Positions 1-64,000 of a DNA stretch of 64,000 nt are shown in pieces (the stretch's first letter is position 1; each line of letters starts with the position of its first letter). Location: the NCBI GenBank assembly GCA_947632555.1, contig CANRPU010000001.1:124001-188000 (forward strand), given 5' to 3'. This stretch comes from an uncultured Lachnospiraceae bacterium (GTDB lineage: Bacteria; Bacillota; Clostridia; Lachnospirales; Lachnospiraceae). A program made the position numbers and the translations under genes. Below the pieces are notes generated by a model, which did not search any database, was not told the origin of the DNA, and saw only the letters and a list, made by a program, of their open reading frames with translations.

Positions 1-1351
1 TGTCATACATCTCCAACATCATATCCCACAGCGTCTTACCTTCGTTTTTGCAGTAAGCCGCCGCTTCACAGAGGCACATCACCGCCACGCAGGCGTCCTT
101 GTCCCTGGCATGGGTGCCCGCCAGACAGCCGTAGCTCTCTTCCAGGCCGAACACATAGTTGTTGGATCCCGTCTGCTCAAAGAACTTGATCTGCTCCCCG
201 ATATACTTAAAGCCGGTCAGGACTTCTATCAGCTTTACCCCATACGCTTTGGTGATCACTCCCGCCATATTGGTGGTTACAATGGTGGTTACCAGCGCCG
301 GATCTTCAGGCATCAGCCCGCATTTGCTTCTCTCCCGCAAAATATATTCCGCGATCAGCATACCTGACATATTTCCCGTAAAAGGTACATATTCCCCGGT
401 CTTCTGATCCTTCGCGTATACGCCCAGACGATCCGCGTCGGGGTCCGTGGCCAGCACGATATCCGCGTCCTTCTCTTTTGCCAGACGCAGCGCGTAGGTA
501 AACGCCTTGGGATCCTCCGGATTGGGATATTCCAGGGTAGTAAAGTTGGGATCCGGATTCTCCTGCTCCGGCACCACGTATACATGCTTGAATCCCAGTT
601 CGGAAAGCACCCGTCTGACAGGTTTATTGCCGGTACCGCAGAGAGGCGTGTACACGATCTTAATATCGTCCGCGACTTTTTTGATGATCTCGGGATGGAT
701 GATCTGCTTTTTTAACTCTGCCATATAGGCATCGTCAATTTCCCTGCCGATCACCTGATAAAGACCGGCCTTTTGCGCATCGCTCTTGGACATGGTCTTA
801 ACCGTATGATAATCGGTGATGGCATTCACCTCCGCAATAATCTCCTTATCCCTGGGCGCGGTGATCTGCGCGCCGTCTTCCCAATATACCTTATAGCCGT
901 TATACTCAGGCGGGTTATGGCTGGCCGTTACCACAATACCGGAAATACAGCCCAGCTTGCGGAGCGCGAAAGAAAGCTCCGGAGTGGGACGCAGTTCATC
1001 GAACACATAAGCCTTGATGCCGTTCGCCGCCAGGCAGAGAGCCGCGGTATCCGCGAATTCAGGGGACATTCTCCGGGAATCATAGGCGATCGCCACGCCT
1101 CTTTCCCCGCCGCCCTGCTTCGTTATGTAATTGGCCAGTCCCTGTGTCGCTTTTCTTACCGTGTACACGTTCATGCGGTTGGTGCCGGCTCCTATCACAC
1201 CTCTGAGTCCGCCCGTTCCGAATTCCAGATCCTTGTAAAACCGGTCCTCTATTTCCTTTTCGTCATTGCGGATAGCCAGAAGCTCCTTTCTGGTATCCTC
1301 GTCAAAGTAATCGTTTTCCAGCCAAAACTGAAACGTACTCATATAGCTCAT
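1..1351 (-). CDS. pgcA: alpha-phosphoglucomutase, partial (C-terminus beyond window)
   Basis: Interconverts glucose-6-phosphate and glucose-1-phosphate in the cytoplasm. The first 450 codons are visible; about 120 C-terminal residues of the usual ~570 lie beyond base 1. The phosphoserine motif TASHNP puts the active serine near residue 144, the metal-binding loop DPDADR lies at about 303-308, and the sugar-binding FGLEESYG motif is near residue 400. The start at 1351 is chosen because an AGGAGG ribosome site lies 7 bases upstream; a second in-frame ATG follows at 1342. Its position next to the rml genes suggests it feeds RmlA with glucose-1-phosphate, but it has its own apparent promoter. The family assignment is secure from motifs. 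Confidence 0.93.
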   Translation of the reverse strand, partial: MSYMSTFQFWLENDYFDEDTRKELLAIRNDEKEIEDRFYKDLEFGTGGLRGVIGAGTNRMNVYTVRKATQGLANYITKQGGGERGVAIAYDSRRMSPEFADTAALCLAANGIKAYVFDELRPTPELSFALRKLGCISGIVVTASHNPPEYNGYKVYWEDGAQITAPRDKEIIAEVNAITDYHTVKTMSKSDAQKAGLYQVIGREIDDAYMAELKKQIIHPEIIKKVADDIKIVYTPLCGTGNKPVRRVLSELGFKHVYVVPEQENPDPNFTTLEYPNPEDPKAFTYALRLAKEKDADIVLATDPDADRLGVYAKDQKTGEYVPFTGNMSGMLIAEYILRERSKCGLMPEDPALVTTIVTTNMAGVITKAYGVKLIEVLTGFKYIGEQIKFFEQTGSNNYVFGLEESYGCLAGTHARDKDACVAVMCLCEAAAYCKNEGKTLWDMMLEMYD

Positions 1352-1431
1352 AGCTCGTCCTCCTGTTTTTTCTACGGTTTATATATAGATTTCCTATACC
1401 GGTCAGTTATATATAAGCCTTCCTGGCTCTA

Positions 1432-1437
1432 AGTATA
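1432..1437 (-). promoter_or_regulatory. extended -10 promoter element for pgcA
   Basis: Read on the minus strand, TGGTATACT forms an extended -10 (TGn-TATACT) about 80 bases before the pgcA start. No good -35 hexamer lies 17 bases upstream. Position and sequence support a promoter, but this is inference. Confidence 0.45.
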
Positions 1438-1474
1438 CCAGATTTTTCCTCACAATAAAAGAACATTTCCTCTC

Positions 1475-3529
1475 TTATATGAGTTTTTTGACCGACTGCG
1501 CCATATCCTGCGCCACGGCCAGCGGCAGTCTGGCAATCTCCATCCTGAGGCACAGGATATTTTCCGCCCGGGGAGAAAGCGCATCCGCCTGAATGTACAT
1601 ATTGGGGTCTTTAGTGGGAAATACGATCCCGTCCGCGGGTTTCAACAGCCTTCCGTTGGCGGTAAAAATCTTGGGGTCCCGCAGGGGGATCTTCGCGCCG
1701 TTCCATGTCATTTCCAGGATCTTCACCACACAGGCATCCATACAGGGATCTATCCGCAGTACACGTACGTTTCCGTCCACCCGCAGTTCCATTTCGATCT
1801 CCTGCTCTCCCTGATAGGCATCCGGTACAAAATAGGAGTCCTCTTCGGAAAAGTCATCTCCCCTGTTTTCATACACCTGCACCCGGTTGACCAGTGCGCC
1901 GGTCTCCAGTTTTTCCATCCACTTTAACGGCTGTATGACCCTCTGTCCCAGAACATTGCGGATCTCCGCCATGGACAGGTTTTTACCCGTCACAAACTTC
2001 TGGAACTCCCGCTCCTGCTCTCTGTAGTATTCGGCTTCTTCCGGCGTAATACGCAGCTCGTCCAGAATGGCGTCCAGATCCAGTTTATTTCTCTTTTCAT
2101 CCTCCAGCAGATAGCAGTAAACGGCTCTGAAAGCCAGCTCCTTCGTTTCCATCTCCTTGCCGAAGGTCCACTCATAGTCAATGACATTCCAGACATCCCC
2201 CTGCACGATAATATTGCCGAAGGTCAGATCAAAGTCCGCCGCCGGATATTCCTCACGGTAGCCCGTCCTCTCCACATATTCCGCAAACAGTTTCCGAAAC
2301 CGCTCCTGATCATCCCTTTCCAGACATTCGTCCAACAGCTCCGACAACCGTCTGCCTTCCAGAAACTCAAACGAGCACCAGACCTTTTCCCCCTCCTCGT
2401 GCAGTTCGCAGGCGTTGATCTCCAGCCGGCCGCCTTCATAGCGCTTCCGCAGATCTTCAAAGGCCATCGCCATTCCCCGCACATGTTCTACAGCTTCCCC
2501 GCACAAAGGGTGTTTTTCCACAAGCAGTTTTCCCTCTCCGCCGCGCCGGATCTCCGTGCGGATCCGATATTCGGGCGCGCGGTCGCTGGAATATTTCGCG
2601 AATTTCACATCAAAGCCGCTTCCGATCACCACCAGATAAGAATTGGCAAACACAGGGAAAAGGCCGTCTTCCACAACGCCGTCAAAGGCGTGGCTCTCGT
2701 CAAACAAAAGCATCCTGTCCCTGTCAAAATTGCGCAGATTATCGGAGAGTTCTCCTTTTCCCGGCAGATACTCGTCCGAATACAACGCCGTCATGAATTT
2801 GTAATCCGGATACGGGTAATAGAACTGATATTCCTCGATCCCGCAGGCGGCAAAAAGTTTTTCCAGTCCTTTTCTGGAAAAAGTCCTGACGCCACCTCCT
2901 CCGGCGTAGTTTTCGATCCCGGAAAAATAGCTCCCCAGATGATCTTCCCTGCAGCCGGCGAAATATTTCATACCGTACTTGTTTTCAATGGCAATGACCA
3001 CCCTGCCGCCTTTTTTCAGATGCCTCATCAAAAGGCGCAGGAATTTTTCAAAAGGCTTTTCTCTGCCCATGTAGCTTTGACCGTACTCCAGCACTCCTAC
3101 CAGAAAAATATAGTCAAAGTCCTCCGACAGCACCGGTTCGATATCCTTAAAATTTCCCACATGGATGGTCACGTTGCCGCATTCGCTGTTCCGGTAAGCG
3201 TTTATCATACTCCGCTTTTTTGACAGGTCAACGCATACCACTTCACCGCTCTTCCGCGCCAGAGCGCCTGTAACGGCTCCGCAGCCGCTTCCCACCTCCA
3301 GCACTTTCTCCGTTCCCTCCATGGGGATCCAGTCCACGATATTTTCCCGCTGGGAAGAAAGATGATACAAGATCGGCCATTGCGCCTTTTCCTCTATTAT
3401 GCGCTGATATTCTATCCCCGCATAATTCCTTACGATCTCCAGCAGCTCGTCCTCCACCTGTCCGTCACAGTACAGGTCCTCACCCGGGTAAAAAGTATAA
3501 TCCAGTTTTATCTTTCCGATCTCTTCCAT
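1475..3529 (-). CDS. WbdD-like SAM methyltransferase fused to kinase-like domain
   Basis: This 684-residue protein begins with a class I SAM-dependent methyltransferase: motif I VLEVGSGCGAVTGAL is at residues 76-90 and an acidic DLS follows at 101-103. From about residue 330 the sequence resembles the kinase/aminoglycoside-phosphotransferase fold. DLTFGN at 434-439 matches the catalytic Asp...Asn loop, and VIDYEW, with Asp451, matches the metal-binding Asp. The last ~150 residues (about 550-684) look beta-rich and unassigned. This order of domains is that of WbdD, which methylates and phosphorylates the non-reducing end of E. coli O9a chains to stop growth and mark them for export. It lies 18 bases after wzt in the same operon, which fits a chain-terminator role. 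The function is inferred from architecture and context; the protein could instead modify another sugar or lipid carrier. Confidence 0.7.
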   Translation of the reverse strand: MEEIGKIKLDYTFYPGEDLYCDGQVEDELLEIVRNYAGIEYQRIIEEKAQWPILYHLSSQRENIVDWIPMEGTEKVLEVGSGCGAVTGALARKSGEVVCVDLSKKRSMINAYRNSECGNVTIHVGNFKDIEPVLSEDFDYIFLVGVLEYGQSYMGREKPFEKFLRLLMRHLKKGGRVVIAIENKYGMKYFAGCREDHLGSYFSGIENYAGGGGVRTFSRKGLEKLFAACGIEEYQFYYPYPDYKFMTALYSDEYLPGKGELSDNLRNFDRDRMLLFDESHAFDGVVEDGLFPVFANSYLVVIGSGFDVKFAKYSSDRAPEYRIRTEIRRGGEGKLLVEKHPLCGEAVEHVRGMAMAFEDLRKRYEGGRLEINACELHEEGEKVWCSFEFLEGRRLSELLDECLERDDQERFRKLFAEYVERTGYREEYPAADFDLTFGNIIVQGDVWNVIDYEWTFGKEMETKELAFRAVYCYLLEDEKRNKLDLDAILDELRITPEEAEYYREQEREFQKFVTGKNLSMAEIRNVLGQRVIQPLKWMEKLETGALVNRVQVYENRGDDFSEEDSYFVPDAYQGEQEIEMELRVDGNVRVLRIDPCMDACVVKILEMTWNGAKIPLRDPKIFTANGRLLKPADGIVFPTKDPNMYIQADALSPRAENILCLRMEIARLPLAVAQDMAQSVKKLI

Positions 3530-3547
3530 CCCGATACCCCGTTCCCT

Positions 3548-4831
3548 TCAGGCTTCCTGCCGGTACGGGATCACTTTCTCTCCCCGCCGGGAAATCGTTT
3601 CCACCGTGACCCGGGAGTTCATATCAAAGAATCCCACCGTATCCTTGTCCGACACCACCGTTACGTTTAAAACGTCATAAAGCCTGTGATAAACCTGAAA
3701 ATCACTTCCGTTATAACCCGTTACGCCCAAAGAAAGCAGATATTCTCCTCCCTGCAGGCTCATGGTCTGCGTAAAAGAGATCTCCTTTTCCTCTCCGGCC
3801 TCCACCGGTTCCAGAAACGCCTTTTCCACCATGCTGTTGGTACCGGTAATTTCCGTTCCCTTAATGTTCTTAAAGGTAAACGCAAAAATCGGCGCCGCGA
3901 TCCGCTCATAAAATTTCACCCGCATACGAATCGTGAAGGAAGAGCCCTTAATAACAGCCGTGGTTTTCATATTTTTCTCATCCGCTATATAAAACTCCGT
4001 GATCTCCGCCTGTTTTGTTCCGTACTCCAGAAGTTCCGGATTTAACGCGCTGTCGATAACATCTTCCTTCCCGTCTTCCACTTCATACTGTCCCGCCAGC
4101 ACCTGCTTAAAAGCATCGATCATCTCCTTGGGTTTTCCTTCTCCCAGCAGATTCCCCTGGTTGAGCAGATATACCCTGTCACAGTATTTGCTGATGCTGC
4201 TCAGGTCGTGGCTGACAAAAACAATGGTTTTTCCCTGTTTTTTAAACTCTTCAAACTTCTGATAACATTTCGCCTGAAAGAACACGTCCCCTACGGAAAG
4301 CGCTTCGTCCACGATCAGGATCTCCGGTTCAATATTGATCGCCACGGCAAAGGCCAGCCGGACAAACATACCGCTGGAATAGGTCTTTACCGGCTGATAC
4401 ACATAATCCCCGATATCCGCGAATCTCAGGATCTCCGGCAGTCTTTCATCAATTTCCTTTTCGGAAAACCCCATCATGGTGCCGTTCAGATACACGTTTT
4501 CTATGCCGTTGTATTCCATGTTAAAGCCGGCGCCCAGCTCCAGCAGCGCGGAAATACGCCCGTCCACCTCTACCTTTCCGGCAGTCGGGTTCACTACGCC
4601 GGTTATGATCTTCAGGATCGTGGATTTTCCCGAGCCGTTGGTACCGATGATGCCCACGGTTTCTCCCTGAAAGATCTCCATGTCGATCCCGTTTAAGGCA
4701 TAGTGCTCCTTTACGCCGCCCCGCTTAAAACCAAACGCCTCCTTCAGTCTGTCGGAAGGTTTGTTATACAGCTTATACACTTTTTTTAAGCCGCTTACCC
4801 GTATGGCAATTTTTTTCGTCATTTCTTCCAT
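3548..4831 (-). CDS. wzt: polysaccharide ABC transporter ATPase with C-terminal extra domain
   Basis: This is the ATPase of a Wzm/Wzt (TagGH-like) exporter acting at the inner face of the membrane. Walker A GTNGSGKST is at 63-71, the short signature YSSGM at 151-155 (typical of this subfamily), Walker B ILIVDEAL at 171-178 and the H-loop SHD at 207-209. At 427 residues it is about 170 longer than a bare Wzt. Residues ~265-415 look like a beta-sandwich of the Wzt C-terminal type, which in E. coli O9a recognises the capped chain end. The start is uncertain between 4831 and 4822 because neither has a strong ribosome site. Its neighbours are the permease upstream and the putative chain terminator downstream. 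Confidence 0.88.
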   Translation of the reverse strand: MEEMTKKIAIRVSGLKKVYKLYNKPSDRLKEAFGFKRGGVKEHYALNGIDMEIFQGETVGIIGTNGSGKSTILKIITGVVNPTAGKVEVDGRISALLELGAGFNMEYNGIENVYLNGTMMGFSEKEIDERLPEILRFADIGDYVYQPVKTYSSGMFVRLAFAVAINIEPEILIVDEALSVGDVFFQAKCYQKFEEFKKQGKTIVFVSHDLSSISKYCDRVYLLNQGNLLGEGKPKEMIDAFKQVLAGQYEVEDGKEDVIDSALNPELLEYGTKQAEITEFYIADEKNMKTTAVIKGSSFTIRMRVKFYERIAAPIFAFTFKNIKGTEITGTNSMVEKAFLEPVEAGEEKEISFTQTMSLQGGEYLLSLGVTGYNGSDFQVYHRLYDVLNVTVVSDKDTVGFFDMNSRVTVETISRRGEKVIPYRQEA

Positions 4832-4906
4832 ATTTTCCGTTTCCCCGCGCTTACAGCGTATCTCATTCCCGCAATAGATAGAATATACGCTGTCTTTCCC
4901 TGAAGC

Positions 4907-5899
4907 CTACAGCACGTCCGCAAAATGTATTTTCAATCTTTTAAAGACCAGCGCGCCCAGTCCGAACAGCACTACCGTGATGATCCAGAAATACATAGTG
5001 GAAAAGAAATCTTCAAAAAACCAGGAATGCCCGTATATAGCATCCCGGTATCCGTTTACGATATACACCATGGGATTCAGTTTTAAAAATTTCCCCCAGA
5101 TTTCAGAAACAGCGCCAAAATCCCACATAATGGGCGTGGCCCACATGCCGATCTGCAGCACGATCGCCAGGATCTGGGAAATGTCCCGCATGAACACCAC
5201 CAGCGCGCAGGTCGTATAACTTAAGGCCAGCACCAGTACAAAAGTGCAAAAGCTGTAATAAAAGATCTGCAGCGTATAAACAGTGGGAAAATAACCGTAC
5301 AGTGCGGCGATCAGTACCAGTACGCCCACAAAAAACACATGGATAAAGGTAGCGCCGATGACTTTGATAATGGGAAGAATACTGATCTTGAAGACCACCT
5401 TTTTTACCAGATAATTGTATTCCAGCAGCGCATTCGTCCCATTGGTCCATGCCTCGGTAAAATAGAACCACGGCACCAGCCCGGCGGTGAGAAACAGCAC
5501 AAAAGGAACCTCTTCGTTTCCTCTCATGGCCCTTCCCGCCCCATGCATGATCACGTCAAAGACCAGCCAGTACATGACCACCGTCACCACGGGCTGCACC
5601 ATCGCCCATACAATGCCCAGATAGGAACCCGCGTAACGCTTCTTAAAATCATTTTTAGCCAGCTTCCAGATCAGATGACGATTCTGATACAGTTCCACCG
5701 GCAGTGTTGTCACTTTTTCATACAGCAGGATAAAAACAGCGCAGGAAAAAGCGATCACCGTACAGGAAATCACCTTTTTTAAAAGTTCCTCCTGCTGGTC
5801 CGCGGCAGGATTATGATGTAAAATGATCACGGCAGCCATCGCCAGCGCCGCCGCGCAGAACAGGGCGATTCCTACCCTCTTAGAAACTTTTTCTTTCAT
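4907..5899 (-). CDS. wzm: polysaccharide ABC transporter permease
   Basis: This is the membrane half of the exporter, an ABC-2 permease of 330 residues. The core with the FKKRYAGSYLG amphipathic segment begins near residue 70 and has about six membrane helices. Two further hydrophobic segments at about 8-27 and 42-60 precede the core, whereas plain Wzm proteins are about 260 residues. The start at 5899 is preferred over a longer reading from 6067, because it has an AGGAG site and its ATGA overlaps the rmlC stop by 4 bases, a sign of translational coupling. The longer reading would run through rmlC. It partners with the ATPase immediately downstream. Confidence 0.9.
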   Translation of the reverse strand: MKEKVSKRVGIALFCAAALAMAAVIILHHNPAADQQEELLKKVISCTVIAFSCAVFILLYEKVTTLPVELYQNRHLIWKLAKNDFKKRYAGSYLGIVWAMVQPVVTVVMYWLVFDVIMHGAGRAMRGNEEVPFVLFLTAGLVPWFYFTEAWTNGTNALLEYNYLVKKVVFKISILPIIKVIGATFIHVFFVGVLVLIAALYGYFPTVYTLQIFYYSFCTFVLVLALSYTTCALVVFMRDISQILAIVLQIGMWATPIMWDFGAVSEIWGKFLKLNPMVYIVNGYRDAIYGHSWFFEDFFSTMYFWIITVVLFGLGALVFKRLKIHFADVL

Positions 5900-6468
5900 T
5901 CCCGCTCCTGTCGCATCCGGTCCCTGAAATCCCGCAGGCTCCCCCACTTTGTATCCTTTTCGGAAAGGATCAGCTGAACGCCTTCCTGCAGGGGCCATTT
6001 GATCCCGATATCCGGGTCGTTCCACAAAATGCCGCCTTCGTCCCCCGGATGATAGAAATCCGAGCATTTATAGCAAAACTCCGCGTATTCCGAAAGTACC
6101 AGAAAACCATGGGCAAAATTTTTCGGTATAAAAAGCTGCTTCTTATTCTCCTCGCTCAGGATCTCCCCATGCCAGCAGCCAAAAGTCGCGGAGTCCGGCC
6201 GGAGATCTACCATGACGTCAAAAACCTCGCCCCGGATCACCCTCACCAGTTTATCCTGTGGAAACTCTTTCTGGAAATGCAGTCCCCGCAGCACTCCCTG
6301 TCTGGACGCGGACTGGTTGTCCTGCACAAAGATCTGCGGGATCCCGGCATCCCGGTAATCATTGTAATGATAGGTTTCCGTAAAATATCCTCGCTCATCG
6401 CCGAAAACCTGCGGCGTGATGATCTTCACGCCTTCTATCCGGCATGTTTCCACGGTGATCTTTCCCAT
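5896..6468 (-). CDS. rmlC: dTDP-4-dehydrorhamnose 3,5-epimerase
   Basis: Converts dTDP-4-dehydro-6-deoxy-D-glucose to the L-lyxo form in dTDP-L-rhamnose synthesis. The 190-residue cupin has the usual length. GVLRGLHFQ carries the catalytic His64, and EFCYKCSDFYHP at about 130-141 carries the conserved tyrosine region, followed by NDPDIGIKWP. A GGAGG site precedes the ATG. It lies between the smaller GH25 gene and wzm, with a 4-base overlap to wzm. The last enzyme of the pathway, RmlD, is not in the window. Confidence 0.95.
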   Translation of the reverse strand: MGKITVETCRIEGVKIITPQVFGDERGYFTETYHYNDYRDAGIPQIFVQDNQSASRQGVLRGLHFQKEFPQDKLVRVIRGEVFDVMVDLRPDSATFGCWHGEILSEENKKQLFIPKNFAHGFLVLSEYAEFCYKCSDFYHPGDEGGILWNDPDIGIKWPLQEGVQLILSEKDTKWGSLRDFRDRMRQERE

Positions 6469-6480
6469 ATATAGTCCTCC

Positions 6481-7743
6481 TTAATATCCCAGATAACTGA
6501 CATCCAGGTCCACATTGCCGGCGATGCCGTCTATGCTTCCCTGCGAAGTATACTGCCACATCTGATAGTATCCCTGATAGATCGGGGCACTACGGTATTC
6601 GGCAAGCCATATCACGTATTTTTCCAGGGAGGCGGCATCCACCCGGTTGTTGTACCAGTTCCGGCTGGCGTATACCCCGCCCTCGTAACCGGCATTTTCC
6701 ACGGTACGGCAGAACGCATCGCACACCATCGTCCTGGTTTCCACATCCAGTCCGTCCGCCCTGCCATGGCCTCCCGCCCCTTCCGTATCAATAAACACCG
6801 GATACGTAATGTCGTAATCCCTTATCAGGCTCACCACCATACTGGCTTCTTCCACTGCTTCCACCTCGTTGACGGCCTGCGTGAAAAAATAGATCCCCAC
6901 TTTTACTCCGGCGGCCAAAGCGCCCTTCACATTCTGTTGAAAGCGAGGGTCTTCCACCAGCGCCCCGGTCACGGAACCCCGGTACCCGCAGCGGATAATG
7001 GCATATTCCACTCCCGCGTCCCGCACCCGATCCCAGTCAATTTCTCCCTGCCACTTGGACACGTCGATCCCCATCTCGCCATTGCTCAAAGGCCTGGGGA
7101 TCCCCGCCATTTCCGTAGAATCTCCGTCATCTACGGCCTGGGCGCTGTCCTCCGCTTGCGCGTCGATCTCCTCTTCGGTCCTGATCAGCAGATTGATATC
7201 GTCAATGACAAGGTATTCCACTTTATCTTTCACTCTGACCCTGGTACTGTCGGAAGGTACTCTGTATCCCGCGATGGGCTTTAAACTCACCTGATACTCC
7301 CCGGCCGGCAGATTTCCGATATAGACTACTCCGTCCCGGTCCAGGTCCTTATATTCGCCCACATTTTCCAGTTCTATAAAAAAACTTTCTCCCGTCACAG
7401 GCTCGTTTTCACTGTTCACTACCTGTATGCGCAGATCTTTTTCCACGCTGGTAACGATCAGGGACAACCTTGTCTGCTCTTCCATAAGACTGTCCAGAAA
7501 CGGATTGGTTTCCGGATCGAAAAAAGTGTCATCCCGCATAAACGCGGACAGATCATTCCCGATCATACCGCTTTGATAGATCCTGCCCGACCCTGTTTCC
7601 GGCACGGCCGTTTCCAGCGTAGATTCCTGTGTCTGCCCGTTGACGGGGCGCCGCGCGGAATTGAGCGCCAGTATCAGCAGCAAAGTAAACAGGATGACGG
7701 AAACCGCCGCCGTAATGGTGAGCCTTTTCAGCTTAGAGTCCAT
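6481..7743 (-). CDS. membrane-anchored GH25 muramidase-like protein (smaller paralogue)
   Basis: This 420-residue protein has one N-terminal membrane helix (about 7-29), a linker, a small beta domain (about 93-190) resembling SpaA/prealbumin-like folds, and a glycoside hydrolase family 25 domain (224-420). Candidate catalytic residues are Asp227 in GIDVSKWQG and the Asp319/Glu321 pair in VFIDTEG, so it looks active against peptidoglycan or a related wall glycan outside the cell. The ATG at 7743 is chosen over a TTG at 7755 because a GAGG site sits in the tail of rmlA, which it overlaps by 11 bases. Its beta and GH25 domains match those of the much larger protein at 9741-12722. Its placement inside the rml operon suggests wall remodelling linked to polysaccharide assembly. 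Confidence 0.85.
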
Positions 7744-8602
7744 TTGCAACCTCAACTAAATATTTCCCGTAATTGGTCTTCATCAGGGGCTCCGCCAGAG
7801 CCATGAGCTGTTCTTTGGTGATAAATCCCCTTTTATACGCGATTTCTTCAATACAGGAAATATACAGGCCCTGCCGTTTCTGAAAAGCCGCCACAAAGTC
7901 CGCGGCATCCAGCAGCGCATCGTGATTTCCCGTATCCAGCCACGCGAATCCTCTTCCCAGCGTTTCCACTCTCAGACTGCCTCTTTCCAGATAAACGTTG
8001 TTGATGCTGGTAATCTCGATCTCTCCCCTGGCGGAGGGTTTGACATTCTTCGCTATTTCCACCACGTCATTGTCATAAAAATACAGACCGGGGACAGCGT
8101 AATTACTCCTGGGATGTTCCGGCTTCTCCTCAATGGAAAGAGCCTTTCCGTTTTCGTCAAATTCCACTACGCCGTATTCCTTGGGATCTCTGACGTAATA
8201 ACCGAAAATGGTGGCGCCGCTTTCCCTGGCCGCCGCTTCCCGCAGTACTTTTGAAAAGCTCTGCCCGTAAAAAATATTATCTCCCAGTACCAGCGCCACT
8301 CTGTCCTTGCCGATAAAATCGGCGCCGATGATAAACGCGTCCGCCAGACCCCTGGGTACCTCCTGCACCGCGTAGGAAAAGCTCATTCCCAGCTGTTCTC
8401 CGGTTCCCAGAAGTTCCTGAAACACCGGCAGATCCCTTTCGGTGGAAATGATCAGAACCTCCCTGATCCCCGCCAGCATCAGCGTGGACAGCGGATAATA
8501 TATCATAGGTTTGTCATAAACCGGCATGATCTGCTTGGAGATTGCCTTGGTAAGAGGATACAGTCTGGTTCCGGAGCCTCCGGCCAATATGATTCCCTTC
8601 AT
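7733..8602 (-). CDS. rmlA: glucose-1-phosphate thymidylyltransferase
   Basis: Makes dTDP-glucose from glucose-1-phosphate and dTTP. The 289-residue length is normal for the short RmlA type. The nucleotide-binding motif [11 protein letters not shown] is at 8-18, followed by the [16 protein letters not shown] segment, and [11 protein letters not shown] lies near 105-115. An AAAGGA site precedes the ATG. It sits between rmlB and the smaller GH25 gene and shares their transcript. Its product leads both to rhamnose (RmlC) and probably to the 4-amino sugar made by the aminotransferase at 15956-17101. Confidence 0.96.
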
Positions 8603-8617
8603 ACACCCATTCCTTTC

Positions 8618-9703
8618 TCACTTGTTTCCGTACATATCGCTGTAATACTTCTGATAATCCCCGCTGGTCACATGCTTCATCCAGTCCTCGTGCTCAAAAT
8701 ACCACTGTATGGTCCTGCGAATGCCGTCCCTGAACTTGGTTTCCGGATACCAGCCTATGGCGTTCTTTATCTTGTCAGGCGCGATAGCGTACCTGCGGTC
8801 GTGTCCCTTGCGGTCCTCCACATAGGTGATCAGATCCTTGGTTACGGATTTTTTCCTGGGATCTTCTTCCGGGAGCATTTCCTGCAGCGTTTCTATGATG
8901 ATATTGACAATTTCAATATTCTGCTTTTCATTATGTCCGCCGATGTTGTAGGTCTGAAAAAGCTCCCCCTGCTCCTGCACCATATCAATGGCCTTGGCGT
9001 GGTCCTCCACGTACAGCCAGTCGCGCACATTTTTTCCGTCCCCATACACCGGCAGTTTTTTTCCGGACAGCGCGTTGTTGATAATGAGCGGGATCAGCTT
9101 TTCCGGGAACTGATACGGTCCATAATTATTGGAGCAGTTGGTAATGTTGGCCGGGAAACGGTAGGTATCCATATAGGCCTTGACCAGCATGTCCGAAGCC
9201 GCCTTGCTGGCGGAGTACGGGCTATGAGGATCATAAGGCGTGGTTTCGTAAAAGAAAGCGTTATCATCGTCGGGAAGAGAGCCGTACACCTCGTCCGTGG
9301 ATACATGCAGAAACTTTTTTCCTTCCCTGAATCCGCCGTCCGGCAGTTCCCACGCTGCCTTTGCGCAGTTTAACATGACCGCGGTCCCCAGTACATTCGT
9401 CCGTACGAAAACTTCAGGATCGCGGATGCTTCTGTCCACATGGCTTTCGGCGGCGAAATGCACCACCCGGTCGATATCGTTTTCCCTGAAGATCCTGCTG
9501 ATGGCATCTTTATCGCAGATATCGGCCTTTATAAAAGTATACCCGCTCCGATTCTCCACATCCTTCAGATTCTCCGGGTTTCCCGCGTACGTCAGGGCAT
9601 CCACATTGATGACGCGGATCTCATCCCCGTACTTCCGAAATATATAGTGAATATAGTTGGAACCGATAAATCCTGCTCCTCCCGTTACCAGATAAGTTCT
9701 CAT
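8618..9703 (-). CDS. rmlB: dTDP-glucose 4,6-dehydratase
   Basis: Makes dTDP-4-dehydro-6-deoxy-D-glucose, the branch-point sugar of this cluster. This is a short-chain dehydrogenase-type enzyme of 361 residues. The NAD motif GGAGFIGSN is at 8-16, the STDEVYG catalytic segment at about 135-141, and the YSASK (YxxxK) pair at Tyr163/Lys167. An AAGGAG site precedes the ATG. It is 15 bases before rmlA in the same direction. Length and motifs are typical. Confidence 0.96.
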   Translation of the reverse strand: MRTYLVTGGAGFIGSNYIHYIFRKYGDEIRVINVDALTYAGNPENLKDVENRSGYTFIKADICDKDAISRIFRENDIDRVVHFAAESHVDRSIRDPEVFVRTNVLGTAVMLNCAKAAWELPDGGFREGKKFLHVSTDEVYGSLPDDDNAFFYETTPYDPHSPYSASKAASDMLVKAYMDTYRFPANITNCSNNYGPYQFPEKLIPLIINNALSGKKLPVYGDGKNVRDWLYVEDHAKAIDMVQEQGELFQTYNIGGHNEKQNIEIVNIIIETLQEMLPEEDPRKKSVTKDLITYVEDRKGHDRRYAIAPDKIKNAIGWYPETKFRDGIRRTIQWYFEHEDWMKHVTSGDYQKYYSDMYGNK

Positions 9704-9740
9704 AATCCATCTCCTTCCGCGTTTTTATATGCTCATTTCC

Positions 9741-12722
9741 TCAATACCCCAGATAACTCAGATTCAGATCCACATCCGTGTTGATGCCGGTTACCCTGCC
9801 CGTTGACTTATACTGCCATATATCATACCTTCCCGTATAAGTAGGGGCGGCGGCGTACTGCGCCAGCCAGATCTTATACGCGGAAAGCTGACTGGTGTCG
9901 ATCATGCTGGTCAGCCAGCTCTTGTTGGCATAGACCCCCGCGGTATAACCCGAATTCTGAATGGTTTCGCAAAAAGCCCTGATGGCTTCCGTCCGGGCCG
10001 CCACGCTGATACCGTCCGCGCGGCCCCTGCCTCCTCCGGCGCCGGAGTCCTCCACATCCAGGAAAACCGGATAGGATATGGTATACCCTTTTATCAGCTG
10101 CAGTACCATGGAAGCCTCTTCCACACCCTCCGCCTTGTTGACCGCCTGCGAGAAGAAGTAAACGCCTACTTTAATGCCTGCTGCCGTGGCGCCCTTTATA
10201 TTCTGCTCAAAATAAGGATCCACTACCAGGGCCCCGCTGCCGTAGCCTCTGTAGCCGCAGCGGATGATCACATAGCTGACCCCGGAATTTTTTACGGCGG
10301 CCCAGTCTATCTTTCCGTTCCACTTGGAAACGTCTATGCCGAAGGAACCGTTTCCTACTACAAGAGAACCGTCGCTGGCAAAATTATATTTCGCGCCCTG
10401 TATCACCTGTTCTCCGGTCACTTTGTTGCCGTTGGCGTCAAAATAATACATTTTGCCGTCCAGGCTCTGCCACCCTGTATACCGGGGCGCCGATTCCGTC
10501 TTCACGTAAAAGGTGGTTACCGCCGTATTGGCATAGTGCGCGTAGGTGGCCTCTTCATACTTACCGTCCGCCACCTTCACCCAGAGCTGCCTGCTGCTGC
10601 CGTCCACCAGCTTGCTTTCTTTCGCGATAACGGTCACGCTGATGTCCGCGCTCTTTTCACTTCCTCCCGCTTTGCAGGTAACGGTTATCACCGCGCTGCC
10701 GGCGGCCTGCGCGCTTATGGGAATGGTTATGGTTGTCTGTCCTCCGCTCTCCGCTTTGGTAACCGCCGGATTCGGTATCGCTCCCGCGTTGCCGGATTTG
10801 GCGCTCACCTCGACGCCTGTGGCATTGACCGTGGCCGTTACCTGCACAGTGCTTCCCGCTATCAGCTTCAGGGAAGAAGCGCTCAGCGTAATATTAAAAT
10901 CCGCTTCCGTTACGGTTACCGTACATTTTGCCGTTACCGTACCGTCCTCGGTCTTTACGGTCACGACCGCCTGTCCCTTGGCCAGCGCGGTCACGGTACC
11001 ATTTTCTACTTTCGCCACGGTGGACTGGTCAATTTCCCATATCAGTTTAGTATCCCCGGCTTCCGCGGGTATGATCTCAGCCGTCAGGGTTTCCGAAGCT
11101 CCCACCGTTAAGGAAAGTTCCGTCTTGCTCAGCTTTATTTCCGTCACGGAAGGACTGGGAGAGGCCGAAATTTCCGGTGACGGGGAAGCATCCGGCGAAG
11201 GGGAGGTATCCGGTGACGGGGAAACATCCGGCGAAGGAGAAGCGTTGCCCTCGGAAATGTCCGACGGCGCCGCCAGCGGTACGGCCTCGTTCGAGGGGAA
11301 GGAAAAAGTCCTGTCCGCCAAAAGCCCCACCGGGGATTCCAGCGCGGCTTTCATTACGCCGCCGGTTCCAGCGGCCAGTGTCACGCCCACATTGACCTGC
11401 GATCTGGGCACTTCTGTCCAGGTAACGCCGCCGGGCGTTACAGTGGACTCTACCCACGCCACGGTATCCTGCAGTTCGGATTCTACCTCCAGATTATTTT
11501 CCGCATCTTCTTTCTGTGTCAGTTCCGATTCCGTCTTGATCTCATCCGAAACATCCACCTTTTCATACGCGATCTCCTTACGGACCGTTGCCTTGATTGG
11601 AGTAGTGGACATGGAATATCCCGCGTATTTACTGTCTGTCAGAGCATTCATGGTCACCGTATAGTTTCCCGGCGTAATACCGCTCATATAGATAATGCCG
11701 TCCATATCGTCATCCGACCAGGTTTCCGTTTTGCCGTCAGGCGTCTTTACTGTCACGGAAAAAGGGACATTGGCGATCAGCTTATGCGTTTTGCTGTTGA
11801 CGAACTTTAATTTCAGGTCCTTTTCGATAGAGGTCATATTCAGGGTAACCTCTACCTCCCTTTTATAATCATTTTCCTCATAGGATTCCTCTTCCTGGTT
11901 TTCTTCCTCCTCTATGGCATCCGCCGCCTGTATTTTTGCCAGCTCCGCATCCGCCACCGCGGTCAGTCCGTGTTCCCCTATCAGCGTAATACCGTCCATC
12001 TGCGCGCCCACCATCTCAAAGGAAGCGGTTTCCCTGTTCCTCCTCTGTCCACTGATAAACACGGCACCGGTCGCTATGCCAAGGATCAGAACCAGTACCC
12101 CCGTAGTGGTGATGATCCTGTCCATAACGCTCATATGCACAAGGGAATACCAGACTTTACGAAAAATATTTTTATCCGGCACGTCATCCCATACCGGGAT
12201 CTCTTCCTCACCGGCATCTTCTTCGTAATCCTCTTCATAAAATTCCTCGTAAGCCTCCTCATAAAAGGGGTCTTCCCCTTCATCGGCATCTTCCATCATA
12301 TCGACTTCTTCCATCATGTCGACTTCTTCCATGACGTCGGCCTCTTCCATCATGTCGGCTTCTTCCATAGCGTCGACTTCTTCCATCATGTCGACTTCTT
12401 CCATGGCGTCGGCCTCTTCCATCATGTCATCTTCTTCCATGGCGTCGACTTCTTCCATCATGTCGGCCTCTTCCATGGCGTCAGCATCTTCTATCATGTC
12501 GGCCTCTTCCATGGCGTCAGCATCTTCTATCATGTCGGCTTCTTCCATGGCGTCAGCATCTTCTATCATGCCGGCCTCTTCCATGGCGTCCTCATCCGCT
12601 TCAAGGGAATAGAAATCTTCTTCCTCTTCAAATTCTTCAAATGCCTCCTGAAAATCCAGGTCCTGTTCGTCCCATTCCGCTTCGTTTTCCAATCGCCTTC
12701 CGCGTCCGAACAATTTTTTCAT
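9741..12722 (-). CDS. large GH25 protein with cytoplasmic acidic repeats, Ig-like and wall-binding-type domains
   Basis: This is a 993-residue single-pass protein. Residues 1-200 are strongly acidic and predicted cytoplasmic, with a 5/10-residue repeat of the type DAMEEADMIE over about 44-147. A membrane helix spans about 203-223. Outside follow a beta domain (~290-400) also found in the smaller paralogue, a Ser-Pro-rich linker (~495-525), a Big_2-like Ig domain (~525-605), a second Ig-like domain (~606-700), repeats like choline/cell-wall-binding motifs (GWQSLDGKMYYFDANGN, ~750-790) and a GH25 domain (794-993) with Asp797 and the Asp889/Glu891 pair. The start at 12722 has a GGGAGGAG site; a longer reading from 12812 does not. 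It is the first gene of the rml/ABC operon. The domains imply wall hydrolysis or attachment; the role of the acidic tail is unknown. Confidence 0.85.
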   Translation of the reverse strand: MKKLFGRGRRLENEAEWDEQDLDFQEAFEEFEEEEDFYSLEADEDAMEEAGMIEDADAMEEADMIEDADAMEEADMIEDADAMEEADMMEEVDAMEEDDMMEEADAMEEVDMMEEVDAMEEADMMEEADVMEEVDMMEEVDMMEDADEGEDPFYEEAYEEFYEEDYEEDAGEEEIPVWDDVPDKNIFRKVWYSLVHMSVMDRIITTTGVLVLILGIATGAVFISGQRRNRETASFEMVGAQMDGITLIGEHGLTAVADAELAKIQAADAIEEEENQEEESYEENDYKREVEVTLNMTSIEKDLKLKFVNSKTHKLIANVPFSVTVKTPDGKTETWSDDDMDGIIYMSGITPGNYTVTMNALTDSKYAGYSMSTTPIKATVRKEIAYEKVDVSDEIKTESELTQKEDAENNLEVESELQDTVAWVESTVTPGGVTWTEVPRSQVNVGVTLAAGTGGVMKAALESPVGLLADRTFSFPSNEAVPLAAPSDISEGNASPSPDVSPSPDTSPSPDASPSPEISASPSPSVTEIKLSKTELSLTVGASETLTAEIIPAEAGDTKLIWEIDQSTVAKVENGTVTALAKGQAVVTVKTEDGTVTAKCTVTVTEADFNITLSASSLKLIAGSTVQVTATVNATGVEVSAKSGNAGAIPNPAVTKAESGGQTTITIPISAQAAGSAVITVTCKAGGSEKSADISVTVIAKESKLVDGSSRQLWVKVADGKYEEATYAHYANTAVTTFYVKTESAPRYTGWQSLDGKMYYFDANGNKVTGEQVIQGAKYNFASDGSLVVGNGSFGIDVSKWNGKIDWAAVKNSGVSYVIIRCGYRGYGSGALVVDPYFEQNIKGATAAGIKVGVYFFSQAVNKAEGVEEASMVLQLIKGYTISYPVFLDVEDSGAGGGRGRADGISVAARTEAIRAFCETIQNSGYTAGVYANKSWLTSMIDTSQLSAYKIWLAQYAAAPTYTGRYDIWQYKSTGRVTGINTDVDLNLSYLGY
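12282..12593 (-). repeat. in-frame tandem repeat encoding acidic Met-Glu-Glu units
   Basis: About 310 bases consist of imperfect 15-base units that group into 30-base units, for example (plus strand) tcttccatggcgtcggcc. They lie within the large GH25 gene and encode the repeat DAMEE-ADMIE. Copies near the 5' end of the gene are more alike than those further in. The array keeps the reading frame, so gain or loss of units would change only protein length. Confidence 0.9.
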
Positions 12723-12794
12723 ATTCTCCTCCCTATCGAACAGCCGGTCAAAAACTACTTCAAGGGCTGATTTTATCCGCAATAATCCTGTATC

Positions 12795-12823
12795 ATTATA
12801 ACATTCAGGCATTCTCCCGGCAA
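12795..12823 (-). promoter_or_regulatory. promoter for the large GH25/rml/ABC operon
   Basis: On the minus strand a TTGCCG -35 (12818-12823) is separated by 17 bases from a perfect TATAAT -10 (12795-12800). Transcription would begin near 12788, about 65 bases before the GH25 start. The hexamers and spacing fit the main vegetative sigma factor. Confidence 0.55.
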
Positions 12824-12964
12824 GGCAAAAAGCGCTTCCATACGCCCGAATTTCTTATTTTTTTCTTAATCACGGCGTTTTTTTCCACATATACCCAATT
12901 TTCTCCGTTTTTGTATCTTCTTTGTATCATTTCTTTACTTTTTATTAAATCCACGGGTTATGGC

Positions 12965-12993
12965 TGGACAGTTTTTCGGGATAATAGTACAAT
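12965..12993 (+). promoter_or_regulatory. promoter for the SGNH-type gene
   Basis: TGGACA (12965-12970), 17 bases, then TACAAT (12988-12993) match the vegetative consensus at five of six positions each. The start of transcription would fall near 13000, at the beginning of the 18-base repeat array. Confidence 0.6.
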
Positions 12994-13082
12994 GAATACA
13001 TTCAATAAAAATGGAATGTATTCAATAAATGAAATGTATTCGATAAATGGAATGCATTCAATAAACAGAATATATCCAATAA
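12992..13082 (+). repeat. five tandem ~18-base repeats with palindromic cores
   Basis: Units begin at 12992 (19 bases), 13011, 13029, 13047 and 13065 (18 bases each), with consensus ATGGAATGTATTCAATAA. Each holds a 10-base core near GAATGCATTC, which is a perfect palindrome in the fourth unit and near-perfect in the others. The array runs directly from the -10 element to the ATG at 13083 and so makes up most of the 5' leader. Each 18-base unit also reads as a tiny ATG-to-TAA frame in units two to four. Confidence 0.9.
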
Positions 13083-13100
13083 ATGGGAAAGAGGCTCACA

Positions 13101-14081
13101 ATGGAAAAAAAGAAATGGAAGGTCAATATACATTTAGTCGCGGCGCTGCTGATCCTGGTCGCTCTCATCATCATCGTCCGGAAGATCACCGGTTTCTTCC
13201 GGTATATCACACAGGAAGAAATCGATGCGATTTCCGTTCCCGAAAACGCGGTGGTAAAAACTTATGATCTTATCATTCCGCTGGAAGTTGAGGATACCAG
13301 TACTTTTCCGGAGGATGACGGTGTTATGACGGTTCTCTGCCTGGGAAATTCCCCTTTCGCCGACGAAAAAGACTCCCCGGAAAATCCCTGCGGCTTATTC
13401 GCTGAGGCCACCGGCGCCACCGTGTATAACTGCGCGGTCCCCGGTTCCTATATGGCCGCTTCAAACCCTGATTTTGACAGTTCCTATCCCATGGATGCGT
13501 TCAGCTTCTACTGGCTGACTTCCATGTTCGTACTGCGCAACCAGCCCGTTATCGATGCGGTCTACGCCGGCGCGGACAGCCTTCCGCCGGAAGCAAAGGC
13601 ATCCCTTGACACTCTTCTGGGTCTGGACCTGCGCGCCATAGATGTCATTTACGTTATGTATGACTGCAGCGATTATTTGGAAGCGCATGAGGTGCTCAAC
13701 GCGGAGATCCCTACCGATCCCCAGTGTTTTTCCGGTTCGCTGGCGGCTGGGATCGCCATTCTGCAGGAATACTGCCCCTGGATCCGTATCGTGGTAATGT
13801 CCCCCGCCTACGCCTACGGCACTGACGAAAACGGCGGCCGTATCAGCAGCGACAGCAAGATTTTCGGCGGCAAGAAACTTTCCAACTATGTGCAGGAAGA
13901 ATATTATACCGCGGAAGCCTGGCAGGTTTCCTTCGTGGACTGCTTTTACGGCGGCATCCACGAAGACGTGGCGGACAAATATCTGGCGGACAACACCCAT
14001 CTGAACGCGGAGGGCAAAGCCCTGATCGCCGCGCGCATGGAAGAAGCTCTGCAGCCGAGCCTGCCAAAGCAGGACAAATGA
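13101..14081 (+). CDS. membrane-anchored SGNH/GDSL-hydrolase-like protein
   Basis: This 326-residue protein has one N-terminal membrane helix (about 10-27) and an extracellular domain that resembles SGNH hydrolases. Block I is LGNSPF with candidate nucleophile Ser84 (GNS instead of the usual GDS), a block II glycine lies in VPGSYM (Gly115), and block V is DNTH with Asp297 and His300. The block III Asn is not evident, so activity is uncertain. The start at 13101 has an AGAGG site; the ATG at 13083 lacks one. It ends 2 bases from a convergent gene. Within a glycan cluster it could act as an O-acetylesterase or as the acetyl-transferring partner of the separate acyltransferase at 18904-20073; this is inference. 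Confidence 0.65.
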   Translation: MEKKKWKVNIHLVAALLILVALIIIVRKITGFFRYITQEEIDAISVPENAVVKTYDLIIPLEVEDTSTFPEDDGVMTVLCLGNSPFADEKDSPENPCGLFAEATGATVYNCAVPGSYMAASNPDFDSSYPMDAFSFYWLTSMFVLRNQPVIDAVYAGADSLPPEAKASLDTLLGLDLRAIDVIYVMYDCSDYLEAHEVLNAEIPTDPQCFSGSLAAGIAILQEYCPWIRIVVMSPAYAYGTDENGGRISSDSKIFGGKKLSNYVQEEYYTAEAWQVSFVDCFYGGIHEDVADKYLADNTHLNAEGKALIAARMEEALQPSLPKQDK

Positions 14082-14083
14082 CG

Positions 14084-14875
14084 TCAGCCATACCAGTCCT
14101 CATAAAACCGTTCGTTCCGGTAGATCATATAACCGTCCACCACCTGATATAACTCAAAATCATTTTCTTCAAAACTGCCTCTTACCGTCTTCCCCTCCCG
14201 GAAGATCACGTAGAGGCAGCGTTGTTCTCTCGCGTTTTCCGCGATCGCCGCGGCATCCAGCACTTCCACGTTTAGCAGCGTGCAGAGTTCATTCTGAAGC
14301 TGCCATTCCGTTACCCATCTTTCCACCAGCATCTCTCTGCCGTAAGGCATATTCACCGCGGGATCATACTGCCTGACATACTGCACCAGTTCCAGCGGGA
14401 ACGCGGCTTTTACTCCCGGTTCACTGATGGCATCGCAGATGTCCACCACCGGCTGCGGCACATGATAGAGGTTTTCCGCTCTGGAAAAATGAGGGCTGGT
14501 ATACACCAGACTGCCGGAAAGCATTACGGTGGCCGCCATAACGGCTCCTGCCAGCCACTTTTTTGTTCCGCCGCAGCTCTCCCATATCCTTACAGCCGTA
14601 TAAGCCAGCACCGGTGTCACCGGCACCAGCCACAGAAGCCGGTAATAGATCTCATCTCCCACAAAAGTATAGATAAATGCCGCGAAGGGTGGAAAGAAAT
14701 ACAACAGCAGCAGCAATACCGGCATATACAGCAGAAGGATCCTGATCGTTTTGTTCTTTTCCTTTACAAACAAAAAGATCTCCGCCGCCAGAAACAGTCC
14801 TGTCATCATTCCTGTACCCGCGTACTCTCTGAAAGAAGTCCGTATCATATCCCACATTTTGACCGCGCCCTCCAT
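14084..14875 (-). CDS. C-terminal half of a probably split DUF6077-like membrane protein
   Basis: The 263-residue reading frame has about four hydrophobic segments in residues 20-125 and a soluble, presumably extracellular C-terminus ending EDWYG. It begins 7 bases after the stop of the preceding frame. Its own frame stays open upstream of the ATG and encodes FDDFR directly before the Met, so the ATG may be internal. A ribosome site is poor. The two halves together would make about 620 residues, a plausible length for multi-pass GT-C-like proteins in Lachnospiraceae glycan clusters. It is convergent with the SGNH gene. The function is unknown. Confidence 0.55.
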   Translation of the reverse strand: MEGAVKMWDMIRTSFREYAGTGMMTGLFLAAEIFLFVKEKNKTIRILLLYMPVLLLLLYFFPPFAAFIYTFVGDEIYYRLLWLVPVTPVLAYTAVRIWESCGGTKKWLAGAVMAATVMLSGSLVYTSPHFSRAENLYHVPQPVVDICDAISEPGVKAAFPLELVQYVRQYDPAVNMPYGREMLVERWVTEWQLQNELCTLLNVEVLDAAAIAENAREQRCLYVIFREGKTVRGSFEENDFELYQVVDGYMIYRNERFYEDWYG

Positions 14876-14882
14876 TCTGAAA

Positions 14883-15962
14883 TCATCGAAGCAGCAGATA
14901 CAGCCCTGTGTTCGCCAGTCCCGGCAGGATGCAGACAGCCGCCGGCAGCAGCAGCTTCCACTTTTTATAAACCGCCGCCGCGCACAGGCAGAACATTCCC
15001 AGAAGCAGAATGACCAAAACGCTTCCCAGGGTACTGCATAGCCCGGCCGCCGTTACGGCGGCAAACAGAAGCGCCCAAAGCCCTTTTTCTGTTTTTTTGT
15101 TTTCCGCCATCCGCTCTCCTATCAGGCAGAACAGGAAGATCATGGCGGGTATCACCAGATTTCCCAACGCGGCTTTTCCCTGTCTGGTCCGCGTCATCAG
15201 AAAAGTTTCAGCCGTATAGATGGAATAATTTCCCCACATGACCAGAAGTTCGATAAAGAGCATAAAAACGGCCAGTCCTTCCCGCCGGCCCTTTAAAAAC
15301 CTGCTGCCTGTCATACCGTAGATCACATAAGTCAGCGGAATGAGCAGAAAGGGCATCGCGATCTTGGACACTATGGCCGGATGGATACCGGATACTCTGG
15401 CCAGAAACGCGATCCAGACGGGAAAAGGAGCCAGTCCGTGCCTGATATCCAGTTTCGTGGTTTCGCCCACATAGGGATGCAGCAGGTACATCCTGTCGCT
15501 GGCTTCCGTTATGGTGGATACCGCCACATAGTAAGCGTCATCCCCGTCCGGAAAGCTCAGATACACTGCCAGAAACAACTGCAGCAGCAGGAGCGCTCCC
15601 ACTGCCGTCCAAAGACAGACCGTGGTTTTTTTCGGTTTCTCCACGATCCGCAGCGCCGTCCGCCTTCCCCTCTTTTTCAGCCAGACCGCGCCTCCCGCCA
15701 CGGCGGCAGCCCCGGATGCGCAGCCGAAGATCCAGACCACCAGCGAAAATCCCCCGCCGTATAAAAAGCCCAGTTTTTCCTGCAGCAGGATCACCGGTAC
15801 CGCCACTGCCTGAAAAAGGGCCATGGCCGTCAGCTGGCCCGCCATCCACATAAACCCGATATTTCTTTCCTGCCTGTCCACAAAGGCCGCGGCTCCCGCT
15901 CCCATTCCCAGGGGCAGGACCACCGCGAAGAACAGCAGGCTCAATATCCGCAGTATCAGCAT
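14883..15962 (-). CDS. N-terminal half of a probably split DUF6077-like membrane protein
   Basis: This 359-residue protein has about nine hydrophobic segments. An early outside loop holds FPDGDDAYYVAVSTI (about 135-149), the acidic motif that suggests DUF6077 or a GT-C-type glycosyltransferase. It stops abruptly at GLYLLLR in what looks like the middle of a membrane helix. A one-base change just before the stop would join it to the frame at 14084-14875. Its start overlaps the aminotransferase stop by 7 bases, so it belongs to the same operon. If the break is real, it may be non-functional; a sequencing or assembly error is equally possible. Confidence 0.6.
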   Translation of the reverse strand: MLILRILSLLFFAVVLPLGMGAGAAAFVDRQERNIGFMWMAGQLTAMALFQAVAVPVILLQEKLGFLYGGGFSLVVWIFGCASGAAAVAGGAVWLKKRGRRTALRIVEKPKKTTVCLWTAVGALLLLQLFLAVYLSFPDGDDAYYVAVSTITEASDRMYLLHPYVGETTKLDIRHGLAPFPVWIAFLARVSGIHPAIVSKIAMPFLLIPLTYVIYGMTGSRFLKGRREGLAVFMLFIELLVMWGNYSIYTAETFLMTRTRQGKAALGNLVIPAMIFLFCLIGERMAENKKTEKGLWALLFAAVTAAGLCSTLGSVLVILLLGMFCLCAAAVYKKWKLLLPAAVCILPGLANTGLYLLLR

Positions 15963-17101
15963 GCCGGGCCTCCGTAAAACGCTTTTACCTTTTCACAGAT
16001 ATAGGCCACCAGATCCACTGTCAGTTCATAGTACATAGGCAGCCTCAGCAGCCTTTCACTTTCCCTGGTGGTATACCTGTCCTCTCCGTGGAAACGTCCG
16101 AATCTGACACCGGCAGGCGCCGTATGCAGAGGAACGTAGTGGAACACCGCATGGATATTCTGTTTGTCCAGATAGTCTATCAGTCTGCCACGTTCCTCGA
16201 TATCGGCCGTTTTGATATAAAACATATGGGCATTGTGCTCACATTCCTCCGGGATATACGGCAGTTCTATTCTGCCTTTCTCCGCCAGGGGCAGAAGCCG
16301 TTCATAATAACGGTCCCAGCAGGCTTTTCTGGCGTGATTGATCTCATCCGCCACTTCCAGCTGGGCATAGAGGTAAGCCGCGTTCAGGTCACTGGGCAGA
16401 TAGGACGAGCCGTAATTGACCCAGGTGTACTTGTCTATCTGTCCGCGGAAATATTTGGAGCGGTTCGTTCCCTTTTCTCTGATGATCTCCGCCTCTTCCA
16501 CATATTTTTCATCCCGGATCAGCAGCGCGCCGCCTTCGCCCATACTGTAATTTTTCGTTTCATGGAACGAAAAACAGCCGAATTCTCCGAAAGTGCCCAG
16601 CGGCCTGCCCTTGTAATTCGCCATGATCCCCTGCGCGGCATCTTCGATCACCATAAGGCCGTGTCTTTTCGCGATATCCATAATGGTATCCATCTCGCAG
16701 CCCACTCCCGCGTAATGCACCGGTACGATGGCCTTGGTTTTTTCTGTTACGGCCGCCTCTATCAGCTTTTCGTCAATATTCATGGTATCCGGACGGATGT
16801 CCACAAAAACAGGCACGCCGCCCCGCAGCACAAAAGCATCCGCGGTAGATACAAAAGTGTACGCCGGCATGATGACTTCGTCACCCGGCCTGATATCCGC
16901 CAGCAGCGCCGCCATTTCAGTGGCATGGGTGCAGGAAGTGGTAAGCAGACATTTCTTCGTTCCCGTTTTCTCCTCTATCCACGCGCTGCATTTTTTGGTA
17001 AATTCTCCGTCCCCGCAGATTTTACGTTTATCGACTGCCTGGGAAATGTACGTTATCTCCTTCCCCGTATAGGGTGGTACATTAAAATTAATCCTCTCCA
17101 T
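15956..17101 (-). CDS. rffA: RffA/WecE-type dTDP-4-amino-4,6-dideoxygalactose transaminase
   Basis: This is a PLP-dependent DegT/DnrJ/EryC1-family sugar aminotransferase of 381 residues. The family features VIEDAAQG (151-158) and FSFHETKN, with the PLP lysine at 183, are clear. The N-terminal INFNVPPYTGKE and the HMFYI segment resemble WecE, which aminates dTDP-4-dehydro-6-deoxy-D-glucose to dTDP-Fuc4N. RmlA and RmlB in the adjacent operon make that substrate. The ATG at 17101 is preferred to 17131 because the protein then begins like its family and has a nearby AGAGGG. It overlaps the upstream gene by 14 bases. The substrate is inferred from similarity and context. Confidence 0.82.
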   Translation of the reverse strand: MERINFNVPPYTGKEITYISQAVDKRKICGDGEFTKKCSAWIEEKTGTKKCLLTTSCTHATEMAALLADIRPGDEVIMPAYTFVSTADAFVLRGGVPVFVDIRPDTMNIDEKLIEAAVTEKTKAIVPVHYAGVGCEMDTIMDIAKRHGLMVIEDAAQGIMANYKGRPLGTFGEFGCFSFHETKNYSMGEGGALLIRDEKYVEEAEIIREKGTNRSKYFRGQIDKYTWVNYGSSYLPSDLNAAYLYAQLEVADEINHARKACWDRYYERLLPLAEKGRIELPYIPEECEHNAHMFYIKTADIEERGRLIDYLDKQNIHAVFHYVPLHTAPAGVRFGRFHGEDRYTTRESERLLRLPMYYELTVDLVAYICEKVKAFYGGPAC

Positions 17102-18911
17102 GATCCCTCTTTTCTGTCCGGTACAGGACAAATTTCTGATTGGAATAGCTCTCCTCGTATCCCCATTGGTCCATATAGTTCCAAAGCAGCTCCTGCTTGG
17201 TATCCCACGTCATCGCTTCGGCTTCCGAGGCCGTATATCCCGCTTCCGTCAGCGCTTCAGCGCCTCCGTCCCTGTACAGGGCGTATTTCTTCTCCAGAAT
17301 GATGACCGGAAATTCTCCGGCCGCTAAAGCGTCCGCGGCTGTTTCCTCCAGTGCCGCCTCCATCACGCCTTCGTCATAGGAAGCCAGATCGCTCCAGGGA
17401 TTGAACGCGGACGGCATATTCAGATAAAAGCTGAGCGACGGGATATTTCCGTATAGGATCACTTCTTTCCCTTCCAGTCCTTCCTGCCGCGCGTAAGCGC
17501 TGATGCCGTCCATCCATCCGGCCCGCTCGCCGCTCATAAAGATCCCTTTCAGTATATCATTGTTTTCCGTTTTTGTATCTACTTCTTTTGCCCCATGCGC
17601 CTCCACAAACACAAAGTTCAGCCCAAAGCCCGCGCTCTGAAACGCGAACAGCAGCAAGAAACCTCCCCATACCGCTTTCAGGGGCAGCAGGGAAAACCGT
17701 TTCTCCCCGTCCTTTTTCTCCCAGAGCTGCCGGAAACAGCAAAGCATGTAGGGCAGCGCCAGAAACAGATTGTTGATCGCCGGCAGAAGCCCGTTATTGC
17801 TCCCGATGGGCGTGATCAGCAGCACCAGTAAGATCATACCGGCCAGCAGTTTTTCCCGTTTCGGGACCGAACGCTGCAGAACCCTGATCCCGCAGAGCAG
17901 AAGCGCCAGCATTAAAAAGAGGATTCCGGGCAGCCGAATAGCCTCGTACTCGTCAAAGTTTTGGGAACAGAAGCCCAGACGGCAAAACAGCGCTATGTTT
18001 CCAGCGGCCAGACACCCGCAGACCGCGGCTCTGCTCTTTTTGTATTTCGCCGGCAGCAGAAAACAGAGCAAAAAACCCGCCAGCAGAAAAATCGCCAGCA
18101 GTATGAACCAATGCAGATTCTTCCGGTATCCCAGATACATACTGTAAAGCATGGAGGTCGGTTTATAGCCGGTGGCATGGTCCGTCATGGAAAACAGCCT
18201 GCCGATACCTTCCCCATAGGCCGCCGGTCCATACCGCAGCGCCAGATATCCCAGCCCCGCCGCCAGAGCCGCCGCGTATCCCAGAACACAATATCCCGTT
18301 TCCTTCAGCACCCGCGGCAGCTTTTTACGGCAGATAACGCCGTAGGCCCATACTCCCACGATCAGCCCGGCCTCCGGCAGATTGGAAAACCGCACAAATA
18401 CGTTGGCCCCCAGCGCCGCTCCCGCCAGCGCCAGATATCCCAGCTTCTCTTCCGTCAGCCCCTTACACAGCAGGATAACGCAGACCAGCAGCAGCAGATA
18501 CGTGAGATAATTGTAGAGCAGAGCCGTAGGACACCAGCACAGACTGACAGCCAGAAACTCTCCCCAGAACACGGCAACGGCCGGCATCCCGCAATACCTG
18601 ACGCAGAAAAAATACGCCAGGACGGCTGTCAGGCTGACAAAAAGCCCGGTATACAGGTTCATGCCTAAAAGCGTATGCCCGAAGGGCAGCAGCGTCAGGA
18701 TGTGCCCCACACCGTTTGCCAGATAGGTGGAAAACAGCCACATGGGATCCATATGTTCCAGCCCCATGTAGCGGAAATTCGCGTAGTTGTAACCCGTGTC
18801 CCATAAATCCAGTCCCCAGTGTATATGTCTGAGCGGATAGAGTAGCAGCAGCAGGGGAAATATGCGGTTTTCACAGATCCGCCGAACGCGGATCGCCTTT
18901 TCTTTATTCAT
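17088..18911 (-). CDS. multi-pass GT-C-like membrane protein
   Basis: This 607-residue protein has about 12 membrane helices over residues 15-460 and a soluble C-terminal domain (about 465-607). Its first outside loop has HWGLDLWDTGYNYANFRYM, with acidic residues placed as in GT-C glycosyltransferases that use polyprenyl-linked donors. No closer family is recognised. It overlaps the acyltransferase upstream by 8 bases and the aminotransferase downstream by 14 bases, so it is firmly part of the glycan operon. A likely role is transfer or polymerisation of sugars on the outer face of the membrane; other integral membrane roles cannot be excluded. Confidence 0.6.
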   Translation of the reverse strand: MNKEKAIRVRRICENRIFPLLLLLYPLRHIHWGLDLWDTGYNYANFRYMGLEHMDPMWLFSTYLANGVGHILTLLPFGHTLLGMNLYTGLFVSLTAVLAYFFCVRYCGMPAVAVFWGEFLAVSLCWCPTALLYNYLTYLLLLVCVILLCKGLTEEKLGYLALAGAALGANVFVRFSNLPEAGLIVGVWAYGVICRKKLPRVLKETGYCVLGYAAALAAGLGYLALRYGPAAYGEGIGRLFSMTDHATGYKPTSMLYSMYLGYRKNLHWFILLAIFLLAGFLLCFLLPAKYKKSRAAVCGCLAAGNIALFCRLGFCSQNFDEYEAIRLPGILFLMLALLLCGIRVLQRSVPKREKLLAGMILLVLLITPIGSNNGLLPAINNLFLALPYMLCCFRQLWEKKDGEKRFSLLPLKAVWGGFLLLFAFQSAGFGLNFVFVEAHGAKEVDTKTENNDILKGIFMSGERAGWMDGISAYARQEGLEGKEVILYGNIPSLSFYLNMPSAFNPWSDLASYDEGVMEAALEETAADALAAGEFPVIILEKKYALYRDGGAEALTEAGYTASEAEAMTWDTKQELLWNYMDQWGYEESYSNQKFVLYRTEKRDHGED

Positions 18912-20073
18912 AAACAGAATCCTTTTCCGGCCCCACCCGCAGCGTGTCCAGCCACTGCAGCAGACGTCTGTAAAGCCCCGTCAGAGAAAGCAGTCTGTGG
19001 ACCAGAGTAAAACACAGCGTGCGCAGCATATCCAGCAGGATGCCAATGACAAATACCAGTATCACGGCTAACGGCAGCTGCCAGAGCAGACTCCAGCCGT
19101 TTCCCGCCTGTCCGGCCAGCTGATAGAACCACCCGGGCCACTCATAGCGGATGGCTATGTGCTCATGCCATAGATACACGCCCAGGGTATAGGGCGCCAC
19201 CCGGCACACCAGACGGCTGAACAGCCCCTCCCCCAGCCTGATATGGTAAAAGAGATAAAAGAACGCCACGGACGCCAGCAGCACCAGAATATGATTGTAT
19301 TCATAACAAACCGTCAGTATATTTTCCAGTCTTCCGGTCCTTTGATAGATACCGCGGAGCGCCATGGTCCCGCCGAAAATGCAGGCCGCTGCCGCCAGAT
19401 ATACCGCCAGGCTCCTTGTTTTGTTTTTAAAAAACGGTATCCCGTAACGGCGGATATAGGCCGCCGTAACAAAAACACATAAATACCAGATACAGTTATA
19501 GCCGTTCGTGTCCGTATCCAATCTCACCGGCACCAGCGATTTGATCCCGGAAAAAAGAAAGAGCAGGATTACGAGAACCGTCTGCAGCTGCCGCTTATCC
19601 AGCCTCCTGATGCCTGCCGCCAGCAGAGGGGCAAAGCCGTACATAAACACATAGGCCGTCATAAACCAGTAGTGTTCCATGGATACCGGGAAAAACAGCA
19701 GCAGCAGATAATGGAGCGTAAATCCTCCTTCCGGAAGATATCCGAAGGCTCCCGCCAGCAGACCGATCCCCACGCTGTAAAACCATATCTGCAAAAGCAG
19801 CTGTAAGAGCCTTTTGGGCTTAAACTGGCTCTCCGCCAGAAAATAGCCGCTCATGAGCATATAAACATTCACCGCCACGATCGCCAGCGCTTCCAGGGCC
19901 CAGGCCAGATACCCCGATCCGCCCAGCCAGTTCTGCGTCATGCCGGGCAGTCTGCCGCCCTTGCCCAGAAAATGCAGCGCCGCCACGAGCAGCATGGACA
20001 CCGCGCGCAGCAGTTCCAGATTCGCCATACGGCCCTTCCCCATACTCTGTAATTGAGAATTTTCACTCCGCAT
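18904..20073 (-). CDS. acyltransferase family 3 membrane protein (OafA-like)
   Basis: Members of this family move acyl groups, usually acetyl, to exported glycans across the membrane. The 389-residue protein has about ten helices. The hallmark N-terminal segment NLELLRAVSMLLVAALH carries the conserved Arg and His of the family. The start at 20073 has an AAGGAG site 7 bases upstream and overlaps the transferase gene by 11 bases; an internal Met at residue 16 also fits the family start. There is no fused SGNH domain. The acceptor sugar is unknown. Confidence 0.82.
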   Translation of the reverse strand: MRSENSQLQSMGKGRMANLELLRAVSMLLVAALHFLGKGGRLPGMTQNWLGGSGYLAWALEALAIVAVNVYMLMSGYFLAESQFKPKRLLQLLLQIWFYSVGIGLLAGAFGYLPEGGFTLHYLLLLFFPVSMEHYWFMTAYVFMYGFAPLLAAGIRRLDKRQLQTVLVILLFLFSGIKSLVPVRLDTDTNGYNCIWYLCVFVTAAYIRRYGIPFFKNKTRSLAVYLAAAACIFGGTMALRGIYQRTGRLENILTVCYEYNHILVLLASVAFFYLFYHIRLGEGLFSRLVCRVAPYTLGVYLWHEHIAIRYEWPGWFYQLAGQAGNGWSLLWQLPLAVILVFVIGILLDMLRTLCFTLVHRLLSLTGLYRRLLQWLDTLRVGPEKDSVYE

Positions 20074-20992
20074 TCAGACGCTCCTTAATCACATACTGGG
20101 GGGAATTGTTCAGACTGATATAAATTCTCCCGATATACTCTCCGATCAATCCCAGCATGACCATCAGCATACCCCCGATAAAGACCAGCGCGGCCATGAG
20201 GGAACTGAACCCCATGGGCACATCGGGATTGATAAACTTCTTGACAATGGTATAGATCCCGTACGCGAAACCCCCGCAGGCGCAGATAACGCCTATGGTG
20301 GTGGCAATGCGCAGCGGCGTTACCGAGAAGGCGGTAAAACCATTCATCCAAAGGTTCAGCAGTTTCTTAAAAGTATAGCCGGAATGTCCCTCCTGCCTTT
20401 CCCGGTGGTCTACCGGTACGTTGGCGATATTTCTGGTAGCCCGCAGCACCAGTCCGATCACGTAGGGATAGGAATTTTCGTAACGTATCATATCCTCCAC
20501 GATATACCGTTTTACCGCAAAATAGCTGGAAATATACAATTCCTTCGGCTTGCCCAGCATGATCCTGGTCATCAGCTCGTTGACCCTGCTGCCCAGGTTC
20601 CTGAACAGGGAATGCTTTTTGTGGGCGTAACTGGCATATACCGCGTCATACCCTTCCTCCAGCTTTTCAAGAAGCCTGCCCGCCTCGTCCGCCGGCGTCT
20701 GCCCGTCATCGTCCAGGCAGACTACATATTCACCGGACGTTTCCCGCAGTCCCGCCATCAGCGCCGCGTGCTGTCCGAAATTTCTGGCGAAATCGATCCC
20801 CTTGATATAAGATTTTTCCCTGCACAGTTTCCGGATCACCTCAAAGGTATCGTCCGGAGAACAGTCGTTGACCAGGATAATCTCATATTGGTATTTTCCC
20901 AGTTTCTCCATTGTATTTTCAATTTCTTCCACCACACCGCCCAGCGTACCCGCGGAACGGTAACAGGGGATCACAAAACTGACTTTTTCCAT
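20063..20992 (-). CDS. family 2 glycosyltransferase, polyprenyl-phosphate sugar synthase type
   Basis: This resembles ArnC/GtrB/DPM1-type enzymes, which link a sugar from a nucleotide donor to undecaprenyl phosphate on the inner membrane face. The N-terminus MEKVSFVIPCYRS and the metal-binding VCLDDDGQTPAD are typical GT2 features. Two C-terminal membrane helices (about 225-295) are followed by GLIGEYIGRIY, as in GtrB. The start is uncertain: 21010 gives 315 residues and overlaps the GNAT gene by 11 bases, while 20992 gives the family-like start. Neither ribosome site is strong. It overlaps the acyltransferase gene. Confidence 0.85.
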   Translation of the reverse strand: MEKVSFVIPCYRSAGTLGGVVEEIENTMEKLGKYQYEIILVNDCSPDDTFEVIRKLCREKSYIKGIDFARNFGQHAALMAGLRETSGEYVVCLDDDGQTPADEAGRLLEKLEEGYDAVYASYAHKKHSLFRNLGSRVNELMTRIMLGKPKELYISSYFAVKRYIVEDMIRYENSYPYVIGLVLRATRNIANVPVDHRERQEGHSGYTFKKLLNLWMNGFTAFSVTPLRIATTIGVICACGGFAYGIYTIVKKFINPDVPMGFSSLMAALVFIGGMLMVMLGLIGEYIGRIYISLNNSPQYVIKERLNAE

Positions 20993-20999
20993 CGCGCTC

Positions 21000-21524
21000 T
21001 CACTTCCCATTGATGACCGCCATCAATATCATATCCCGGTACTCTCCCTCAACGCAGACATCGTCCCGCAGACAGGCTTCCTGCTGAAAACCGGCTTTCT
21101 CATAACTGCGGACCGCCCTCCGGTTATCGGCGAATACCCGCAGGAACAGTTTATGCAGCTTTAATTCTTCAAACGCGTACCGGATCATGAGCCTGGCCGC
21201 CGCGGTGCCGATCCCCCTGCCTCTGGCGTCTTCCTCTCCGATAAAAATACCGTACTCGCCCTTGTGATGCTTCGGATCAATGTCCCGTATATACACGGAA
21301 CCCACCGGTCTGCCCGCGGGTTTCTCACAGATCATCATCTGTGCCGCCCGCCCGGTATTGACCACGGTTTCCAGCCAACGCAGATGGGATTCCCGGGTAA
21401 AAGGCTCTCTGTAGATAAAATGTTTCCTGACAGCATCGCTGTTGCGCCAGTTCACGATCAGATCCGTATCCTCTTCCGTCATGGGGCGCAGGAAAATATT
21501 TTCTTCTTCATAAGTCCCGTTCAT
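21000..21524 (-). CDS. GNAT N-acetyltransferase, possibly for a 4-amino sugar nucleotide
   Basis: This 174-residue protein is of the RimJ/RimL-like GNAT type. The acetyl-CoA pyrophosphate loop reads ARGRGIGTAA and is followed by the usual RAVRSYEKAGF motif. The start at 21524 has a GAGAGG site, lies 17 bases inside the end of the Fkp-like gene, and is preferred to 21569. Known members include PseH and other sugar-nucleotide acetyltransferases. In an operon with an RffA/WecE-type aminotransferase it could acetylate dTDP-Fuc4N, as WecD does in E. coli; that substrate is inference. Ribosomal-protein acetylation is the alternative. Confidence 0.75.
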   Translation of the reverse strand: MNGTYEEENIFLRPMTEEDTDLIVNWRNSDAVRKHFIYREPFTRESHLRWLETVVNTGRAAQMMICEKPAGRPVGSVYIRDIDPKHHKGEYGIFIGEEDARGRGIGTAAARLMIRYAFEELKLHKLFLRVFADNRRAVRSYEKAGFQQEACLRDDVCVEGEYRDMILMAVINGK

Positions 21525-24516
21525 GGCTTTCCTCTCCATAATAAAACTCACTGTCCCAGACGTCCACACCGCTGTCCTGAAAAACCTGGCGCAGCCTCTC
21601 CCGTAACCGCTCTCTGCTTACGCCTTTTTTTAAGATCACCTGCAGGAACCCTCCGCCTCCGGCTCCCGCGATAAAGCGGCCCGCTATCAGATCTTCGCAT
21701 ACCCGGAAGATCTGTTCGATACAGGTGTTGCTGGAGCCCTCATCCAGTTCCTTGGAAATTTCCCAGTGAAGATTCAGCAGCATCGCCAGTTCGTCTATAT
21801 TGCCTTTCTCCAGTTCAAAGCGCATCAGCGCCGCGACACGCTGCATTTTATATAAAGCTTCCCTGCTCTGCTTTCTGTTGCCGATATAGTTTCCCACCAC
21901 ATCCCGCAGCAGATTGCGGGCAAGACGCCTCTGTCCCGTATAGATCAGAGCAAACCGCTCCTGCAGTTCCTCTCTGGCTTTTTCCGGCACCTGGATCTGT
22001 TCCACCTTAATACACTGCTTCAATCCGGGCCGGGTGGTCATGTACTTTATGCCCGGCGTGATACCGCCCACCTGATCCTGCCATCCGCCGCCCGTACTCA
22101 TGATCTGTTCCATGCAGAGCACGATCCCGTAAAGTGCGTCATCGGATACCGCCTCTCCCATCAGGCTGAACAACGCCCGCACACAGGCTCCCGCCAGAAT
22201 ACTGCTGGTTCCCAGTCCCGATCCTTTGGGGATCCCTATTACCTGAGTGGAAATGAACAGCCCTCCTCCCAGCCGGTCCAGGATTTCCTGAAGGTTCTCT
22301 CCGGTCTGCTCCATGGGTACGATACCGCAGGCCAAAAGAGCGGCTTTATGGAGAGCAAAGGCATCGTAGGGATTACTGCAGTCCCGGATCTCGGAAAGGT
22401 CCCATATCTCACCGAACGCTCCCACATCCTCACTGGCCACTTCTATTTTCCGCGCCTCTATCCTGCGCGCCGTCACCTGTACGGGCAGGATGCCGTTGAG
22501 CTTAATGGCGGCGTTCACCACGGTGCCGCCCTTTTCCAGACAGTGGGGCGGCGTATCACTCCAGCCGCCTCCCCAGTTTACTCTCACGGGCAGTTCCACA
22601 TGCGCCTCTTCCCGCGCGATCCGAAGATCATTCCGCCGCCGTACATTCTCTTTCGCGCTTTCATATACCGCTCTGCCTATGGTTTTGTAACAGGCGTCCT
22701 CATAGGCTTCATAAGCGAGCCCCTGTCCCCGCGCCGCCTGGGAAAGCAGATAATAAATACGCATAGCGGCCGAAAAATCCGCCGTTTCGGCCATGGCTTC
22801 CATCCGCGCGCGCTGCGCTGCCGTGATGCCCTTTTTTCCGAATATCCCCAGAACGTCTTCCCAATACATTCCGTCCAGCAGCGCATCCACCGCTCTGCGT
22901 ACCTCGATCTGTTCCTGCAGCCAGAGCTTCCTTTCAAAGCCCTTATGCGCATCCGCCTGATGAAAACTTTCGCGAAGACTGAATTTCTCCTGTTTCAGCC
23001 ACCACTCCTTTTCCCGCGCAGAAGCGCACCCCTGCATCATGCGCCGGGTGATCAGCGCGGCTTCTACCGCTTCTTCCATGGTGGCCGCGGCCGGATAGAT
23101 CTTTGCTTCCCAAAGAGGAGTATCCCCTCCGATCTCCTGGAGGATAGTGCCGCTCATCATGCTTTCACAGCTTTCCTTGGGATTGTCCTCCACCCCGTAC
23201 GCCCGCACTATATATCTGCCGTCCGCAAGACGCAGTCCATGGAGAACCGTATCCGCGGGAACCACTGTCTTAGACTGTATCTCCACTCCGCTGAGCACAC
23301 AGCCGGAGCCTGCCCGCGCGCCGCTCCTGACCACGCTGTCCTCCAGATAGGCGCCCTCTCCGATCCTGGCTCCCTCCTCTATCAGGCTGTTATGCGCGGC
23401 GTAATCTCCGGAAGACACATTGGTGCCCACCAGCGCGGACCAGCCCAGAAAAGCGTAATCCGCCACTTCCTTTGTCACCAGTCCCGTCAGTTCCTTCGTG
23501 GTGCCAAAATGAATAAATTCCGCCGGTGACAGGCTCAGAAGCCGCAGGGAAAAACCGGAAATAGCCTTCCAGACAGCCTTTCTGCAGCTCTGCAGCTCTT
23601 CGTTTCGCTCTCCTTCGCACGCCTCGTTATAATATTCCTCCTCCGCCGCTTCCCCGGCCAGCGGATAGAGAAAATCTCCGTAGAAGCTGAGTCGCGCGGT
23701 TTCACTGACAAATTCTTTAAATCTGCTCTCCGATACCCTGCCGTTCTCACAGATCAGAGAAAACAGGGCCGCCATCAGTTCCACGTCCAGAGCCACCGCG
23801 CCGGTATCCAGATCCACCAGCCCGCTGGCGTTTACGGCTCCTTCCTTCTCCAGCTGTTCCTCCGACTGCTTATGTAAGAATTTTTTTACATAGTCCCGCC
23901 CGTCATTTAAAAAAACGCCATGATCCTTCCCCACGGACACCGGCTCCTTAATGGAAAGAGCGGCGGCTCCGTGAAAGGAAAAGTCGATCTGAAGCGGGTT
24001 AAACAAAAGCAGCACATCTCCGGAAAGGACCAGCATCCCTTCCTTCAATCTGCCTGCCACACCTGCCATACTGATAATAAATTCATCAAAAAGAGTAGAA
24101 TTCCTGCCATCCGGAAGTTTGCGGGGGACCGGTGAAAAAAGCTTGCCGCAGACGCTGTACTGGGGCACTCTTTTGCTGTCCCCGCCGGAATGGATCACCA
24201 GCACCCTCTTTCCCGCGAACGGATCATTCTCTGTCGGCCCGGCGGTTTCGGCCACATACCGGAGCACGTTCAGCGTCGCTCCTCCCGAGCCCACCCGTCT
24301 GCCTTCCGGATCCGGCAGCACGGCATAACGCGTACGCTCTGACAGATATCCCTCTCTTAACCGGTATCCGATCTGTTCTCTGTAAACCTCTGCCTGCGCT
24401 TCATTGGAGGCCGTCAATATCACATAATCCCATTTAATATACTGCGCGCTGTCCAGACTTTTCCGGTAAGCCTCATAACAGTCCTGACAGCTCTGCTGCA
24501 AAAATATATGCTGCAT
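21508..24516 (-). CDS. fkp: bifunctional L-fucokinase / L-fucose-1-phosphate guanylyltransferase
   Basis: This Fkp-type enzyme phosphorylates free L-fucose and turns it into GDP-L-fucose. Of 1002 residues, about 1-430 form the pyrophosphorylase domain: GRRVGSGGATLNVL at 72-85, IHSGGDSKRVPQYS at 108-121, and left-handed-helix-like hexapeptide repeats near 365-430. The C-terminal GHMP kinase domain has VNWGGGWSDTPP from 647, the phosphate loop PKGSGLGTSS at 763-772 and the GAGGGGF motif at 951-957. The AAAGGAG site supports the ATG at 24516. Fkp is best known from Bacteroides. Its presence here, near a complete de novo GDP-fucose block, is notable. A related sugar such as D-arabinose or a heptose could be the true substrate. 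Confidence 0.85.
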   Translation of the reverse strand: MQHIFLQQSCQDCYEAYRKSLDSAQYIKWDYVILTASNEAQAEVYREQIGYRLREGYLSERTRYAVLPDPEGRRVGSGGATLNVLRYVAETAGPTENDPFAGKRVLVIHSGGDSKRVPQYSVCGKLFSPVPRKLPDGRNSTLFDEFIISMAGVAGRLKEGMLVLSGDVLLLFNPLQIDFSFHGAAALSIKEPVSVGKDHGVFLNDGRDYVKKFLHKQSEEQLEKEGAVNASGLVDLDTGAVALDVELMAALFSLICENGRVSESRFKEFVSETARLSFYGDFLYPLAGEAAEEEYYNEACEGERNEELQSCRKAVWKAISGFSLRLLSLSPAEFIHFGTTKELTGLVTKEVADYAFLGWSALVGTNVSSGDYAAHNSLIEEGARIGEGAYLEDSVVRSGARAGSGCVLSGVEIQSKTVVPADTVLHGLRLADGRYIVRAYGVEDNPKESCESMMSGTILQEIGGDTPLWEAKIYPAAATMEEAVEAALITRRMMQGCASAREKEWWLKQEKFSLRESFHQADAHKGFERKLWLQEQIEVRRAVDALLDGMYWEDVLGIFGKKGITAAQRARMEAMAETADFSAAMRIYYLLSQAARGQGLAYEAYEDACYKTIGRAVYESAKENVRRRNDLRIAREEAHVELPVRVNWGGGWSDTPPHCLEKGGTVVNAAIKLNGILPVQVTARRIEARKIEVASEDVGAFGEIWDLSEIRDCSNPYDAFALHKAALLACGIVPMEQTGENLQEILDRLGGGLFISTQVIGIPKGSGLGTSSILAGACVRALFSLMGEAVSDDALYGIVLCMEQIMSTGGGWQDQVGGITPGIKYMTTRPGLKQCIKVEQIQVPEKAREELQERFALIYTGQRRLARNLLRDVVGNYIGNRKQSREALYKMQRVAALMRFELEKGNIDELAMLLNLHWEISKELDEGSSNTCIEQIFRVCEDLIAGRFIAGAGGGGFLQVILKKGVSRERLRERLRQVFQDSGVDVWDSEFYYGEESHERDL

Positions 24517-24538
24517 AATCCGCTCCTTTTGCCGGAAT

Positions 24539-25477
24539 TTACTTTTTCTGCTTCCGCGCTCTTTCCGCCACCCTGTTCATCCGGTACTCAAAATCCTTCC
24601 GGTCTTTCCATGTCAGTTCTCCCAGGATCATACCGGCAAAGAAGGACTGCACCGCGGCCAGTTCCAGAAATCCGCTGACGATCAGCGTAGGAAAACGCAG
24701 TACCAGCCCCGTACGCAGGTATTCCATAAATACCGGTATAAAAAGTATCAGCGCCACGGCCGTCAGCAGCAGACTGATGATCCCGAAAAATCCAAACGGC
24801 TTATAGGTCTTAAACAGCTGCAGGATCTTCCAGAGCACTTTGATCCCGTCGGAATAAGTGTTCAGCTTGGAACTGCTCCCCTGGGGCCTGTCCCTGTACT
24901 CTACCACCACATTGTCCACCTGCATCCGGTAATTGACCGCGTGTATCGTCATTTCCGTTTCTATCTGAAAGCCCTGGGAAAAGACGGGAAACGTCTTAAC
25001 AAACGCGTAACTGAAAGCCCGGTATCCCGTCATAATATCCTTAATGTCCGAATGAAAAAGACTGTTGATGGTCCCCCTCACCAGGCTGTTGCCAAAATTG
25101 TGAAAGGGGCGCTTGTTTTCTGTAAAGTAAGTAGAGGAAAGCCTGTCCCCCACCACCATATCCGCGTGATATTCCAGCACCCGATCCGTCATTTCCTTCG
25201 CGCAGTCTAACGGATAGGTATCATCTCCGTCCAGCATCAGATAGCACTCCGCATCGATCTCGCGGAACATTCTCCGCACCACATTTCCCTTGCCCTGCTT
25301 ATATTCATGCCTTACCACCGCGCCTTCGGCCTCCGCCAGTTCTACGGTCCTGTCGACGGAATTATTGTCATAGACATAAATAACCGCATCCGGCAGTGCC
25401 TGCCTGGCTTCGCGCACCACTTTCCCGATGGTCTTTTCTTCATTATAACAGGGAATCAATACCGCTATCTTATCCAT
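24539..25477 (-). CDS. family 2 glycosyltransferase with two C-terminal membrane helices
   Basis: This 312-residue polyprenyl-phosphate-sugar-synthase-type enzyme begins MDKIAVLIPCYNEEKTIGKVV. The metal-binding motif is LMLDGDDTYPLD near residues 95-106. Two membrane helices at about 230-285 precede a basic tail ending RARKQKK. The start at 25477 is chosen because the GT2 fold begins there; a reading from 25642 would run through the XRE regulator gene. It overlaps that regulator by 8 bases and is the second gene of its operon. The donor sugar is unknown. Confidence 0.85.
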   Translation of the reverse strand: MDKIAVLIPCYNEEKTIGKVVREARQALPDAVIYVYDNNSVDRTVELAEAEGAVVRHEYKQGKGNVVRRMFREIDAECYLMLDGDDTYPLDCAKEMTDRVLEYHADMVVGDRLSSTYFTENKRPFHNFGNSLVRGTINSLFHSDIKDIMTGYRAFSYAFVKTFPVFSQGFQIETEMTIHAVNYRMQVDNVVVEYRDRPQGSSSKLNTYSDGIKVLWKILQLFKTYKPFGFFGIISLLLTAVALILFIPVFMEYLRTGLVLRFPTLIVSGFLELAAVQSFFAGMILGELTWKDRKDFEYRMNRVAERARKQKK

Positions 25478-25745
25478 TTTTCTTTGTCCCCCGCCCTTCG
25501 GCAGTTTCTTTATCCCTGCCGGGATCTTTTTCTTTTTTATGCTGATTTTCCGCCAGTCCGAGCAGATAATCCGCCGAAACGTGATAGTATTCGCACAGAG
25601 TGAGCAGACATCTGATGGGCATTTCATTGACGCCTCTCTCATACCGGGAATACATCGTCTGTGAAGTTCCCAGGACCTCCGCTATCTGCTGCTGGGTCTT
25701 GTCATGGTCTTCTCTCAGATTCCTCATTCGTATTATATAATCCAT
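25470..25745 (-). CDS. XRE-family helix-turn-helix regulator
   Basis: This 91-residue DNA-binding protein has a Cro/CI-type fold. The helix-turn-helix is KTQQQIAEVLGTSQTMYSRY, about residues 16-35, and the domain ends at HVSADYLLGLAEN. A short lysine-rich tail follows. The start at 25745 fits the domain; a reading from 25799 adds 18 residues with no better ribosome site. It is the first gene of the glycan operon running down to about 14084 and overlaps the next gene by 8 bases. A palindrome just after its likely -10 suggests autoregulation. Confidence 0.82.
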   Translation of the reverse strand: MDYIIRMRNLREDHDKTQQQIAEVLGTSQTMYSRYERGVNEMPIRCLLTLCEYYHVSADYLLGLAENQHKKEKDPGRDKETAEGRGTKKNG

Positions 25746-25807
25746 ATCTTTACCACACCAATGCTTTTTTAAAAGTCTAACATAGTAAAGATATTTCATA
25801 TTCTTTT

Positions 25808-25823
25808 AGTAAATATGTTTACT
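25808..25823. promoter_or_regulatory. perfect palindrome AGTAAA-TATG-TTTACT, candidate operator
   Basis: The 16-base sequence has 6-base perfect inverted arms. It lies between the likely -10 element (25839-25844) and the XRE gene, about 15 bases after the expected transcription start. Position and symmetry fit an operator for the encoded XRE repressor. Confidence 0.45.
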
Positions 25824-25838
25824 AATTTCTTCTACACA

Positions 25839-25844
25839 GTATAC
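25839..25844 (-). promoter_or_regulatory. extended -10 element for the XRE-led glycan operon
   Basis: On the minus strand the sequence TGGTATACT forms an extended -10. No recognisable -35 lies upstream, as is common with extended -10 promoters. It would give a leader of about 90 bases. Confidence 0.5.
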
Positions 25845-25920
25845 CATAGCGGCGGCGGTTGCGCCAGCCCCGTATTTTTCTTTCCTCTCCGGCATCGGGC
25901 CGCCGGTCTTCTGAAAACAG

Positions 25921-25950
25921 GTACAGCAGGAAGAAGTCTTCCTGCCGTAC
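25921..25950 (-). terminator. hairpin terminator after the Spo0A-like gene
   Basis: A 13-base-pair stem (gtacagcaggaag paired with cttcctgccgtac, one wobble) with a short loop is followed on the minus strand by CTGTTTTC. The T-tract is modest, so efficiency is uncertain. It separates the Spo0A-like gene from the XRE promoter. Confidence 0.6.
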
Positions 25951-26006
25951 CGTCTGCCCGCCGCAATTCCCGACAGCATGCCCGTTTTTGTTTGCCGTTT
26001 CCTATT

Positions 26007-26384
26007 TTACTTTAATTTGATATCCAAACGTATCCTATCAGCTACTCTCGCAATATATTCACTGTTCGTCGGCCTTGGCTTCCCTTCCTGCGGGGAGTAC
26101 CCAAAAAGTCGGGAAAATGTCTGCGCGTTTCCCCTGTTCCATGAAATTTCTATTGCGTTGCGTATTGCCCGTTCCACCTTCTGATCGGTTGTCTTATACC
26201 GTTTCGCGATAACAGGATACATCAGTTTCGTGATACTGGTAACAACTTCCGCATCCTTTTCCGCCATCATGATGGCATCCCGCAGATAATAATAACCTTT
26301 CAGATGAGCCGGAACCCCTATATCGAGCATTACTTCCGTGATATAGATCTCCAGATCTATATCATTTCTTTCAGCAACATCCAT
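26007..26384 (-). CDS. stand-alone Spo0A C-terminal DNA-binding domain protein
   Basis: This 125-residue protein is almost entirely a Spo0A effector domain. It has the ITEVMLDIGVPAHLKGYYYLR opening, SITKLMYPVIAKRYKTT near 50-66, the recognition-helix region KVERAIRNAIEISWNRG at 69-85, and FGYSPQEGKPRPTNSEYIA near the end. There is no receiver domain and no room for one: a strong AAGGAG site lies 6 bases before the ATG and the upstream gene ends about 100 bases away. It therefore cannot be phosphorylated like Spo0A. It may bind 0A-box-like sites constitutively or compete with Spo0A. It sits between two glycosyltransferase genes, which hints at control of surface-glycan genes. Confidence 0.85.
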   Translation of the reverse strand: MDVAERNDIDLEIYITEVMLDIGVPAHLKGYYYLRDAIMMAEKDAEVVTSITKLMYPVIAKRYKTTDQKVERAIRNAIEISWNRGNAQTFSRLFGYSPQEGKPRPTNSEYIARVADRIRLDIKLK

Positions 26385-26484
26385 GTTTTACTCCTTTCCA
26401 TGCGCAATGCTGTTCCTGCGGCTGCAACTATATCCTAGCACAAGTTGCCGGCATGGAAAAGGGTCCTCTTCGCCCAACGCGATG

Positions 26485-27414
26485 TTACAATTCCTCCTTC
26501 AGCAGGTAAATCGGCCGCCTTTTCACTTCCATATAGGTTTTAGCCAGGTACTGTCCCAGAATCCCCAGGCAGAACAGCTGCACCCCGCTGATCAGGGAAA
26601 GAATGCATACCAGAGAGGGCCAGCCCGACACCGGATCCCCAAAGATCAGGGTACGGATCACGATGAACACGATCAGGATAAAGGCCAGTATGCAGAAAAA
26701 CACGCCCAGCACCGCGGCAAAGGACAGCGGCGCCGTGGAAAAGGCGGTGATCCCGTCAACTGAGTACCACAGCAGCTTCCAGAAACTCCATTTGGTTTCT
26801 CCTTTTCGCCTTTCCACATTCTCAAATTCCAGCCACTTTGTCCTGAAGCCTACCCAGCCGAAGATCCCTTTGGTAAAGCGGTTATATTCCGGCATGGAAA
26901 GTATGGCATCCACCATTTTACGCGTCATCAGACGGTAATCCCTGGCGCCGTCCATGATCTCCGTGCGGGAGATCCGTTTCATCAGCCGGTAAAACATCCT
27001 GGCAAAGAAGGAGCGGATGGGAGGTTCTCCCTTCCGGCTCACTCTCCTGGTTGCCACCGAATCATATCCCTCCTCCAGACAGGCAAGCATCTGGGGCAGC
27101 ATGGAAGGCGGGTCCTGCAGGTCCGCATCCATGATCACCACATAGTCGCCTTTGGATTTCTGCATTCCGGCATACATGGCAGCCTCTTTCCCAAAATTAC
27201 GGGAAAAGGAAAGCAGATGCACCCTTGCATCCGCCTTGTGGAGCTTTCTCACTTCCTCCGCGGTCCTGTCCCCGGAGCCGTCATCCACATATAAGATCTC
27301 CAGCTCTATCTCTTTTTCTTTCAAGTATGCCTCGTTCTTTAAGAGCTCTTCATAAAAAAAAGGCACATTTTCCTCTTCGTTATAACACGGCACGATCACG
27401 CTCAAAAGCTTCAT
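26485..27414 (-). CDS. family 2 glycosyltransferase, GtrB/DPM1-like
   Basis: This 309-residue enzyme is predicted to load a sugar onto a polyprenyl phosphate. It begins MKLLSVIVPCYNEEENVPFF, has the metal-binding VIMDADLQDPP near residue 95, and two C-terminal membrane helices (about 228-290) followed by LGILGQYLAKTYMEVKRRP, a pattern shared with GtrB and CsbB. It lies 19 bases after manC in the GDP-sugar operon, so its donor may be a GDP-sugar, though most relatives use UDP- or GDP-hexoses. No GtrA-like flippase is visible nearby. Confidence 0.86.
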   Translation of the reverse strand: MKLLSVIVPCYNEEENVPFFYEELLKNEAYLKEKEIELEILYVDDGSGDRTAEEVRKLHKADARVHLLSFSRNFGKEAAMYAGMQKSKGDYVVIMDADLQDPPSMLPQMLACLEEGYDSVATRRVSRKGEPPIRSFFARMFYRLMKRISRTEIMDGARDYRLMTRKMVDAILSMPEYNRFTKGIFGWVGFRTKWLEFENVERRKGETKWSFWKLLWYSVDGITAFSTAPLSFAAVLGVFFCILAFILIVFIVIRTLIFGDPVSGWPSLVCILSLISGVQLFCLGILGQYLAKTYMEVKRRPIYLLKEEL

Positions 27415-27433
27415 CTACAACCGTCCCTTTCCG

Positions 27434-28513
27434 TTACAGATATTCTTCTTTTCCGTCTTTTTTCAACTGCTCCACCAGTTTCTTCACTTCCTGGGCCTTT
27501 TCCTTGGGGCACACCAGAACAGCATCTCCCGCCTCCACGATGATCAGGTTTTTCACACCGGCCGCCGCGATCAGCTTATTTTTAGCATAGCAGATTGTCC
27601 CCTCCGTGTCCAATAAAATATGCTTTCCAACCCCTACATTTCCTCCCGCGTCCTTTTGGTGCAGCAGTGCGATGGCATCCAGGCTCCCCACGTCGTTCCA
27701 GCCGAACGTTCCTTCCAGCATCACCACGTTGTCCGCCCTTTCCATGATCCCATAGTCGATGGACAGCTTGGGGATCCGCGGGTATACTTCCCGCAGGATC
27801 TGTTTTTCCCTGCCGCTTCCCGTAGCGTCCCCGATGACCGTCAGGCATTCATAAATATCCGGCAGCAGTTTCTCAAAAGCCCGCAGGATCACCGAAGCCC
27901 TCCAGATAAAGATCCCGCTGTTCCAGAAATAACCGCCTTCCCGGAGATACGCCTCCGCCACAGCCTCGGAAGGTTTCTCCACAAACTCTTCCACTGTTCT
28001 GCAGATCACGGCAGACCCGGCCTTTTCTTCTCCGCCGCTCTTAATATATCCGTAACCGGCGGCCGGATAGTCCGGCGTGATCCCTATGGTGACCAGCCAG
28101 TCCTTCTCTTTCGCCAGATCCATGCCCTGGCGCAGTGTCCGGGCGTAAAGCGCTTCCTCCCGGATATAATGGTCGGAGGGCACGATACAGAGTACTCCGT
28201 CCCCGTATTTCTTCAGGATCTCCATGGCCGCGTACCCAATACAGGCCGCCGTGTTCCGCGCTGCGGGTTCCTCCAGGATATGTTCCTTTGAAACTCTTCC
28301 CTCCATCATTTCCAGGGTTTTTTCCGCATAAAGAGCGTCCGTTACCACAAAAATATTCTCTTTCTCCACTGCTCCGGAAAGTCTGTCAAAGGTTTCATTT
28401 ACCAGGATATCCTTTCCTGTCAGATTTAAAAACTGCTTGGGCAGCGCTTTGCGGCTCAAAGGCCAGAAGCGGGTCCCGCCGCCTCCGGCCATAATGATTC
28501 CGTATTCTTTCAT
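27434..28513 (-). CDS. manC: mannose-1-phosphate guanylyltransferase
   Basis: Makes GDP-mannose from mannose-1-phosphate and GTP. The 359-residue protein is the monofunctional form without the phosphomannose isomerase domain. The nucleotide-binding motif GGGGTRFWPLSR is at 10-21 with KALPKQF following, VPSDHYI lies near 113, and FVEKPSEAVAEAYL and GYFWNSGIF are typical. A CGGAG site precedes the ATG. It is the third gene of the gmd-fcl-manC block and supplies GDP-mannose for GDP-fucose synthesis. Confidence 0.95.
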   Translation of the reverse strand: MKEYGIIMAGGGGTRFWPLSRKALPKQFLNLTGKDILVNETFDRLSGAVEKENIFVVTDALYAEKTLEMMEGRVSKEHILEEPAARNTAACIGYAAMEILKKYGDGVLCIVPSDHYIREEALYARTLRQGMDLAKEKDWLVTIGITPDYPAAGYGYIKSGGEEKAGSAVICRTVEEFVEKPSEAVAEAYLREGGYFWNSGIFIWRASVILRAFEKLLPDIYECLTVIGDATGSGREKQILREVYPRIPKLSIDYGIMERADNVVMLEGTFGWNDVGSLDAIALLHQKDAGGNVGVGKHILLDTEGTICYAKNKLIAAAGVKNLIIVEAGDAVLVCPKEKAQEVKKLVEQLKKDGKEEYL

Positions 28514-28541
28514 CGCGTTTTGCTCCGTATCCCTCTCCCGC

Positions 28542-29483
28542 TTACATTCTCGCCTTGTCTATATTTTCCCGGAACCAGTCATAGGACAGCCTGATCCCCT
28601 CTTCCAGTCCTGTTTTATGCCGCCAGCCCAGAGCGTGCAGGCGGCTCACGTCAGCCAGCTTTCTGGGGGTGCCGTCCGGCATATCCCGGTTCCAGTTGAT
28701 CCTGCCGGTATATCCCACGATCTTCTTTACCGTTTCCGCCAGTGTCTTTATGGAAACCTCCTCGCCTGTTCCTATATTGACATGCCGCTCGCCGTCATAG
28801 TGTTCCAGGAGAAATACACAGGCATCCGCCATATCGTCCACATACAAAAATTCCCGCAGCGGCGTTCCCGTTCCCCACAGTTCCACAAAAGGCGCGCCGG
28901 CTATTTTCGCTTCGTGGAACTTCCGGATCATGGCAGGCAGCACGTGGGAGCCCTCCAGTTCATAATTATCTTCCGGGCCGTACAGGTTGGTCGGCATACA
29001 GCTGATAAAATTGTCCCCATACTGCCGTTTAAAAAATCTGCACATTTCCAGGCCCGCTATTTTGGCAATGGCATAGGCCTCATTGGTTTCTTCCAGAGGA
29101 CCGCTGAGAAGTGCTTCCTCCGGAATAGGCTGAGGCGCCATCCGGGGGTATATACAGGTGCTGCCCAGAAACAGCAGCTTCTTAGTCCCGTAATCGTGGG
29201 CGCATTTGATGACATTGCACTGTATCTGCATATTCTGATAAGCAAATTCCGCGGGCGCCGTATTGTTCGCGTTGATGCCGCCTACCTTGGCGGCCGCCAG
29301 CACGACGATATCCGGCCTTTCCTCCGCGAAAAACCGCTGTACCGCTTCCTGCCTCGTCAGGTCCAGCTCCGCGTGTGTCCTCCCGATCAGATTATCATAT
29401 CCTTTTTTCCGCAGGTTCCGCGCGATAGCGCTGCCCACCAGACCCCGGTGTCCCGCCACATAGATCTTATCCGTCTTTTCCAT
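28542..29483 (-). CDS. fcl: GDP-L-fucose synthase
   Basis: An epimerase-reductase that turns GDP-4-dehydro-6-deoxy-D-mannose into GDP-L-fucose. The 313-residue length is normal. The NADP motif GHRGLVGSA is at 11-19; the catalytic triad is Ser108 in LGSTCIYP, Tyr137 and Lys141 in YAIAK. The ATG at 29483 is chosen because the fold starts there and a GGAG lies upstream; a reading from 29651 would run into gmd. It lies 14 bases after gmd. Confidence 0.95.
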
Positions 29484-29497
29484 TCCGTTTCTCCGTT

Positions 29498-30583
29498 TCA
29501 GATATCTTTCCCACGCATCTGCCGGTATTCCCGGCAGCTCATTCCCGTCAGGGCTTTCAGATCCGCTTCCGTCATCATGGCCGCCAGTTCCCGGTATCCC
29601 GTATTGGCGCGCCAGCCCAGCTTTTTTTCCGCCTTTTCCGGATTCCCCCACAGTTCCTCCACCTCCGCCGGGCGGTAATATCTTCTGTCCACATCCACCA
29701 GCAGCCTGCCGTTTTCGGCGTCATAGCCCTTTTCTTCCAGACCTCTTCCTTCCCAGCGGAGAGTTATCCCCAGATTCCGGAACACTTCTTCCGTAAACTC
29801 CCGGACCGTATGGGTTTCTCCCACGGCCAGCACATAGTCATCCGGCTTCTCCTGCTGCAGCATCATCCACATGCCGCGCACATAATCTCCCGCAAATCCC
29901 CAGTCCCTTTTCGCGTTCAGATTGCCCAGGGAGAGTTTTTCCTGTCTGCCGGCCGCGATGCCGGCCGCCGCCAGAGTGATCTTGCGGGTCACAAAATTTT
30001 CCCCTCTTCTGGGGGATTCATGATTGAACAGAATACCGTTGCAGGCATACATCCCATAGGCTTCTCTGTAATTGACCGTAATCCAGTAAGAATACAGCTT
30101 TGCCGCCCCGTAAGGACTTTTGGGATAAAAAGGCGTGGTTTCGCTCTGCGGCGCGCTTCCGGGAATCCCGCCGAACAGCTCGGAAGTGGAAGCCTGATAG
30201 AACCTGCACTGCCCGCCCCAGATGCGCAGAGCTTCCAGCAGCCGCAGCGTACCCAGCCCGGTGGCCTCGGCGGTATATTCCGGCGCCTCAAAAGAAATCC
30301 CCACATGGGACTGTGCCGCCAGATTATAAACCTCTGCCGGCCGCGTTTCCGCCGCCAGCTTCAGCAGGCAGGAGGAATCCGTTAAGTCCCCGTAGTGCAG
30401 GATAAGATCTTTTTGACCGTTTTCGGATCCCAGTATTCCTTCCAGCCGATCCAGCCGCTCCAGACTGTGCCTGCGTATCAGGCCATGCACTTCATATCCC
30501 TTTTCCAGCAGAAACTCCGCCAGATAAGAACCGTCCTGCCCTGTCACGCCGGTGATCAGCGCTCTTTTTTTCTGTTCCGCCAT
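29498..30583 (-). CDS. gmd: GDP-mannose 4,6-dehydratase
   Basis: First committed step from GDP-mannose to GDP-L-fucose. It is a short-chain dehydrogenase-type enzyme of 361 residues. [20 protein letters not shown] at 11-30 is the classic GMD start, RRHS follows, the active-site STSELFG is at 132-138 and YGAAK (Tyr158/Lys162) completes the catalytic set. A GAGGAAGA site precedes the ATG. It leads the GDP-sugar operon from a promoter at 30667-30695. GDP-rhamnose, colitose and related sugars share this enzyme, but the adjacent fcl points to fucose. Confidence 0.96.
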
Positions 30584-30666
30584 CTTCTTCCTCGCCTTCT
30601 GCCGTATCTATTCCACAGCCAATTGTAATCTTAAGAAAATATTAATTTTTTGCCATTTTCAAGAAG

Positions 30667-30695
30667 AGTATACTATTGTATAATAGGAATGGCAA
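30667..30695 (-). promoter_or_regulatory. promoter of the gmd-fcl-manC operon
   Basis: On the minus strand, TTGCCA (30690-30695), 17 bases and TATACT (30667-30672) form a good vegetative promoter. Transcription would start near 30660, about 75 bases before gmd. Confidence 0.6.
30679..30684 (+). promoter_or_regulatory. -10 element for the AraC regulator gene
   Basis: A perfect TATAAT lies 65 bases before the AraC-family start, inside the spacer of the opposing gmd promoter. The -35 region is weak, which would suit activator dependence. Confidence 0.4.
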
Positions 30696-30748
30696 TTTAT
30701 TTTATTGCTTTTTAATTGTAAAATATTGCTGTCAACAGGGGGTGTTTT

Positions 30749-31582
30749 ATGCCGGATTCCGCTTCACAGCGTATTTTAACCACTCCTTCCGCCTATACCA
30801 GAAGCCATTATCTGTATGTACAGGAGGCAGGTACTTTAAAAAGCCTGAACCCGCATATCAGCCGCCGGGAACATCTGGAATCCTGCCTGTTTTTTATGGT
30901 AACGGAAGGCAGCGGCACAGTGACGATCCAAAACGTTCCTTACTGCCTGAACGCGGGGGACTGTGTATTTCTTGACTGCCGCACGCCCTATTCCCATGAG
31001 AGCAGCCGGGAATCTCCCTGGTCTTTGATGTGGGTGCATTTTCACGGTTCCCAGGCAGATGCTTTTTACCGCCTTTATCTGGAGCGGGAAGGTTCGCCGG
31101 TCTTTACGCCGGCCTCCCTGGCGCCCTACAGGGACATTCTACGGGCGCTCTTTGAACTGCAGCAGTCCTGCGACGCGCTTTCCGACCTGCTTTCCCACCG
31201 GTACCTTACGGATCTGATCGCCCAGATCTTTCTGGATGCGTTCCAGGGCAGCGGCGCCGCCGCCATTCCCGATAAATTCCGATGTATCCGGGAATATCTG
31301 GAAGAGCATTACGCGGAAAGGATCTCGCTGGATCAGCTTTCGGAAACCTTTTATATCAGCAAATATCATCTTCTCCGGGAGTACAGGCGCTATTTCGGGA
31401 CTACGATCCGAAATGACCTGACCAGCAGGAGGCTGACCAAGGCCAAATCCCTGCTGCGGTTTTCCCGGGAAAGCGTGGAAAGCATCGCGCTTTCCTGTGG
31501 GTTTCAGACGTCTTCCTATTTTATTAAAGTATTCAAGCGGTCAGAAAACCTGACGCCTCTTGAATACCGGCGGAAGTGGTGA
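30749..31582 (+). CDS. AraC-family transcriptional regulator with cupin sensor
   Basis: This 277-residue regulator has an N-terminal cupin-like ligand-binding region (about 25-165; HFHGS and LNAGDCVFLDC are typical) and a C-terminal double helix-turn-helix (about 180-277; ISLDQLSETFYISKYHL, then SVESIALSCGFQTSSYFIKVF). A GGGGGTG site precedes the ATG. It is divergent from the gmd operon and probably controls it or itself through the inverted repeat between them. The effector is unknown; a sugar is typical for the family. Confidence 0.88.
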   Translation: MPDSASQRILTTPSAYTRSHYLYVQEAGTLKSLNPHISRREHLESCLFFMVTEGSGTVTIQNVPYCLNAGDCVFLDCRTPYSHESSRESPWSLMWVHFHGSQADAFYRLYLEREGSPVFTPASLAPYRDILRALFELQQSCDALSDLLSHRYLTDLIAQIFLDAFQGSGAAAIPDKFRCIREYLEEHYAERISLDQLSETFYISKYHLLREYRRYFGTTIRNDLTSRRLTKAKSLLRFSRESVESIALSCGFQTSSYFIKVFKRSENLTPLEYRRKW

Positions 31583-31611
31583 TATACTGAAAACCGTAGG
31601 TGAGGTTTGAT

Positions 31612-32070
31612 ATGCAGTTTTTTACGGAATTATTTTCCAATAAAGTATTTGTCTGCGCGGTATGCGGATGGCTGGTCGCTCAAGTTTTAAAAACTCTGAT
31701 CCATCTGTTTTTTACCAAAAAATTCGTGGCGGAGCGCCTGATCGGCAGCGGCGGTATGCCCAGTTCCCATTCCGCCACAGTCTGCGCGCTGGCCGCTTCC
31801 GCGGGGATCCTTTACGGCGTTTCCAGTTTTGAATTCGCCATTTCCCTTATCATGGCGATCATCGTCATGTACGATGCCATGGGCGTGCGCAGGGAAACCG
31901 GCATCCAGGCCCGCGTTCTCAATGAAATGCTGGATATCTTCGCGGATATGGGCAGCGATATGTCCCCGCAGGACAAGCTGAAAGAATTTGTGGGGCACAC
32001 GCCGCTTCAGGTATTGATGGGAGCGATCCTGGGCATCGGCATTGCATTTATTTTATGTAATATGTTATAA
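31612..32070 (+). CDS. divergent PAP2-family (DUF212) membrane protein
   Basis: This 152-residue protein has about four membrane helices and the DUF212 motif RLIGSGGMPSSHSATVCAL, which resembles the PAP2 phosphatase core, followed by VMYDAMGVRRETG. The start at 31612 has a GAGG site; a GTG at 31600 is less likely. It lies 29 bases after the AraC gene on the same strand. Members are predicted acid phosphatase-like proteins of unknown substrate; polyprenyl phosphate recycling is a reasonable guess but unproven. Confidence 0.85.
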   Translation: MQFFTELFSNKVFVCAVCGWLVAQVLKTLIHLFFTKKFVAERLIGSGGMPSSHSATVCALAASAGILYGVSSFEFAISLIMAIIVMYDAMGVRRETGIQARVLNEMLDIFADMGSDMSPQDKLKEFVGHTPLQVLMGAILGIGIAFILCNML

Positions 32071-32108
32071 TAATAATGTTGTATTTTGACGAAAGAGAGG
32101 ATTTTATT

Positions 32109-33272
32109 ATGAAGAAAAAATCTGTTGCAGCTTTGTCGCTGGCTGCCGTTTTACTTTTCAGCGCCTGCGGCGGGGACACTCCGACTTCAGTCCATCCCGA
32201 GGATCTGGGGCAGCCCATAGGCGGAACGGAAACGGTTCCCCAGGAAACCAACGCGGAAACCACACCGGAAACCGAAGATCTCACGGATGTACCGCCCGCG
32301 GAAGGAATGGTGCACAGCGCGCTGACTAACGAATGGATAGAGGAAGAAATTGCCAATTCCCGTCCCATCGCGGTCATGTATCCCACGAACAAGGAATCTC
32401 TTCCCCAGTATAATATTGGCGAGGCCGGTGTTTTATATGAGGCTATGGAGGAAGGAAATATCTCCCGTCAGATGGCGGTACTGGAAAACTGGGAAGATCT
32501 GGAATTGATCGGCAATATCAGGAGCAGCCGTGACTATTACGCGTACTGGTGCCTGGAATGGGATGCTTATCTTGTACACTGGGGCGGTACTTTTTACCTT
32601 CTGCAGACACTGGTAGACCACAATATCGACAACCTGACCGGCGCGGCTATCGCCGCCGGAGAAGCGACGCCTCCCGCGTACGGCAGCAGCGCTTTCTACC
32701 GCTGGCCGAGAGGTTCCGCTCCCTCCATCCACAACGGATTTACGGACGGTGCCAGCCTGGCGGCCGCCATTAACTCTGTAGGATATCAGACGGAGCATCA
32801 TACCTTCTATGATTCCAACCATTTCAGCTTTATGCCTATGACGGAAGTCAATACCCTGGAAGATGCGCCTAACTCCTTCAGTGCTACCAGCATTGATCTA
32901 TCCAAGATTTTCCCTTATTCCGAGTCGGCCTTTGAATACGACGAGGAAAGCGGCACTTATTTAAAATCCATTCACGGTTCCGCGCAGATGGACGCGGCCA
33001 CAGAGAAACAGCTTGCCTTTACTAACGTCATTGTACAGAGCACTACCTGGGATTATCGTCCTGACAACAAATATATCTATTTCAACGTAATAGACTCCGA
33101 CCAGAGCGGCTACTACTTCACGCAGGGACGGGGTATTCCGATCACGTGGACCAAGAAAGATGCCGAATCTCCCACCAGATATTATGACATGGACGGTAAT
33201 GAGATTCAGCTCAATACCGGTCACACCTATATCGCCATCGCTCAGGACGGCCGGGATGTTATCTACAAGTAA
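32109..33272 (+). CDS. DUF3048 (YerB-like) lipoprotein
   Basis: This 387-residue secreted lipoprotein has a signal peptide ending FSAC, with the lipidated Cys at residue 20. A Thr/Glu-rich linker follows, then the DUF3048 domain starting near SRPIAVMYPTNKESLPQ, with IGNIRSSRDYYAYW typical of the family. The ATG at 32109 is preceded by AGAGG; a reading from 32076 would spoil the signal peptide. Relatives such as B. subtilis YerB have no established enzymatic function. It ends just before a strong bidirectional terminator. Confidence 0.88.
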   Translation: MKKKSVAALSLAAVLLFSACGGDTPTSVHPEDLGQPIGGTETVPQETNAETTPETEDLTDVPPAEGMVHSALTNEWIEEEIANSRPIAVMYPTNKESLPQYNIGEAGVLYEAMEEGNISRQMAVLENWEDLELIGNIRSSRDYYAYWCLEWDAYLVHWGGTFYLLQTLVDHNIDNLTGAAIAAGEATPPAYGSSAFYRWPRGSAPSIHNGFTDGASLAAAINSVGYQTEHHTFYDSNHFSFMPMTEVNTLEDAPNSFSATSIDLSKIFPYSESAFEYDEESGTYLKSIHGSAQMDAATEKQLAFTNVIVQSTTWDYRPDNKYIYFNVIDSDQSGYYFTQGRGIPITWTKKDAESPTRYYDMDGNEIQLNTGHTYIAIAQDGRDVIYK

Positions 33273-33293
33273 GATTTTCAGAAAATACAGAAG

Positions 33294-33328
33294 AAAAGCA
33301 GCAGGCTTTATGCCTGCTGCTTTTATAT
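33294..33328. terminator. bidirectional terminator between convergent genes
   Basis: AAAAGCAGCAGGC and GCCTGCTGCTTTT form a 13-base-pair stem with a 5-base loop. T-rich tails occur on both strands, so it can end both the DUF3048 transcript and the opposing HPr transcript. Confidence 0.88.
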
Positions 33329-33357
33329 TTCGTTCGCATCACTGACTATGTTCCGGA

Positions 33358-33621
33358 TCATTCACCAAGTCCGCTCTCAATGGCGCTTACCAGCGATTTC
33401 AGCGCTTCTTCCTCATCCTCGCCTTCGCAGATAAACTCTATTTCATCCCCGCATTTTACACATGCGCCCAATACACTCAACACACTCTTCGCATTCGCCG
33501 TATTATCTCTGAATGTAAAAGTAACCAGCGATTTAAACTTCATCGCTTCCTTACATAAGATACCAGCCGGTCGTAAATGCAGCCCTGTAGGGTTCTTGAT
33601 CGTAACCTTTTGGCGTACCAT
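33358..33621 (-). CDS. ptsH: HPr-family phosphocarrier protein
   Basis: This 87-residue phosphocarrier of the sugar phosphotransferase system has His15 in NPTGLHLRPAG, the site phosphorylated by enzyme I, and Ser46 in NAKSVLSVL, the HPr-kinase site of Gram-positives. The start at 33621 has a GGAGGT site. It has its own promoter and is not next to other PTS genes. Both key residues are present, so it could serve transport and catabolite control; whether it is the main HPr or a paralogue cannot be told here. Confidence 0.9.
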   Translation of the reverse strand: MVRQKVTIKNPTGLHLRPAGILCKEAMKFKSLVTFTFRDNTANAKSVLSVLGACVKCGDEIEFICEGEDEEEALKSLVSAIESGLGE

Positions 33622-33653
33622 GCTGTCTACCTCCAATTTCCTTCTCTCTTTTT

Positions 33654-33682
33654 AATATAACATTTTTAAAAGGGAACCTCAA
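33654..33682 (-). promoter_or_regulatory. promoter for the HPr gene
   Basis: On the minus strand, TTGAGG (33677-33682), 17 bases and TATATT (33654-33659) make a good vegetative promoter about 35 bases before the HPr start. It lies in the short gap after glmM. Confidence 0.6.
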
Positions 33683-33689
33683 GCCTTTT

Positions 33690-35039
33690 CTAAAACATGA
33701 TGTCCTGTATCAGGCCTGCCAGCTTTTCCGCTTCCTGCTGTATCAGCTTCTTGTCCTTCCCCTCGATCATGACCCGCACAAGGGGCTCTGTCCCGGATGG
33801 ACGGATCAGCACCCTTCCCTCGCCCGCGAACCGCTTTGTCAGGTCTTCAATGGCATCCGATATCTCAGGATATTCCAGATAATGTTCTTTTTTATGGTTC
33901 GCTACCTTGGCGTTCACCAAAGCCTGGGGAAGCACCTCCATCACCCCGGCCAGCTCCGCCAGCGGTTTGCCGGTATCTACCATGACCTCCAGCAGATGCA
34001 GCGCGCTCAAAAGCCCGTCACCTGTAGTATTTTCATCCAGAAAGATGATGTGTCCGGACTGTTCTCCCCCCAGGCTCGCGCCGATTTCCCGCATACGCTC
34101 CAGTACATAGCGGTCACCCACCTTGGTCTGTTCCGCCACGATACCCTGTTTTTCCGCCATCAGGAAAAATCCCAGATTACTCATAACCGTTACTACGATG
34201 GTATTTCGCTTCAGCGTCCCTTTGTTTTTCATGTAGTTTCCTACAATGGCCATGATCTGATCGCCGTCCACGATCCTGCCTTCCGCGTCCACAGCCAGCA
34301 GCCTGTCGGCATCTCCGTCAAACGCCAGGCCTATATCGGCCTTCTCATAAACCACTCTGGCCTGCAGCTCCTCCATGTGAGTGGAACCGCAGTTGGCGTT
34401 GATGTTGGTCCCGTCCGGATTATTGTGAATGGCCACCACTTCGGCACCCATTTCTTTGAATGTTTCCACCGAGGTATAAAAAGAAGCCCCTTCCGCGCAG
34501 TCCACCACGATCTTTACGCCCTGCAGCTCAATGGGCACCGAACGCATGGCGTGATTGATATATTCCTCCCTGGCATCCGTCCGGTATTTTACCTTGCCCA
34601 CACCGGAACCGGTGGGAAACTTTACTCCCTGCATATTGCTTTTTATCAGCGCTTCTATCTCATCCTCCAGGGCATCCGAGAGCTTATATCCGTTTCCGTC
34701 AAAGAATTTAATTCCGTTAAACTCTACCGGATTATGGGAAGCGGAGATCACTACTCCCGCGTCCACCTTATACTTTTTGGTCAAATACGCGATGGCCGGG
34801 GTGGGAATAACGCCTACAAAAATACAGTTGGCTCCCACTGAGCAGGCGCCTGCCATCAGCGCGTTGGCCAGCATATTGCCGGAAATCCTTGTATCGCAGC
34901 CCACCATCAGCGTGGGCTTGTGCGCCTTTTCCCTGCTCAGGATATAAGCTCCCGCCTGGCCCAGCTGCATTGCCAGTAAGGGCGTCAGTTCCTCGTTCGC
35001 GATCCCTCTTACTCCATCCGTTCCAAATAAACGTCCCAT
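33690..35039 (-). CDS. glmM: phosphoglucosamine mutase
   Basis: Turns glucosamine-6-phosphate into glucosamine-1-phosphate for UDP-GlcNAc and wall synthesis. The 449-residue length is typical. MGRLFGTDGVRG opens the protein, the phosphoserine is Ser101 in ISASHNP, DGDADR is the metal loop, and RPSGTEPLVRVM binds the phosphate near the C-terminus. Its ATG follows the cdaR stop with no gap and its GGAGG site lies within cdaR, so the two are translationally coupled. The cdaA-cdaR-glmM order is conserved in Firmicutes, where GlmM can inhibit CdaA. Confidence 0.97.
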   Translation of the reverse strand: MGRLFGTDGVRGIANEELTPLLAMQLGQAGAYILSREKAHKPTLMVGCDTRISGNMLANALMAGACSVGANCIFVGVIPTPAIAYLTKKYKVDAGVVISASHNPVEFNGIKFFDGNGYKLSDALEDEIEALIKSNMQGVKFPTGSGVGKVKYRTDAREEYINHAMRSVPIELQGVKIVVDCAEGASFYTSVETFKEMGAEVVAIHNNPDGTNINANCGSTHMEELQARVVYEKADIGLAFDGDADRLLAVDAEGRIVDGDQIMAIVGNYMKNKGTLKRNTIVVTVMSNLGFFLMAEKQGIVAEQTKVGDRYVLERMREIGASLGGEQSGHIIFLDENTTGDGLLSALHLLEVMVDTGKPLAELAGVMEVLPQALVNAKVANHKKEHYLEYPEISDAIEDLTKRFAGEGRVLIRPSGTEPLVRVMIEGKDKKLIQQEAEKLAGLIQDIMF

Positions 35040-36341
35040 CTATTCTTCCTCCGGCTTACTGATTACAATATTTATGCGCAGCGGCTGTGTCTGTAGAACA
35101 TTCTGCTCATCTTCTATTTTGAAATCCACTGTCACCGTGTATACGCCGGGCTCCGGTTCCTCCGTTTCCCAGTCCGCCATCAGCGCCTTAACATCAACAT
35201 AGCCATACAGCGCGTTCACATCCAGGCTATCCACATTCTCTTTCAGCCCCCGCACGGAAAGCGTGTAAAAATCACTGTCCTCTTCCGGCTCCACTGTATA
35301 TCCCTCCGGCACCTCCGTAATACGGATATGGTTCACTGGAATCCTCAGCTCCCTGACAACCTCCGGTTCAATGAAAATCTTCACGGATGCTTTACCGTTA
35401 AAGCCTTCGTCGGCCAGCAGCACGCCCTCCGGCAGATAATCTTCCAGATTCAGCGCCACCGTCTTCTCTTCCGATTCTCCCGTGATATCCAGCGCTTCCC
35501 CGGAAACGGAAACGGCCTGCACGCTGTCCAGTACATCCGCCTCACCCGCGATCATCACCTGCTCGGGATTGGCCGCTATCTGTCCCGTAAACAGATATCC
35601 TCCGGCCGGGGTTCCCGTTACCGCGTACTGCACCGGTACGGTCTTAGCCGCCAGGATATCCACATGTACCAGCACGGACTTCACGCTTACCGACACATTG
35701 TCGGCCTCGATCTTCTCTCCGCCCGCATCATACAGAACCACATCGGCATAAGTGGAAATGCTGCTGCTGGAGTCCGTTACATCCACCGAAACCCCCGCCG
35801 TGGCGATCCTGGAGATCACGGAAGCCGGTCCCGAAACCTCGATCCGGTTCTGGTCCGCGTAAAGATTATGTACTATATAGCCTTCCGGCACGCTTCCCGT
35901 TGTCTGAATATCCAGGAGCAGCCGCTTGGTCTTCTTCTCCTCTATGTTCAGCTTCAGTATCTCGTTACTGCCCGTAATATCCGATATCCTGTCGTTATAG
36001 CGCATGGAATAAAAACGGATCTCCACCGTATTGGTCACCGTCAGGTTGTTAAAATCCGCTTCCGCCACTATGTCCGTGGATATCAGCTCGTCCCGGACGG
36101 TCTTGGGCGCCGTGACCGTAACGCTCCGCACATTGTCGGTCCGATCCAGGATCTCATATACCATTCCCTTGTCTTCCAGCACCTCGGTATTGACCAGTCT
36201 GACCGGAATATCATAAAAAGATTTTTCCGCTTCGGGATCTTCTACCACGATCACCAGAAACCAGAGAAGAAACGCCGCCGCCAGAGAAAAAAGTTTCAGG
36301 GCCCAGTTATTCAGAAATATTTGCTTTATTTTTGTTTTCAT
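35040..36341 (-). CDS. cdaR: YbbR-domain regulator of diadenylate cyclase
   Basis: This 433-residue protein has one N-terminal membrane helix (about 13-34) and an extracellular part built of YbbR-like repeats (about 45-430). It binds CdaA in the membrane and tunes c-di-AMP production. The ATG at 36341 is preferred to a TTG at 36347. It overlaps the end of cdaA by 35 bases, which implies coupled translation. Identity rests on the family sequence and the conserved gene order. Confidence 0.9.
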   Translation of the reverse strand: MKTKIKQIFLNNWALKLFSLAAAFLLWFLVIVVEDPEAEKSFYDIPVRLVNTEVLEDKGMVYEILDRTDNVRSVTVTAPKTVRDELISTDIVAEADFNNLTVTNTVEIRFYSMRYNDRISDITGSNEILKLNIEEKKTKRLLLDIQTTGSVPEGYIVHNLYADQNRIEVSGPASVISRIATAGVSVDVTDSSSSISTYADVVLYDAGGEKIEADNVSVSVKSVLVHVDILAAKTVPVQYAVTGTPAGGYLFTGQIAANPEQVMIAGEADVLDSVQAVSVSGEALDITGESEEKTVALNLEDYLPEGVLLADEGFNGKASVKIFIEPEVVRELRIPVNHIRITEVPEGYTVEPEEDSDFYTLSVRGLKENVDSLDVNALYGYVDVKALMADWETEEPEPGVYTVTVDFKIEDEQNVLQTQPLRINIVISKPEEE

Positions 36342-37218
36342 TTTCAAGCTTTTCCGTCCTGCCCTTTCCCTTCCAGATTTTGCGCGGTTTTTTCACTTCT
36401 TCGCCGTTATCCGGCTGCGCCGTCTTCAGTTCTTCCCGCAGTCCTTCCGCATCCAGGTTTCTGGTCAGTCCGCCTTTATAGGCCACGCTGATCTTGCCCG
36501 TTTCCTCGGATACGATCACCGTCACCGCATCCGTCACTTCGGAGATCCCTACCCCCGCCCGATGTCTGGTCCCCAGATTTTTGTCCAGGCTCAGATTATC
36601 CGACAAAGGAAGATAGCAGGTGGCCGAAACTACCCTGTTGCCCCGCACGATCACCGCTCCGTCGTGGAGAGGCGTATTATGTTCAAAAATATTGATCAGC
36701 AGCTGGCTGGATACCAGCGCGTCCACCGCGATCCCGGTACGTTCAAAATCGCCCAGCGGCTGCTTGCATTCTATGACGATCAGCGCCCCCGTTCTGGCCT
36801 TGCCCATTTCCACACAGGCCTTGACGATCTCATTGATGGTTTGGGAGGAAAACACGCTTTCCGGGCTCTTGGACCCCGTAAAAGGCAGCACGCTGGAGAT
36901 CAGTTCCTTATTTCCCAGTTCTTCCAGCGCCTTACGCAGTTCCGGCTGCAGCACCACGATCATGGCCGTTACCGCGAAGCCCAGGATATTCCGCCCCAGC
37001 CAGAGGATGGTATTCATCTTGAAATAGGCGGCTATCAGCCAGAAAGCCAGAATAATAACAAGGCCTTTGAGCAGTGCCCAAGCCCTTGTATTTTTTATCC
37101 AGATAAGCATATGATAGATCAGAAACGAGATAATGATGATCTCAATTGCGCTGACAATATCCATATCCGGCATGGTACGCCTTATTATATTGTTTGCCAA
37201 TTCCTGAATCTGCTGCAT
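36307..37218 (-). CDS. cdaA: membrane-bound diadenylate cyclase
   Basis: Makes c-di-AMP from two ATP. Of 303 residues, about 1-90 form three membrane helices and 100-260 the DAC domain. The catalytic motifs DGA (186-188, in LHDGAVIV) and RHR (218-220, in GTRHRAG) are intact. The tail is rich in charged residues. It is followed by cdaR and glmM and preceded by two membrane proteins of unknown role on the same strand. Confidence 0.96.
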   Translation of the reverse strand: MQQIQELANNIIRRTMPDMDIVSAIEIIIISFLIYHMLIWIKNTRAWALLKGLVIILAFWLIAAYFKMNTILWLGRNILGFAVTAMIVVLQPELRKALEELGNKELISSVLPFTGSKSPESVFSSQTINEIVKACVEMGKARTGALIVIECKQPLGDFERTGIAVDALVSSQLLINIFEHNTPLHDGAVIVRGNRVVSATCYLPLSDNLSLDKNLGTRHRAGVGISEVTDAVTVIVSEETGKISVAYKGGLTRNLDAEGLREELKTAQPDNGEEVKKPRKIWKGKGRTEKLENENKNKANISE

Positions 37219-37234
37219 GTAGCCCTATCCTGCC

Positions 37235-38338
37235 TCAAATTTCTTCGTAATCTTCGTAATTTTCATGATCCTGGGTGGAAAGCGTTCTGGAAGGCGCCTG
37301 TCTGCCTACCCTGGGTACCCCGCTTCTCGCCGCGCCGCCTCTGCCGGAGCCGTTTCTTGACGGCTGTCTGCCGCCGGCACGGGAAGAGCCGCTTTCCATA
37401 TGGCCGGTGTGCGCCGGCGTATTGATCCGTTTCACCGTTTTTTCCGGCACCGCCACCGTCATCTTGGGGACGGCCTTTACGTAATAATAATATTCGTCAT
37501 CTTCAAACTGTACTTTTTCCGTCCGGCTGTAGTCCACGCTGAACACAAAAAACTGCAGCACCGCCGCCACCCCCAGGGAAACCAGAGAACCTAAGAGCAG
37601 GGCCGCGATGGAGATATTGATGTCATACATCAGATCTCCCATCAGAAGTATCACGATATTCAGGATGGTCCCCGCTATCATGGCTATGGTCCAGGAATGG
37701 TCGATAGAAAGCCGCCGGATGATATATACCGCTATGACCGTAAAAGCGAACGCCGCTATGATCACCATCATTTCCCGGTTATTTAAGATCCCGTCGATCA
37801 CCATGCGCAGACGCGCCGCGGCCTCTCCCTCATCCGCGGCCCTAAATGCGTTGGCGTTCAGGGAGATGAAACGGGTAAGGTAATAGACCACCACCCCGCA
37901 GCCTACCGAAATGGCAGAGGCCGGGGTCCCTGTAAGTCCCATTGCCAGTGGCATCACATAGGGAATGCGCAGCCCGAAGCTGAGCGGTGTCAGCACCACC
38001 ACTATCGCATCTCTGGGAGAAAACCGGAAAAACAGCAGAGCCATGACCAAAAACAGGCAGAAGCCCACCAGCGCCACTTCCAGCCCCAGGGCATAAAAAT
38101 GCAGCAGAATAAACAAGCCGGCAAAAAACACCGTAAAACCAAGCGGCAGAAAAGAACACAGCAGCGATACGATCAGCACGATGGGAAGACTGTTGATCTT
38201 CGTCATGTAGCCCAGCTGCCTGTTCACGCTCAGCAGCGCGATGAACGCCAGCAGGAACTTCAGCACAGGCAGGATAAACACTTCCTGCTTACTGTAGATC
38301 CTTTTTATCAGTTCTTTCATTTCCAGTAGGTTTGTCAT
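37235..38338 (-). CDS. uncharacterised ten-helix membrane protein upstream of cdaA
   Basis: This 367-residue protein has about ten hydrophobic segments over residues 20-270, then a soluble cytoplasmic-type tail. The tail holds an acidic/tyrosine-rich stretch (FEDDEYYYYVK) and a Gly/Ser/Arg-rich region before ENYEDYEEI. No family is recognised. An AAAGG precedes the ATG. It lies 16 bases before cdaA, so a link to c-di-AMP signalling or to wall synthesis is possible. The low-complexity tail could bind a partner. Confidence 0.7.
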   Translation of the reverse strand: MTNLLEMKELIKRIYSKQEVFILPVLKFLLAFIALLSVNRQLGYMTKINSLPIVLIVSLLCSFLPLGFTVFFAGLFILLHFYALGLEVALVGFCLFLVMALLFFRFSPRDAIVVVLTPLSFGLRIPYVMPLAMGLTGTPASAISVGCGVVVYYLTRFISLNANAFRAADEGEAAARLRMVIDGILNNREMMVIIAAFAFTVIAVYIIRRLSIDHSWTIAMIAGTILNIVILLMGDLMYDINISIAALLLGSLVSLGVAAVLQFFVFSVDYSRTEKVQFEDDEYYYYVKAVPKMTVAVPEKTVKRINTPAHTGHMESGSSRAGGRQPSRNGSGRGGAARSGVPRVGRQAPSRTLSTQDHENYEDYEEI

Positions 38339-38366
38339 AAATCAGCCTTTCGATCCATAATGATGT

Positions 38367-38765
38367 TTAATAATGATTGCTTTTTTCATACAAAGACGCC
38401 AGTCTGCGCAGATTGTTATAATAATTCTTCAGACTTTTTTTCGCCTTATTGTAGCGGTAAGCGTAAACCGCGTAAGTCAGCGCCGCGAAACCCACTACCA
38501 AAATCACGTAGAGCAGCAGGATATTCTTCGCGAACACAAAAAGATCCATCCTGTAGATCTCCGTCATCAGCGTTTCCAGGTCATACAGGAGATAGAGCCC
38601 GAACATTACCACGAACGCTATACTGGCGCAGACAACGGACTTCACCACCTGTATGCCGATATAATCGCTTCGGAAGTACTTTCCGATCGCTTCGTTCTTC
38701 TTTCCTTCCCCCGCCTCATAGGAGGCCAGTCTGGTCATTAATATGATCCGTTCCTCATTTAACAT
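38367..38765 (-). CDS. uncharacterised small two-helix membrane protein
   Basis: This 132-residue protein has two membrane helices (about 40-62 and 77-101) between charged ends; the C-terminus YNKAKKSLKNYYNNLRRLAS is basic and looks helical. No family is recognised. It lies between yvyF and the ten-helix protein in the same orientation, with short gaps, and probably shares their transcript. Confidence 0.65.
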   Translation of the reverse strand: MLNEERIILMTRLASYEAGEGKKNEAIGKYFRSDYIGIQVVKSVVCASIAFVVMFGLYLLYDLETLMTEIYRMDLFVFAKNILLLYVILVVGFAALTYAVYAYRYNKAKKSLKNYYNNLRRLASLYEKSNHY

Positions 38766-38785
38766 AAGTTCCGCCTTCCGTTATC

Positions 38786-39196
38786 CTATTTGTTCAGGAA
38801 ACGCATTTTGTCGGATTCCCTTTTCTGCTTTTCCACCACAGGTTTGTCCTCATGCGCGGGGCGCACCGCGTTCTGCAGACCCATGGTCAGTTTCCGTTTG
38901 CATCCCTCGCAGTAACGTCCGCTGGTAATGGGTGCGCCGCAGGATTCGCACTGCAGCACGATACCGGAGCCATCCGACAGGCTCAGCCTTTCCTCCCGCA
39001 GCCACTGATGGATCTGCCCGATCTCCACCTCGCACTCCTCCGCCACCTGCGTCACGGTAGCTCCGGCGTTGTCCCGGATATAGGCCTTTACCTTCTGGAA
39101 GTCTTCTTCCATCGCTTCTCTGCAGGCCGGGCAGATATGAGGACCCACCACGTAATTAAAAATCCTTCCGCATTTTCTGCAATTTCTCACATTCAT
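38786..39196 (-). CDS. yvyF: YvyF-like flagellar-operon zinc protein
   Basis: This 136-residue protein matches the YvyF/TIGR03826 type. An N-terminal zinc ribbon (CRKCG...CPACR) is followed by a helix-turn-helix-like region (TVTQVAEECEVEIGQIHQWL) and a second ribbon (CESCG...CEGCK). It lies next to comF as in B. subtilis comFC-yvyF-flgM. Its role is unproven; association with flagellar gene control is inferred from that gene order. Confidence 0.82.
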   Translation of the reverse strand: MNVRNCRKCGRIFNYVVGPHICPACREAMEEDFQKVKAYIRDNAGATVTQVAEECEVEIGQIHQWLREERLSLSDGSGIVLQCESCGAPITSGRYCEGCKRKLTMGLQNAVRPAHEDKPVVEKQKRESDKMRFLNK

Positions 39197-39210
39197 AACA
39201 AATCCCCTCC

Positions 39211-39927
39211 TTAACAGCCTTCCCCTATAGCCAGCGCCATATAATACACTTCCGCCGCGCCGCCCTGCCGTAACGCTTTCGCCACCGCGTTGACGGTACT
39301 GCCTGTCGTGTATATATCATCCACAATTATAACCGTACTTAATTTTACATCATTTTGGGCAATAATAAAAGCCTTTTTCAAATTATTTTGCCTTTCTTCA
39401 GGATTTAATTCTTTTTGCGGCCTGGTATCTTCCACTCTCTTTACCAGTCGGGAATACACGGGCACACCCGCGTATCTGCCGATCTCTTCCGCCAGCAGCG
39501 CCGCCTGGTTATATCCCCTTTTCCGCATCCGTCCCGCGGCCAGCGGCACGGGTACCAGACCGTCCGGCTTTACCCTGCGCAGGAAACCCTCCGCGTCCTT
39601 TGCCATTTCCCTTCCGAAAAAGCGGGCGTATTCCCGCCTTCCTCCGTACTTGAAACGATAGATGGAGGCCGCGGCGCTCTCGTACGTATACAGCGCTCTG
39701 CCGCGTTTATACCAGAACCGCTTTCCCCGGCAGTCCCCGCAGAACTCTTCCCCGGTAAGCAGCGGTTTCCCGCACCGGAAGCAGACCTGTTCTCCCACCG
39801 GGATCAGCTTTTTTCCGCAGGAAGAACAGATCAGCCCGTCCCGCGGGCGCACCGGTTCATCGCAGACCGGGCAGCGGGGCGGAAAGAGCAGATCTTCCGC
39901 TGTCTGCAGTATTCGGTTTCCCCTCAT
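39211..39927 (-). CDS. comFC: ComF-family phosphoribosyltransferase-like protein
   Basis: This 238-residue protein has two N-terminal zinc motifs (CPVCDEP...CSSCG and CFRCGKP...CGDCRGK) and a C-terminal phosphoribosyltransferase fold with the PRPP loop VIIVDDIYTTGST. ComFC is needed for DNA uptake in naturally competent relatives. Its ATGA overlaps the recD2 stop by 4 bases. Without the ComFA helicase nearby, competence cannot be claimed from this gene alone. Confidence 0.9.
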   Translation of the reverse strand: MRGNRILQTAEDLLFPPRCPVCDEPVRPRDGLICSSCGKKLIPVGEQVCFRCGKPLLTGEEFCGDCRGKRFWYKRGRALYTYESAAASIYRFKYGGRREYARFFGREMAKDAEGFLRRVKPDGLVPVPLAAGRMRKRGYNQAALLAEEIGRYAGVPVYSRLVKRVEDTRPQKELNPEERQNNLKKAFIIAQNDVKLSTVIIVDDIYTTGSTVNAVAKALRQGGAAEVYYMALAIGEGC

Positions 39928-42167
39928 GCCAGTTCCCTCATTTCCCGTATCCTTTCAGCCAGCGCCGTATATCTTCTGTTGACATCCGCGTTCCGTATCA
40001 TGGCGCCTACGACCTCCCTGTTCCCCAGTATGGTCACGCAGCTTTTTGCCCTCGTCACGCCGGTATAGAGCAGATTCCTGTTAAAAAGCATTCTCGGGCC
40101 GGAAAGCAGCGGTATGAGCACCGCGGCGTACTCGCTGCCCTGGGATTTATGAATGGTAATGGCATAAGCGGGCTCCAGCTCCTCCAGCTGGGCGAACGGA
40201 TAAGTCACCCGCTTGTGCTCGTCATACTCCACGGTCAGCGTCCCCGCATATTCGTTGATCTCCAGTATCCTGCCCATGTCCCCGTTGAAAACGCCCAGGC
40301 CCTTATCCACAGGAATGCCGTATTTACTCACGATCTCCCATTCCAGCTCGTAATTGTTCCGTATCTGCATGACCTTATCGCCTTCCCGGAAAACAGTTTC
40401 CCCAAAAATATGCTCTTTCTTTCTTCCGTCGGGAGGATTTACATATTTTTGTAAGATCCGGTTCAGGGTTTCCGCTCCCAGATTTCCCTTGCGCATGGGA
40501 GTCAGCACCTGTATTTCAAAGGCATCCGTTCCCACATAGGGCGGCAGCTTCTCCGTGATGAGCTGTACCATATGTTTATATATGACATTTACGTCGTTTC
40601 TCTCCAGAAAGAAAAAATCGCGGCTCTTATTATTTAATTCCAGTTCTTCGCCACGATTTATCCTGTGGGCATTGACAACTATGTCGCTTTTTTCGGCCTG
40701 GCGGAAAATCTTTTTCAGCACTACCGTGGGGAACGCGCCGCTGGCTATGATATCCCGCAGCACCTGTCCCGGCCCCACGGAAGGGAGCTGGTCCACATCT
40801 CCCACTAGGATCAGGCGGGTGCCGGAAGGAACCGCCCGCAGGAGCGCCTGAAACAGGGAAATATCCACCATGGACATTTCGTCGATGATGACCACATCCG
40901 CATCCAGCGGATTTTCCTCATTTCTCTCAAAACGCGCGCTCTTTCTTCCTTCATCCGGCATACCTGTCAGTTCCAGCATACGGTGGATGGTCCTGGCCTC
41001 ATATCCCGTGGCCTCCTCCATCCGCTTCGCGGCCCGTCCGGTAGGCGCCGCCAGCAGAATATTCAGTCCTTCTCCCTCAAAATAACGGATGATGGTGTTG
41101 ATCGTGGTGGTCTTCCCCGTTCCCGGTCCGCCGGACAGGATAAAAACCCCGTTCCGGATACATTCCAGTACCGCTTTCTCCTGAAGTTCGTCCAGTTCCA
41201 AATTCTCCGCCGCCGCGATCTTCTCTATTTTTCCGCGGAACGATCTCTCCTCCGCCAAAGAAAGCGCGCCGCCTTCCGTCAGCGGAATGTTCAGATCCAT
41301 GAGCATACGGGCACAGTTCAGTTCCTCATAATAAAACCGTGAAGCAAAGACCTGCGCCTCCTCCTTCTGTTTTTTTATGACGATCTTTTTGTCCATGGCC
41401 AGGTTGCCCAGCTGCGGCTCAATATACTGTCTTTCCACGCCCAGAAGCGCTTCCGCCCTCTCTAACAGCGCGTCCGAAGGCAGATAAAGATGCCCCTCCT
41501 GAACCGCCTGCAAAAGGATATAAAAAATGCCGCTGCGTATCCGGAAATCGGAATCCGCCCGTATGCCGGCCCGGCCGGCAATCTCATCCGCGATCTTAAA
41601 GCCCACGCCTTCTATGTCTTCCGCCAGTCTGTAAGGATTTTCCCGAAGGATGCCGTAAAGTCCGCTTCCATAAGTATTGTAGATCTTCACCGCAAGTGTA
41701 TTGGAGATCCCGAACTGCTGCAGATAGATAAAGGCTTCCCGCATATCCTTTTTCTCTTCCATCTGCGCCGAGATATCCCTGGCGATCCTTTCACTGATGC
41801 CCTTTATTTCCGCCAGGCGTTCCGGCTCTTCTTCCATGATCCGGAAAGTATCCGCGCCGAATTTTTTCACAATGCGAGCCGCCAGCGCGGCCCCGATCCC
41901 CCGTATGGCTCCCGAAGCCAGATATCTCTCCATCCCGGCCTCATCTTCCGGCAGCACGGTCCTGCAGGCGCTCACCTTGAACTGGACGCCGTAGACCGGA
42001 TGGTCCATATATTCCCCCTCCGCCTGTATACTGTCACCCTGCGCCACGCCTGTCAGCGTTCCCACCAGTATACTTTCTCCTTCCTCCGTTAAAAGAGCCA
42101 GTACCGTATAACCGTTTTCCGCGTTTTGAAATATAATATGATCCACAAATCCTTTTATCTCTGCCAT
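39924..42167 (-). CDS. recD2: RecD2-type ATP-dependent DNA helicase
   Basis: This 747-residue SF1 helicase acts in DNA repair and replication-fork upkeep without RecBC. The N-terminal domain (1-~330) has tandem helix-hairpin-helix-like segments (GIGAALAARIVKKFG, GVGFKIADEIA). The motor domain has Walker A GGPGTGKTTT at 346-355, Walker B VVIIDEMSMVD, and the late motif TIHKSQGSEY. The ATG at 42167 has an AAAGGA site and is preferred to 42197. It is coupled to comF downstream. Confidence 0.93.
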   Translation of the reverse strand: MAEIKGFVDHIIFQNAENGYTVLALLTEEGESILVGTLTGVAQGDSIQAEGEYMDHPVYGVQFKVSACRTVLPEDEAGMERYLASGAIRGIGAALAARIVKKFGADTFRIMEEEPERLAEIKGISERIARDISAQMEEKKDMREAFIYLQQFGISNTLAVKIYNTYGSGLYGILRENPYRLAEDIEGVGFKIADEIAGRAGIRADSDFRIRSGIFYILLQAVQEGHLYLPSDALLERAEALLGVERQYIEPQLGNLAMDKKIVIKKQKEEAQVFASRFYYEELNCARMLMDLNIPLTEGGALSLAEERSFRGKIEKIAAAENLELDELQEKAVLECIRNGVFILSGGPGTGKTTTINTIIRYFEGEGLNILLAAPTGRAAKRMEEATGYEARTIHRMLELTGMPDEGRKSARFERNEENPLDADVVIIDEMSMVDISLFQALLRAVPSGTRLILVGDVDQLPSVGPGQVLRDIIASGAFPTVVLKKIFRQAEKSDIVVNAHRINRGEELELNNKSRDFFFLERNDVNVIYKHMVQLITEKLPPYVGTDAFEIQVLTPMRKGNLGAETLNRILQKYVNPPDGRKKEHIFGETVFREGDKVMQIRNNYELEWEIVSKYGIPVDKGLGVFNGDMGRILEINEYAGTLTVEYDEHKRVTYPFAQLEELEPAYAITIHKSQGSEYAAVLIPLLSGPRMLFNRNLLYTGVTRAKSCVTILGNREVVGAMIRNADVNRRYTALAERIREMRELA

Positions 42168-42241
42168 GGGTTTCCTTTCCCGCCTTCTGCCTACCACTGG
42201 GTATTCTCCGCCATGAATATGGTCCGGATTCCGTGATATGA

Positions 42242-42266
42242 AAAAACTGCCCGCCGGGCAGTTTTT
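42242..42266 (-). terminator. terminator after the flagellar rod genes
   Basis: AAAAACTGCCC and GGGCAGTTTTT form an 11-base-pair arm pair around a 3-base loop and give a T-tract on either strand. It ends the mbl-flhO-flhP-flgJ-like transcript before recD2. Confidence 0.85.
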
Positions 42267-42289
42267 ATAGAAATGACCTGTTGTTCCTT

Positions 42290-42637
42290 TTACAAACCGT
42301 AATTTCGCTTCATCTGCTCATACAGCATCTGCGCCAGCCCCAGGCCTCCCTGCTCCGTGGAAGCGCCCGCGATCTCCTGTACCATATTATCCTTGTAGTA
42401 ACTCATCAGACTGGAAGTATAGCTGGAACTGCTCTCCGCTTCAGGAATGGTCTTCACCATTTCCTTAAACATCTGCTCCACAAAGTAAGCCTCAAACTGT
42501 TTGCAGGCATCCATCAGTTCCTTATCGTCGGCCTTGGAATAATCTGTCTTCAGCCGGCCTTCCAGTTTGTCCGCGGACTGCTCCGCCTGTGTTTTGTACA
42601 GATCCAGATAAGAACTTGTAAGATTGCCGATATCCAT
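42290..42637 (-). CDS. FlgJ-type rod-binding protein
   Basis: This 115-residue protein corresponds to the N-terminal rod-binding domain of FlgJ (DKELMDACKQFEAYFVEQMFKEM, QEIAGASTEQGGLGLAQMLYEQM), with no muramidase domain. It would help assemble the flagellar rod. The start at 42637 has AAGGAG; an upstream Met at 42673 does not. It is the last gene before the terminator. Confidence 0.88.
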   Translation of the reverse strand: MDIGNLTSSYLDLYKTQAEQSADKLEGRLKTDYSKADDKELMDACKQFEAYFVEQMFKEMVKTIPEAESSSSYTSSLMSYYKDNMVQEIAGASTEQGGLGLAQMLYEQMKRNYGL

Positions 42638-42699
42638 ATTCCTGCTCCTTTCCGCGCTCACCGGTCTTTTCACGCTCCGGCTAAGCTACACCCTGCCCG

Positions 42700-43518
42700 C
42701 TAACGGCGCAGATTATTGGCCTGCTGCAGCATCTCGTCAGAAGCCGTAATGGCCTTGGAATTCATTTCATAAGCTCTCTGCGCCACGATCATATTGACCA
42801 TTTCATCCACTACCTGCACATTGGAGCCTTCCAGATAGTTCTGGATCACCCGGCTCTTTTCCACTGTGTCGCTGGTGGCTTCGTTGATAGGCGCTCCGCT
42901 GGCCGCGCTCTGCGAATAAAGGCTGTTATCCTTGCGCTCCAGACCGCCCGGATTGGTAAACTGATACAGTCCGATGGTGATGCCCAGGGACTGCGGATTG
43001 TTATTTTCATCGGGATAGCATACGGTACCGTCCGCGGTCACTACCACCTGGGTCGGATCATAGGCATCGCTCAGAGAAATATTCCTGCCCTGGGAGTCCA
43101 ATACGGGACGCCCTTCGGAATCCGCCAGCATACAGCCTCCGCCCGGCGCCAGCGTCCACTGGAAATTGCCGTTTCTGGTATAGTAGGTATCGCCGTCCGC
43201 TCCCCGAACCGCGAAAAATCCTTTTCCGCTTATAGCGAAAGCCGTAGGGCTTGAATTGGCGAGCATGGGACCGTTCTCAAATATGGTAGTGATGGAGGCG
43301 TTGCGCACGCCCAGTCCCACCTGCGCGCTGGAAGGCTTATACTCGCCGTTGGCAGAAGTCGTTCTGGTCTGCAGCGTCTGATACAGAAGAGATTTGAACT
43401 CCATCTGCTGCGTTTTGTATCCCATGGTATTCACATTGGAAAGATTGTTTGCAATGGTATCCACATTGTTCTGCTGGGCGATCATACCCGTCGCGGCTGT
43501 CCACAAACTACGAACCAT
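42700..43518 (-). CDS. flhP: flagellar hook-basal body protein FlhP (FlgG-like)
   Basis: This 272-residue rod-type protein has the N-terminal motif ARSLW-like MVRSLWTAATGMIAQQNNVD with NLSNVNTMGYK, the central domain, and the C-terminal NVQVVDEMVNMIVAQRAYEMNSK. The start at 43518 has an AGGAGG site; 43575 is not needed. It follows flhO by 10 bases. The mbl-flhO-flhP order matches B. subtilis. Confidence 0.9.
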   Translation of the reverse strand: MVRSLWTAATGMIAQQNNVDTIANNLSNVNTMGYKTQQMEFKSLLYQTLQTRTTSANGEYKPSSAQVGLGVRNASITTIFENGPMLANSSPTAFAISGKGFFAVRGADGDTYYTRNGNFQWTLAPGGGCMLADSEGRPVLDSQGRNISLSDAYDPTQVVVTADGTVCYPDENNNPQSLGITIGLYQFTNPGGLERKDNSLYSQSAASGAPINEATSDTVEKSRVIQNYLEGSNVQVVDEMVNMIVAQRAYEMNSKAITASDEMLQQANNLRR

Positions 43519-43528
43519 ATCCTGCCTC

Positions 43529-44305
43529 CTATATTCTTCCCAGGTCATTGACCGCCGTCTGCAGCGTATCGTCAATGGTCTGTACTACTTTCTGGTTGCT
43601 CTCATACTGTCTGGTGATGCTTATCATATTCACCATCTCGGACACTACCTGGATATTGGACATTTCCAGCCAGCCGGAATGGATCTCCGCGCTGCCCTCC
43701 ATGGTCTGCGCTCCTTCAATGGGTTCAAAATAGGTTTCCCCATACCGCTGCAGATAATCGTAATCCTCAAAATCCGTCACCTGGATCCTGGCCACCGTCT
43801 GACCGTTCTGGCTGATCGTCCCGTCAGTCTGGATGGAGGCTTCCTGAAGAGGATCCAGCTGGATCCTGGCGTTATTCTCATCCAGCACATAATCGCCTTC
43901 GTTTGTTACCAGAAAACCGTCGGTGTTCAGGGTAAAATCCCCGGAACGCGTGTATTTGGTAGAAGTTTCGCCGGCTTTATTGGTAAATTCTATGGCAAAA
44001 AAACCGTCCCCCGAAAGCGCCAGATCGAAGGTATTGTCCGTAATACGGAAAGAGCCCTGGGTATAGTCGGTATAATTCTCCCCGATCTTCACGCCGGGGC
44101 TGTTAATGCCGATGGGCTGCCTTACGGAAAGTCCTACGGAAGCGTCCTTTAATTTCACCGCCAGCACGTCGGAAAAGGCCTGGCTGGTAGAGCCTTCTTT
44201 TTTAAAGCCCACCGTAGTCGCGTTCGCCAGATTGTTCGTCATGATGTCCATTCTGTTCTGCTCATTGCGCATGCCGGTATAAGCGGTGTAAAGTCCTTTA
44301 ACCAT
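43529..44305 (-). CDS. flhO: flagellar hook-basal body protein FlhO (FlgF/FlgG-like)
   Basis: This 258-residue protein has the flagellar rod/hook N-terminus (MVKGLYTAYTGMRNEQNRMD, NNLANATTVGFKKEG) and the C-terminal coiled-coil segment MSNIQVVSEMVNMISITRQYE. It forms part of the proximal or distal rod. It lies between mbl and flhP, in the order seen in B. subtilis. Confidence 0.9.
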   Translation of the reverse strand: MVKGLYTAYTGMRNEQNRMDIMTNNLANATTVGFKKEGSTSQAFSDVLAVKLKDASVGLSVRQPIGINSPGVKIGENYTDYTQGSFRITDNTFDLALSGDGFFAIEFTNKAGETSTKYTRSGDFTLNTDGFLVTNEGDYVLDENNARIQLDPLQEASIQTDGTISQNGQTVARIQVTDFEDYDYLQRYGETYFEPIEGAQTMEGSAEIHSGWLEMSNIQVVSEMVNMISITRQYESNQKVVQTIDDTLQTAVNDLGRI

Positions 44306-44336
44306 AAGTATCCTTTCCGGGCGTTGCCGTCCTCTT

Positions 44337-45329
44337 CTATTCCTCTCTGTAACCTGCCAGAAATTCCACGTACCTGCCGGTACCCACCGCCACTGCGGTC
44401 ATAGGGTCTTCCGCGGTCATGGTATTGATGCCTGTTTTGGCGGAGATCAGATCCTCCAGGCCCCGCAGCAGGCTTCCTCCGCCTGTCAGCACGATACCCC
44501 TGTCGGCAATATCCGCCGCCAGCTCGGGAGGAGTCTTCTCCAGTACGCTGTGAATGGTTTCCACGATCTGCGCCGTCGTTTCCCGCAGCGCCTCTTCCGT
44601 TTCCTCCGAGGAAACGGTGACCGTTCTGGGAAGCCCCGTTACCAGGTTCCTTCCCCGCACATCCATGTAATCCACTTCCGGCCTCTTATATGCCGAACCG
44701 ATCTTTATCTTCAGATCCTCCGCCGTTCTTTCCCCTATCAGCAGATTATGCTTTTTACGCATATAACGTACAATGGCTTCGTCAAAATCATCTCCCGCTA
44801 TCTTGATGGAAGCGCTGACTACCGTACCGCCCAGGGAGATCACCGCGATATCCGAGGTTCCTCCTCCGATATCCACTATCATGTTCCCGCAGGGCTTGGA
44901 AATGTCAATTCCCGCGCCGATGGCGGCCGCGATGGGCTCTTCAATGATGGATACCTCCCGGGCTCCCGCCTGGTAGGTCGCGTCCTCCACCGCCTTTTTT
45001 TCCACTTCCGTTACGCCGCTGGGTACACACACCGCGATGCGGGGCTTTCGGAAGGTCTTTCTGCCCAGAGCCTTCTGGATGAAATATTTCATCATTTTCT
45101 CGGTCACGGTATAATCGGAGATCACGCCCTGGCGCAGAGGCCTTACGGCCACAATATTGCCGGGGGTCCTGCCCAGCATGAGCCTGGCATCCTCGCCGAT
45201 CGCCTTTATCTTGTTGGTATCTCTATCGAAAGCTACAACGGAGGGCTCCTTCAGTACAACGCCCTTCCCTCTGATGTAAACCAAAATACTGGCTGTCCCC
45301 AGATCAATTCCTATATCCGTATACTGCAT
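44337..45329 (-). CDS. mbl: MreB-family actin homologue, Mbl-type
   Basis: This 330-residue cytoskeletal ATPase guides lateral wall synthesis. Phosphate-binding motifs DIGIDLGTASILVYI near the start and MIVDIGGGTSDIAVISLGG in the centre are intact, with LTGGGSLLRGLEDL near the end. Position before flhO/flhP supports the Mbl subtype, although spoIIID is absent upstream. An AAAGGGG site precedes the ATG. Confidence 0.92.
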   Translation of the reverse strand: MQYTDIGIDLGTASILVYIRGKGVVLKEPSVVAFDRDTNKIKAIGEDARLMLGRTPGNIVAVRPLRQGVISDYTVTEKMMKYFIQKALGRKTFRKPRIAVCVPSGVTEVEKKAVEDATYQAGAREVSIIEEPIAAAIGAGIDISKPCGNMIVDIGGGTSDIAVISLGGTVVSASIKIAGDDFDEAIVRYMRKKHNLLIGERTAEDLKIKIGSAYKRPEVDYMDVRGRNLVTGLPRTVTVSSEETEEALRETTAQIVETIHSVLEKTPPELAADIADRGIVLTGGGSLLRGLEDLISAKTGINTMTAEDPMTAVAVGTGRYVEFLAGYREE

Positions 45330-45359
45330 AAAACTTACCCCTTTCTATGGCATATGGAT

Positions 45360-45365
45360 ATTATA
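45360..45365 (-). promoter_or_regulatory. -10 element for mbl
   Basis: A perfect TATAAT on the minus strand lies about 30 bases before mbl. No close -35 match is found at 16-18 bases. The remaining gap up to uvrA (45371-45529) holds an imperfect direct repeat, AAACGAATC(C)TTC, but nothing else recognised. Confidence 0.4.
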
Positions 45366-45529
45366 ACCTAAATCATGCCATTTTCATAGAGGTTTTTCAA
45401 ATTTTAAATGTTAGAAAAACAAAACGCAAAACAAACGAATCTTCCGTTTAAACGAATCCTTCGCCTGTTCTGCGTCCGTGCGTCTGATTTATTATTCGGC
45501 GCATCCGCCTGAAAACTTTAGAGGTATTT

Positions 45530-48379
45530 TTATTTTTCCAGCATTTTTTTAATGTAGATGCCGGTATAGGAATCCGGGCATTCGGCCACTTCCTCCGGCG
45601 TCCCCTGCGCCACTACGGTGCCGCCGCCGTCACCGCCCTCCGGTCCCATATCAATAATATAGTCCCCTGTTTTGATCACGTCCAGATTGTGTTCGATCAC
45701 CACAACGGTATTGCCGCCTTCCGTAAGTCTGCGCAGGATCTCCACCAGTTTGTGCACATCAGCGAAATGCAGTCCCGTGGTGGGTTCATCCAGGATATAG
45801 ATCGTCTTTCCGGTACTGCGCCTGCTCAGTTCCGCCGCCAGCTTGATCCGCTGGGCCTCCCCGCCGGAAAGCTCCGTGGAAGGCTGCCCCAGCTTGATAT
45901 AGGACAGTCCCACATCATTCAGGGTTTCTATCTTATGCCGGATAGAAGGAAGATGGGCGAAGAAGGACACCGCCTCCTCCACCGTCATGTCCAGCACGTC
46001 ATAGATATTCTTTCCCTTGTACCGGACATCCAGCGTTTCCCTGTTGTAACGTTTGCCACCGCAGACCTCGCAGGGCACATACACATCGGGCAGGAAATGC
46101 ATTTCTATCTTGATGATGCCGTCCCCTCCGCAGGCCTCGCAGCGCCCGCCCTTCACATTGAAGCTGAACCGTCCCTTCTTATAGCCCTTGGCCTTGGCAT
46201 CCGCCGTAGACGCGAACAGGTCCCGGATCTGGTCAAATACCCCCGTATAAGTGGCAGGATTGGATCGGGGTGTTCTGCCTATGGGGGACTGGTCGATGCT
46301 GATGACCTTATCCAGCTGCTCCGTTCCCTCGATCCCTCTGTGTTTTCCCGCCACGGTCCTGGCTCTGTTCAGCTTTTTGGCCAGATGCTTGTAAAGTATC
46401 TCGTTCACCAAAGAACTTTTTCCAGATCCTGACACTCCTGTCACAACTGTCATGACACCCAGTGGGATCTGCACATCTATATTTTTCAGATTATTTTCCT
46501 GCGCGCCCCGTACCGTCAGCCAGCCCGTAGGTTCTCTGCGCTCCGCGGGCACCGGGATCTTCAGGGCGCCGCTTAAATACTGCCCCGTAATGGATTCCGG
46601 GCAGGCCATGATCTCTTCCGCGGTGCCGCAGGCCACGACTTCTCCTCCGTGGGAACCGGCTCCCGGTCCGATATCCACAATGTAATCCGCGGCCCGCATA
46701 GTATCTTCGTCATGTTCCACTACGATCAGCGTGTTCCCCAGGCGCTTCAGATTGTTCAGCGCCGCCAGCAGCTTATCGTTGTCGCGCTGATGCAGGCCGA
46801 TGCTGGGTTCGTCCAGAATATAGCAGACGCCTACCAGCCCGGACCCTATCTGGGTTGCCAGGCGGATCCGCTGTGCCTCTCCTCCCGAAAGCGTTCCGGT
46901 GGCCCGGGAAAGAGAAAGATAATTCAGTCCCACATTGACCAGGAAACCTACTCTCGCTTTAATTTCCTTCAATATCCGTCCGCCTATCAGCTCCTGCTGC
47001 CCGGTCAGCCGCATCTCTTCCAGAAAGGTCTGCAGCTTGTCCACTGACATGGCCGTGATCTCATAAATATTTTTGTCGCAGACCGTTACCGCCAGCGACT
47101 CCTGCTTCAGACGCATACCTTTGCAGAGCTTACAGGGCGTGATGCGCATAAAGCTCTCATACTCCTGTTTCATGGTATCGGAAGCGGTTTCCCTGTATCT
47201 GCGTTCCACATTCTTGATCAGTCCCTCAAAAGCAACGGGATAAACGCCCCTGCCTCTCTGCCCTTCGTAATACACGTCCACGCTTTTGCCGCCCGTACCG
47301 TGGATCAGCATCTCCCGGATCTCTTCCGGATATTTCTCAAACGGCGTATCCAGGTCAAAATGGTACGCTTTGCAGAGGGCCTGCAGAACGGCGTTGGTAA
47401 AGCTGCCCTTGTCCATGCAGGACTGCCAGCCCGTGACCGCGATGGCGCCCTCGTTGATGCTGAGGGAAGTATCCGGTATCATCAACTCTACATCAAATTC
47501 CATCTTGTATCCCAATCCGAAACAATCCGGGCAGGCACCGAAAGGATTGTTGAAGGAAAAGCTGCGGGGTTCGATCTCACTGATGCTGATACCGCAGTCG
47601 GGGCAGGAAAAACTCTGGCTGAAACTCATGGGGCTCCCGCCTATCACGTCCACCTCCAGAAGTCCGTCCGCCAGCGCCAGCACATTCTCGATCGAATCCG
47701 CCAGCCGGCGCTCAATGCCTTTCTTCACCACCAGCCTGTCCACTACGATCTCGATATTGTGCTTGATATTTTTATCCAGTTTGATCTCTTCAGACAGCTC
47801 GTAAAGATTGCCGTCTACGCGCACCCGCACATAGCCGCCCTTCTTGGCCCGTTCCAGGACCTTCGCGTGTTCTCCCTTGCGTCCCCGCACTACAGGCGCC
47901 AGCAGCTGTATCCTGGATCCTTCCTCCAGCGCCATGACCTGATCCACCATCTGGTCCACGCTCTGCCTGGCGATGGCTCTGCCGCATTTGGGACAGTGGG
48001 GGATTCCGATCCTGGCATAGAGCAGACGGAAATAATCATAAATTTCCGTTACCGTGCCCACCGTGGAACGGGGATTCCGGTTGGTGGATTTCTGGTCAAT
48101 GGAAATAGCCGGTGACAGTCCTTCTATTTTTTCCACATTGGGCTTTTCCATCTGTCCCAGGAACATCCGGGCATAGGAGGAAAGGGATTCCATATAGCGC
48201 CTCTGTCCTTCCGCGTATATGGTATCAAACGCCAGAGAAGATTTCCCGGATCCTGACAGCCCTGTCAGAACGACCAGCTCATTTCTCGGAATATCCACAT
48301 CTATGTTTTTTAAATTATGTTCTTTGGCCCCTCTCACCTTGATCCATTCCCTGGGGCGCATTTTCTGTACTTCTTCCAT
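45530..48379 (-). CDS. uvrA: excinuclease ABC subunit A
   Basis: The DNA-damage recognition ATPase of nucleotide excision repair, 949 residues, normal length. Two ABC modules are present: Walker [13 protein letters not shown] (about 39-50) and [13 protein letters not shown] in the second half, two LSGGEAQRI signatures, and zinc motifs CPKCG...CPDCG and [15 protein letters not shown] lies 11 bases before the ATG; M7 is an alternative start. It follows uvrB by 67 bases and shares its transcript. Confidence 0.97.
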
Positions 48380-48446
48380 AGTGCCATAACCTTCCTTTTC
48401 TTTTTCCTGTTGTCCTTTCCCGCGCGGACGCGGCCGGCCCTTTCCT

Positions 48447-50435
48447 CTATTCCGCCATATCCCGCAGGATCCCTTTTAATTCCGCCATCTTATCCCGCAG
48501 CTGGGCGGCGGCCTCAAAATTCAGGTCCGCGGCGGCCTTCCGCATCTTTTTCTGTACATCCGCGATCAGCTTTTCCAGCTCCCCGCGGTTCATGGATTCC
48601 GGATCTTTCTCAAAACGGGCTTCCTCTTTCGCCACCACTTTGGAGATGCTGATCAGCTCCCGCACCGCTTTTTGGATGGTCTGTGGCGTGATGCCGTGTT
48701 CTTCATTATACTGCTGCTGTATCCGGCGCCTGCGCTCGGTTTCTTCGATGGCGGCTTTCATGGAATCCGTAACGGTATCCGCGTACATGATCACATGTCC
48801 CTCCGCGTTCCTTGCCGCCCGGCCCACTGTCTGGATCAGGGAAGTTTCTGAACGCAGGAATCCTTCCTTGTCCGCGTCCAGTATGGCCACCAGCGATATC
48901 TCGGGAATGTCCAGCCCTTCTCTGAGCAGGTTGATGCCCACCAGCACATCGAAGACATCCAGACGCATGTCCCTGATGATCTCCGCCCTTTCCAGCGTGT
49001 CAATATCCGAATGCAGATATTTTACCCGGATCCCCACTTCCTTCATATAGTCGGTCAGATCCTCCGCCATCCGCTTGGTCAGCGTGGTTACCAGCACCTT
49101 ATTGTGTCTGGCGGTTTCCCGGTTGACCTCTCCCACCAGGTCATCTATCTGCCCCTCCACCGGCCGGACGGAAATCTCCGGATCCAGCAGCCCGGTGGGA
49201 CGGATGATCTGTTCCGCGCGCAGCAGCTCATGGTCCTTCTCATAGTCCGAAGGCGTGGCCGACACAAACAGCATCTGATCAATATGCTCCTCAAATTCAT
49301 GAAATGCCAGTGGACGGTTATCCAGCGCCGAAGGCAGCCTGAAGCCATAATCCACCAGCGTGGTCTTGCGGGAACGGTCACCCGCGTACATTCCCCTGAT
49401 CTGCGGTATGGTCATATGGGACTCGTCAATGATGATCAGATAATCGTCCTTAAAATAATCCATCAGACAGTAGGGCGGTTCCCCCTCCTTCGTACCGCTC
49501 AGATATCGGGAATAGTTCTCGATCCCGGAACAGAATCCGGTTTCCCGCAGCATTTCCACGTCAAAATTGGTCCTCTCGGAGATGCGCTGGGCTTCCAGAA
49601 GTTTATCCTCGCCTTTAAAATAGCGGACACGTTCCTCCAGTTCCTTTTCAATATCGTCGCAGGCCCGCCTGATCTTGTCCGCCGCCACCACATAGTGGGA
49701 AGCGGGAAAGATCGTAATGTGGTTCAGCGTGGCGTGGACCTGCCCCGTCAGGGGATCCGTTTCACAGATCCTGTCTATCTCATCTCCAAAAAATTCAACG
49801 CGTATGAGATAATCGCCGCCCTGGGCCGGGTAGATTTCCACCACATCGCCCCGCGCCCGGAAACTTCCTCTGGTCACTTCCATGTCGTTGCGGTCATACT
49901 GAATATCTATCAGTTCCCGCAAGACCTCCTCCCGGTCTTTCTGCATCCCGGGCCGCAGAGAAACCTGCATGCCCTGATAGTCATCGGGGCTGCCCAGCCC
50001 GTAAATACAGGATACGCTGGCTACCACCACCACATCCTTTCTTTCGGTCAGGGACGCCGTAGCCGAGAGGCGCAGCCGGTCTATTTCCTCGTTGACGGCC
50101 GAGTCTTTGGCAATATACGTATCCGTAGACGGCACATAGGCCTCCGGCTGATAATAATCGTAGTAGGATACAAAATATTCCACGGCGTTTTCCGGAAAAA
50201 ACTCTTTAAATTCACCGTAAAGCTGGCCGGCCAGGGTTTTGTTGTGGGCGATCACAAGCGTGGGTTTGTTCAACGCCGCGATGATATTAGCCATGGTAAA
50301 AGTCTTGCCGGATCCGGTGACCCCCAGCAGCGTCTGAAACTGATTGCCTTCCCGGAATCCTCTGACAAGCTTTTCTATCGCCTGGGGCTGATCGCCGGTA
50401 GGCTGATATTCGGAATGCAAAACAAAGTGATCCAT
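48447..50435 (-). CDS. uvrB: excinuclease ABC subunit B
   Basis: The helicase-like damage-verification subunit, 662 residues. Walker [14 protein letters not shown], the beta-hairpin region [16 protein letters not shown] (motif II), TVGRAARN (motif VI) and a C-terminal UVR motif are present. The start at 50435 has an AGAGGGAG site; a reading from 50486 would cross the promoter. A likely LexA box overlaps the transcription start. Confidence 0.97.
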
Positions 50436-50457
50436 AAAGCTCCCTCTCTGCGTCAAT

Positions 50458-50471
50458 CGAAAGTATGTTCT
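50458..50471. promoter_or_regulatory. LexA/SOS box at the uvrB promoter
   Basis: CGAAAGTATGTTCT matches the Gram-positive LexA consensus CGAACRNRYGTTYG at 12 of 14 positions. It covers the expected transcription start, where LexA binding would block initiation. uvrBA is LexA-controlled in B. subtilis. Confidence 0.65.
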
Positions 50472-50476
50472 ATTAC

Positions 50477-50482
50477 AGTATA
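50477..50482 (-). promoter_or_regulatory. extended -10 element for uvrB-uvrA
   Basis: TGGTATACT on the minus strand is an extended -10 about 45 bases before the uvrB start. The -35 region is weak. Confidence 0.55.
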
Positions 50483-50525
50483 CCACAAAATCTCAAAATG
50501 TATATAGAATATTCCCAAACCGTCA

Positions 50526-50563
50526 AAAATATCGGGCAGAGTTTTCTCTCTGCCCGATATTTT
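50526..50563 (-). terminator. terminator after the ftsEX-peptidase operon
   Basis: A 16-base-pair stem (AAAATATCGGGCAGAG and its complement) with a 6-base loop is followed by a T-run on the minus strand. It lies 33 bases after the S41 protease gene and shields the uvrB promoter. Confidence 0.9.
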
Positions 50564-50595
50564 CCGTTCCGCGCGTATTCCGCTGTTTCACAATA

Positions 50596-51924
50596 TCACT
50601 GCTCCAGCATCTCCCTCAGCAGTTCCTTCGCGCTCTCCAGCTGATTATCGTAGTTTTCTTCGCTGTAATATCTCTCGCTGTCCAGTTCACATACCACATC
50701 GGGTTCGATCCCAACGCCATGGATATTGATGCCGTTGGGCGTGTAATAGGCGCTGATGGTAAGTTTGACCGCGGAGCCGTCGCTCATTTCCACAGGACGC
50801 TGCACGATCCCCTTGCCAAAGGTGGTGGTTCCCAGCAGCGTACCGATCCCGTAATCCTTAATGGCGCCCGCCAGGATCTCCGCGGCGCTGGCGGAATTGC
50901 CGTTTACCAGCACCACCATGGGCACCTCCAGCTGCCTGCTGCCGTCGCATTTATACTCCGTCCGGTGTCCGTCCCGGTCTTCCGTATACACGATCAGCCC
51001 TTCCGGAAGCATCATCTTCGCGATATTGACTACGGACATCAGATTGCCGCCCGGATTGCCGCGCAGGTCCAGGATCAGGCCCTTCATGCCGGAGCCCTTG
51101 GCTACCGCCAGCGCATCCGCGAACTGATCCTCCGTCACATTGTCAAATTCCGTGATCTGGATGTACGCGATCCCGTCCTCATACATTTCGGAATTGACCG
51201 TAGGTGACTCTACCTTCCTGCGTTCGATCTCCTTCTCGATCTCCATGCCGTCCCGGACCAGCGTCAGGTGCACGGTAGTGCCCTCCTCGCCCTTGATCAT
51301 GCCGGTCACTTCTTCCAGAGCCATACCGTAAACGTCCGTATCCTCTACTTTATAGATAATATCGTTTTCCCTCAGGTCCGCTTCCTCCGCGGGCGTGCCC
51401 GCTATGACACCGCTGATCTTCGCGTAGGAAGTTACCGCGTCCAGACTGATGTAGGCTCCGATCCCATAATAAACTCCCTGCGTATCCTGATACAGCTGAT
51501 TCAGTTCCTCCGCCGAGTAATACTGGGAATAGGGATCCCCCAGCGCTTCCACCATGCCCCGGTAAGCACCTTCCTCCAGCACCGACCTGTCTATATCCTC
51601 CTCATAGAAATACGTATCAATGATCTTCTCTATGAGCTGCAGCTTCTCTATCATTTCCGGCGTGACCGCCGTATCGGAGGCCATGTCATTTTCGTCCTCG
51701 GAATCCCGTCCGGCCGTATGCCCGGAAACCTGGTCCCGCGCCGTAACGGCAGCCTGTATCCGGTTGACCAGGTAGACTGCGCTGACAACCAGCAGCGCCA
51801 TAACCAGCCCCGTTATCAGGCCGCACCAGAAATACCTGCCTCCTTTATCGGGCTTTTGCTCCGGAGCGGGCACCTGGCCGCGATATCCCACCGCGTAAAT
51901 CTCATTTTCTTCCATCCTGACCAT
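50596..51924 (-). CDS. S41-family C-terminal processing protease with PDZ domain
   Basis: This 442-residue extracellular protease has an N-terminal membrane helix (about 33-54), a PDZ domain (~150-240) and an S41 catalytic domain. Ser344 in VNGNSASAAE and Lys371 in TFGKGIVQ are the catalytic dyad. It follows the M23 peptidase by 14 bases in the ftsE-ftsX-M23 operon and may process envelope proteins of that complex. AAGGAG precedes the ATG with tight spacing; a Met at 51915 is an alternative start. Confidence 0.9.
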   Translation of the reverse strand: MVRMEENEIYAVGYRGQVPAPEQKPDKGGRYFWCGLITGLVMALLVVSAVYLVNRIQAAVTARDQVSGHTAGRDSEDENDMASDTAVTPEMIEKLQLIEKIIDTYFYEEDIDRSVLEEGAYRGMVEALGDPYSQYYSAEELNQLYQDTQGVYYGIGAYISLDAVTSYAKISGVIAGTPAEEADLRENDIIYKVEDTDVYGMALEEVTGMIKGEEGTTVHLTLVRDGMEIEKEIERRKVESPTVNSEMYEDGIAYIQITEFDNVTEDQFADALAVAKGSGMKGLILDLRGNPGGNLMSVVNIAKMMLPEGLIVYTEDRDGHRTEYKCDGSRQLEVPMVVLVNGNSASAAEILAGAIKDYGIGTLLGTTTFGKGIVQRPVEMSDGSAVKLTISAYYTPNGINIHGVGIEPDVVCELDSERYYSEENYDNQLESAKELLREMLEQ

Positions 51925-51938
51925 TCATCTCCTTATTC

Positions 51939-53165
51939 TTACTGGGACAGATAGTTCCAGGGACTTACATACTCCCCGTTCAAACGCACGCTGAAGTGCA
52001 GATGGGGGCCTGTCGCGCGGCCCGTTGCCCCAACCGCCGCGATGGTGGTTCCCCGCGCCACCACATCGTCCTTGGAAACATACAGCTTGGAAGCATGCAT
52101 GTAGATCGTGTATAAACCGCTTCCGTGATCTATCATCACATAATTTCCCATGGTCTTACTGTAAGAAGCGGCCACGACCACGCCGTCATATGCCGCGTAG
52201 ATCGCCGTTCCCGTGGGAGAAGCAAAATCCACGCCGTTATGGAACTGCTGCACGCCCAGCGTAGGATGGATACGGGGGCCGTAATCGTCGGAAACTCTGG
52301 TATAGGAAGCCAGGGGGAACTTAAAGATACCGCCGTCATAATTCATTACCACGCCGTTCTGTTCCAGAATCTTCTTTCTCTCCGCAGCGATCGCGGCCTC
52401 CAGAGCCTCGATCAGCTCATTCTGCGCCTGGATCCCCGCCTCATATTCTGCGATCGCCTGGGTCTTGTTGTTGATATCCGCGTCATACTGCCGGATGGTG
52501 GCCTCCTTATCGGCTATCATCTCCTGCACCATGGCTTCTTCTTCCAGCACCGCCGCCTTGGCTTCGTCTAAAAGCGCTTTGTCCTGCAGCAGCTCTTCCT
52601 CGCATATCTCAATATACTGACGGTTCAGCATAAATTCTTCCAGCTGTTGATTATCATATGCCGCGATCTGCTCCATATATACGAGTGTATTCAGCATATC
52701 TCCCATGGAATCACTTCCAAACAGCATCTGCAGATAATCTCCCTCGCCCTGCTCATACAGCCGCTGAATCCTGGCCACCATGGCCTCGTACTGCGCCTGT
52801 TCCCTCTCCCTGGCGATTTCCAGTTCCCGCTCTGTCTGGGCGATCTCTTCTTCCTTTTCCGCGATCCGCGCGTTAATCTGCGCGATGCTCTCCTGGATCT
52901 CCGCCAGCTGTCCGTCCAGTTCCGCCACATAATTGTTCAGATCCTTTTTCTGCGCTTCCAGCTGGGACCGCAGAGCTCTGACATTGGACAGCGTATTCTG
53001 CAGATTTTCCCTTTCCGTCTGGGCGGCGCCTATCTGATCTTCTTTGTCCCGAATACTCGCGGAAGTGATGTCCGAAAAGGAAGTGGCTTCAGAATAAGAC
53101 ACTCTCTGCATAAACAGTCCTGCCGCAAGTACCAGCGCAAGCGCTATGGCAATCTTTTTCTTCAT
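51939..53165 (-). CDS. coiled-coil M23 peptidase, FtsEX-dependent type
   Basis: This 408-residue secreted hydrolase has a signal peptide (1-~25), two long coiled coils (about 35-145 and 165-268) and a C-terminal M23 metallopeptidase domain (~285-405). Zinc ligands are His309/Asp313 in HNGVD and His390 in HLHFS, all present. The layout matches PcsB/EnvC-type proteins that FtsX activates to cleave peptidoglycan at division. It follows ftsX directly. Unlike EnvC, its LytM motifs look intact, so it is probably itself a hydrolase. Confidence 0.9.
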   Translation of the reverse strand: MKKKIAIALALVLAAGLFMQRVSYSEATSFSDITSASIRDKEDQIGAAQTERENLQNTLSNVRALRSQLEAQKKDLNNYVAELDGQLAEIQESIAQINARIAEKEEEIAQTERELEIAREREQAQYEAMVARIQRLYEQGEGDYLQMLFGSDSMGDMLNTLVYMEQIAAYDNQQLEEFMLNRQYIEICEEELLQDKALLDEAKAAVLEEEAMVQEMIADKEATIRQYDADINNKTQAIAEYEAGIQAQNELIEALEAAIAAERKKILEQNGVVMNYDGGIFKFPLASYTRVSDDYGPRIHPTLGVQQFHNGVDFASPTGTAIYAAYDGVVVAASYSKTMGNYVMIDHGSGLYTIYMHASKLYVSKDDVVARGTTIAAVGATGRATGPHLHFSVRLNGEYVSPWNYLSQ

Positions 53166-53187
53166 CTCCTCCGCTCCTTTCTACAGG

Positions 53188-54084
53188 TTATACCTTCAGA
53201 TGCTTTCTCACTGTATTAAAACTGCCGAAAAATCCGATCCCCACGCCCATCACGATAGACACCGGTATCAGCACCGAAAAGACCTCTCCCGCCGGCAGGA
53301 ACTGGATCCTCTGCATCAGATTGGGAAATACGCCGCTCACATAGGAAAGGGCTTTGTTATAGATCAGGTAGATCAGTTCCAGCGGGATCAGCGCGCCGAT
53401 AGCGCCGATCAGCATACCTTCGATCACAAAGGGAGCTCTGACAAAAAAGTCCGTCGCGCCCACATATTTCATAATGCTGATCTCCTCCTGGCGCACGGAA
53501 ATACCGATCGTTACCGTATTGCTGATAAGGAACACGGACACCGCCAGCAGGATCACGATGATCCCAAGGGACACATAGGCCATCAGAAGATTTACGCCCG
53601 ATAATGTAGAGGCCGTCATCTGGCTGTAATTGACTTTGCGTACTTCCGGCAGGGACTGGAGATAAGTTACCAGCGCGTCCTGCAGAGCCACATCGCTCAG
53701 GTATACCTTATAGTTCTGGTAATGTTCCAGGGGATTGGTAGGGAACCCGTCCGCGTATCCCTGTAAAATATGTTCCTGCGCCCACTCCCACGCTTCTTCT
53801 CTGGAAACAAATTCCACTCTGGCAACCTCCGGCCGCACCGAGATCAGATCCCCGATCTCCGCCACTCTGGCATCCGTCACGTCCTCCTGGAAAAACACGG
53901 TGACGCAGACATCCTCTTCCATGGTACGGATACTGTGCTGCACGTTCATCACAATGGCGTAAAACAAACCGAACAGAAACAGGCACGCGGAAATCGTGGC
54001 GATGGACGCCAGGGAAAACCACTTGTTTCGGAAAATACTCTTAAATCCCTGCTTGAGAGTATAAAATAAGGTACTAATCTTCAT
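53188..54084 (-). CDS. ftsX: cell-division ABC transporter-like permease FtsX
   Basis: This 298-residue membrane protein has four helices, with a large extracellular loop between the first two (about 45-170) and a FtsX core (about 170-298; [18 protein letters not shown]). It carries signals from FtsE to the outside hydrolase. Its ATG lies 11 bases inside ftsE, so the two are co-translated. Length and order are typical. Confidence 0.94.
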
Positions 54085-54817
54085 CTATATACTCTCCTTC
54101 CTCTTCGTCGCTGACAATGACACCTTTTTTCATGGTGACCACTCTTTTCCGCATATCGTTGACGATCTCTCTGTTGTGGGTAACTACCACCACCGTGGTC
54201 CCGCTCTCGTTGATCTCCTCCAGCAGTTTCATGATCTCCCATGAGTTTTTGGGATCCAGGTTTCCGGTAGGTTCATCCGCCAGCAGAATGGACGGCCTGT
54301 TCACAAGAGCCCTGGCCAGAGCCACCCGCTGCTGCTCGCCGCCGGAAAGCTGTTTGGGTTTGGCTTTGTATTTGCCCGCCAGACCCACGGTTGCCAGAAT
54401 GCTGGGTACGTTTCTCCTTATCTCCTTGGAAGGCACCTCGATGATGCGCTGGGCAAACGCCACGTTTTCATAGACGTTTCTGTCCTTTAACAGCCGGAAA
54501 TCCTGAAATACGATCCCCAGATTCCGCCTGAATTTGGGGATCTTGCGGTGCGGGATCTTGGCTACGTCGTGCCCCATGACCCAGACCTTTCCTCCCGAAG
54601 GCGTCAGCTCCCGCAGCAGGAGCTTGATCAGCGTGGATTTTCCGGAGCCGCTGTCCCCCACGATAAATACAAATTCTCCCCGGTTAATATGGAGAGTAAC
54701 GCCGTTTAAGGCAGGGGCGCCCGCGGAATAGACCTTACTCACTCCATCCAGATAGATCAGTCCGTTCTCCTCTATCATCTGTTCCCTGATTCTGCGCTTT
54801 TCTTCTTTTCGTGACAT
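54074..54817 (-). CDS. ftsE: cell-division ATP-binding protein FtsE
   Basis: The ATPase partner of FtsX, 247 residues with a short N-terminal extension of charged residues. Walker [11 protein letters not shown], signature [15 protein letters not shown] and Walker [14 protein letters not shown] are intact. It overlaps ftsX by 11 bases. The regulator gene upstream ends 16 bases before it and may share its transcript. Confidence 0.95.
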
Positions 54818-54833
54818 AATTCTCCTCTATCAA

Positions 54834-55919
54834 TCAGTATTCAAAAGTTTCCATATACTTCATATATTTTACCACCATAAGGGCTATCTTGAACGTGATC
54901 GCGTCCTCAAACACCCGCAGGTCCAGACCGGTGCTCTTCTGCAGCTTATCCAGCCGGTAGACCAGAGTATTGCGGTGAATGAACAGCTGTCTGGAAGTTT
55001 CCGACACGTTTAAACTGTTCTCGAAAAATTTGTGTATGGTGGTCAGGGTTTCCTCATCAAAATCATCCGGGCTCTTGCCGCCGAAGATCTCCCGTATGAA
55101 CATCTTGCATAAAGGGATGGGAAGCTGATAGATCAGTCTGCCGATCCCCAGCTCACTGTAGGCGATCACGTCCCTCTCGTCAAAGAAGATCCTTCCTACA
55201 TCCAGCGCCATCCTGGCTTCCTTGTAGGAACGGCTCACTTCCTTGATCTCATGCACCACGGTGCCGTAGGAAATGTGTACGTTTTTGATGCCTTCCCGCT
55301 GCAGGCAGCTCTTCAGCTCCCTGGCCGCTTTGTCAATTTCCCTGCCCTGTTCGGATTCGGACAGATCCTTTACGATCACCACATTGTTTTCGTCCACCGC
55401 CGTCACAAAATCCAGGCTGCTGTTCCCCAGGTAAGCCCTGGCGATCTCCAGCGCGTTATTGTCCCGGCCGTTTTCCGATTCTATCAGCATGACCACCCGG
55501 CCCGTATCCGTCTGAATATGCAGCTTTTTGGCCCGACTGTAGATATCCACCAGCAGCAGATTGTCCAGGAGCAGGTTTTTAATAAAATTGTCTTTGTCAA
55601 AACGCTCTTTGTAGGCTACCAGCAGATTCTGTATCTGAAAAGCCGCCAGACGCCCCACCGTGTATACGTCCTCGCCGCTGCCGCGCACCACCAGCACATA
55701 TTCCAGCTGATGCTCATCAAATATTTTAAAATACTGATGTCCCTGTATCTCCTGGGAGTCCGCCGGAGATTTCACAAACTCCATTCCGGCCGCGGAGCAG
55801 TCCTTCATGTCCGTGGTACGGGCAATCTCCTTTCCGTCCGTATCCAGTACGCACAGCTCTACCCTGGCAATGTTTTTCAGTCCGTCGATCGTACTCTGCA
55901 ATATCTGGTTCGATATCAT
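54834..55919 (-). CDS. PucR/CdaR-type transcriptional regulator (sugar-diacid family)
   Basis: This 361-residue regulator has an N-terminal sensor resembling the sugar-diacid recognition domain (MISNQILQSTIDGLKNIARVELCVLD), a GGDEF-like central region and a C-terminal PucR helix-turn-helix (TLTTIHKFFENSLNVSETSRQLFIHRNTLVYRLDKL). The effector is unknown. It is unrelated to the c-di-AMP regulator CdaR at 35040. It lies 16 bases before ftsE, so it may co-transcribe with the division genes. Confidence 0.82.
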   Translation of the reverse strand: MISNQILQSTIDGLKNIARVELCVLDTDGKEIARTTDMKDCSAAGMEFVKSPADSQEIQGHQYFKIFDEHQLEYVLVVRGSGEDVYTVGRLAAFQIQNLLVAYKERFDKDNFIKNLLLDNLLLVDIYSRAKKLHIQTDTGRVVMLIESENGRDNNALEIARAYLGNSSLDFVTAVDENNVVIVKDLSESEQGREIDKAARELKSCLQREGIKNVHISYGTVVHEIKEVSRSYKEARMALDVGRIFFDERDVIAYSELGIGRLIYQLPIPLCKMFIREIFGGKSPDDFDEETLTTIHKFFENSLNVSETSRQLFIHRNTLVYRLDKLQKSTGLDLRVFEDAITFKIALMVVKYMKYMETFEY

Positions 55920-55983
55920 ACTTTCCCTTTCCCGTATATTGCGCCATTTTGCATACTACTTTCTCATTTTAATTCACAACCCG

Positions 55984-56012
55984 AAAAAAATCTACTGAAA
56001 AGTAAGATTTTT
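55984..56012 (-). terminator. terminator after the membrane protein at 56035
   Basis: A stem of about ten base pairs (AAAATC-TACT type arms with one bulge) is followed on the minus strand by a run of seven T. It separates the membrane-protein gene from the PucR-type regulator. Confidence 0.6.
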
Positions 56013-56034
56013 GTGGAGTTTTTTGGTGAAAAGC

Positions 56035-57684
56035 TCACGGATGCCGGAATCCTTCCCGCAGAGTATCTCCTCTCAGCAGAATATTGACTTCCGGAGCGGC
56101 CGGGAAATCATCATATCCCGTCCGGTCCCCCGTAACCGGCTCGTAGAAAGTAAATCCGTCCACTTCCACGCTGCGCAGTTCATAGGTCCCGTATTCCTGC
56201 TGCCACAGATAATAAGGCTCTCCGGCCACGCTCCACCCGTAACCGGCCAGCATACACAGCTTGTACGCGCCGCACATTCCCGCTGCCAGGAATACCGCCC
56301 TGTACCATCCGGCGGCCGTCAGAAAGATCCCCGCAAAGACGGCGGGCAGAAGCAGCATATAGGCATAGCCGTATCGGGGCAGCGGCGCGCTGGTCTGCCA
56401 GAACAGCCAGGAGGCCCCCAGCGTCACGAGCACAAGCAGAATATCCCCGTACTGTTTCTTCTTTTTGACCGCGCACCATATTGCCAGTATCAGCGTTCCC
56501 GCCAGACTGATCCAGTCCGCCGCGATCAGCGCCTTTTCCACGGTGGTCAGCGTATCCCTGAACCAGCCGGCAAACCATTCCGTAATGGGCAGTCCCACCA
56601 GGCGCCCGTCATACAGAGCCCTGCCCCACGCCTTGATGTTGGCCGCGTCCGCGGCCGCTCTTTCGGCGGACATCTTCCAGTCCACCGAAAACAGATCCAG
56701 CGCCGGAAAAGGATAGAGCAGATACCCTGAGATCACTACATTCCGAATGAGCCAGGGCATCGCCGTCAAAAGCCCCATGCCCAGGTAGAGCGCGGTTTCC
56801 TTCCACCGCTTTTCCCTGATCAGCCGGCTCGCCGGCTTCCACAGAAGGATCAGGACCAGCCCCGCCGTCAACTTTAAGGACATGGTATAAACGCCGCAGA
56901 CGCACAGATACGCGTACGGCACCACCGAATCCTCCTTTTCCTCCAGGCAGTCCAGCCACCGGATCACGAGATAGAAGATCATGCACATCGCCACATGGTC
57001 GGAAGCCGGAGAAACTACCTCGTCACAGATAAGCGTCAGATAGTACAGCGCCCCCATTCTGGCGAAATCCGAAATCAGCAGTTTCCGCCCTCTTTTTCTC
57101 CAGCCCTGCGCCTCCAGGATCTTAAGGCTCAGCAGGAGCGCGAAAAAACCGTTGACCGCGTGCAGGGATCTGCCTGTCAGAAACTTCATGCTGTACAGCG
57201 CGCCCAAAGGAAAGGCCGAACTGTTATAGGCAAAGCGCTCATGCAGATTTCCCAGGCCCTTCACCACCCCGTACTCTTCCAGCCACCTTATGCTCTGGGC
57301 ATGATACAGGTCGGAATCATAATACAGATAGCCCCTGGACGTAAAATACGCCCACACCAGAAGCAACCCACCCAGAAGGATCCCCTCTTTCCAAAGAGCG
57401 TGGTCCTTCGTTAATTTCCGGATATCCCCGGCCAGCCGTTTCCGGTACAGGACAAACAGGACCAGACAGATCCCCGCCAGTCCCGCATTGGCTGCCAGTC
57501 CTACCTTATAAAACAGACTGAAGATCTGAGCGTATACCGTGGCCGCGATCAGACCCGATGTCAGAACCGCGCTGAGGTGTTTCATCCGGTAGCCCAGTCT
57601 TTTCTCCGTAAAGCAGAAGATCCCGTATCCCAGACCAAAAGAGGTAACCAGCATATACAGCCAGTTCAGCACAATCATCAACAT
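56035..57684 (-). CDS. LIC_10190-like multi-pass membrane protein, GT-C-like
   Basis: This 549-residue protein has about 12 membrane helices. A loop with SRGYLYYDSDLYHAQSIRWL and then GLGNLHERFAYNSSAFPLG resembles LIC_10190-family membrane proteins. The acidic residues in that loop are placed as in GT-C glycosyltransferases. An AAGAGG site precedes the ATG. The gene stands apart from the main glycan clusters, and a terminator-like hairpin lies immediately upstream with no room for a promoter. The substrate is unknown. Confidence 0.65.
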   Translation of the reverse strand: MLMIVLNWLYMLVTSFGLGYGIFCFTEKRLGYRMKHLSAVLTSGLIAATVYAQIFSLFYKVGLAANAGLAGICLVLFVLYRKRLAGDIRKLTKDHALWKEGILLGGLLLVWAYFTSRGYLYYDSDLYHAQSIRWLEEYGVVKGLGNLHERFAYNSSAFPLGALYSMKFLTGRSLHAVNGFFALLLSLKILEAQGWRKRGRKLLISDFARMGALYYLTLICDEVVSPASDHVAMCMIFYLVIRWLDCLEEKEDSVVPYAYLCVCGVYTMSLKLTAGLVLILLWKPASRLIREKRWKETALYLGMGLLTAMPWLIRNVVISGYLLYPFPALDLFSVDWKMSAERAAADAANIKAWGRALYDGRLVGLPITEWFAGWFRDTLTTVEKALIAADWISLAGTLILAIWCAVKKKKQYGDILLVLVTLGASWLFWQTSAPLPRYGYAYMLLLPAVFAGIFLTAAGWYRAVFLAAGMCGAYKLCMLAGYGWSVAGEPYYLWQQEYGTYELRSVEVDGFTFYEPVTGDRTGYDDFPAAPEVNILLRGDTLREGFRHP

Positions 57685-57705
57685 AAGTTTTCCTCTTTTC
57701 CGTTA

Positions 57706-57737
57706 CAAAAAAAGAGGCTTCTCTTCCGAAGCCCCTC
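57706..57737 (-). terminator. terminator or attenuator between the YjfB-like gene and the membrane protein
   Basis: GGGGCTTC and GAAGCCTC pair (one wobble) around a 6-base loop and are followed by seven T on the minus strand. It lies 12 bases after the YjfB-like stop and 20 bases before the next start codon. Confidence 0.75.
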
Positions 57738-57749
57738 GTTCTCCGCATT

Positions 57750-57941
57750 TTAAACTCTTACATCAAAATTACCGCCTACCGCAGGATTTACGGAGTTTTC
57801 CATAGCGGCGGCATCTATCATCCGCAGCAGACCATCCCCCAGGTCTTCGTTTAAGTCCATCGTCTTATCGAGCACCGCGATGCTCGTCTTCTGGACCAGG
57901 CCCGTCTGGGACAACGTTGTAGATAATCCGGGAATATCCAT
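57750..57941 (-). CDS. YjfB-like putative motility protein
   Basis: This 63-residue protein begins MDIPGLSTTLSQTGLVQKTSIAVLD and matches the YjfB/putative motility protein family in length and in its N-terminal pattern. Its function is not established. A GGAGG site precedes the ATG. It has its own extended -10 promoter and ends at a strong hairpin, so it is probably a single-gene transcript with some read-through. Confidence 0.78.
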   Translation of the reverse strand: MDIPGLSTTLSQTGLVQKTSIAVLDKTMDLNEDLGDGLLRMIDAAAMENSVNPAVGGNFDVRV

Positions 57942-57974
57942 TCCGCATTCCTCCTCTGCCTTGTGAATAAGATC

Positions 57975-57980
57975 ATTATA
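57975..57980 (-). promoter_or_regulatory. extended -10 promoter for the YjfB-like gene
   Basis: TGATATAAT on the minus strand is an extended -10 about 35 bases before the start codon. No clear -35 and no SigD-type motif are seen. Confidence 0.5.
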
Positions 57981-58011
57981 TCACAGCTTTCCGAAAAATA
58001 CCACCCCAAAA

Positions 58012-58845
58012 TCAGATTCTTCTGATCCCGCTTTCTTTGATCTCTATTCTGCCGGCCTTTAACAGCCTGCCCACGGCACGTTTAAACTCATTCTTGCTCA
58101 TTCCCGTTTCCCGCCGGATCACTTCGGGAGAAGCCTTGTCCGTAAAGGGAAGCGTCCCGTCAAAGCTCTCCAGGAGCTCCAGTATCCGCAGGGAATCCTT
58201 TTCCATCTGCAGATACGCCTTTTCCCGCACGCTCAGATCCAGCTTGCCGTCTTCCTTTACCGCCGTAACCCTGGCCGTCACCACCTGCCCCGGCCGGATA
58301 TCCCCATACATTTCTTTTTTGGGGATCAGCGCGGAATATTTATTATCCACCGCCACAAAAGCGCCCAGATCGGGGTTGATCTCATAGATATATCCCTCCA
58401 CCCGGTCTTCCTTTTGATAGGGACTGGCGGTGGAAAGGGCGCTGTATACGTTCATGGTGGCACAGAGCCGCCCGCTCTTGTCAAGGTAAAGCGCAACCAG
58501 CGGCATGTCCCCCGGCTCTACCCGGACCGTCTGCTCCTTAAAGGGCAGAAACAGTTCTTTTTCCAGTCCCCAGTCCAGAAAGGCGCCGTACCGGTTGACA
58601 TCCGCCACCCGCAGTCTGGCGGTTTCGCCCATTGTTAAGAGCGGAGCGGCGGTAGTGGAGATCAGGCGGTCTTCCGAATCCCGGTAAAGGAACACCTCCA
58701 CTTCCTCTCCGAGCCCTTTCCCCGCCGGCACCTGAGCGGCAGGGAGCAGCACTTTTTCCGCCGCCTCCGCGCTCTCCGCCAGATACACGCCAAACCCTAC
58801 TTTTTTCACGATCCGCAGTGTCTGTTTTTCACCAAGCCTTAACAT
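58012..58845 (-). CDS. cvfB: CvfB-type S1 RNA-binding protein
   Basis: This 277-residue protein has three S1-like domains (about 1-65, 70-130, 140-215) and a C-terminal winged helix (about 215-277; VIRRETGMSKNEFKRAVGRLLKAGRI). This is the CvfB/YitL layout, known to bind RNA and to affect virulence gene expression in Staphylococcus. Its start is one base after the thioesterase stop and its ribosome site lies within that gene, so translation is coupled. Confidence 0.9.
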   Translation of the reverse strand: MLRLGEKQTLRIVKKVGFGVYLAESAEAAEKVLLPAAQVPAGKGLGEEVEVFLYRDSEDRLISTTAAPLLTMGETARLRVADVNRYGAFLDWGLEKELFLPFKEQTVRVEPGDMPLVALYLDKSGRLCATMNVYSALSTASPYQKEDRVEGYIYEINPDLGAFVAVDNKYSALIPKKEMYGDIRPGQVVTARVTAVKEDGKLDLSVREKAYLQMEKDSLRILELLESFDGTLPFTDKASPEVIRRETGMSKNEFKRAVGRLLKAGRIEIKESGIRRI

Positions 58846-58846
58846 A

Positions 58847-59575
58847 TTATCCTCTTTTTTCTTCCAGCTCTATATTGACATATACGTTTCCCTGTTCATC
58901 CCGCAGCGACACTGTCCGGACCTTTCCGCCCGTTTCCCCGGCGCGGCATCCTACGAACGAGCAGATCACGTCACCCAGATGCGCCTGCTTCTTATATTCC
59001 GCTCTCAGCTGGGAAACCGGGAAGCGCTCTCCCAGAGCGCTCATTGCCATCCGCACATACTGGCCGTTATTGACATGATCGTTGGTATCCAGATGCCAGG
59101 GCATGACGGTAATCGCTTCCCGCCGGCTGATATCCTCCGGCAGAACGATCTTTCTTCCCGCGTACTCCATGGGAAGTTTCTCCTCCAGCGTGTATTTTTC
59201 CAGCATTTCCCCGGTGGGATGCCCCGGCCGCATGCTGTCCTTGTCCAGCAGCGCCCAGAGGGAATTTGCCTTTGCCACGCAGTTTCCCGCCTCGTCCAGC
59301 ATACAGAAATTACGGTATCCCATACAGCCCTTAAATTCATAGGGAAAAGTACCGGTCCTGACCCGTTCTCCCATGCCGGGATACCTGTCTACCACGATCT
59401 GCCAGGATACCAGTACCCAGAAAACATTGTTTTTATTCAGATAGTCCACTCCCACTCCCAGATCTTCGGAATGAAATGTGGAACAGTCCTGAAAGTAATC
59501 CAGCAGCGCCTCCAGCGTCAGCCTGCCGCTGCTGTCGGTTTCGCTGTATCGAATCCTGCTGTCAAAAGTATACAT
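58847..59575 (-). CDS. acyl-ACP thioesterase
   Basis: Releases fatty acids from acyl carrier protein. This 242-residue enzyme is a double hot-dog protein of the FatA/FatB-like bacterial type: the first hot-dog starts at YSETDSSGRLTLEALLDYFQ and the second has WHLDTNDHVNNGQYVRMAM, which carries the conserved Asn and His. It lies between a CPBP protease and cvfB in one operon. Chain-length preference cannot be judged. Confidence 0.9.
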   Translation of the reverse strand: MYTFDSRIRYSETDSSGRLTLEALLDYFQDCSTFHSEDLGVGVDYLNKNNVFWVLVSWQIVVDRYPGMGERVRTGTFPYEFKGCMGYRNFCMLDEAGNCVAKANSLWALLDKDSMRPGHPTGEMLEKYTLEEKLPMEYAGRKIVLPEDISRREAITVMPWHLDTNDHVNNGQYVRMAMSALGERFPVSQLRAEYKKQAHLGDVICSFVGCRAGETGGKVRTVSLRDEQGNVYVNIELEEKRG

Positions 59576-59596
59576 ATCCGCTTCGCTCCGTCCGTT

Positions 59597-60655
59597 TTAT
59601 TGAAACAGCTGCCATATGATCATGGCCACCCAGAACAATATAAAAAGCAGCATCCCCGCATTGAGCGCCACCGTGGAAAACTTTTTGCCCGCGGGCAGGG
59701 CAATCCCGCAAGGCTGGGTCCTGAACTTTTTGCGGAATACGATCAGAAGAACGATCCCCGCGACCACCAGCCCGAACAGGCAGCACAGATAACCCATAAG
59801 GAGCAGCAATCCCGGCAGCACCCGCATAAGGGCCGCCATCATCTCCTCTTCGTCCTGCAGCATCAGCGCCGCCTCCATCGCGTCCAGGTCCACCAGGTTC
59901 AGCAGCGCGGGCGCCACCACGCCGCCCATAAAATTCACGGTCATATGCATCAGAACGGTATACCGCAGTTTTCCTGTCCTTACGTAGATAAAGGCAAAAA
60001 ACAGTCCCAGCGTAGTGGCGTAGGCGAACTGGGAAAGATTTCCGTGAAACAGCCCGAATACAAAACCAGAAAGCACCACCGCTACGCCCTGTCCGTACCG
60101 GACGGCCCTGTCCACCAGCAGCTTGCGGAAAATATATTCCTCAAAGAGCGGCGCGCAGATCACCATAAAAACCGCGGCGATCACGGGATTCACGGAGTCG
60201 GTGATCTCCTGCAGCGTATTCTCCACGGCTCCCCCCTTGAGGAGCCCTATGAGGACGGTTAAGAACACGCCCACCAGATTGCTGCAGTACATTACGGAAT
60301 AACACATGATAACGCCCAGCGTCCACTTGCCCGCGGACATTTTATGCTGCGCAGGCTGCTGCGCCGGCACGGTGCGGATCAGCAGTATCATGGCCGGCAT
60401 CCCTATGAGATACATGGGCAGCATGGTAGCCGCCAGACTGAAATTGGCGTTATTGAGCATATCCGGTTCGATCAGTTCCAGAATCAGAAGCACCGCCAGC
60501 TGCACCCCGTATATGATCAGCGTGCCCAGAAAATACATCAGTCCCAACCGGGAAAAGAATCTTCTTCCCTGGCGGACGATCTCCTTCTGTGTTCCCGGGT
60601 CCCATCCCGGCGCCTCCGGATAACCGTTTTGGATCATTTGTGTTCCGTCCATCAT
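59597..60655 (-). CDS. CPBP-family intramembrane metalloprotease
   Basis: This 352-residue membrane protein has about eight helices. The family motifs are FEEYIFRKLL (EExxxR), FGLFHGN and LMHMTVNF, which supply the conserved Glu and His residues of Abi/CAAX-type proteases. The start at 60655 is favoured by an AAAGG nearby; the reading from 60670 lacks a site. The natural substrate is unknown; family roles range from prenyl-protein processing to bacteriocin immunity. Confidence 0.85.
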   Translation of the reverse strand: MMDGTQMIQNGYPEAPGWDPGTQKEIVRQGRRFFSRLGLMYFLGTLIIYGVQLAVLLILELIEPDMLNNANFSLAATMLPMYLIGMPAMILLIRTVPAQQPAQHKMSAGKWTLGVIMCYSVMYCSNLVGVFLTVLIGLLKGGAVENTLQEITDSVNPVIAAVFMVICAPLFEEYIFRKLLVDRAVRYGQGVAVVLSGFVFGLFHGNLSQFAYATTLGLFFAFIYVRTGKLRYTVLMHMTVNFMGGVVAPALLNLVDLDAMEAALMLQDEEEMMAALMRVLPGLLLLMGYLCCLFGLVVAGIVLLIVFRKKFRTQPCGIALPAGKKFSTVALNAGMLLFILFWVAMIIWQLFQ

Positions 60656-60672
60656 TTCCACCTTTACCATTT

Positions 60673-60693
60673 TTATTTATTTTTCTTCATCAT
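60673..60693 (-). other. possible six-codon leader frame before the CPBP gene
   Basis: After an AGGGG ribosome-like site, ATG ATG AAG AAA AAT AAA TAA could encode MMKKNK, ending 17 bases before the CPBP start. Whether it is translated is unknown. Confidence 0.25.
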
Positions 60694-60720
60694 ATCCCCT
60701 GTTTTCTTTCGCTAAATAAC

Positions 60721-60749
60721 ATTATATCCTACGCTTTTGCGCTTTTCAA
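60721..60749 (-). promoter_or_regulatory. promoter of the CPBP-thioesterase-cvfB operon
   Basis: On the minus strand TTGAAA (60744-60749), 17 bases and TATAAT (60721-60726) make a near-consensus vegetative promoter about 65 bases before the CPBP start. Confidence 0.7.
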
Positions 60750-60780
60750 CCGTTATCGCCGCGAACCTTTGTGAAAACGC

Positions 60781-60811
60781 AAAAACCTCCAGCAGACTGA
60801 TCTGCTGAAGG
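60781..60811 (-). terminator. terminator after tRNA-Gln
   Basis: CCTTCAGCAGA and TCTGCTGGAGG form an 11-base-pair stem (one wobble) with a 4-base loop, followed by TTTTT. It lies about 10 bases after the tRNA. Confidence 0.88.
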
Positions 60812-60821
60812 TTCCTCTCAA

Positions 60822-60893
60822 CAGGGCTACAAGGATTCGAACCTTGAAATGACGGAGTCAGAGTCCGTTGCCTTACCGTTTGGCGATAGCCCT
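60822..60893 (-). tRNA. tRNA-Gln (anticodon CUG)
   Basis: The 72-base gene folds as a cloverleaf. The acceptor stem is AGGGCTA paired with TAGCCCT, the anticodon loop is CTCTGAC with anticodon CTG, and the T arm is AAGGTTCGAATCCTT. CCA is not encoded. It reads CAG codons. It has its own promoter upstream and a terminator downstream. Confidence 0.95.
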
Positions 60894-60912
60894 TTATGCG
60901 ATTACTTTATGC

Positions 60913-60941
60913 ATTATACCTGAAGTATATACATTTTGCAA
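60913..60941 (-). promoter_or_regulatory. promoter of tRNA-Gln
   Basis: On the minus strand TTGCAA (60936-60941), 17 bases and TATAAT (60913-60918) form a strong promoter about 20 bases before the tRNA. The -35 lies within a 15-base element shared with the glnN promoter. Confidence 0.75.
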
Positions 60942-60951
60942 TACCCAATTT
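60937..60951. repeat. 15-base element shared with the glnN promoter (copy 1)
   Basis: TGCAATACCCAATTT is identical to 63349-63363. In both places it overlaps the -35 box in the same register. Its core, ATACCCAATTT, recurs at 12891-12901. Confidence 0.85.
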
Positions 60952-61031
60952 CAAAAAATATTCCTATCACAAGGACATCCCTAAGGATAACCCCCCTCCA
61001 GGCTGAAGATGATAAAGGACCGTCGGCACTC

Positions 61032-61066
61032 AAAAAGACGCCGAAGCGGTCTTCCGCTTCGACGTC
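61032..61066 (-). terminator. terminator after glnN
   Basis: GACGTCGAAGCGG and CCGCTTCGGCGTC pair over 13 bases (one wobble) around AAGA, followed by five T on the minus strand. It lies 20 bases after glnN. Confidence 0.93.
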
Positions 61067-61086
61067 CTCTTTCTTTTCTCTGTACT

Positions 61087-63198
61087 TTACACTTCAAAAG
61101 TCAGCTCGCCATAGGTGGGTACAGGCCAAACTTCCTTATCCACGATCATCTCCAGTTCATCAATGGGAGCCCGCAGCTCTTCCATGACCACTTTGACCGT
61201 ATCCTTGTAGAAGAACGCCTGCTCTTTGGCATTGTCCATTGCCGCCGCCTGCGCCGTCACCTGCTCCAGCCTGGTCAGCGCCGCCTGCGCCGCCGCCAGC
61301 TTTTCACTTACCGTCCGCAGCAGATCGGTCTGTACGGAAGCATCCGCGCCTGCCTGCTTTACTGCCAGCACGGTATCGGCCAGTGACTTACTGTATCGGA
61401 TCACAGCGGGAATGTACTGCTTGCCGGCCATGTCGATCATGGTCAGCGCCTCTATGTTGATGGATTTCGCGTAGGTTTCATACAAAACTTCCTCGCGGGA
61501 TTCCAGCTCCACTCTGGTAAAGATACCGAACTTCTCAAACAGCTTTACGGCCTTGTCGGTCGTGATGGTAGAAGCCGCCTCTATCATGGACTTGATATTG
61601 GGCAGTCCGCGCCTTGCCGCTTCTTCCACCCATTCATCCGCGTAACCGTTGCCGTTGAATATGATCCTCTGATGCTCGGTCAGGTACTTCTTGATGAGAT
61701 CATGCACCGCGATATCAAAATTTTCCGCCTTTTCCAGTTCGTCCGCCGCCTCGCAGAAGGCTTCCGCCACAATGGCGTTCAGCGTGGTATTCGGTCCGGC
61801 GATGGAATCCGAAGAGCCTACCATACGAAATTCAAACTTATTCCCGGTAAAGGCGAAAGGTGACGTTCTGTTACGGTCGGTGGCGTCCTTATCCACATCG
61901 ATCAGCGTAGACACGCCCGTCTGCAGCTTCCCGCCCTGGATGGCATGAGCCGCTTCGCCGGTTTCTACCAGCTGCTTTACCACATCCTCCAGCTGTTCGC
62001 CCAGGAATACGGAAATAATGGCGGGCGGCGCTTCATTGGCGCCCAGCCTGTGGTCGTTGCCCACATCGGAAGCGCTCTGACGCAGCAGATCCGCGTGAGT
62101 ATCCACAGCCTTCAGGATACAAGCCAGAACCAGCAGGAACTGGATATTCTCATTGGGAGTATCGCCGGGATCCAGCAGATTTACGCCGTTGTCGGTGCCC
62201 AAAGACCAGTTGTTGTGCTTGCCGGAACCGTTCACGCCCGCGAAAGGCTTCTCATGCAGCAGGCAGGCCATACCGTGGCGGCCGGCCACCTTTTTCATGG
62301 TTTCCATTACCAGCTGGTTGTGGTCCACCGCGATATTCGCGGTTTCATAAATGGGCGCCAGCTCATGCTGCGCGGGAGCCACTTCGTTGTGCTGTGTCTT
62401 GGCGGTAACGCCCAGCTTCCAGAGCTCCACGTTCAGGTCTTTCATATACGCGCCGATCCTCTCCCGGATCGTGCCGAAGTAATGATCCTCCAGCTCCTGT
62501 CCCTTGGGCGCCGGCGCGCCAAACAAAGTGCGTCCTGCAAAGATCAGATCGGGCCGCTGCAGATATTTTTCTCTGTCCACCAGGAAATACTCCTGCTCGG
62601 GACCTACGGAAGCGACCACCTTGGTGGCCTCTGTATTGCCGAAAAGACGCACGATACGCAGCGCCTGCTGGCTGACTGCCTCCATGGAGCGCAGCAGCGG
62701 CGTTTTCTTGTCCAGCGCTTCTCCCTTATAGGAGCAGAAGGCGGTGGGGATACACAGGATCACGCCGGTAGCGTCTTCTTTTAAGAACGCGGGGGAGGTA
62801 ATATCCCACACGGTATAGCCTCTTGCCTCAAAGGTGGCGCGAAGACCGCCGGAGGGGAAGGAGGATGCATCCGGCTCGCCCTTGATCAGCTCCTTGCCGG
62901 AAAATTCCATCAGCATATGTCCCTCGTCATCGGGATGGGTTACAAAGGAATCGTGTTTTTCGGCGGTGATGCCGGTCAGCGGCTGGAACCAGTGGGTATA
63001 GTGGGTAGCGCCGTTCTCCACGGCCCAGTCCTTCATGGCCTTTGCCACCACGTCCGCGGTAGCCAGAGAAAGCTCTCCGCCCTGCTCCATAACCTTCTTG
63101 ACTTCCTTGTAAATGCTTTTCGGAAGCCTTTCCTTCATTTTGCCAAGCGTAAATACCTTGCTGGCAAATACTTCTTCCACATTCAATACTTCGCTCAT
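61087..63198 (-). CDS. glnN: glutamine synthetase type III
   Basis: Makes glutamine from glutamate, ammonia and ATP. At 703 residues it is the long GSIII form, not the ~450-residue Gln[31 protein letters not shown] (ammonium/ATP-site glycine-rich loop) and [20 protein letters not shown] are the signature blocks. The start at 63198 has an AAGGAAGAGG site; a reading from 63393 would run through the promoter. The promoter shares an element with tRNA-Gln, and the ~120-base leader looks structured. Confidence 0.95.
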
Positions 63199-63318
63199 CT
63201 TTCCTCTTCCTTTCTTGATCAAGCGGTATCCTGGAGTTTCCCCGATACTAAAAAAGTGCCCCAAATAAGCTTTGGAACACCATTGTTCAGGATATCGTAT
63301 TTGAAGTTTTACTCCGTT
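63199..63318 (-). promoter_or_regulatory. structured 5' leader of glnN
   Basis: The leader can form a long-range helix TATCCTG/CAGGATA (63288-63294 with 63227-63233). It encloses a 10-base-pair hairpin (63256-63265 with 63271-63280, two wobbles, 5-base loop). A palindrome CTTGATCAAG lies just before the ribosome site. No known riboswitch class is recognised and no terminator is seen in it. Confidence 0.35.
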
Positions 63319-63324
63319 TTCTCT

Positions 63325-63353
63325 AAGATAACCCAATTCAGGAAAAAATGCAA
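63325..63353 (-). promoter_or_regulatory. promoter of glnN
   Basis: On the minus strand TTGCAT (63348-63353), 17 bases and TATCTT (63325-63330) form a plausible vegetative promoter. A second partial copy of the shared element (AATTGGGTTAT) covers the -10. Confidence 0.55.
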
Positions 63354-63363
63354 TACCCAATTT
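63349..63363. repeat. 15-base element shared with the tRNA-Gln promoter (copy 2)
   Basis: TGCAATACCCAATTT, identical to 60937-60951 and in the same position relative to the -35 box. Confidence 0.85.
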
Positions 63364-63436
63364 TAATTTCTGCATTTTTCGCACAAACGGCACGATTCTT
63401 CCCCATTCCCCTATGCAGTTTCCACAAGAGCCGCTC

Positions 63437-64000
63437 TTACGCCTTCATCCGCAACAGGTCGTACTGTTCGGCCGTTCCGGTCAGCGTCACCCACAGCTTC
63501 TGCCTGGGATGCGGCGCGCTTTCCACCGCTTCTCCGTCTTCCGTGCGCATGGCCTTCACCTCAGCCTCCAGGTTTTCCCCGGAAGGTTTCATGATCTCCA
63601 CGGTATCCCCCACGCTGAATTTGTTCCGCTGCCCGATCAGCACCTGCGCGCCACCGGCCGCTTCCTCCTTATCGGCCTCTGCGGGCTGCCTTACCTCCTC
63701 CACGATCCCGAGATAAATATATTCGCTCACATAGGTGCTGTCATCATAGATCTGGGATTTTTCGTCCGGCCTTCCAAAATAAAAGCCCGTCGTAAACCGC
63801 CGGTAAGTGCACTTGGCTATCTCCGCCCTGTACCAGTCCATATTTTCCCGGTATTTTGATTCCGACTCAAAATAATCGTCGATCGCCCTGCGGTAGGTAC
63901 GGGTTACCGCCGCCACATAGAGGGCCGTTTTCATGCGCCCCTCCACCTTAAAACTGTCGATCCCCGCTTCCACCATTTCCGGGATATGCTCTATCATGCA
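63437..64000 (-). CDS. U32-family peptidase, C-terminal part
   Basis: Only the last ~187 residues are inside the window; the gene continues past base 64000, so the Met at 63997 is internal. [20 protein letters not shown] is the U32 signature, followed by [15 protein letters not shown] and a C-terminal beta-barrel-like domain. Relatives include collagenase-like proteases and the tRNA/rRNA hydroxylation proteins TrhP and RlhA. The exact role is not determined by this fragment. Confidence 0.88.

Follow-up and report, generated by a model that had tools for sequence, protein, structure and literature searches.

A probable cap-then-export locus in a Lachnospiraceae genome

The best reading of the locus described here is a cap-then-export system, in which a 684-aa protein ends a rhamnose-containing chain with a methylphosphate cap, the Wzt_C domain of Wzt reads this cap and Wzm/Wzt exports the chain; we give this reading a probability of roughly 0.78. 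We prefer it because a methyltransferase is followed by a kinase-like domain in the protein, because its gene shares an operon with Wzm and a Wzt bearing Wzt_C, and because the association with such Wzts is strong. The locus lies near the start of the window (the whole 64,000-nt stretch of DNA that was analysed) and includes the following genes:

1475..3529, minus strand: methyltransferase-kinase protein, 684 aa, proposed chain terminator (ORF, Pfam, alignment, model)
3548..4831, minus strand: Wzt, ABC transporter ATPase, 427 aa (ORF, Pfam, search of solved chains)
4907..5899, minus strand: Wzm, ABC-2 membrane component, 330 aa (ORF, Pfam)
5896..6468, minus strand: RfbC, dTDP-4-dehydrorhamnose 3,5-epimerase (Pfam)
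6481..7755, minus strand: GH25 lysozyme-like protein, with rfbA and rfbC on either side (Pfam)
7733..8602, minus strand: presumed RfbA, dTDP-rhamnose pathway (ORF; name given from the sequence)
8618..9703, minus strand: presumed RfbB, dTDP-rhamnose pathway (ORF; name given from the sequence)

The three genes of the original prediction, for Wzm, Wzt and the 684-aa protein, are all present, and they lie on the minus strand, which that prediction had not specified. The operon that it proposed is borne out by ORFs and Pfam: PF14524 (Wzt_C) follows the ATPase in Wzt, with Wzm as the partner. Wzm likely starts at 5899 (330 aa), whereas the longest ORF begins at 6067 and overlaps rfbC. We take the ORFs at 7733..8602 and 8618..9703 to be RfbA and RfbB, judging by their sequences; an rmlD match above the cut-off is found on another contig of the genome.

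In the proposed mechanism, the 684-aa protein would act in the cytoplasm and end the growth of a lipid-linked, rhamnose-containing surface polysaccharide. Its kinase domain would phosphorylate the terminal residue, probably rhamnose, and its methyltransferase domain would then methylate the terminal phosphate. Wzt_C, with Arg383 in its pocket, would read the methylphosphate, and Wzm/Wzt would export finished chains only. In a possible last step, the exported chain would be attached to the wall by an LCP enzyme.

In the proposed terminator, a kinase-like domain follows the methyltransferase

2660..3529, minus strand: methyltransferase domain, residues 1-290, with E78-G80-G82, Tyr20, Tyr55, Asp101 and Tyr149 (Pfam; mapping to O7 ORF6 via a Pseudomonas homologue)
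1985..2644, minus strand: kinase-like domain, residues ~296-515, with Lys339, Asp434, Asn439 and Asp451 (no Pfam match; alignments, model)
2213..2230, minus strand: catalytic loop Asp434...Asn439 (invariant in both alignments, of 48 and 35 sequences)
1523..1888, minus strand: C-terminal beta domain, residues ~548-669 (model; part aligned to the Pseudomonas homologue)

The methyltransferase is recognised by a Methyltransf_11 match at residues 77-179 (E 1.7e-11, above the Pfam cut-off). The published SAM contacts of ORF6 from Klebsiella pneumoniae O7 are Y28, Y66, G91, G93, E112 and Y158 (PMC11231755). All six recur with identical letters and numbers in a Pseudomonas plasmid homologue, and alignment through it, with the published numbers, places them at Y20, Y55, G80, G82, D101 and Y149 of the 684-aa protein, with Asp in place of Glu at one position.

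We found no Pfam family match for the kinase domain of the window's protein, and among 35 homologues the sole Pfam pointer to a kinase is one weak APH match (E 0.11). A kinase-only profile searched against solved chains gave 12 matches, all of them kinases apart from one phosphotransferase, but at E values of at least 0.23; a whole-protein profile reached kinases at 0.003 at best. Lys339, Asp434, Asn439 and Asp451 are invariant in 48 of 48 sequences (the window's protein and 47 from 80 fetched loci, hand-picked as single-ORF homologues). Asp434, Asn439, Glu453 and Trp454 are likewise invariant in a set of 35 sequences, three of them proteobacterial, and Lys339 and Asp451 are kept in at least 90% of that set. 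A chance kinase motif was ruled out because the motif is invariant across phyla in these 35 sequences. By position, via D443 of the Pseudomonas homologue, Asp434 corresponds to ORF6 D441, which is essential for the kinase (PMC11231755). The motif residue numbers in the original prediction were exact.

Structure prediction of 1475..3529 with AlphaFold2 (mean pLDDT 90.3) agrees with the domain order that had been proposed, giving a methyltransferase, then a kinase-like two-lobed topology, then a C-terminal beta domain. In the kinase part, the model has strands at 297-341 (Lys339 in the last), a helix at 344-363, strands at 369-388, the catalytic loop, a hairpin at 440-449 and then Asp451, so that the four catalytic residues stand at their expected places. 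The 50 Foldseek matches listed for the whole model are all methyltransferases; the likeness of the model to a kinase is one of topology.

The Wzt partner and its reader domain

The predicted co-occurrence with long Wzt proteins is strong. A Wzt with Wzt_C is encoded directly upstream of the methyltransferase-kinase gene in 78 of 80 related loci, and in the remaining two the upstream DNA amounts to 37 bases or is absent altogether. Within the phylum, Wzt_C is present in 9/12 genomes with the protein versus 34/386 without (P-value 1.5e-7), and outside the window's own family in 5/8 versus 33/385 (P-value 3e-4). Homologues lacking Wzm/Wzt, which the original prediction had counted against itself, find some support in the 3/12 phylum genomes where no Wzt_C match was found, but the other nine have one. 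In E. coli, 225 genomes have a Wzt match and three were opened: NT1F25 has a methyltransferase-kinase protein, the second a plasmid locus with a sulfotransferase-headed protein, and the third a 705-aa Wzt neighbour with no Pfam family. Such terminators are reportedly the subject of a bioinformatic study by Mann, Kimber and Whitfield (2019, Glycobiology 29:822).

3620..4027, minus strand: Wzt_C domain (PF14524), proposed cap reader (Pfam)
3683..3685, minus strand: Wzt Arg383, aligned with the methyl-lid residue Trp362 of Aquifex Wzt (alignment)

Wzt_C covers Wzt residues 269-404 (E 2.5e-41, above the Pfam cut-off). Where Trp362 of Aquifex Wzt lids the methyl cap, the window's Wzt has Arg383. 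A profile of 13 Wzt tails, proteobacterial ones included, has as its best solved match PDB 2r5o (E 1.1e-32), the reader domain for the methylphosphate-capped E. coli O9a antigen, which has Arg at the lid place; the full-length window Wzt alone best matches Aquifex 8dku, a reader with Trp. Across classed loci, the lid is Arg or His in 11/11 with a phosphate- or sulfate-type neighbour (Lachnospiraceae counted once; His once) and Trp or Tyr in 11/11 with a methyltransferase-only neighbour, defined by no match to the kinase profile and no Pfam kinase, a definition that a kinase foreign to both would escape. The lid position was chosen after viewing the Lachnospiraceae alignment; classed loci fetched after that choice comprise 5 basic and 11 aromatic lids (P-value 2.3e-4).

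The count retains L115, L129 and L130 despite their missing anchor Asn, and does not count apart L095 and L099 (both R), which belong to the window's own family. Outside it stand L125 (W) and L138 (W), with glycosyltransferase neighbours; L137 (Y), whose neighbour has no family; L127 (Y), where the scanned gene is not adjacent; L134 (Y) and L157 (W), with unscanned neighbours; L133 (R), with a very distant methyltransferase and an unannotated 547-aa ORF; L147 (R), with its methyltransferase-kinase on another contig of the genome; and L114 (G), with no recognised terminator. Also outside are loci with the anchor Asn unaligned and neighbours unclassed (L143 I, L152 Y, L153 L, L154 F, L156 R, L158 I, L159 W, L160 Y, L161 W, L162 H, L163 E), those without a long Wzt (L139, L148, L149, L150) and L151, which has no alignable tail.

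We tentatively suggest, at slightly less than even odds, that this one position tells cap chemistry across bacteria, Trp or Tyr marking a neutral methyl cap and Arg (once His) an anionic one, methylphosphate or sulfate. This would make the window's Wzt a Gram-positive anionic-cap reader, and the sulfotransferase-headed proteins beside the Arg-lid Wzts of L115, L129 and L130 sulfate chain terminators. If the residue does predict cap charge, cap chemistry could be guessed from genomes ahead of polysaccharide NMR.

Relation to known terminators

By sequence, the closest characterised relative of the 684-aa protein appears to be K. pneumoniae O7 ORF6 rather than WbdD, a comparison that runs via homologues and published residue numbers. 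ORF6 adds methylphosphate to terminal rhamnose, and its kinase is reported to be quite different from that of WbdD in sequence and structure (PMC11231755). Two proteins with the ORF6 layout share homology over methyltransferase and kinase: the Pseudomonas protein over residues 20-596 (E 5e-43) and the E. coli NT1F25 protein, which has two GT2 stretches, over residues 51-475 (E 7e-36). As in ORF6, a methyltransferase is followed by an unannotated ~220-aa kinase-like domain and then a predicted beta domain, the published SAM and catalytic positions are kept, and Wzm/Wzt and dTDP-rhamnose genes adjoin. Unlike for ORF6, the host is Gram-positive and polymerase homologues lie ~97 kb away.

WbdD, which the original prediction had named as nearest relative, is not supported in that role and was set aside, since the homology found goes to proteins of the ORF6 layout. 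No WbdD-named chain is among the matches listed in three solved-chain searches (14/14, best 60 of 84, 12/12). The 684-aa protein nonetheless shares with WbdD (E. coli O9a / K. pneumoniae O3; PMC3482155) the methyltransferase-kinase order, methylphosphate as proposed product and a partner Wzt whose reader domain resembles PDB 2r5o.

Two Gram-positive systems can be likened to this one by description. WsaE of Geobacillus stearothermophilus combines a methyltransferase with two rhamnosyltransferase domains, three active domains with no kinase (PMC2943079, PMC3898925). It makes a 2-O-methyl cap (PMC2943079) on a rhamnan and this cap is predicted to be Wzt-bound, whereas the 684-aa protein has a kinase-like domain and, by Pfam, no glycosyltransferase domain. 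The C. difficile SLCT-11 S-layer glycan locus shares the ABC transporter and rhamnose, and the Ox247 glycan is described as bearing 2,3-cyclophosphoryl-rhamnose at its non-reducing end (PMC6254364), a cyclic phosphate unlike the cap proposed here; the words methyltransferase and kinase are absent from the main text on that locus. The original claim that such control is little described in Gram-positives holds only partly in view of these two precedents (PMC2943079, PMC6254364): glycan capping in Gram-positives is not new in kind.

The C. difficile example also bears on the cap itself. An active kinase that leaves a plain or cyclic phosphate as the cap, while the methyltransferase modifies another part of the sugar, is in our estimate unlikely. 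The cyclic end in an ABC-transporter system (PMC6254364) and the incomplete phosphate methylation by ORF6 in vitro (PMC11231755) would fit such a cap, and an Arg pocket could accommodate a phosphate of any kind, but the SAM residues are conserved, and in the 10/80 loci where the methyltransferase and kinase parts are two ORFs they are still adjacent.

Chain length, probably without a coiled-coil ruler

WbdD has a coiled-coil ruler and ORF6 has ruler and polymerase modules; in the 684-aa protein, by contrast, neither a coiled coil (scan, model) nor GT2 modules were found. A crude home-made heptad scan gave 0 coiled-coil-like 35-residue windows, compared with 21 in the E. coli NT1F25 protein, 12 in a Citrobacter one and 7 in the Pseudomonas one. 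The longest helix of the model has 20 residues and lies within the kinase, and the polypeptide ends after the beta domain, which corresponds in position to the Ig-like CBM of ORF6. The last ~130 residues, proposed earlier as the length-sensing part, are modelled as a beta domain, and with no coiled-coil-like stretch in the crude scan they are not the ruler known from WbdD. Given this negative result, a coiled-coil ruler within the 684-aa protein is probably not what determines chain length.

The coiled coil has been described as a hallmark of the known strategy (PMC11231755), and its absence from scan and model would suit a protein that modifies some other phosphorylated or sugar acceptor, such as a side branch or linkage unit. 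We consider this quite improbable: the Wzt(Wzt_C)-terminator gene order is near-constant in related loci, and the lid residue tracks the neighbour's chemistry in classed rows. If the terminator reading is true, export-coupled methylphosphate capping would be a common trait of Lachnospiraceae surface polysaccharides, some of them made without the ruler described as the system's marker, and how length is set in ruler-less systems would become a testable question.

Polymerase genes

In relatives such as L015, two GT2 ORFs follow the protein gene; they are absent at the window locus, which could therefore be partly decayed. L014, which is the nearest relative (80% identity), has there ORFs of the same sizes as the window's phosphoglucomutase, LCP and glmS genes. 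Both observations would suit a relic, in which loss of neighbouring polymerase genes has ended synthesis of the polysaccharide while the capping and export genes persist, but we regard this as very improbable, as reading frames are intact, catalytic residues are conserved and the same contig encodes two dual-GT2 proteins with 42-56% identity to those of related loci (among the matches listed). These two proteins are likely the polymerases, present as separate polypeptides.

Domain order and predicted fold

Pfam recognises only methyltransferase models in the 684-aa window protein (3529..1475, minus strand), the candidate chain terminator. Its domain order in the original prediction, methyltransferase and then kinase-like, is supported by structure prediction. 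We built an AlphaFold2 model (mean pLDDT 90.3, pTM 0.81) from an alignment of 48 sequences, across which Lys339, Asp434, Asn439 and Asp451 are invariant. In the model, an N-terminal methyltransferase is followed by strands 297–302, 308–313, 323–329 and 335–341 (Lys339 on the last), helix 344–363, strands between 369 and 388, and helices 395–404 and 408–422. Asp434 and Asn439 lie on a loop, after which come hairpin 440–449, Asp451, helices between 462 and 514, and a C-terminal beta domain (551–667). Because a fold search with the whole model gave methyltransferases only among the 50 matches listed, we assigned a predicted protein-kinase-like fold to residues ∼297–514 from the order of these modelled elements. 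Profile matches to kinases were weak; with a kinase-only profile, all 12 matches were kinases or a phosphotransferase.

Association with the Wzm/Wzt exporter

The window lies at 124001–188000 of contig C1 in a 2.57 Mb genome (G000). Its minus strand carries the run rfbB-rfbA-GH25-rfbC-wzm-wzt-methyltransferase/kinase, closed by the three genes considered here; the names rfbA and rfbB are our assumption from sequence. Downstream of the terminator are a phosphoglucomutase, an LCP-family protein and a presumably glmS-like gene, so named from its sequence. The last dTDP-rhamnose enzyme, rmlD, scores above cut-off on contig C4, and the host cell is therefore probably capable of dTDP-rhamnose synthesis. 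Two GH25 lysozyme-like proteins lie inside the rhamnose/export run (window 9741–12812 and 6481–7755), the larger of which (9741–12812, 1023 aa) contains a long, acidic repeat of Glu, Asp and Met. The GH25 ORF between rfbA and rfbC also occurs in many listed relatives. A DUF6056 protein separates wzm and wzt in the relative L015 (5106–6620); similar-sized ORFs occupy this place in many listed relatives and are absent from the window.

The expected co-occurrence with long Wzt proteins held in most cases. The methyltransferase is immediately preceded by a Wzt with Wzt_C in 78 of the 80 loci kept from 123 found, a count that is not independent since the loci are close relatives. Most are labelled uncultured Lachnospiraceae, as is the nearest to the window (L014, 80% identity). 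The methyltransferase starts a median of 44 bases after the Wzt_C match ends (range –31 to 279); in the two exceptions (L046, L077), the upstream DNA amounts to 37 bases or nothing. Across 398 genomes sampled evenly from the phylum, the protein (counted at E up to 1e–20) is present in 12, Wzt_C in 43 and both in 9 (P-value 1.5e–7). Outside its own family, Wzt_C is found in 5/8 genomes with the protein versus 33/385 lacking it (P-value 3e–4). Protein and Wzt_C lie on different contigs in G246 and G312. The association failed in the remaining three of the 12 genomes (G149, G199, G318), where the search of this sample gave no Wzt_C match. In G199, the terminator homologue has a Wzt-like protein of 579 aa close by; no long Wzt was found within the stretches taken around the protein in G149 and G318.

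Lid residue of the Wzt_C pocket

In Aquifex Wzt, Trp362 stacks onto the cap's 3-O-methyl group, and LPS binding is essentially lost when this Trp is replaced by Leu (PMC9445017). The aligned lid residue of the window Wzt is Arg383, and pocket positions besides the lid also differ from Aquifex. The lid is Arg in 72/72 Wzt ORFs that come from the 80 loci and measure 370–600 aa (only this length range was kept), in the Wzt partners of the Pseudomonas, Citrobacter and E. coli NT1F25 homologues described below and, as an outside check, in the solved O9a antigen reader 2r5o (identified as such in PMC6286764).

We drew 40 further stretches from the phylum sample for comparison of this position. The lid beside methyltransferase-kinase proteins is R, R and H (L144, L145, L146); beside methyltransferases without a detected kinase it is W or Y in 11/11. 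With Lachnospiraceae counted once, the lid table reads 11 basic/0 aromatic versus 0 basic/11 aromatic (P-value 2.8e–6), and 5/0 versus 0/11 for only the loci fetched after the idea (P-value 2.3e–4); these P-values ignore shared ancestry, the position was picked after a first look, and unclassed rows include aromatic lids beside non-methyltransferase neighbours as well as basic lids.

Arg lids also occur in L129 and L130, whose neighbours have at their start a sulfotransferase domain scoring under the Pfam cut-off (E 2e–5 to 3e–5); an E. coli plasmid locus where this domain is clear (E 1.1e–22) has Arg as well. Sulfotransferase-headed proteins occupy the terminator position beside Arg-lid, Wzt_C-bearing Wzts at L115 9406–14769, L129 5121–8684 and L130 3554–4750; these are possible sulfate chain terminators.

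Relation to known terminators

A methyl cap, with reading by Wzt predicted, is described for Geobacillus WsaE (PMC2943079, PMC3898925), and the C. difficile S-layer glycan has a rhamnose end bearing phosphate (PMC6254364). Neither a Gram-positive methyltransferase-kinase terminator nor the lid code was found in the literature searched, which consisted mostly of listings and did not cover the 2019 terminator/O9a-reader studies. The window system is therefore a variant within already known capping systems.

The proper comparison for the window protein is ORF6, the Klebsiella pneumoniae O7 terminator of Kelly and others 2024 (PMC11231755). That study names orthologues from alpha- and gammaproteobacteria as well as cyanobacteria, along with related clusters from further bacteria and an archaeon; its main text uses neither 'Gram-positive' nor 'Firmicutes'. 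A tblastn search of plasmids gave matches in 3/72,556 records. The Pseudomonas asturiensis protein (1457 aa) adjoins an ABC permease and a Wzt_C-bearing Wzt; that of Citrobacter braakii (649 aa) is preceded by rfbBACD, a permease and a Wzt_C-bearing Wzt; the Deinococcus match is a short methyltransferase without permease or Wzt neighbours. A Wzt search of E. coli genomes reached strain NT1F25, with rfb genes, GT2, permease, a Wzt_C-bearing Wzt and a 1279-aa protein in which a methyltransferase is combined with similarity to the kinase region and with two GT2 stretches. This O7-like rfb-Wzm-Wzt-terminator cluster (L113 2613–13038) is chromosomal, with insertion-sequence transposases on its flanks and tail-fibre assembly genes nearby. 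At the six SAM positions published for ORF6, the Pseudomonas protein has the same residues under the same numbers, and these positions align to the window protein.

Unlike the ORF6-like fused terminators, the window protein has no GT2 stretches in its chain and ends right behind the beta domain. A crude home-made heptad scan, rather than a trained predictor, found 0 coiled-coil-like windows in it, versus 21 in E. coli NT1F25, 12 in Citrobacter, 7 in Pseudomonas and 4 in L062. The host genome encodes dual-GT2 proteins elsewhere:

G000:C1:24150-28490: two dual-GT2 proteins, 616 and 821 aa

Their identity is 38–49% to the GT2 halves in a set of five fused terminators, and reaches 56% to ORFs near the Anaerosacchariphilus terminator. 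If they act on the same glycan, terminator and polymerase would be separate polypeptides here, and the ruler model would thus be inapplicable as such.

Splitting and fusion of modules

In 10/80 loci (L058, L083, L086–L093), separate adjacent ORFs encode the methyltransferase (about 310–340 aa) and the part with the kinase, while other relatives, L062 (1436 aa) among them, have everything fused to two GT2 stretches in a single chain. The methyltransferase, kinase and GT2 modules have therefore been reshuffled yet stay together. A tree of 93 methyltransferase domains (hand-chosen rows, two of them identical, and including the very distant L133) has 15 rows that we labelled split and requires 5 changes, at least 3 of them on well-supported branches. 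Two loci labelled Muribaculum (L016) and Gastranaerophilales (L028) are placed within the Lachnospiraceae part of the tree and are possibly mis-binned contigs. At L133 1713–4390, a very distant methyltransferase and an unannotated 547-aa ORF follow an Arg-lid Wzt, and could be another split methyltransferase-kinase pair.
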